From contig OZ037769.1 of NCBI GenBank assembly GCA_964035545.1, positions 180,001-217,500 of the forward strand: a stretch of DNA of 37,500 nucleotides. The letters are read 5' to 3'. The position numbers were made by a program, and so were the translations under genes. Below the pieces are notes generated by a model that did not search any database, was not told where the DNA came from, and saw nothing but the letters and a program-made list of their open reading frames with translations. This stretch comes from Bugula neritina. Taxonomy: Eukaryota > Bryozoa > Gymnolaemata > Cheilostomatida > Bugulidae. Below, one piece after another: positions 1 through 37,500 of the stretch (positions are counted from its first letter, which is position 1; every line of letters begins with the position of its first letter).

Positions 1-1924
1 TAACGTCTGCAGAGTATTCTAAAGTATTTAGTCACCTGATGAAGATATTTTACTTACACTGATGAGTCACATTGTCTCTCAGATTTCACTTAAAACAGAT
101 ACTTAATGGAATTAAGTTAAATCTAGGTTTATTTTTTAATCTTCTCTAAATGCAACACTAAATAAACATTACAGTTCCTTGTGTTTAGAGTTTCTGACAA
201 CAGAAAGATATGCGGAGACCAGGAGAGGGAGAAAGGGTAAAATGGTGGTTGTTGTTTCACTACTCAGGTCTACTCTGCTTTGAAGTTGACTGCAGGACTG
301 TTGCACAGTTAATATACAGTCTTTAGTTAATCTTATAATGCAGCTGCCCCCATGAATTCAACCAAGGCCTAACCTAATGAATACAAATTCCACTGCCCCA
401 AACTTGTTCAAGCGTTCCTTTTGACTCTAGAATGAAATCATGTTTCAACCCAATTTGCAACCTAGAGTGGAAACACAGGCAATTAGCAGTGACACTCTCA
501 CTACACACCTCACGTAAGCTTATTCTCCAGCTACGTCAGGTAATGTGTGAGTCATTTATTCTCCAATATTACCTAACTCTAGCTTCTGTGGTCCAAGAAG
601 AAACAGAAAAGAGGCACCTGTAACATCTGACATCATTTGACATGGCAACCAACACCCTGAACTGACACTTTCACCATGCTGGTCAAATTACTTCTGACAA
701 CTTACTACTCACTGGTCTTTCATAGAACTGCAGGGAGATTTATTATGATGTTCAAAGTTCAAACTATTTATTATGTGAATGAAAGTTGAAGCGTGCCACA
801 TCATAATATATACTCAATTAGATAGGTAGACGTTGCAAGTTTTGGGAAGTAATATATATTGAATTGGATACATAAATTGGTACAACCAAGTAGTTACATT
901 TGTAATAGCAATTGTACTCAAAATACTGTAATTATGTTAAAAAGTTAATTAGAAATATATTTTTTATAAATAATAAATGCAAATATAATACAAGAATACT
1001 TCCATTGGTCTATTTAATCTGTTTTAAACAAATCCTCTTGCAGCATACTGAAACTATTGAAGGGTTTGTTGAGTTAATCTTGATACCATCTTATATCTTT
1101 ACATATGATTGATAACAGTAGTTTACTAGATAACATTATTCAAATGTTATTATAAAATATTATAATTGAGAAAATATGGTCACTCATCATGATTAATGAG
1201 CTTTTTTGTTAAAAAACGTCAAAATAGATAAAAAAGAAAAAGTTGCTTTTATATGAGCTTCTATTGTCTATATTCTATAAAATAACTCTCATTGTCTATA
1301 TATTCTATATTCTATATAATCGTATGACCATGTATGCATGCACTATATATATTCTATATAGGACCAACTCTATTCCACTGAACTACAACTTCCTGCTGAT
1401 ATTTCTGTCCATCCAGGCTGTTTATAACCTAGTAGTGGGTGTAGAAGGAGGACTATAGATATTTATAGAAGAAAAATCTAAGAATACGGAGGGGTTATTC
1501 TCTTAGCCAACTTTCACACACCAACTGTTGGTTTGGGATGAAAGCCAACATCATTAACCTTAGAAAAACTCCCTTGCAATATTCATGAAAAAACGCAAAA
1601 AATCTTTAAAATTTCTTCACAGATAGACCTAAAAATTTCATCACCTATGGTTAAATTTAGAAAGTTGATTTATTTTTACTTTCACTATCATAAAATAGGA
1701 AAACAAATGGCACACCTATAACTTACCTTCCACAATGATAAAACAACCATGAGTGCCTGGAAAGTGAGATTGCATAGTTTATAGGAGAAGTGATGGATAC
1801 ATTAAACCTAACAAGCTAATAAATACCTAATAGCTGATATTTGTATAGACCTTATGCATTCATAAATAAAAATAGATGCAGCTTTGGCTTTGAAGAACAA
1901 ACATGAATAGACTAGTGCATATGA
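1..1924. other. AT-rich non-coding region
   Basis: No convincing gene is visible. The short open frames are AT-rich, lack recognisable motifs and are not flanked by coherent splice sites. The stretch holds short runs of repeated TATATTCTATA-type sequence near 1300-1365. It is probably distal upstream sequence of the protease gene that starts near 2260, or the end of a neighbour outside the window. Confidence 0.5.
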
Positions 1925-1969
1925 GCCCTCCCTCCCCCTCCTTCCCCCCTCCTTCCCCTCCCCCTCTCA
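1925..1969. promoter_or_regulatory. Homopyrimidine tract (G-runs on the minus strand) upstream of the protease promoter
   Basis: An almost pure C/T tract of about 45 bases. The minus strand carries G-runs of 5, 4, 6, 5, 3 and 3 separated by one to three A/G bases, which fits the pattern for G-quadruplex or triplex (H-DNA) formation. It lies about 265 bp upstream of the TATA box at 2232. The sequence is seen directly; a promoter role is inference. Confidence 0.5.
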
Positions 1970-2231
1970 CACTGGTGTTGGGTGGAAGAGAGATACAATG
2001 AGTTGCCCCAAGTAAACGTGGCAGTTCTAACCTCAAGTGCTGTTTTTAATAGCTGGAGTTGAGATAATTAAAGAGCCGAGGATTGCATAATCATCTTAGG
2101 GCTTTTATCTTTGGTTTGACAGTTTGCCAAGAGGCATTGTGATGCAGTGAGCATCTTTGGGATGATTTCACTGCCTAGGGTGATAGGATACGGCTGGGTG
2201 CACCACTTTAAGATACGAGAGTCTGGGGGAG

Positions 2232-2239
2232 TATAAAAG
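2232..2239 (+). promoter_or_regulatory. TATA box of the metalloproteinase-like gene
   Basis: TATAAAAG matches the canonical TATA box and sits about 30 bp before a plausible start site near 2262. A donor-like CAT|GTAAGC follows at 2345, and a good acceptor (CTCTTTTAG) at 2849 lies 13 bp before the protease ATG. This arrangement fits a TATA promoter, a short untranslated first exon and a 5'-UTR intron. Confidence 0.6.
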
Positions 2240-2261
2240 GTGAGCAAGGAGACTGAGGAGA

Positions 2262-2344
2262 TCAGTTGCTTGGTGAAACAGCAAAGCATCTTGTAAACCA
2301 TTCTTAGATTTCCTCTACACATTGGAATACTCTCTGATACTCAT
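2262..2344 (+). other. Predicted 5'-UTR exon 1 of the protease gene
   Basis: The start is placed about 30 bp after the TATA box and is approximate. The end is set by a donor GTAAGC at 2345. Splicing to 2850 would leave a short leader before the ATG at 2863. There is no transcript evidence. Confidence 0.4.
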
Positions 2345-2862
2345 GTAAGCTCCATGTAAATTATTCTTTTGGCTAAATAAGTATTATAAATATTTCTCTT
2401 CATTTTCAGTTATTTGTGTGTATATTAAGAGTGAACACCATTGCTATGTGGAATAGCAAGATATTATATACTATATAGTTTACTAAAGCAAACTTAATTA
2501 AAATTCTTCATACTGCTTACTAGACTTGAAGTAAATTAAAATGCAGAAGTAATTGCATTAGGGCCATCAGTTAGCTCGTTTAAAGCCCTTAAATTGAAGT
2601 GAATTTTGAAAGAGATTACTCCTGACTAATCCTAAAGGCTGCACCTAGATCAAATAAAGAGGGATTAGCAGCTTAGCTAGAGGAGAATGGCGGATCTCCG
2701 GAGATTATCTGCTTATAATATAATGAGCCTCTTTACTTCTCTCAGTTTTCAGCCAGACTCAGCTGAGCTCAGTTCAAGAGAGACGCCAATTTATTTGCGC
2801 ATGCTATAGGACATTGAAAGACAATTTTAAATTAAATTTCCTCTTTTAGGTCAACAGTAGCC

Positions 2863-4889
2863 ATGTGTAAACAAGTGAAAGTAACTCTGATATTGCTGGC
2901 ATTGGCTAGCCTAGTCAACACTGCACCAATGGAAACCACCACCAAAAGTGTTGGCTCAATTTCAACGAAACCAGAAGACACCAACGACGTGGCAGCACTT
3001 CCTTTAGTGAAAATAGCCATGAGTGTGAATCCCACTGCAGACACGCCTACAGTAAAATCGTTTGAAGATATTATTAAGATGCATCAGACTGCAATTGATG
3101 GCTTGCGAAGTTACAACATCATGTCAGAGGTGAGAGCTTTTCTAGGCACCGATATTTGTCAATAGTATGATATCTAATCTGCAAGAATTAGTTTGAGAGT
3201 TGTGACAGGCTCACAAGTGCATATGGATTTTTATTAAGCTGATTGTATTTATTATTTGCTGACGTCACATGGGAACTCTATTGATTAGTCATTATTGATA
3301 ACTAATTACAGGAAGTGGAGGTGAGCTCGTGTGAAACCTGTAAGCCAGTTGATTGCGAAGCTACCTGCATCAAGGTTCTGTTTGAAATGGTTAAGAAGCC
3401 TGTGAGAGTGATGCAGAAGAGACTAGGAGTGGCGGAAGATGGTAAGCAGATTAAATAGCCTGGTTTAGGAAAGAAAAAGAGAATGTAATAGATATTTGAT
3501 TTGTTTGCACTTTGGTAGAGGTCAGGATGTATGAATGGAGCATAAAAGCATTAGTATAAGCCGATTTGGGCATCCCCACTCCACAAACTATGATTGACAT
3601 GCAAAAAATTAATTTTCTCTCAACAATGACTAATTATCTATTTTTCTCTGCAGGTATTCTGTCAGAAAGCTTGTTGAATGAGATGTATTCAATGACGAAA
3701 TGCGGAGACACAGACAAAAAGAGTGTTGCAAGACACAAAAGATGGGCTCGTTTGGGCAGTTCAGTCTGGCCAGCAAGTATGATGCCTCTTACCATTAGTG
3801 TTGCCAACTCTCCTGCAGGTTTCACTGTGCAAGAAATTGAGGATATCGCTCTGCAATGTGCTGAGGTACAACACTATAACCATTTAGCCTGTGACACTTG
3901 TTCTCTGAAATGCTTGTCATTATTTCAACATAATGTCGTGGTGTGAAATTATTCCTTTGAATTTTCGCAGATGTGGGCTGAACCAACAAGTCTTAGCTTT
4001 CAACTTGCGGCTAGAGGTGAGACTGGAAACATAGCCATTAGATTTGCTTACATAGATGGGCCTTGGAACACAGTGGGTCTAGGGCTCTCTCCAGTACCAT
4101 TTGGCAAAAAGTCTTCATACTTAAAACTTGACTGGGATGAGAAATGGAAGAAAACTCACAAAACACGAGGCTATGGTAAGTAGAGCCTGATGCTTTTCCA
4201 TCAACAGGCAGTGTAGACCAACATACTATTGACTGCTGTGCTCACACTCTTGCTCCCCATTTTTACCTATGGTTTCTTATTTTAAGGAGTGTCATTGAAA
4301 TGGGCAATCTGCCATGAGATGGGCCACAATCTCGGACTGAGTCATTCTACTGACCGCAAAGCCATCATGTATTCGTCTGGAGTTGGCCAGAATGAAGAGA
4401 TACTTCCAAGCGATGACTTCAGAGGCATAACCACTCTCTATAGAGGCCGCAACGGAAAGGTAAATGCTACTAAAATTATGCAATACGTTTCAAACTTTGC
4501 ATAAATCTTTGGTCTCGCCACATCATTTGACACAAAACTCATGATGGTTAAACAAACTTTTTTAGACAATTTTTGGAAGAAAATCACCCTCAAGGCAAAA
4601 CCCCTCACCAACCCCACGTCCATACACAAGAGCAACCCCACGTCCATACACAAGAGCAACCCCACGTCCATACACGAGAGCAACCCCACGTCCACACACT
4701 ACCCGCAGACCACAAACGACACCACACAGAGTACCAACTCCATACAAAAGCTACAAGCCTCCATCAGAAAGAAACTTTGCGCCTGTTGGACACCAACCCC
4801 GATACAGACCCTCTGCACCGAGTCAGTCCAACCGGCAGCCAGCTACCTGGTACTACGACAAGGAGACCGACAGATGGACTCTCGGTTAA
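2863..4889 (+). CDS. Secreted matrix-metalloproteinase-like protease (matrixin)
   Basis: Six exons join in phase: 2863-3129, 3312-3441, 3654-3865, 3971-4175, 4287-4459 and 4566-4889, giving 436 aa. A signal peptide (MCKQVKVTLILLALASLVNT) is followed by a prodomain. Its MTKCGDTD (Cys149) looks like a degenerate cysteine switch, and RHKR at 159-162 is a furin-type cleavage site. The catalytic zinc motif HEMGHNLGLSHS is at 281-292, with a Met-turn IMYSSG just after it. The usual HGD...LAHAF...HFD region that holds the structural zinc and calcium is replaced by sequence without those histidines (about 228-263). No hemopexin domain is present. Exon 6 encodes a Pro/Thr/Arg-rich tail of about 107 aa with TPRPYTRA repeats, ending TWYYDKETDRWTLG. 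The family call is secure; the exact subfamily is not. Confidence 0.85.
4607..4703 (+). repeat. Coding 24-bp repeat in the protease tail
   Basis: Four tandem 24-bp copies encode TPRPYTRA-type octapeptides in frame within exon 6. They form a basic, proline-rich, probably extended and O-glycosylatable tail where other matrixins have a hinge and hemopexin domain. The last copy has His instead of Tyr. Confidence 0.8.
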
Positions 4890-6002
4890 ATAGATCTGCT
4901 CATGTACAGCAAATAGTATTTATTTTCTGCTCAGGTAGACTTTGCAGTCAGTTGTTTGACTTAGGCAATATTGTATTTTATTTTGACTGCACTGATCTTG
5001 CATTGAGAGTGAACTGAATTCTCCAGATATTTATTAGACCCTGCTCGAGCTGTCAAAATTTCTCAACTCATTTATTTTGTCCAGCAGGTGTCTTGGTGCT
5101 AAACTAATGTATTCTTGGAATGAACTATCCGTCTGTATTGCAGAGCTCATAAACTCTATTTTATTCAATTCAAGCATTTTTTCAATCAATTTTATGCCCG
5201 TGGTCGGCCTGCAGATGGCGTGGAGATGGCAAATTTTTTTTAAGATCTTTTGTAAGGAACAAATGCAACTATGCATATTACGTGTTTCATCATTTTATAT
5301 AATATTTTGTACAGCAAATCTATATTAAATTATTTATATTTTTATAAGAAATAATATTATCAAATAAAGAAAAAGTAAAACATAAATTTGAATTACTTGA
5401 AATAAATCATAAAGTTACTAGAAACTTGAACTATGGCAAGCAGAGTTGTACGGTAAACTGACTGCCTGTCTAGCATGACTTAGAGGTGTTTGCTGGTAAA
5501 CAACTGGACCTTTCAGTTAGAACGAATATGAAGGGAGTGTTTGGGACAGGAAAGTAAAAGGATGTGAGTGACGTCTCTTGGCAACGAAAAGCATTTACGT
5601 AGCAAAATGTTTAGGTTTGATCAAAATTAAAACAAATTAAAAGGGAGTTTGCTTCATATCCTGATATTACGTTGGGGTAATTGTAAAACGTTCCCTTTGA
5701 GGTGTAGTATATCAAGATTTTATGTTCTCAGGTAAAGAAGAGCAAACTGTACCATATTTGTCTAAAGTTGGCAGTACTGGCAGGTTTTGAGTCATGATTG
5801 AGCAACATATTGATGATTTATTGGTTTTAAATCAATAAATCTGACAAGGTAAATAATAAATCATATTTTATAACTGGAATAACACCAAAATATATATTTG
5901 CTTTTACATTTCAAATTAAAAAGCTTTTCACTGCTAAAGAACATAATATATTCAACCAAGTACTCCCAGATTCTTCATTACACATTGAATGGTATGACAC
6001 AG
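4890..6002. other. 3' UTR of the protease and AT-rich intergenic DNA
   Basis: Candidate polyadenylation signals on the plus strand are ATTAAA at 5324-5329 and AATAAA at 5363-5368; which is used is unknown. A minus-strand open frame at 5034-5276 looks mildly protein-like and has an acceptor-like CATCTGCAG, but no partner exon was found, so it is not called. Nothing else recognisable. Confidence 0.4.
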
Positions 6003-6360
6003 TATGCTATGCTAGTGATATGCTATGCTAGTGATATGCTATGCTAGGGATATGCTATGCTAGTGATATGCTATGCTAGGGATATGCTATGCTGGGGATA
6101 TGCTATGCTAGGGATATGCTATGCTAGTGATATGCTATGCTAGGGATATGCTATGCTAGTGATATGCTATGCTAGGGATATGCTATGCTAGTGATATGCT
6201 ATGCTAGGGATATGCTATGCTAGTGATATGCTATGCTAGGGATATGCTATGCTAGTGATATGCTATGCTAGGGATATGCTATGCTAGTGATATGCTATGC
6301 TAGGGATATGCTATGCTAGTGATATGCTATGCTAGGAATATGCTAGTGATATGCTATGCT
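6003..6360. repeat. 16-bp satellite with 32-bp higher-order alternation
   Basis: About 22 copies of GATATGCTATGCTAG(T/G). The last base alternates T and G in nearly every successive copy, so the true period is 32 bp. A few copies carry other substitutions, and one near the end is shortened. It lies in the spacer downstream of the protease gene. Confidence 0.9.
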
Positions 6361-6772
6361 CCTCAGTAGTTGCTGCTGGAACTAACCACCAAAGTAAAGA
6401 ATTACCTCAGTAAGCAAGGTTGCTATAGGAATGGGAGTTATTATACTATATAATACTATAATTGAGTATAGTAATGTGCTGCAAACCATCAGTGAGTAAG
6501 AATGATTAGCCAATTGTGTTGATGGATTATGTAACATGACTATTAGAACAGTGGGTATTCATGAGTACAAAGCAATTAAGGTAATCTTCCACTTAGTAGC
6601 AAATTGAAAGCTGCTAAAGTAAATGTGAAAGAGGCTGTCTGGAAATAAGGTTATCTCAAAAAACAACGTGATCACGTGGTAACTGATATCCATAATATTC
6701 TAGAAAATACCATCCATTTCTGAACAGCTACTGTCCACAGCACTTGTTTCCACATCTGATGTTAGTCACAGC

Positions 6773-6900
6773 ACATGTGTATGTGTGCACGAAGGTGTGC
6801 ATGTATATGTGTATGTGTATGCACTATGTATGTGTGCATGTGTATATATATGTGTATGTATATGTGTATGCACTAGTATGCGTGTGTGTATGTATGTGCT
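6773..6900. repeat. TG/TATG-rich microsatellite
   Basis: A run of interspersed TGTG, TATG and TGCA motifs. It is a simple-sequence tract, not coding. Confidence 0.7.
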
Positions 6901-7233
6901 GTGTTGTCATCAGATGAGTTACTTTGTACCATGCCTATAACATCTTCCACACGAGGGTTATGAATGGAAAGCTCAAGGAAGATTTATCAGCTACATTACA
7001 GTTATTAAAGATAAATGTGGCTCCAGAAGAAAACCTCTTCCCAAACCGTAGCTCTGAGGATGTCAAAACTACTCAGTCCTGAGATTAAGTCTAATCCACT
7101 CAAACAATAGTATGAATTATATTCAAGTTGAAATGAAGAAGGTTTAGGAAAGATTAAATTCCAATATGAACAGATGGTTGCCATCAAACAGGCTGGAATT
7201 AGCGAGGAGTTAGACACAGTGAGAAGAAATATT

Positions 7234-7313
7234 AGAACACAGGCTACACATCTAATTTACTGGTAGAATAGTAGAGCACAGGCTACACGTCTAGTTTACT
7301 GGTAGAATAGTAG
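7234..7313 (+). repeat. Two-copy 39-bp direct repeat across a possible exon end
   Basis: Two near-identical copies run through CACAGGCTACAC, TTTACTG and GTAGAATAGTAG. If fragment c of the neighbouring candidate gene is an exon ending TTTACTG|GTAGAA, the repeat spans its 5' splice junction, like the junction arrays in NOC2L. Confidence 0.6.
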
Positions 7314-8049
7314 AATCATATGTTCTGTTGAGATTGTAGTACTAATGGGACACTTGGTTTATCATAATATAATACATAACTTGATAAAACTAGGTGCCAG
7401 TGCTATCAAACCTGAGACAAATTATATAAAGACAGTTCTACATGGTAGTGCTACTCAAACTAAATGCTGACTTATAATACATGCAGGTAAAGTTGGTAAT
7501 AGAATAGCTGCAGGTAAAGTTGGTAGAAGATATATGCAGGTAAAATGTGGGGTATGGAATTACTAATCCAACACAAACTTATTTTTTGCCCATTGCTTTG
7601 AAATCTCCATTAAGGGTTTCATTGAATATTGAATATTGTAAATCAAGTAGAGTTGCAAGTGTCAGGGATTAGAAGTGATGTTAAAGTGATGTAGAATGAG
7701 GTTAGAGAGGAGGGAAGGAGATTAATAAGATGTGAAGAGGCGGTGTTAAGACATGTCTATCAAAGAGACGGATACATAACTCAGCATTAGAAGAAGACTA
7801 TAAGATGTTTACAAAGTGAGAGATTAAGATGGTATAATAATGAGCTGATAATCCAGCTACTAAACGCCTTTTCAGGATATACTGGCTGCACGTAACAACA
7901 TTTCACAACATCTGAGCTTACAACTACTAGAGAGTGACTGAATCCTTGTAACTAAGGCTTCACTTCAAATTTATTTGTATAAGCAGATTAGCTGAGATTT
8001 TAAGGACACACATTCTATGACAGTGCTGTTTGTTTAGACTTTAGACTAA

Positions 8050-8055
8050 TTTATT
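8050..8055 (-). terminator. Candidate polyadenylation signal for RFC2
   Basis: AATAAA on the minus strand, about 280 bp past the RFC2 stop and just beyond the 20-bp array that fills the 3' UTR. Choice of signal is inference. Confidence 0.4.
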
Positions 8056-8156
8056 TCCTCTAAATATGTACAAAATATGTATTTACAAACCAGCTGAAAA
8101 ACGGCAAGGTATTTTACAAAAATATAGATAAGAGATGAAGTATAGTGAAAAGTGAA

Positions 8157-8335
8157 ATGTAGCTGTAGATGTCAGTGTGTAGCTGTAGAAGCCAGTGTGT
8201 AGCTGTAGAAGTCAGTGTGTAGCTGCAGAAGTCAGTGTGTAGCTGTAGAAGTCAGTGTGTAGCTGTAGAAGTCAGTGTGTAGCTGCAGAAGTCAGTGTGT
8301 AGCTGTAGAAGTCAGTGTGTAGCTGCAGAAGTCAC
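8157..8335 (-). repeat. 20-bp tandem array in the RFC2 3' UTR, including the stop codon
   Basis: About nine copies, on the gene strand, of TGACTTCTGCAGCTACACAC with C/T variation. The array begins at the RFC2 stop codon: the TGA is the first three bases of the first copy. Only short non-repeat sequence lies between the array and the candidate polyadenylation signal. Confidence 0.85.
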
Positions 8336-11300
8336 TCGAGTAGAGATTTCCTGCAGAGTCTAGCCACTAGTCCCGAGAGCTGAAGAAGGGAGCCCAGGCC
8401 GTCTAGGATCCTCATCTGAGTGTATCCTATCTCCTGCAAGAGAGAGCAAGTTGACGTCAGAGCTGGATGTAAGAGGATTTGAGGATAGCCTCAGAGTCAT
8501 TAAACTAAACAACAGGTGAGGGCCAATAGTGAGGACACAGGCTAAGGATTACAAGATTACTGGAGAGATTATATAATTACTACTTCCTGTTAATTTCCTG
8601 GTAGAAGTTATTAGAGTTGATGACATCTATACAGTATATCTCTATACATCTATACAGTATATCTCTATATACATCTACACAGTATATCTCTATACATCTA
8701 TACAGTATATCTCTATACATCTACACAGTATATCTCTATATACATCTACACAGTATATCTCTATACATCTACACAGTATATCTCTATACATCTATACAGT
8801 ATATCTCTATACATCTACACAGTATATCTCTATACATCTACACAGTATATCTCTATACATCTATACAGTATATCTCTATACATCTATACAGTATATCTCT
8901 ATACATCCACACAGTATATCTCTATACATATATACAGTATATCTCTATACACCTATACAGTATATCTCTATACATCTATACAGTATATCTCTATACAGTA
9001 TATCTCTATACATCTACACAGTATATCTCTATACATCTATACTGTATATCTCTATACATCTATACAGTATATCTCTATACATCTATACTGTATATCTCTA
9101 TACATCTACACAGTATATCTCTATACATCTATACAGTATATCTCTATACATCTATACAGCATATCTCTATACATATATACAGTATATCTCTATACATATA
9201 TACAGTATATCTCTATACATATATACAGTACACTACACTGCACACTACACTATATATTATTATACTGAGTACTATACTGAGTACTATACTGAGTAATACA
9301 CTGTACAACACACTGTAAGCTGTAACCAACAATGTACATAAACCCCGTCCAATAGAGAGCCAGCTCAAGGAAATAGGAAGTGGATGGCCCTGGGAAAACG
9401 AGAAGGAATTCCTGTTGAGGGTAGCTGAGTGATGGTTTGACCAATAGGAATAGAGTTAGTAACCTAGAGACAGACAGTGGAGAGACAGACAGACAGACAA
9501 GGTGCCAACCTTGATGAACTCCAGTTTGAGATATTCGGCCATTTTGTGAGTCTTAGTAATGCGGAAGATGATACCAATGATATCCTCGGCAGCATACCCA
9601 CAGTTCCAGAGTTTGCTGACGATGACAAAGGCCTTGTCAAAGTCCCTGGCGACGCAGTAGTCTAGCATGTCCTTGACCAGCAGGGGGTGTGGCTCGTCAC
9701 ACACTTTGAACACGTTGTCTGTCGTAACTTTACCGAATCCCTGGGAGGTTGACTGGAGGTTATTCAGACCCTGAAATACACGTCACCTTCTGGTATATAG
9801 TATATACTATACTATATACTACACTATACTATACTACTAGTATACTAGGGTGGGACTGAAGAACATAGCCTGAGCACCAACCTGTCTCATGTCGCCCTCT
9901 GCAGTGAAAATGATGGCTTCCATGCCGGCGTCGTCAAACTCCACGTCTTCCGCCTCGCAGACAGCCAGCAGTCTGTCCAGCAGCTCGGCATCCGTTAGCT
10001 TTGTGTAACGCAACATGGCGCACCTCGACTGTATCGGCTCTACATAGTATAATAGCTCTACAGTATAATACCTCCATAGTATACACTGAGCTCTATAGTA
10101 TACACTGAGCTCTACAGTATACACTGAGTTCTACAGTATACACTGAGTTCTACAGTATACACTGAGCTCTATAGTATACACTGAGCTCTACAGTATACAC
10201 TGAGCTCTACAGTATACACTGAGCTCTACAGTATACACTGAGCTCTACAGTATACACTGAGCTCTATAGTATACACTGAGCTCTCCAGTATACACTGAGC
10301 TCTACAGTATACACTGAGCTCTACAGTATACACTGAGTTCTACAGTATACACTGAGTTCTACAGTATACACTGAGTTCTACATAATATAATAGCTCTACA
10401 GTATACACTGAGCTCTATAGTATACACTGAGCTCTACAGTATACACTGAGCTCTACAGTATACACTGAGTTCTACAGTATACACTGAGTTCTACAGTATA
10501 CACTGAGTTCTACATAATATAATAGCTCTACAGTATACACTGAGCTCTATAGTATACACTGAGCTCTAACAGTATACACTGAGTTCTACAGTATACACTG
10601 AGCTCTACAGTATACACTGAGCTCTAACAGAACGTACCGATGATTTTCTCTGAGGAGTTGCAGGCGAGGGCAAACCTCGTCGTCTTGGAGTAGAGCTCCA
10701 TGATACGACGCAACGCTTGCTGTGCTGACTCCGTCATGCTGTCTGCCTCGTCTAGTATCACCATCTTGTGTCTGCCGGGAGGCAGTGTGACCTTCTTCTG
10801 AGCGAACGTCTTAATTCTGTTCCTCACAGCGTCTATACCCCTAGCATAGTACAATATATCCACCCCTAGTATAGTATATCCACCCCTAGTATAGTATAGT
10901 ATATCCACCCCTAGTATAGTACAATATATCCACCCCTAGTATAGTATAGTATATCCACCCCTAGTATAGTATATCCACCCCTAGTATAGTATAGTATATC
11001 CACCCCTAGTATAGTATAGTATATCCACCCCTAGTATAGTATAGTATATCCACCCCTAGTATAGCATAGTATAGTATAGTATATCCACCCCTAGTATAGT
11101 ATAGTATATCTACCCCTAGTATAGTATAGTATATCCACCCCTAGTATAGCATAGTATATCCACCCCTAGTATAGCATAGTACAATATATCCACCCCTAGT
11201 ATAGTATAGTATATCCACCCCTAGTATAGTATAATATATCCACCCCTAGCATAGTATAGTATATCCACCCCTAATATAGTATAGTATATCCACCCCTAGT

Positions 11301-12821
11301 ATAGTATAATATATCCACCCCTAGTATAATATAGTATAGTATATCCACCCCTAGTATAGTATAGTATAGTATATCCACCCTTGGTATAGTATAATTTATC
11401 ACACTGACCTCTCATTAGACGCATTGAGCTCCAAAACAGCCTCGGATATTGCGTCACCCAATAGACTGCGTGCTAGACATAAAATGCTGGTAGTCTTTCC
11501 GGTGCCTGGAGGGCCCTAAATAAGTTCACACTGTCTAATATTTGTTTACCTTCAGCACCAAAGCACACCTCTTCAGTACAAGTGGATACTATCCGTTCAT
11601 TCAATACTCTACACATTAGCGAAGACAACTCCAAATTGGACATGCTATGCTTTCCTTTAAACTAGCGTCAAGAATGCTAGCAAAGCAATAGTAACCACAC
11701 AGCAATACAAATCTCAGTAATCAAGTGAGTAAAACTATGAGTTAAAATCATCCAGTGTTTGATACTCACAGCTATGACAATATTTGGCACATTTCCACTC
11801 TTGGCAAATACCGCCAATCTCTGCACCGTACTTTCATTTCCAACAATGTCTTCCATTTTTAAAGGTCTATACTTCTCAACCCTTCAACACAAATGAAAAT
11901 AACGGAATTGATACAAGTTATTGCAGAAGCATTTATAATGGCGTTGATTACAGAGTCCCATAATAGTTACGGACAACCTACACCATAAACGAGACAACTC
12001 CGAATTTAATTATTTAGCATGCCCTTGATAACCACAATGAACCATTTGGACATCAGGTACAGCATAAAACCTATTGCACATTGCATAATAATTAATAAAT
12101 ACGAACTGTTGTAATTATTTTATGCAAAATTTCAGTCATCAATTGCTGTTTCAACTTTGTGATCAGAATAATAGTCTAAAGACTGCAATACTTCTGTAGC
12201 TCACAGCTGAGTAACATAACAGTAACTGTGAGTGCAAGACTCAGTGTGAGTGTAACTCACTCTTACTAAGAGTAAGATCGCCATGCTGATGATAAATTTG
12301 TTAATAAGTTATTATCACCTAACGTTGATGATTATGACAAGCATTCTTATTTCTTATCAAATGACACATGGTAATGGATATAGCAAATGCAATAGAATAG
12401 GCACCGGGTAAAAATACTAACTGTGAAATTCAAATTGAATATGAATATCAAATTAAATATGAAATATTAAATTTAATAATATTAATAATAATATGAAATT
12501 GAATTAGAATAGCAATATAAATATTAAATCATATATGCATATGGGAATAGCCAACAAAAAGTGAATATATAAAATTCAATATGAAAATTAAAATATGTAT
12601 TTCATTTTTAACTTTTACCTAAAACTTGAGTATTGTGATTATCAATATGATTATCGAATTCAATATGAATATCATTATGACTATCATTAACAATAAGTGA
12701 ATAACTGATTAAGATTATGATTATCATCAACTTTAGGTTTAAAACTAACAGTAACTCTAACAGAAACTTACCAGGGCTGGTCGCGTTTTGACTTTGCATC
12801 TTTAGATTTTTCTTGATCCAT
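8332..12821 (-). CDS. RFC2: Replication factor C subunit 2 (clamp-loader AAA+ ATPase)
   Basis: Seven minus-strand exons join in phase: 12821-12772, 11881-11770, 11515-11409, 10840-10638, 10039-9882, 9770-9510 and 8433-8332, giving 330 aa (human about 354). RFC2 is one of the small subunits of the RFC complex that loads PCNA on primed DNA. Visible landmarks are PWVEKYRP at the N-terminus, Walker A GPPGTGKT (55-62), Walker B ILDEAD (118-123), the arginine-finger motif SRC (162-164), [35 protein letters not shown] and [11 protein letters not shown]. The last two exons are nearly colinear with human RFC2. The N-terminal extension is shorter than in vertebrates. Introns 3, 4 and 6 are expanded by tandem arrays; intron 5 is 111 bp. 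All motifs are intact. Confidence 0.95.
8626..9235. repeat. 23-bp tandem array in RFC2 intron 6
   Basis: About 26 copies of a 23-bp unit made of ATCTATACAG and TATATCTCTATAC, with C/T changes and one truncated copy. A 233-aa plus-strand open frame crosses it, but that frame only reflects a repeat with no stop in any phase. Confidence 0.9.
10042..10632. repeat. 19-bp tandem array in RFC2 intron 4
   Basis: About 30 copies, on the gene strand, of AGCTCAGTGTATACTGTAG, with a few interrupted copies. The array fills almost all of the intron. The unit boundary TGTAG|AGC equals the bases at the real acceptor, TATGTAG|AGCCGATA, so every unit resembles a 3' splice site. Confidence 0.9.
10841..11395. 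repeat. Variable 20-30-bp tandem array in RFC2 intron 3
   Basis: More than 20 copies of GGGTGGATATACTATACTAG-like units on the gene strand, differing in the number of TATAC steps. The real acceptor reads ATGCTAG|GGGTATAG, and each unit reads ATACTAG|GGGTGGAT, so the array repeats an acceptor-like junction. Confidence 0.9.
11882..12771. other. RFC2 intron 1, AT-rich
   Basis: Near 12420-12760 there is simple AT-rich sequence with many ATTAAAT and AATATGAA-type motifs. No exon, RNA gene or mobile element is recognised inside. Confidence 0.5.
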
Positions 12822-13806
12822 TTATACATATAGTTGAGAAAATTTACAGGTGGTTAAATGACAATTCGGCTGTATACCGAAGTAGGGTAGCAGAACAATC
12901 GGAGGTTTAACAAGTCAGTTTTAAAAAATGACTGCAGAGTTCAACAATAAAATTGAATTAGACAGAGACTCCATATTACTTGCGCTGTTGACGAGACCCC
13001 CACGATGAACGATGGTAAAGATTCAAGAACCTACGCTTAGCAACTGCTCATAAAAGTAAATCTCCCGCCAATAACTAGGTAATGACAACTCCACATTTCT
13101 AGATGAGTTGCTCTTAAAATAATAATATAATTGCACAAATTTGCTACAAAATTTATACCATTATAATCTGCAATAAAAAAAACCATGTGTATATGCTGGA
13201 TCAACATATTTTATATGCTTATCTATTCAATAATGCTTATCGTTAATTTCAGTTGCTGTTTGCATATAAATGATTGTATGACTCACAATGAATGAGCACC
13301 TGATAGGTTTACCCTAATGATGATCTTTCACTGCTTGTTGGGTAAACCGAGTACAAGGTGTTGGTGTTAAAACATGTATTTAAAAGTTAATAGTAAAAAC
13401 AGCTTCACTAGTAAAATAAACATGGTTATAAACTGTTAATAGTAATAAAACTACTTCACTGGTAAAATAAACCTACAAATGCATTACATTTTCAGAAATG
13501 ACCAGATTTAAAAAATAAGTCTTCACAACTTAACAGGCATACAAACTACTTCACTACAAAAATAAAAGACATTAGTACGAGACAGCAGTGGTACAGCACC
13601 TTTAGTTGAAATCACATTGACTCTCACACCACTCAACTATCTTCAGAACATAACATTATATGAAACTATAGTAACAAAACTTATAGCAATAGAGTTTGTA
13701 TGAAGCGAAAGAATGATGAAGTTGTGATATATTGAGTATTGCAGAGCGTAGAAACCTTTTTAACGGCACTGTAGCCAATCAAAGTAAAGATACAAAAGTT
13801 AGTCTG
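12822..13806. other. Spacer between RUNDC3 3' end and RFC2 5' end
   Basis: Both neighbouring genes are on the minus strand, so this should hold the RUNDC3 3' UTR and the RFC2 promoter. A near-duplicate AACTRYTTCACTRGTAAAAT motif occurs about 13395-13470 and again, degenerate, near 13545. No clear polyadenylation signal or TATA box was found. Confidence 0.4.
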
Positions 13807-16800
13807 TTAGTTAGTTATGCTGTGGCTTCCTGATAGGCTGATTTTAAGCTCTGCCGTTGCTGATTGGTCGACTTTGTCAACACTGTTAGCTGATTGGCTG
13901 AGTGAAGGAATACTCGGACTGAGTGACACATTGATCTGCCTTGAAGACAGAGTAGGAGGAAGTTCAGTTGGGCGTCTGTTACCTAAAATAGTGTACCAAA
14001 GCAATACCATAACTATATTATATACTGTAGTGTACCACAGCAATACCATAACTATATTATATACTGTAGTGTACCAAAGCAATACCATAACTATATTATA
14101 TACTGTAGTGTACCAAAGCAATACCATAACTATATTATATACTGTAGTGTACCACAGCAATACCATAACTATATTATATACTGTAGTGTACCACAGCAAT
14201 ACCATAACTATATTATATACTGTAGTGTACCACAGCAATACCATAACTATATTATATACTGTAGTGTACCACAGCAATACCATAACTATATTATATACTG
14301 TAGTGTACCAAAGCAATACCATAACTATATTATATACTGTAGTGTACCACAGCAATACCATAACTATATTATATACTGTAGTGTACCACAGCAATACCAT
14401 AACTATATTATATACTGTAGTGTACCACAGCAATACCATAACTATATTATATACTGTAGTGTACCACAGCAATACCATAACTATATTATATACTGTAGTA
14501 AACTGTAATAATACTGCTGCTACATACAAGTGTTACTATGACAATACTCCTACTGCATACAGGTGTTGCTATGGCAATACCGGTGCTACATACAAGTGTA
14601 CTATGACAATACCGGTGCTATAGGAGACTGCTAGGTTGCCGCTGTCAGACACGAGAGAACCAAAGAGTGGTCTCATGCTGGTGGCGTCATCCCGCAGGTG
14701 CAGTTCATCTGTGGAGGTGCTATCAGAATGCACGCTGACTGTATCCTGTGTCATGTTGCTGCCAATAACCATATTACAATTTTACTGTATTATATTACAA
14801 TATTACTGTATTATATTACTATATTATATTACCGTATTACCATATTATATTACCATATTACTATATTATATTACCGTATTACCATATTATATTACCATAT
14901 TACTATATTATATTACCGTATTACCATATTATATTACCATATTACTGTACTATATTACCATATTAGTGTATTATATTAGTGTATTATATTACTGTATTAC
15001 TGCATTATATTACTGTATGGAGCAGTCGTAACATTAAACTCACCTGCCTGTCGTAACTTTGCTTTGAGCTCTAGTGAGGCGACCAATCACAGCCTGCATC
15101 TCTTTGTTATTTGTTTTCATTTTCATCCTTCAAGTAAAGCAGAAGTCTGTGTTACACAGTAGAAGAAGCACGCTAAAAGACACACAGACAGACAGTGAGA
15201 GACACATAGACAGACTAAAAGACAGACAGACAGACTTACAAGTCATTTTGTAACTCTAGTATAACACTCTGTAGTTGTTCCACCTCCTTCTCATGATTCA
15301 CTTCCAAATTAACTCTTTCTGCAGATAACCGCCTATTCTCCTCCTGGTGTGACGCAATCTCTAGTTGTGTCTTCTTCAACATCTGCTCCAGATATCCCTG
15401 AGATATACGTAACCATGCTTACTATGACTCACCTTGTCAAGGTGACATAGGCTATGTCAAGGTGACACGGGCTATGTCAAGGTAACACGGACTATGTCAA
15501 GGTTACACGAGCTATGTCAAGGTTACACGGACTATGTCAAGGTTACACGAGCTATGTCAAGGTGACATGAGCTATGTCAAGGTGACACAGGCTATGTCAA
15601 GGTTACACGAGCTATGTCAAGGTGACACGAGCTATGTCAAGGTGACACACACACCTTTTGCTCACTAGTCGTCCTGAAGGCTCGCTGCAGAGACGCCAGC
15701 CTCTCTTTGAGATTACTATCAGCTATGACTGTGAGAGAGGTCTTCTGATTGGTCATTGAGTGCATTTGCTGGTCAGTGTGTGGGGAATGTGTGGGTGTAG
15801 AGGTACTTGATAGGTCCTGCTTCTCTTGGAGATCATTTTCTATTCCTTCAACACTGCAAATAGAGTAACTGTATGTTATACACTTACCTTAGAGTAGCTG
15901 TATGTTATACACTTACCTTAGAGTAGCTGTATGTCATACACTTAGCTTAGAGTAACTGTATGTTATACACTTACCTTAGAGTAGCTGTATGTTATACACT
16001 TACCTTAGAGTAGCTGTATGTTATACACTTACCTTAGAGTAGCTGTATGTTATACACTTACCTTAGAGTAGCTGTATGTTATACACTTACCTTAGAGTAG
16101 CTGTATGTTATACACTTACCTTAGATACAGTAACTGTATGTTATACACTTACCAGTGTTCAAACTTCAGATAAGGTGAATAGTCAACAAGAATTCGGCCT
16201 TCCAGACTATTATTTTTATTTTTCAAACAGAAACTACAAGAAACAAACAGAAACTACAAGAAACAAACAGAAACTACAAGAAACAAACAGAAACTACAAG
16301 AAACAAACAGAAACTACAAGAAACAAACAGAAACTACAAGAAACAAACAGAAACTACAAGAAACAAACAGAAACTACAAGAAACAAACAGAAACTACAAG
16401 AAATAAAGAGAAACCACAGATGACCAACAAAGTACAGTTTTCAGCAGTTGCATGTGATGCACCTCTAAAATAGATGACAACTCCTAGCCATTTTGAAACA
16501 ATAAAGAAAATTGTTGAATATATGATGTATCATATATGAAAGCTTACTTAAAGTCTATGGCTTCCAGTCCAATAATATCAGCTATGAGCAGTTGCATTTC
16601 CTCACTGCACACGATAGCACCGTCGTGGTAGTATTTACTGTGGATTAATACAAACACATGTGGTGAAATGATAGGAATTACACTTTTTGTATTGTATGGT
16701 ATGATGTATGTGTGCACAGTGTATGGTGTATGTGTGCACAGTGTATGGTGTATGTGTGCACAGTGTATAGTGTATGTGTGCACAGTGTATAGTGTATGTG

Positions 16801-18326
16801 TGCACAGTGTATGGTGTATGTGTGCACAGTGTATGGTGTATGTGTGCACAGTGTATAGTGTATGTGTGCACAGTGTATAGTGTATGTGTGCACAGTGTAT
16901 AGTGTATGTGTGCACAGTGTATAGTGTATGTGTGCACAGTGTATGGTGTATGTGTGCACAGTGTATAGTATATGTGTGCACAGTGTATGTGTGCACAGTG
17001 TATAGTGTATGTGTGCACAGTGTATAGTGTATGTGTGCACAGTGTATAGTGTATGTGTGCACAGTGTATAGTGTATGTGTGCACAGTGTATAGTGTATGT
17101 GTGCACAGTGTATAGTGTATGTGTGCACAGTGTATAGTGTATGTGTGCACAGTGTATAGTGTATGTGTGCACAGTGTATAGTGTATGTGTGCACAGTGTA
17201 TAGTGTATGTGTGCACAGTGTATGGTGTATGTGTGCACAGTGTATGGTGTATGTGTGCACAGTGTATAGTGTATGTGTGCACAGTGTATAGTGTATGTGT
17301 GCACAGTGTATAGTGTATGTGTGCACAGTGTATAGTGTATGTGTGCACAGTGTATAGTGTATGTGTGCACAGTGTATGGTGTATGTGTGCACAGTGTATG
17401 GTGTATGTGTGCACAGTGTATAGTGTATGTGTGCACAGTGTATAGTGTATGTGTGCACAGTGTATAGTGTATGTGTGCACAGTGTATAGTGTATGTGTGC
17501 ACAGTGTATGGTAGGACATGAATCAGTACCAGTGTTTAGATGTAGATGTGTGCACAGTACCTGAGCAGATCAGATCTAGAATGAGCGTGTCTCAGATACT
17601 CTGCTAACCTTTTCTCCATTAGTGCAAACCTTAGCCACGCCCGTCCCTGTAACAGAGCAGTAGTCTATTCTAGAACACAGGCTACCAATTATTACTTGGC
17701 AGAAAACCTTCACTTGAATAGCTTCAGGTTAACAAGCAATAAAAAACTCGAGTTGAGAAGGGGATACTCTCTTGTAGTGAAGGTACTAACCTTAGCTATG
17801 TTATTCTTCAGGGAGCTAATTCTACAGACTTTCTCTATACAGTTATCTGGAAGACCCGATGTACTGTCTTTTATAAAGTTCCAGAATGTTCCAGGGTTAG
17901 CACCAAACAAGGAAATGCCAGCTGAAAACATAAAACTGGATTTAGTGTGAAGCACAAGAGTCACTCTACAAGCCCTAGGCCAATGAAGTGCTTTAAGCAA
18001 CAGACGAGTAATAGACTAACCTTTGGCATGATGATTGAGAATGTGCTCCACAGTGGCTAGTAGATTTATAGTCTCAGGCCCATCTTCTTCAATATCCCCT
18101 ACACTTGCTTTATCTATAACGGCTTTTATCACAAACCTATTGAGAAACACACAGAAAACAAAGGCTGAAAAACATGAATGAAGAGTTGAAATACCTCACA
18201 TACAGGAAGCATGCTAGGAGAGGTTGTGATAGATTTCCTACCACAAAGAAACTCTTACCTACAGATGAGTACAAGGTTGTGTTTCTCTACGTAAAAATTG
18301 CGTCTGTTTAAAGCATCACCTTCCAT
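13807..18326 (-). CDS. RUNDC3: RUN domain-containing protein 3-like
   Basis: Eleven minus-strand exons join in phase: 18326-18259, 18136-18021, 17921-17791, 17646-17561, 16637-16548, 16233-16153, 15853-15655, 15397-15240, 15127-15044, 14758-14613 and 13982-13807, giving 444 aa (human RUNDC3A about 446). RUNDC3A binds activated Rap2; RUN domains act as effectors of small GTPases. Matches to the family include VEKHNLVLICRF, GRAWLRFALMEKRLAEYL, YYHDGAI, IGLEAIDFNFCLK, VDYSPYLKFE and GYLEQMLKKTQLE. The RUN domain covers roughly residues 20-195, and a coiled coil runs from about 258 to 330, with ENRRL and VILELQNDL. The tail is Ser/Thr-rich and low in complexity. The exon 6 start is placed at 16233, not at the AG before 16206, because that restores the conserved FCLK. 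Introns 4-7, 9 and 10 carry arrays. Confidence 0.92.
13988..14505. repeat. 39-bp tandem array in RUNDC3 intron 10
   Basis: About 13 copies of a 39-bp unit. Because 39 is a multiple of three, long repetitive open frames appear on both strands (13-aa period); they are artefacts. On the gene strand the unit includes GGTATTGCTGTGGTACACT, which resembles the donor-flanking sequence GGTATTGTCATAGTACACT at the exon 10 end. Confidence 0.9.
14510..14625 (-). repeat. Short repeats of the RUNDC3 exon 10 donor junction
   Basis: On the gene strand the exon ends TATAGCACCG|GTATTGTCATAG. About 33 bases later comes a second TGTAGCACCG-GTATTGCCATAG, then two more degenerate copies. The duplicated segment crosses the exon-intron boundary. 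Confidence 0.75.
14765..15015. repeat. AT-rich array in RUNDC3 intron 9
   Basis: Tandem ATTATATTAC(T/C)(A/G)T-type units of about 10-20 bp fill most of the intron. The overlapping open frames are repeat artefacts. Confidence 0.8.
15425..15652. repeat. 20-bp tandem array in RUNDC3 intron 7
   Basis: About 11 copies of GCTATGTCAAGGTGACACGA with G/T and A/G changes. It starts within about ten bases of the donor of exon 7 and fills most of the 257-bp intron. Confidence 0.9.
15862..16152 (-). repeat. 29-bp donor-containing array in RUNDC3 intron 6
   Basis: About ten copies on the gene strand of a 29-bp unit beginning AAGGTAAGTG and including TATAACATACAG. The first GTAAGTG is the true donor of exon 6 (CACTG|GTAAGTG); each further copy offers another AAG|GTAAGTG. 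The array fills the whole intron up to the acceptor at 15854. Confidence 0.9.
16228..16405 (-). repeat. 20-bp acceptor-junction array in RUNDC3 intron 5
   Basis: Nine copies on the gene strand of TTTCTTGTAG followed by TTTCTGTTTG. The first ten bases are the pyrimidine-rich intron end and the second ten are the start of exon 6 (encoding FCL). The last copy is the real 3' splice site; the others are exact copies upstream. Confidence 0.92.
16700..17512. repeat. 22-bp tandem array in RUNDC3 intron 4
   Basis: About 36 copies of TGTATAGTGTATGTGTGCAC plus AG, with A/G variation at one site and one copy truncated near 16985. On the gene strand, CTGTGCACACAT also occurs right after the exon 4 donor (GTACTGTGCACACATC), so the array may have been seeded there. 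Long HTLCTHTLYTV-type open frames are artefacts. Confidence 0.9.
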
Positions 18327-20257
18327 TGTATTAAATCTCACAAAGCAAACATTTGCATTGCCACTCTGAATTTCCTGTGTACCCTAAACAGTATAACATA
18401 TAAACAGTATAATAAAGTCATAGTTGATTAAACATAAATCACTAAATAGAAATATAATTATAATATAAATATATAACCATCGGTGTAATTAATAAACTAA
18501 AATTATTATAACTTCAATTGGGAATGAATATCTAGTAATACTATACTCACAATTATTAATCAATATAAATATTATAATATAATTAGAAAATTAAATATAA
18601 CTTATAAGTTAATGTATAAGATATCATAAAATTAAACGACATCTTCTACTTTAAACAATAAAATTAAATGTTAGAATATAATTATATAAAATTAACTTAA
18701 ATTTATAATCACTATAACTATGAGTATGAGTATGAGTATCACTATGTCTATTGACTTTGAGTTTGACTATAAATATAAGTATAAGATTAAGTATATTCAC
18801 TTTCACTTTCAGATTATAATTATTCCGATTACTATTAGTATTACTATTAGTATTAGTATTAAATTTCGTATTGCTATTATTAAATGACAAATTTATTAAT
18901 AATAACTGCCATTACATTTATTATATTCACAGTATCAATATGAATATTGTGTATATAATGAATATTGAATAATAATAATTATAATAACAATCATAATCAT
19001 AATGAATAAATATAATTATAATAGATATATTTATAATAATATTATTTAATAAATTATTAAATTATTATTGATAATTACTAAATTAGTGTCAATATTTTAA
19101 TTTAAAATGAAATTTATAATCTTAAATTGAATTATTGCTATTAGTACACTAAGTCTAACCTGTAAGGCACCGTACCCGTCACAGTGACTTTAGTACCAGC
19201 AATAATTATGATCATAATGTCATTGTGATTATTTACAATTCACATGACCAATTTGATCCTTTGTTGTTACATGAAAATCCAATAAATTGAAAAACAATTA
19301 ACGAGCGGTCTAATATAGTCCCGTTCATGTTATATGACCTCAAACCTCAACTTCTGAAATAGTAGTATGAGTATTATAAATGATATTCCAGTGACCAAAA
19401 CCGGGAAATGTTGCTGAAAATAAGATAAGATCTGGCGGAGCCAATTAATTAATTTATACCACTGTTCCGGTTAGTTTCAAAGCGAGAATATTAAATTTTA
19501 TATTACAATTTTCTATTTTGAATACAAAATTACAATCAGTATTACCACTTGAAAAAAATTGCTGTAGCTCTGTCTGTAAAAGTAAAGAAATGTTCAGATT
19601 TTTGCTATTTTAGGCACTGTTAACTTCAAGAGTGATATTAATATTATAGTTTGTAGTGACGTTAGTTAGTACTACTACTACCAGTACTAGTACTACTACT
19701 ACCAGTACTAGTACTACTACTACTAGTACTACTACTAGTACTAGTACTACTAGTACTAGTAGTAGTACTAGTACTACTAGTACTAGTAGTAGTACTAGTA
19801 CTACTAGTACTAGTAGTTACTGTTGCTGTTAGTGTTGTCTGTTAGTGTTAGTTTAGTATTTTTCTAATCTTAAATCTACACCAATATGAAATACTAGTGC
19901 AAATCACACGATTATCGTACAATTCTACACAACAGGAAGGATAAATTATTATATGTAGCCATTTTTAACTTGTTGCTTGAGTATTTAGCAGATTTAAAAC
20001 AGATCAGACTCAGTATTGATAATATACTTATTTATACAAGTCATTAATGAAAATAATATATGTTCCTGCCAGGTCTTGGGAGAAAATCTTTTCTGCTTTT
20101 TCACTTTTTGTTGCAACATCAAATCATTAACATTTGCTGAGTTATTAAATTTATCCCAAAACATTTCAATTTTATTTAATGTTTGCTTTCAGATATGCGA
20201 TATAGTTAACAAATATCTTTAAAATACACACACAAAAACTTTTTTCTTCTTTTTCAG
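18327..20257. other. AT-rich divergent spacer between RUNDC3 and RWDD4
   Basis: Very AT-rich, with simple AATTATAATA runs at 18420-19140 and TATGAGTATGAGTAT-type triplet/hexamer repeats near 18720-18860. It must hold the RUNDC3 promoter and the RWDD4 promoter with a first untranslated exon, since the RWDD4 ATG directly follows an acceptor. I cannot place either. Confidence 0.4.
19672..19815. repeat. ACT/AGT self-complementary microsatellite
   Basis: Interspersed ACTACT and AGTAGT runs centred on CTAGTACTAG palindromes. The tract can fold back on itself in either strand. It lies about 450 bp upstream of the RWDD4 ATG. Confidence 0.8.
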
Positions 20258-22123
20258 ATGAGCAACAAGGAACAGCAAGAAGTACGTCCCATATGCTTTT
20301 ATTGAGTTTTTTATTTGTATAGTTTTTAAAAAAAAGTGGACATGTTTAACCATTCTTAATAATTAATGGTGGAAATATTGTAGAATGGGTGTGAAGATAT
20401 ATTATATTTATTTAGAGTGTAGAATGGGTGTGAAGATAGATTATATTTATTTAGACTGTAGAATTCGTAGTGAGTTGGAAATTTATCAATTCCTTTCAGG
20501 AAGAGAGGGAAGTTTTGCTTTCCATTTATGAAGGAGATGAAAATTTCTTTGACATTTCTCCCACTCAATACCAGTATAAGGTAATTATTTTACTAGTTGG
20601 CTTGTGCTTGCTGTTGCCAGCTACCAACAGTCATTGATTTAGTGATGTGCACTGTACTGTATGTTACTAAGTACTCACTAGTTACTTACTAATTACCCAG
20701 TTAGCAAATAGTCTAAATAATGTATGTAAAAATGCTGTTGATTGGTTTAATCAGTTACCTTTCTTCTGATAGGTTGGTGAAGATGGAGCTAACAAATCAG
20801 CCATGATAGAAATATCATGGGGAGATGACTACCCCGAAGAACTACCCACTATCAACTTAAATGTTTTCTATAATAAACACCTGCAAGTTATCTATAAATA
20901 TAATAGTTTGATATAATATGGGGTGGACCTGAAACATGTTCCAGTTATTTACATAGTTGTTGTGTCTTCTGCCTGGAAACTCTTAACTATTTAGAACTGA
21001 ATAATGAATGAGGCTTTTTGCCAGTTGTTGGATATTATGTTTAGAGTAAAATAGTTTGTGTATTTAATGGCTCTATCCGGAAATCATTGGTTGTTAGAAC
21101 ATATAGAAAGTCGACCAGGTTTTGCATCCTTTGATTTTGTTTATAATTTGTATATTTTTGCTGGAAGTTTGTACATTGTGTATATAATACATTGTATACT
21201 TCATAGAACTTCTGGTGTCAAAGAGTATATCAAGTCTCAACTTCTAACAGAGGTATTTACCAAAGACTCATTATTCTTGACCCTGTCGTAAACTTCTTGT
21301 GCTTATTAGTACTTAGTAACTATTAGTAACTATCAGTAACTCTTAGTAACTATTAGTAACTCTTAGTAACTATTAGTAACTCTTAGTAACTATTAGTAAC
21401 TATTAGTACTTAGTAACTATTAGTAACTTATAGTAACTATTAGTATTGTTATCAACAGGCTGAGGGGCTGATAGGGATAGGAAGTACTTACACTCTCTTT
21501 GAATATGCTAAGGAACATGAAAATTCTCTCTTAGAACTCCAACCTAGTCAAAAGGTATTCCAGCTTAATATTATATTAGAATTGCCTTCTCCTGGTCTGT
21601 AGTAGATAACTCTGAATTTATGTTTGACCTACAAGTAATCCCTCATTCAAATAAATATAAAACCAGAGCTAAGCCTCTCTACTACTAGCCTACTCTCGTA
21701 GGGAGAGCATTAATATAACCTCCGTATATGTCAGTACGTGCTAGTCTATGAACAAGGCTATTCTAGGAGCTGAGATATTATGGAAATCTGTGCAGTTGCT
21801 TTGTCTTTAACCTTCACAAGGGAGAAGGGATTAGTTGGGGTTGAATACTGACTGTTAGACTGCAAGTCTATCTCATGCCCACTAATTTGCTATTTCTTCA
21901 GGAAGTTGAGTCAGTTGTGGACTCACCAGAAATGGCGGCGGATGCCACTCAGCAGTCACAGAAAGCCAAACCACAGAAGAAAGAGCAGCTGAGTAAGAAT
22001 CAAAAACGTAGACTTTACGATAGATTCGGTACTCAGGGTATGACTGATGGTAAACAGCGGGGGTGGGACTGGGTAGACCTGATCCGACATCTCAGTCAAA
22101 CTGGAGCTAAGGCTGGCGATTAA
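20258..22123 (+). CDS. RWDD4: RWD domain-containing protein 4
   Basis: Six exons: 20258-20281, 20500-20580, 20773-20882, 21207-21252, 21459-21554 and 21902-22123, giving 192 aa (human 188). The RWD domain spans about residues 1-115: EEREVLLSIYEGDENFFDIS, AMIEISWGDDYPEELPTINL, then a helix and TYTLFEYAKEHE. The C-terminus has the family's KKEQLSKNQKRRLYDRFG and RGWDWVDLIRHLSQTG. RWD folds mediate protein interactions; RWDD4's own role is poorly defined. The ATG is the first base triplet after an acceptor (TTTTTCAG), so an untranslated first exon lies upstream. Intron 3 must use a GC donor, CAC CT|GCAAGT, to keep phase and match the family (YNKHL-TSGVKEYI). The gene converges with enkurin. Confidence 0.93.
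21303..21450. repeat. 10-bp array in RWDD4 intron 4
   Basis: About 14 copies of TAGTAACTAT / TAGTAACTCT. Each carries GTAACT, a usable donor-like hexamer. It fills much of the 206-bp intron. Confidence 0.8.
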
Positions 22124-22202
22124 ACAGCTGTCTCTTTCAATCCTAGGAAATTCCTATCTTATTTTACTATTTTCTATGATCTTTAAAGTTGTACAAATTA
22201 TT

Positions 22203-22208
22203 AATAAA
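22203..22208 (+). terminator. Candidate polyadenylation signal for RWDD4
   Basis: AATAAA, 80 bp after the RWDD4 stop, in AT-rich 3' sequence shared with the convergent enkurin gene. Confidence 0.55.
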
Positions 22209-22612
22209 TTTGGATTTCAGAGGTTAGTAAAAGTGTTCGAATGATATGAAAAGAACTAAATTCTTTCCAATGGACCTTTTCTTTACATAGACTAGCAATG
22301 TTTTTTTTCACATTCAAATTGAAAATTTTAATTTTATATTATCATAAATAATATTTATTTATTAACATAACATAACATACAGAGAATAAATCATATCAGG
22401 ATACAATGAGTGAAGTCAGGTAGTTGACTTCAAGTATACATAAAACATTGGCTTTTCGCACTCAAAAAACCCTGATACTTTGCTTCATCTCTCTTACAAG
22501 ATACATGGTATAAGATACCATGGGACTATTGAGTAACATATTCTCTCTCTTCATGTTTCAGCCGTTTAGTAAATCTGCTACATGTTGGATACTAGTTAGT
22601 AGATCTTGGATA
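22209..22612. other. Convergent spacer between RWDD4 and ENKUR
   Basis: Non-coding. Minus-strand AATAAA occurs at 22354-22359 and may serve enkurin. There is no other feature. Confidence 0.45.
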
Positions 22613-24093
22613 TTAGTTTGAGATGTAGATTGTTGAGTGTTTCTCCATCATCTGAATGTCTCTTTCAAGTTGTTTCATCTCAAACTCGAGTCTCTCCTTG
22701 CGATGCTTCTTTGGCAGCGTGTCTGTAACTACCGACAGCCCCTGGTACTGGTGGTACAGGTCCTCCCAGTTGGCCTTCAGTCCCATTAGTATACTGCCTC
22801 TCTCGGACTCCGACAGCTGCTTCATTGCCCCCTTCTTGAAACTTTCTGCTATGTATGCATTGTACTCCTCCTGGGCTCTCGCCATTTCCTCCTGTCTCTT
22901 TCTTAAGTAAGTTGGCACATCTCCATAATCCTACAGCATTTATACACTTGTAATAGTGACTGCATTCATAAAGATACTAGTAGTAGCTACTTCCACGTAT
23001 AGTAGTAGTGGTGGTAGTAATATAGTAGCAGCAGCAGCAGTATATAGTAGTATTTCTAAATAGCCCAAATACAACTTAAGTAAATATTACTCATGTTTAT
23101 GCATGTTTAGCCTATAACTTTCTATTTGTAACTCCTACCCTTTTGTGTACATATTTTGGCTCCATTCCTGATGGTATTAAGTTTTGGGTGTCACCATTCC
23201 TAGTGTCAACAAATTTCTTGTCTGGGATTCCTGGGACGGACATTATAGTTTCTACTGCATTTTTGGTTATAAAGTTTTTAGTTGTTTTGAGTCCTAACAG
23301 AGGAGGCTCATCCTTAGTAGTTGGTACGGCTGGCTTCTTTCTTTCGGCGTCGGCATACTCAAACTTTCTTCCTACAAAATTCATGGTAGATACACAGCTA
23401 GTACTACTAGTTATAATGTTCTGCTTACTAGGAACTTATATCGCAAGCTACTTACTTTCTGGAAGAATTGGCTCTTTTTCATGTTTCTTTAAGAACTTAT
23501 CTGGCTGAGGTTTAACCACTTCTGCTGGACCCATAGTCTTCTTAGGTTTCTTTACTACTTTTTCTTCTACTTTTACATTTTCTTTAAACTTCGACGTGTG
23601 CCTACATGATCGAATGCAACGCACTTTGAATAATTTATAACATTTTTTTGAAAAAGTTGTGCGTTTGCATTTAATTGAAAACAAATTTATATTTTATGCT
23701 ACTGACTTATTTAAAATACTATATTCAAGTATCAATTATATAGAAAAATCGAAATGAGTTACTGCGTGTGTTTCAACTTTATTAATTTACAGGCACAGTC
23801 ATGCATGGAAAATTGATTCATTCTATGGTTGTTTATTCATGAAATGACTTCAGTAAAGCATTTGACATAAATTTCATAATCATAACATTCTTATTAAATA
23901 TTATCACTCTAGCCATAAGCATAGGATTAAGTTTGAGTATAATTACCTGTATGATCACTACTCCTATGCAATATGAATATGATCAAAAAATAACAGCTCC
24001 TACCAATACTAGTCTACCGTAGAAAACTTACTGCTTAGGTTTTGGTTGCCTAATTTCTTCTTTTGGAATAAGGTTGTAGATACTTTCTGTCAT
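22613..24093 (-). CDS. ENKUR: Enkurin
   Basis: Four minus-strand exons, 24093-24032, 23601-23456, 23371-23139 and 22930-22613, join in phase to give 252 aa (human 256). Enkurin is a calmodulin- and TRPC-binding protein, and a microtubule inner protein of motile axonemes. Conserved segments run in order: MTESIYNLIPKEE, KTMGPAEV, DKFLKKHEKEP, KKPAVPTTKDEPPLLGLKT, KNFITKNAVETIM, DTRNGD, PSGMEPKYVHK, DYGDVPTYLRKRQEEM and the C-terminal enkurin domain ending QLERDIQMMEKHSTIYISN. The exon 1-2 junction (CA|G) and exon 2-3 junction (A|GA) both restore reading frame with consensus GT-AG sites. The gene is compact with no expanded intron array. Its presence implies cilia or flagella in the organism. 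Confidence 0.95.
22970..23060. repeat. Trinucleotide-rich tract in ENKUR intron 3
   Basis: Interrupted (TAG/TGG/CAG)n, including a short GCAGCAGCAGCAG run. A small impure microsatellite. Confidence 0.6.
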
Positions 24094-25478
24094 TAGTTGA
24101 GAATACATCGTAAAAATCTTGTTGAAAAAAACTTTTAGCTTAGCAGTGAAACTCTCGCGTATGCGCTATTGTAGAAGTTGTTGCTTGGTTGCTGACCTGT
24201 ATCCAGGATAACAAATACCTAAAGCATAATCTCGGCATTGTTATTGAACGAACTAGGTTTTAAATTATAACAATGTGTGTAAAATAATTATTTACATAAA
24301 TTTTTATATAAAATATTATTATTTTTTATAAAAAAAAAAATATTATTACAATATTATGTTCGACAGATAGTTGCATCTTAGCAGGTTTCATACTCGGACG
24401 CTTCTTAAAATGCGTCTAACCATATTATTTTCGTAACTTAATTTTTCTTGATTTTTGTAAACATTAATTGTTAACAGTTACTCAGAAATTTGGTTATTTT
24501 TTAAAAAAATTGGTTGTTTTTTTCTTAGCAAAAGTGTTTAATAAACACAATGCGGTCTTTATTCTACACTAATGCCTATAAACTCATTTGCTATTACTAG
24601 TAATACTAATACTAATAGTAATAGTAATACTAATACTAATAGTAATACTTTTACTTTTAGTAATACTAATAGTAATAGTAATAGTATTGGCTAAAGTTAT
24701 GAGGATCACGATTATTATTATTATATTAATTATGATAATCATTATCATCGTACTTAAGTTAATGTTATTAATAATAATATGATCATTAAAATAATGATTT
24801 GCCATAAAGGCATAATGATAATGATTATGCAGCCACACTCTTGCTCATATTCATATTGATATACTCATACTGACACTCAAACTATCATACTCATACTGAT
24901 ACTGATAGTAAAACCATTACCAGATATTGGTTCTGAGCCTCATACTCATAGTCATAGTAATGCTGATAGTGATGGACTGACCGACAAAATAAAACTGAAA
25001 GTTACGGCCACTTCAAATAATCATTGACTTTGGATTTGATATTGATTTCAATAAATATTTTTATATTTTGATATTTAGGCCAACTTATAAACTTTTACAT
25101 CAGTTGTAGCTATCCATATGTGCATTGACCATAGGTTAACTGTCTCATTTTTTACTCTTAGTTCTTAGTTTCTTAGTTCTTACTTCTTAGTTTTTAAGTT
25201 ACTAAACATTAAATTTGTACGTTGGGTTTAAGCTTGTAATCAATTTGAAGTTACTATGCAATATAATTAAGTTGTTTGTAATTACTCAGGACCATTGCTA
25301 TAAGCTTAGTTTAGTTGTGCAACACTAATTCATTTGCTTTAGTCTCTTATTTTCTGCTACTTCATAACTTTTTTGGAATTTTCTAAAGCTATGTCATTGC
25401 TCTAGTTGAGAATATAATTGATAGATGCTGAAGCATATGTGGTCATATTGGCACATGTTTGTGATTGAAGGTGCGGAG
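24094..25478. other. Divergent promoter region between ENKUR and NOC2L
   Basis: Both genes point away from this 1.4-kb AT-rich stretch, so it should carry both promoters. It contains A-runs near 24340 and a purine/pyrimidine-poor microsatellite (next entry). No TATA box or coding exon is clear. The sequence 25425-25478 is open in frame with NOC2L and could extend its N-terminus. Confidence 0.45.
24590..24700. repeat. ATTACT/AATAGT hexamer microsatellite
   Basis: Mixed TAATACTAATAG units. Followed by ATTATT-rich sequence to about 24800. Simple repeat; the open frames of Ile/Leu/Val on the plus strand are artefacts. Confidence 0.75.
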
Positions 25479-28400
25479 ATGGCTGCTGATATGGATGTGG
25501 ATACGTTTATGAGACGGGGATTTGACTCACTGGACAGCGATGACAATGTACCTCCTCAGACTAAGGCATCTGCAACAAAGAAGAAAGGAAAAACAAAGAA
25601 GAGTCAAGGTCAAAAGCGCAGAGAAAAGCTCAAATCGCAAGGCATGTTGGATACCAGGGCTAGGGTTTCATCCAAAACTGCAGCCGAAAAGCATGGGGCA
25701 GAAGACGGCGCAGAAGATGGGGCAGAAAATGCAACTAAAAAGTAACTTGAGTTTGCAGCAGTTTCACTCAAATGTCAATAAATGTATTTTGTCTGATGTG
25801 CCTGGACATTTGTCTACTACCATATGGTATAGTTTGTATACAGCAAATTATATGTCAGTGTTTGTATACAGCAAATCATATGTCAGTGTTTGTATACAGC
25901 AAACCATATGTCAGTGTTTGTATACAGCAAATCATATGTCAGTGTTTGTATACAGCAAATCATATGTCAGTGTTTGTATACAGCAAATCATATGTCAGTG
26001 TTTGTATACAGCAAATCATATGTCAGTGTTTGTATACAGCAAATTATATGTCAGTGTTTGTTGCTTAGAAAGTCAGGTGTGAGTAAGCACAAAGCTGTGA
26101 TTGGATCGCTGGCAGCCAATGATCCTGAGTTTTACAAGTTCCTTCAAGAAGAAGACAAAAATCTTCTAAACTTTGATGACTCATCAGATGAAGAGGAACT
26201 GCACAGGTTGCCTAGCAACCTCGTAGAGCAGAAGGTCAGTTAACATGACACCCCTGACACCTTGTGTTTACTCTATCTAAATACAATAATAAGTGCTGGA
26301 CCCTCTGATGTTGAACTGTTCAGGTGAGTGAGTCACATTTTATTAAAGGAAAAAGTGAAGAAGCGGAAACTGGAAGACAGCGACAGCGATATGACATCAG
26401 AAAGTGACTCAGGTGACAGGCAAGTGGCAGCAGGTGACTCAAGTGATGACATGGATGACTCAGACACAGACTCTGAGCAGGTGTCTGCAGGTGCCCCTAC
26501 TAAAATACCTGACAGTAGAGGAAGAGCACCAACTCTCCATGTCACCAAGACCATGGTTGACAGGTGGTGCAGGCAACTGGAGAAAAGACCTAGAATTGAG
26601 GTGCTACTAACTAGACTCTGTTCTACTAACTAGACTCTGTTCTACTAACTAGACTCTGTTCTACTAACTAGACTCTGTTCTACTAACTAGACTCTGTTCT
26701 ACTAACTAGACTCTGTTCTACTAACTAGACTCTGTTCTACTAACTAGACTCTGTTCTACTAACTAGACTCTGTTCTACTACCAGGTGGCTGACGGTCTGA
26801 TAAAGGCGCTGCAAGGAGCCGTCTCCGAGGCTGCAGGAGGATCTCAGGACGTGGCGACTGCCTACAGAGTAGAGGGGGTCGTTAGTGAGTCTGTCTGTCC
26901 GTCTGTCTGCCCGTCTGTGTGTTTGTCTGTCTGTCTGTGTGTTATATAGTAGTTAGTAGCAGGTCATATGCAGTGTGTGTGTTGCAGCTTTCAATGCCGT
27001 TATAAGGTCATGCCTCAAAAACTTCCCTCAAACATTCGCTGCTCTGCTCAACTACAGCCCCAAGATGATGGATCTTCCCTCCAAGTGTAAGAGATGGGGG
27101 GAAATGAAGGTGTCAGTGCGACTCTATCTCTCAGCTCTTCTGCAGGTGTAATATACCATAATATACTGTAATATACTATAATATACTGTATTATACTATA
27201 ATATACTGTATTATACTATAATATACTGTAATATACTGTAATATACTGTAATATACTATAATATACTGTATTATACTATAATATACTGTATTATACTATA
27301 ATATACTGTATTATACTATAATATACTGTATTATACTATAATATACTGTAATATACTATAATATACTGTAATATACTATAATATACTGTGATATACTGTA
27401 ATATACTGTGATATACTGTAATATACTGTAATACACTATAATATACTGTAATATACTGTAATATACTATAATATACTATATTATACTGTAATATACTATA
27501 ATATACTGTAATATACTATAATATACTGTAATATACAGTAATATACTGTAATATACAGTAATATACTATAATATACTGTAATATACTATAATATACTGTA
27601 ATATAATATAATATACTGTAATATACTATAATATACTATAATATAATATGATATACTGTAATATAATATAATATACTATAATATACTGTAATATACTGTA
27701 ATATACAGTAATATACTATAATATACTGTAATATACTATAATATACTGTAATATACTATAATATACTGTAATATACTATAATATACTATAATATACTGTA
27801 ATATACTATAATATACTATAATATACTGTAATATACTATAATATATTGTAATATACTATAATATACAGTAATATACTGTAATATACTATAATATAATGTA
27901 ATATACTATAATATACTGTATTATACTATAATATACTGTAATATACTATAATATACTGTAATATACTATAATATACTATAATATACTGTAATATACTGTA
28001 ATATACTGTAATATAATACAATATACTGTAATATACTATAATATAATATAATATACTGTAATGTATTTCAGCTGCTGAAGAACTTAGCTGCTGCTGACGT
28101 CATCAATGCTGTGTTGAAACACGTGAGTCAGCTGACCAGCTACATCGTGTCTCTCCCCAAACAGACTAGACTCTACATGAAGGTGAGTTGTCCCAGCTCT
28201 TGTCTCGGCTCTTGTCTCAGCTCTTATACTAGCTTTTGTCTCTGGTGCACGGGCTACACAGTACGGGGTTACAGAGTACGTATCTATCTTTTAGATTCTC
28301 ATAGGAATCTGGGCTAAGGGGGAGGAGACGTCCCGAGTTCTCTCCTTCCTCTGTATCCTCAGGCTAATCAGACTGAAACAGAGTGACCTGCTGGAGAAGA

Positions 28401-31400
28401 CGTTGAAGGTAAGTGTAATATAGTAAGTATAGTAAGTATAGTATAGTAAGTATAGTATAGTAAGTATAGTATAGTAAGTATAGTATAGTAAGTATAATAT
28501 ATAGTAAGTATAATATAGTAAGTATAATGTAGTAAGTATAATATAGTAAGTATAATATAGTAAGTATAGTATAGTAAGTATAATATAGTAAGTATAGTAT
28601 AATAAGTATAGTATAGTAAGTATATTATACTTACTATATTATACTATACTTACTATACTATACTATAGTATAGTATAGTAATAATATAGTAAGTATAATA
28701 TAGTAAGTATAGTATAGTAAGTATAGTATAGTAAGTATAATATAGTAAGTATAGTATAGTAAGTATAGTATAGTAAGTATAGTATAGTAAGTATAGTATA
28801 GTAAGTATAATATAGTAAGTATAATATAGTAAGTATAATATAGTAAGTATAATATAGTAAGTATAGTATAGTAAGTATAGTAAGTATAGTATAGTAAGTA
28901 TAATATTGTAAGTATAATATAGTAAGTATAGTATAATAAGTATAGTATAGTAAGTATAGTATAGTAAGTATAGTATAATGAGTATAGTATAGTAAGTATA
29001 ATGTAGTAAGTATAATATAGTAAGTATAGTATAGTGAGTATAATATAGTAAGTATAGTATAGTAAGTATAATATAGTAAGTATAGTATAGTAAGTATAGT
29101 ATAGTGAGTATAATATAGTAAGTATAGTATAGTAAGTATAATATAGTATAGTAAGTATAGTATAGTAAGTATAGTATAGTGAGTATAATATAGTAAGTAT
29201 AATATAGTAAGCGTAATATAGTAAGTATAGTATAGTAAGTATAGTATAGTAAGTATAATATAGTAAGTATAATATAGTAAGTATAATATAGTAAGTATAA
29301 TATAGTAAGTATAATATAGTAAGTATAGTATAGTAAGTATAGTAAGTATAGTATAGTATAGTAAGTATAGTATAGTAAGTATAATATAGTAAGTATAATA
29401 TAGTAAGTATAGTATAGTAAGTATAGTATAGTGAGTATAATATAGTAAGTATAGTATAGTAAGTATAATATAGTAAGTATAGTATAGTAAGTATAATATA
29501 GTATAGTAAGTATAGTATAGTAAGTATAGTATAGTGAGTATAATATAGTAAGTATAGTAAGTATAGTATAGTGAGTATAATATAGTAAGTATAATATAGT
29601 AAGTATAGTATAGTAAGTATAGTAAGTATAGTATAGTAAGTATAATATTGTAAGTATAATATAGTAAGTATAGTATAGTAAGTATAATATAGTAAGTATA
29701 ATATAGTAAGTATAATATAGTAAGTATAATGTAGTAAGTATAGTATAGTAAGTATAGTATAGTAAGTATAATATAGTAAGTATAATGTAGTAAGTATAGT
29801 ATAGTAAGTATAGTATAGTAAGTATAATATAGTAAGTATAATGTAGTAAGTATAGTATAGTAAGTATAGTATAATAAGTATAATATTGTAAGTATAATGT
29901 AGTAAGTATAGTATAGTAAGTATAGTATAGTAAGTATAATATAGTAAGTATAATGTAGTAAGTATAGTATAGTAAGTATAGTATAGTAAGTATAATATAG
30001 TAAGTATAATGTAGTAAGTATAGTATAGTAAGTATAGTATAATAAGTATAATATAGTAAGTATAATATAGTAAGTATAGTATAGTAAGTATAGTAAGTAT
30101 AGTATAGTAAGTATAATATAGTAAGTATAGTATAGTAAGTATAGTAAGTATAGTATAGTAAGTATAATATAGTAAGTATAGTATAGTAAGTATAATATAG
30201 TAAGTATAGTATCGTGAGTATAATATAGTAAGTATAATATAGTAAGTATAATGTAGTAAGTATAGTATAGTAAGTATAGTATAGTAAGTATAATATAGTA
30301 AGTATAATGTAGTAAGTATAGTATAGTAAGTATAGTATAGTAAGTATAATATAGTAAGTATAATGTAGTAAGTATAGTATAGTAAGTATAGTATAATAAG
30401 TATAATATTGTAAGTATAATATAGTAAGTATAGTATAGTAAGTATAGTATAGTAAGTATAGTATAGTATAGTGAGTATAATATAGTAAGTATAGTATAGT
30501 AAGTATAGTATAGTGAGTATAATATAGTAAGTATAATATAGTAAGTATAGTATAGTAAGTATAGTAAGTATAGTATAGTAAGTATAATATTGTAAGTATA
30601 ATATAGTAAGTATAGTATAGTAAGTATAATATAGTAAGTATAGTATAGTGAGTATAATATAGTAAGTATAATATAGTAAGTATAATGTAGTAAGTATAGT
30701 ATAGTAAGTATAGTATAGTAAGTATAATATAGTAAGTATAATGTAGTAAGTATAGTATAGTAAGTATAGTATAGTAAGTATAATATAGTAAGTATAATGT
30801 AGTAAGTATAGTATAGTAAGTATAGTATAATAAGTATAATATTGTAAGTATAATATAGTAAGTATAGTATAGTAAGTATAGTATAGTAAGTATAGTATAG
30901 TAAGTATAGTATAGTATAGTATAGTATAGTATAGTAAGTATAATATTGTAAGTATAATATAGTAAGTATAATATAGTAAGTATAATATAGTAAGTATAGT
31001 ATAGTAAGTATAATATTGTAAGTATAATATAGTAAGTATAATATAGTAAGTATAATATAGTAAGTATAGTATAGTAAGTATAATATTGTAAGTATAATAT
31101 AGTAAGTATAGTATAGTAAGTATAGTATAGTAAGTATAGTATAGTATAGTAAGTATAGTATAGTATAGTAAGTGTAATATAGTAAGTATAGTATAGTAAG
31201 TATAGTATAGTATAGTAAGTATAATATAGTAAGTATAATATAGTAAGTATAGTATAGTGAGTATAATATTGTAAGTATAATATAGTAAATATAGTATAGT
31301 AAGTATAATATAGTAAGTATAATATAGTAAGTATAGTATAGTAAGTATAGTATAGTAAGTCTAGTATAGTGAGTATAATATAGTAAGTATAGTATAGTAA

Positions 31401-34400
31401 GTATAATATAGTAAGTATAGTATAGTGAGTATAGTATAGTAAGTATAGTATAGTAAGTATAATATAGTAAGTATAGTATAGTAAGTATAGTATAGTGAGT
31501 ATAATATAGTAAGTATAGTAAGTATAGTATAGTAAGTATAATATAGTAAGTATAGTATAGTGAGTATAGTATAGTAAGTATAGTATAGTAAGTATAATAT
31601 AGTAAGTATAATATAGTAAGTATAGTATAGTAAGTATAGTATAGTATAGTAAGTATAGTATAGTAAGCGTAATATAGTAAGTAAACTTCTCAGTGCTCTT
31701 GTAGGCGATGTACATGACTTACGTACGCAACTGTAAGTTCTCTTCGCCAACTCTGCTTCCCATGATCAGCTTTATGCAGCACTCTCTGGTAGAGATCTTT
31801 GGTCTGGACCGGTTGCTAGGATACCAGTACACATTTGTGTATGTCAGACAGCTGGCTATACACCTGAGGAATGCTATAGCCAGCAAGAAGAAGGTTGGTA
31901 TGTATATCTGTGTGAGTACTGTGTGTATACTGTGTAAGTACTGTGTGAGTACTGTGTAAGTACTGTGTGAGTACTGTGTGAGTACTGTGTGAATACTGTG
32001 TGAGTACTGTGTGAGTACTGGTGTTGAGTACTGGTGTTCTTGTAGGAGGCCCACCAGGCTGTCTACAACTGGCAGTTTATCCACAGCTGTTCTCTCTTCT
32101 CTCGTCTCGTCAGCACTCTCTATTCGGATGAGAATATTCAGCAACTTGTCTTCCCTCTTATACAGATCATCACTGGTGTCATTAGGTAGCAATAATATAA
32201 TATAGTAATATAGTAATATAATATAGTAATATAATATAATAATATAGTGTAGTAATATAATAATATAGTAATATAATATAATAATATAATATAGCAATAC
32301 TTTCATCATGTTTCCAGACTGATCCCCACTACCAGGTTCTATCCTCTCAGGTTTCAGTGTATCAGAATGTTGAACCTAATTTCTTTAGAGACCGGAGTTT
32401 ACATACCTACTCTGTCCTATATACTAGAGGTAAGTACTCTGTACTATATACTAGAGGTAAGTACTCTGTACTATATACTAGAGGTAAGTACTCTGTCCTA
32501 TATACTAGAGGTAAGTACTCTGTCCTATATACTAGAGGTAAGTACTCTGTCCTATATACTAGAGGTAAGTACTCTGTCCTATATACTAGAGGTAAGTACT
32601 CTGTCCTATATACTAGAGGTAAGTACTCTGTCCTATATACTAGAGGTAAGTACTCTGTCCTATATACTAGAGGTAAGTACTCTGTCCTATATACTAGAGG
32701 TAAGTACTCTGTCCTATATACTAGAGGTAAGTACTCTGTCCTATATACTAGAGGTAAGTACTCTGTACTATATACTAGAGGTAAGTACTCTGTCCTATAT
32801 ACTAGAGGTAAGTACTCTGTCCTATATACTAGAGGTAAGTACTCTGTCCTATATACTAGAGGTAAGTACTCTGTCCTATATACTAGAGGTAAGTACTCTG
32901 TCCTATATACTAGAGGTAAGTACTCTGTCCTATATACTAGAGGTAAGTACTCTGTACTATATACTAGAGGTAAGTACTCTGTCCTATATACTAGAGATAA
33001 GTACTCTGTACTATATACTAGAGGTAAGTACTCTGTACTATATACTAGAGGTAAGTACTCTGTACTATGTCATATACTGTTTTGCAGGTCATAGAGACTA
33101 CAGACTTCCAGAAGAAGATTTCCCGAGTCAACACCCGCCCCATTGACTTCTCCTGCATCCTCAAACTCTCCAAGACTCAGACTCACGACCGAGCCTTCAA
33201 AGATGGAGTCATGGACCAGCTGTACGAGCTCGCACTGGACCATCTCTCCGCCTACTCTCACACCATCTCCTTTCCTGAAGTCGTCTCTCAACCTCTCCAT
33301 CAGGTATTCTACTCAACCTCTTCATCAGGTATTCTACTCAACCTCTTCATCAGGTATTCTACTCAACCTCTCCATCAGGTATTCTACTCAACCTCTCCAT
33401 CAGGTATTCTACTCAACCTCTCCATCAGGTATTGTATAGTACTGTACTGTATTGTATTGTATTATACTGTATTGTATGATACTGCACTGCACTGTATTGT
33501 ACTGTATTGTACTGTACTGTATTGTATTGTATTGTACTGCACTGTATTGTACTGTATTGTATTATACTGCACTGCACTCTAATATATCAAATCTCTCTGC
33601 AGATGAAGCAGTTTGTCAAGACGTGTAAAGTAGCCAACTTCACTAAACTCTTCAAGCAAGTCATCAGCAAGATTGACGAAACTACTCGGGTTATTCAGTG
33701 CAGACGGCGTGGCTCTGCAATAGATTTGTCTTCTCCTGACTATGTGGTAAATAGTTGTCTTCTCATTATGTATATATAAGTAGTTGTCTTCTCATTATGT
33801 ATATATAAGTAGTTGTCTCCTCATTATGTATATATAAGTAGTTGTCTTCTCATTATGTATATATAAGTAGTTGTCTCCTTATTATGTGTATATAAGTAGT
33901 TGTCTCCTCATTATGTGTATATAAGTAGTTGTCTCCTCATTATGTATATTTAAGTAGTTGTCTCCTCCTTATGTATATATAAGTAGTTGTCTCCTCATTA
34001 TGTATATATAAGTAGTTGTCTTCTCATTATGTATATATAAGTAGTTGTCTCCTCCTTATGTATATTTAAGTAGTTGTCTCCTCTATTTTACCAGAGAAAC
34101 TGGGAGACTGCAAGTAGACTGGAAGGCACGCCTCTCACAACGTACTACAAACAGTATAGAGTTCTGCGTGACAGAGAGGTGCAGATGCAGATTTCCGGCA
34201 AGGAGCAGGTAACTCCTAGTATAATATAGCCTACTTGTAGTAACTCCTCTGGGTCGGAACTCTCTTTGCTAGTTGGTAGGAAAGTTGTTCTCAGTTTATT
34301 AGATTCATTCATGTTTCGTGCAGATGGAGTCGTATGATAAAACTCCCATCATACCGACTGGACAGCGCCGTGCTACCGAATCAGAAAGGAAGGAGTTCTC

Positions 34401-34900
34401 CTCTCTGTTTGACAGCAGCCAATCAGAAGACAGCAGTGATGATGACGAGGAAAGGTAAGTGATGCTGTGTTGAAGCTGTGTTGAAGCTGCATGTACTGTG
34501 TGTTGTGTATATTTCTAGCCGTGGCCGTGTAGTCTAGCCTCTGTATGCTGCAATGAGCCGTTATTTTAGTAAATATAAATATTTCAACAAACGTTTTAGA
34601 TTCAAACCGAAGAGTGAAAGAAAGCAGAAGGCAAGAGTTGCAGCAGATGATTCTAGTGATGATGATGTGAGCTCATTAAACAGTGAGGAATACGCCATGT
34701 TGGATAGAGATGTGTCAGATGAGGAAGGGGCGGAGTCAGGCGAGGAAGGGGCGGAGTCAGACGAGGAAGGGGCGGAGTCAGGCGAGGAAAGGGCGGAGTC
34801 AGGCGAGGAAGGGGCGGAGTCAGATGGTAGTGACATAGACATGGTCACTGCTGAAGATGTCGTTGAAGACTTGGAATTATCTGATCTGGATGACTGTTAG
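25479..34900 (+). CDS. NOC2L: Nucleolar complex protein 2 homologue (NOC2L)
   Basis: Fifteen exons join in phase: 25479-25741, 26069-26234, 26349-26600, 26785-26884, 26988-27145, 28072-28182, 28295-28408, 31705-31893, 32046-32185, 32318-32429, 33088-33303, 33603-33746, 34095-34208, 34324-34454 and 34600-34900, giving 836 aa (human 749). Noc2 partners Noc1/Noc3 to export pre-60S ribosomal particles from nucleolus to nucleoplasm. Human NOC2L also acts as a histone acetyltransferase inhibitor. Landmarks: [113 protein letters not shown]. Acidic runs lie near residues 155-195 and at the C-terminus. Start: the ATG before AADMDVD matches the family; an upstream in-frame ATG at 25425 is possible. Nine of fourteen introns hold arrays. 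Confidence 0.95.
25838..26060. repeat. 28-bp array in NOC2L intron 1
   Basis: Eight copies of a 28-bp unit containing TTTGTATACAG and CAAATCATATGTCAG, with C/T changes. TGTATACAG and TGTCAG give each copy acceptor-like AGs. The last copy ends just before the true acceptor TTGCTTAG at 26068. Confidence 0.9.
26601..26784 (+). repeat. 19-bp branch-point-like array in NOC2L intron 3
   Basis: Nine copies of CTACTAACTAGACTCTGTT occupy the whole 184-bp intron. Each contains TACTAAC, the classic optimal branch-point sequence, and an AG five bases on. The true acceptor is a modified final copy, TGTTCTACTACCAG. Confidence 0.9.
27146..28065. repeat. 10-bp ATATACTRTA array in NOC2L intron 5
   Basis: About 90 copies of ATATACTGTA / ATATACTATA fill the 926-bp intron from the donor (CTGCAG|GTGTAATATAC) to the acceptor (TATTTCAG). 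The units are near-palindromic, so the intron could fold into long AT-rich hairpins. Confidence 0.9.
28409..31690 (+). repeat. 3.3-kb 14-bp donor-consensus array in NOC2L intron 7
   Basis: Over 200 copies (by length, about 230) of GTAAGTATAGTATA / GTAAGTATAATATA run from the true donor GAAG|GTAAGTG to just before the acceptor CTTGTAG at 31704. A local inversion lies near 28628-28665, where the complement TACTTACTATA appears. The unit holds GTAAGTAT, the perfect intronic complement of the U1 snRNA 5' end. A 1020-aa minus-strand open frame across it is an artefact. Confidence 0.95.
31905..32040 (+). repeat. 11-bp donor-like array in NOC2L intron 8
   Basis: About eleven copies of GTGTGAGTACT or GTGTAAGTACT. 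Each includes GTGAGTACT or GTAAGTACT, both strong donor sequences. The real donor, AAG|GTTGGT, is weaker than these copies. Confidence 0.85.
32188..32295. repeat. AT-rich array in NOC2L intron 9
   Basis: Mixed AATATAATATAGT units fill most of the 132-bp intron. Confidence 0.8.
32406..33066 (+). repeat. 27-bp exon-intron junction array in NOC2L intron 10
   Basis: About 24 copies of TACTCTGTCCTATATACTAG + AGGTAAG. The first copy lies in exon 10 and encodes the conserved end (LSYILE), then the donor. All later copies repeat exon end plus GTAAG. Because 27 is a multiple of three, the exon frame stays open through the array as VSTLSYILE nonapeptides. Confidence 0.95.
33287..33430 (+). repeat. 25-bp exon-intron junction array in NOC2L intron 11
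   Basis: Six copies of CAACCTCTCCATCAG|GTATTCTACT. The first is the end of exon 11 (QPLHQ) with its donor. C/T differences separate some copies. Confidence 0.95.
33430..33575. repeat. GTATT/GTACT simple repeat in NOC2L intron 11
   Basis: Tandem GTATT, GTACT and GCACT pentamers follow the 25-bp array and may have arisen from the GTATT at its donor. Confidence 0.8.
33726..34085 (+). repeat. 29-bp exon-intron junction-derived array in NOC2L intron 12
   Basis: About twelve 29-bp units beginning TTGTCTTCTC or TTGTCTCCTC and ending ATAAGTAG. Exon 12 plus donor reads TTGTCTTCTCCTGACTATGT, then GGTAAATAG, which is also 29 bp, so the array appears to descend from a duplication across the junction, with later divergence. 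Confidence 0.85.
34725..34828 (+). repeat. Coding 21-bp repeat in the NOC2L acidic tail
   Basis: Five in-frame copies of GCGGAGTCAGGCGAGGAAGG + G encode EEGAES(G/D) heptapeptides in the last exon, lengthening the acidic C-terminus compared with human NOC2L. One copy has E-R in place of E-G. Confidence 0.9.
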
Positions 34901-35046
34901 AAATTGTCTTCTCACTTTTAATTGTTTTCTCACTTGTAGAATAGAAATGAAACTAAGCAAGTATTGTGCAACACCTTCTTATATTTTCTACAAAATTCTA
35001 TAATATCTCCTTCTTCTAAACAGCCTTGACCTTTTCACTGATGATA

Positions 35047-35052
35047 AATAAA
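35047..35052 (+). terminator. Candidate polyadenylation signal for NOC2L
   Basis: AATAAA about 150 bp after the NOC2L stop and about 35 bp before the predicted stop of the convergent gene. Confidence 0.6.
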
Positions 35053-35086
35053 ATACTATATAATGTTGAGTCTGACTCTATATTCC

Positions 35087-37329
35087 TCAACTGCAAGTTG
35101 CTAGTAGAGAGTGAGGTAACAGACAGAGAAACAAATTTGCACAAATACAATAATAATAATGATTAGTATAAGATGCAGCTGTAGAAGTCGGTGTGATAGA
35201 AGTTCTTTTATTGGTTGCAGTATGATGTCTACTGATGTCGTCACTCACTGTCGAAGGTGTCTGAACCATTGTATTGCTCACAGTTTTCTACAAGTATATA
35301 AACTCAGCTTGTTATACAATACTTAACCTGCACCAATCTGTTATTTGTTGTTACAATGGAAGCTACTCCAACACTACAATACAACTCAATCATATCTCAA
35401 CCTGTCTAACCTGTACAATGGAAATATCTGCTTCCCCCAACACTACTGCTACCAGTCTGTTCATAGTCTGTAGTGTCGTGTCATCCAGCTCTGTCTGTTT
35501 GTCCACAGAACTAATATAGCACTGCAGAGTCTCCAACACGTGTCTACCTTTAAGTAAGTAAAGTAAGTATTAAGTAGAACAATTGAGAGCTGATCAGAAA
35601 TTCCCAGAAACCGAGTAGTTAGGATAACTCGCCTGTCCACTGTTTCCATGGTCGTCACATAAGATAAGCTGCTGTTTATAAGGAGGTCTTTAACACTGGA
35701 GGTATGAAAGTTGATGTTGCCACACTCTGTCACCACAGTGGACCAGATAGCTGAATGCTGCCACACCTCGCTGCCAGTATGCTGCCCGAGTTCACCTGAC
35801 CATAGTTGGCTGTACAACGGAGAGAGTTGCAGGTAGCTCTCCTCCAGAACTAAACATTTATATCAAGTATTCTCTGAAAGTTGCATATAGTATATACCAA
35901 GTTATATACAAGTATGATATATAAAGTTATATAAGAGTATTACATACAGAGTGAGAACAAACACATTGCATTAAACACATCTGGTTACACAGTAGAGATA
36001 AACTTGGCCTAAATATAGGAATATTTGTAGCAGAATTTCTCCAAGTACTGTGTGAGTGCATTAAATAGACTGTTTGTACACAAGATCACAAATCTTTCAC
36101 CCAGCTAATTGAAACAAAGAAACTCTACATCTGCTCTGAGTATTCTTAACTATAATGCAGATATCTCAAGTCCTCTAGAGTCTAGCATATAACCTGTGCA
36201 CTTTCTAATCTACATCTTACCTCTAATGACATCACGCTTTGGTTTGTCTTCCCAACAATATCTGCCTGCCAGGCGATCTAATCTATCCAATAGGAGGCCA
36301 GCTTCTATACTAGCTGAACCAGCCAATAGCTTTGCAGAGAGACATGGTTTGAAAACGGATACAAATTGTCTGGTAAACATAATAAACTGGGTTAAATATT
36401 GATAGCATTACAATAGATATACAGCTCAACATAAACACCATCAGTCAGTAGAGAATATCTGCAGTCAGTAGAGAGTATCTGCAGTCAGTAGAGAATATCT
36501 GCAGTCAGTAGAAAGTATCTGCAGTCAGTAGAGAATATCTGCAGTCAGTAGAGAATATCTGCAGTCAGTAGAGAATATCTGCAGTCAGTAGAGAATATCT
36601 GCAGTCAGTAGAGAATATCTGCAGTCAGTAGAGAATATCTGCAGTCAGTAGAGAATATCTGCAGTCAGTAGAGAATATCTGCAGTCAGTAGAGAATATCT
36701 GCAGTCAGTAGAGAATATCTGCAGTTGGCAAGAACGAATAAGTGAATCACTAACCGACAGTGAGTGGTGATCACAGACAGCACTGTGCTGTTAAAACTGA
36801 ACGACTGAAAGGCAGCGACGGGATCTTCAATGTCAGCTAGAGTAACTTCGTTAACGAGAGACTGTTCCAGTCTCCATTGGTTGTAGGAGCCGTTGAGGTA
36901 GGCCATCATTGGCTCAATAACAACCAATGAAACTGTTTGATTCTGCAGGCCATGCGACATAGCTTCTGCTACATCAGTATAGCACATTGTTAGAATGTCA
37001 AAGAATGCCGGGGTCTGTGAGGTGTCCCCTTCTCCTATAAGAATAGACAGCTATGTTTTAGAGATGTGGGTTTAATAAACACAAGTTTGAGTGACTGATG
37101 ACAAACCAGTAGATTAAATTTATGCTGCGACTAAGTTTCTATTTTTGCAGCAGAAAATGAGTTTATTGCTTAAAACTCTATGCTGTGAGCTCAGGCAGTG
37201 AAGGTAGACCTGACCTGGCAGAGTAGGAATCACAGAAGAAATTAGATCTTATCTTACCTCTAGTCTGCTGAAGCAGCATTGTGTGATGCGTAACCAACAC
37301 TATGGCATAGTACACCTTCATGTTAAGTT
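35087..37329 (-). CDS. Unrecognised multi-exon protein, 3' part (5' end outside the window)
   Basis: Exons on the minus strand: about 37329-37258 (VYYAIVLVTHHTMLLQQTR), 37034-36755, 36369-36221, 35849 to about 35629, 35521-35411 and 35287-35087. The first four junctions keep phase with good GT-AG sites. The exon ending near 35629 is uncertain: GTTATC and GTTCTA are both weak donors. The last exon is also uncertain, because an AATAAA at 35207-35212 lies before its stop; another frame would end at 35241. The product is rich in hydrophobic helices (AEAMSHGLQNQTVSLVVIEP, AKLLAGSASIEAGLLLDRLD, LQTMNRLVAVVLGEAD), which looks like a helical solenoid, but I recognise no family. The gene converges with NOC2L, their coding ends under 200 bp apart. 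Confidence 0.7.
36432..36726. repeat. 20-bp tandem array in an intron of the unrecognised gene
   Basis: About 14-15 very uniform copies of GCAGTCAGTAGAGAATATCT. On the gene strand each gives CTGACTGCAG, an acceptor-like end. It fills most of the intron between 36369 and 36755. Confidence 0.9.
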
Positions 37330-37440
37330 CTGATTTAAGTTCTACCTCAAGTCCGGTGTAGAGTTCTATCTCAAGTTATGTGTAGAATTCTACCTTAAGT
37401 TATGTGTAGATTTCTATCTCAAGTCCTGTGTAGAGTAATT
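37318..37440 (-). repeat. 24-bp degenerate repeat upstream of the first visible exon of the unrecognised gene
   Basis: About five diverged copies on the gene strand of ACTTGAGATAGAACTCTACA + CNNN. The repeat reaches into, or abuts, the start of the exon at about 37329, so that exon's acceptor could lie in any of several copies. Confidence 0.7.
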
Positions 37441-37500
37441 AAAACCGGTAAAGAGTTATAATACAAGAAATACTATTACTGATGATACATATACACAGCC

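Follow-up and report, generated by a model that had tools for sequence, protein, structure and literature searches.

A tandemly repeated exon–intron boundary in intron 10 of the NOC2L gene of the bryozoan Bugula neritina

Intron 10 of the Bugula neritina NOC2L gene is almost entirely a tandem array, the 27-bp unit of which consists of the end of exon 10 together with the start of its 5' splice site. Arrays of the same anatomy recur at other loci, and the NOC2L protein read from the first donor is collinear with its homologues. Very likely, this is a mirage-type minisatellite of the exon–intron boundary (mirages being tandem repeats that span such boundaries in amphioxus) and is spliced from its outermost donor. 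The window referred to below is the whole stretch of 37,500 nucleotides analysed here, positions 180,001–217,500 of contig OZ037769.1 in an assembly of 215.8 Mb, and a slash in a sequence marks a splice junction.

Anatomy of the intron 10 array

The gene had been named as NOC2L from its sequence, and this was confirmed: the product of our gene model (Table 1) matches the Pfam family Noc2 (PF03715) with E = 9.2e-104 and a solved NOC2L chain (8fkv_NA) with E = 4e-147. The best of 120 listed among 705 homologues is that of Watersipora subatra, a cheilostome bryozoan, with 71% identity. A partial model of RFC2 lies on the minus strand at 9510–11876, and here too the top identity among the 120 homologues listed belongs to W. 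subatra (86%); a record labelled Malus baccata outranks it by E-value, with 65% identity over 87% of the query. The NOC2L and RFC2 homologues of W. subatra are both on contigs sized 77133738, so that linkage of the two genes, as seen here, probably holds in that species too.

The original prediction placed about 24 copies of the unit in intron 10, and TRF agrees closely, giving a period of 27 bp and 24.5 copies with 98% matches and zero indels over 661 bp. The span first proposed, 32406–33087, ends correctly at the acceptor AG, but the array begins at 32408 rather than at 32406. The composition of the unit, the last 22 bases of exon 10 (32408–32429) followed by GTAAG, is exact, and the base preceding these 22 already differs. 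Donor positions fall at 32430 + 27n, and 23 of the 24, the authentic donor among them, read GAGGTAAGTA (GAG/GTAAGTA), where the sixth intronic base, T, is contributed by the following copy as its first exonic base. Thus, not quite every copy is a complete donor as had been supposed: in copy 22, at 32997, the donor is broken and reads GAGATAAGTA. Apart from this, the sole variation among full copies is TCC or TAC at one codon. The length of the intron would depend on the donor used, being 658 bp from donor 1, 118 bp from donor 21, 64 bp from donor 23 and 37 bp from donor 24. Long near-perfect arrays are prone to assembly errors, but this one occupies just 661 bp in a 17.7-Mb contig, carries distinct variants among its copies and has counterparts with different units and the same anatomy at other loci; that it is an assembly artefact is barely conceivable.

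We searched 18 introns (14 of NOC2L, 4 of RFC2) for further copies of their own junctions, using a word of 15 bases from −10 to +5 and allowing at most two mismatches. The donor word has 23 further copies downstream in intron 10 (broken copy counted) and 5 in intron 11, and is repeated in none of the other 16 introns, a distribution far beyond chance. The acceptor word is repeated in none of the 18. This bears on whether intron 10 owes its own origin to an exonic AGGT segment that became tandemly duplicated, as in the model of Rogers named in the available text of PMC3087553. The repeat unit is indeed exonic sequence with AG/GT, but the pure form of the model has both ends of the intron as copies of one exonic segment, and neither the acceptor, the word for which has no copy in intron 10, nor the start of exon 11 is a copy of the unit. 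Such an origin is exceedingly unlikely.

Table 1 Positions of the NOC2L features in the window
Feature	Position	Strand	Details
NOC2L gene model	25479..34900	+	15 coding exons, 14 GT-AG introns, 836 aa; built by hand and script
Intron 7, 14-bp array ×233	28409..31704	+	219 sense GTRAGT hexamers; unit without exon bases
Exon 10	32318..32429	+	112 bp; final 22 bases form the exonic portion of the unit
Intron 10, 27-bp tandem array ×24.5	32408..33068	+	Unit TACTCTGTCCTATATACTAGAG/GTAAG; 23 intact donors, one broken (32997)
Intron 10	32430..33087	+	658 bp from donor 1; array covers 97%
Non-repeated 3' end of intron 10	33069..33087	+	Acceptor TTTTGCAG
Second boundary array, 25 bp ×5.9	33287..33433	+	Last 17 bases of exon 11 and donor (CATCAG/GTATTCTA), 5 further copies
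Intron 12 array, 29 bp ×12.3	33726..34083	+	TRF start 21 bases inside exon 12

Recurrence and genomic setting of the arrays

The adjoining intron 11 carries the second boundary array. In intron 12, an 87-bp TRF row begins at 33748, past the donor, and the array fails the strict junction test; it is therefore only a possible third case in NOC2L. Elsewhere in the genome, the same anatomy is found in POLR3D (locus L006; RPC4 Pfam match, E = 7.8e-20), where the exon end ATACTGAAG/GTAAGTACTGT is repeated with a period of 20 bp in 69.3 copies, with 61 exact donor words in an intron of 1383 bp; L006 overlaps L008 and L010, and the three were counted as one locus. It was picked by its similarity to the intron 10 array and so is not an unbiased draw, whereas L016, one of 20 random stretches, is. 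In L016 the exon end CACGCCTCTCTCG/GTGAGT heads a series of four donors spaced 24, 24 and 22 bp apart. The best PDB match of this exon is to HSP70 chains (E = 1e-4), but it has no HSP70 Pfam match and only a sub-threshold match to Taxilin, which makes an HSP70-like name tentative.

Tandem arrays are found in most introns of NOC2L. TRF arrays overlap 12 of the 14, one of them being a 4-bp repeat; in 11 of the 12 the array starts at most 19 bp past the donor, and in none does it invade the downstream exon. Intron 3 holds a 19-bp array (26604–26780, 9.3 copies, 100% matches) with nine copies of TACTAAC, the classic branch-point sequence. A 21-bp repeat of 5.2 copies also occurs in the acidic coding end of the gene, at 34714–34823 (EEGAESG).

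On the minus strand, the RFC2 array at 10837–11368 has a unit with CTAG/GGGT, like the authentic acceptor of the exon that follows, plus a few exon bases. It is negative in the strict 15-base test, and the acceptor may be duplicated here as well. The view that the arrays are confined to donors was rejected, given this acceptor in the RFC2 unit and the presence of both kinds in amphioxus. Two further minus-strand arrays were noted: one at 15861–16153 (29 bp ×10), which has AGGTAAGTG in every consensus unit and starts at a donor-like site, and one in L002 at 1493–1873 (25 bp ×15.2), consisting of AGAGGTAAGTACACTGTGTATAAGT and having no evident preceding coding exon.

Intron 7 (3.3 kb) is almost entirely a 14-bp array, and the GC skew within it is 0.94–0.99 at 28501–31500. 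Sense GTRAGT hexamers outnumber antisense ones by 219 to 2 in this intron, 23 to 0 in intron 10 and 8 to 0 in intron 8, with 0 in the reversed control for all three. Binding of U1 can shield long AT-rich introns against premature polyadenylation, or adjust splicing, and the sense excess would be expected if donor-rich introns had been selected as U1-binding platforms or decoys to these ends. Most arrays, however, are without a donor hexamer. Among arrays with periods of 10–60, at least 3 copies and at least 80% match, and leaving out two satellite stretches, it is present in 4 of 30 in the window (0 when reversed) and in 2 of 10 in the random stretches (1 when reversed), one of these two being an AAGT simple repeat; a general enrichment of the hexamer in array units is accordingly weak. 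Seeding at the donor accounts for the sense bias, and selection is not required. We consider the selected platform very doubtful.

Arrays of period 8 or more occupy 34% of the window compared with 5659 of 170,000 bases (3.3%) in 17 random stretches, from which two consisting almost wholly of satellite and one reading N are excluded; all 20 give 12.5%. Of 36 separate genomic places matching the intron 10 array, 19 are no more than 1 Mb from the end of a contig, against an expectation of 8.6%. This count covers the best candidates, with matches up to 20 kb apart merged and with the window's own place and five C8 matches left out. The matches were picked by similarity to the array, and the result indicates that sequences of this kind, rather than arrays at large, cluster near the ends of contigs.

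Reading frame and choice of donor

The original prediction saw in the array a meaningful latent insertion of variable length. Its observational basis stands, that is, the junction identity, the donor context and a frame that, as claimed, meets no stop over the array, being open from 32295 to 33143; the step to a meaningful insertion is weakened by several results. The boundary arrays have periods of 27, 25, 29 (uncertain), 20 and 24 bp, so that two of the five are multiples of three; in the arrays of 25 and 20 bp and in the possible one of 29 bp, most later donors would cause a frameshift. For hypothetical junction-spanning units of 18–33 bp on the 14 NOC2L donors, 293 of 1120 (26%) are in frame and open; of the 420 with a length that is a multiple of three, the same 293 are open. 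Selection for an in-frame unit was thus set aside as unnecessary, and the capacity of the intron 10 array for in-frame insertion is most likely due to chance.

In an alignment of eight NOC2 homologues, chosen from the 120 listed, no protein carries inserted residues where exons 10/11, 11/12 and 12/13 meet, and nothing separates ILE from the VIETTDF of the next exon. The conserved product is therefore that of donor 1. The amphioxus precedent described below likewise speaks against a meaningful insertion. An alternative is a splice ladder, in which several donors, or dual-specific AG/GT copies, are used stochastically to add n × 9 residues (VSTLSYILE). The open frame and period of 27, the 23 equal donors, each at full strength, and the AGGT core of dual-specific sites in each intact copy are in favour of such a ladder, and human UBC, in the available text of PMC10809524, does splice through a tandem array of dual-specific sites. 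The homologues lack the insertion in 8 of 8 cases, however, an open in-frame unit is expected by chance in ~26%, intron 11 and POLR3D show the same anatomy with periods that break the frame, and splicing from donor 23 or 24 would produce introns well below 103 bp, the smallest in the gene model. We regard the ladder as unlikely. Its broader form, that stochastic use of the 23 donors yields NOC2L lengths in 9-residue steps over a range set by allele copy number, and that boundary arrays genome-wide are a standing source of variation, we think decidedly unlikely.

For the boundary minisatellite that we favour, the following course of events may be proposed. A segment astride the 5' splice site of intron 10, comprising the 22 exon bases and GTAAG, would have been tandemly duplicated, and the array would then have expanded, its homogeneity being kept through slippage or unequal exchange. 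Copy 1 would be the real exon end and copies 2–24 would lie within the intron, the spliceosome most likely joining donor 1 (32429/32430) to the acceptor at 33087 and leaving the protein unchanged. A duplication astride the 5' splice site spares the first donor and the exon, and if the outermost donor is chosen, each new copy should be intronic and nearly neutral; the array could have grown because it was close to neutral.

Judged from the sequence, only the first of the 23 identical donors is probably used. Both the donors and the bases preceding them are alike, TCC/TAC aside, and local sequence cannot explain the choice among them. The outermost donor is likely to be picked either via exon definition across the 112-bp exon or by recognition once the first donor has been transcribed. 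Masking of the later donors by RNA structure was rejected, as three folds of the RNA did not improve on those of shuffled sequences (z = 0.31, 1.45 and 0.04). According to the available text of PMC5585400, SRSF1 favours intron-proximal and hnRNP A1 intron-distal donors; by analogy, trans-acting factors could push the choice in intron 10 either way.

Comparison with known systems

In the portions of the literature available, boundary minisatellites named mirages are found solely in amphioxus, with related repeats in human duplicated genes (PMC2812944), and among the matches listed in the open-licence literature we found no report of boundary arrays in bryozoans. The NOC2L case places mirage-type boundary minisatellites in another phylum. 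It is also a natural test of how the spliceosome chooses among 23 identical donors with common upstream exon sequence, and in the adjoining introns, with units of 27 and 25 (perhaps also 29) bp, in-frame and out-of-frame ladders can be compared within a single gene.

As far as the accessible parts of PMC3087553 and PMC3902484 describe them, both citing Canestro et al. 2002, amphioxus mirages occur in Adh3, BflGb6, BflGb9, TnC and PGBD5, duplication may affect 5' as well as 3' boundaries, copy number varies among haplotypes, and the results suggest that regular splicing is undisturbed; one annotation of PGBD5 treats part of such repeats as exon (PMC3902484). The anatomy is the same in NOC2L, known here from the sequence of one assembly: the tandem unit spans the exon–intron boundary, and the copies retain splice signals at 23 of 24 donor positions. 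The differences are that the host is a bryozoan and not a chordate, that copies are more numerous (BflGb6 has 6 and 3, NOC2L 24 and POLR3D ~69), and that the NOC2L unit is shorter than the 150–160 bp of the globin mirages, in so far as those texts give these values.

Two human systems are also related. In UBC, tandem dual-specific AG/GT sites yield a stochastic ladder of isoforms with varying ubiquitin numbers, and the dual-specific arrays of UBC and VCX3A resemble that of NOC2L in consisting of tandem copies of an AG/GT splice element (PMC10809524, available text). There, however, the unit belongs to the coding sequence, the intron spans a whole number of units and the element doubles as acceptor, whereas the 658 bp of intron 10 are not divisible by 27 and its acceptor (33080–33087) lies outside the array and is not a copy of the unit. 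Human genes in segmental duplications have variable internal tandem repeats at exon–intron boundaries, and there, as in NOC2L, minisatellite expansion at a boundary can alter gene structure; most of these cases, in the part of PMC2812944 available, also have transcripts with the repeat in an exon, whereas the collinear protein of NOC2L argues for a repeat that is intronic.
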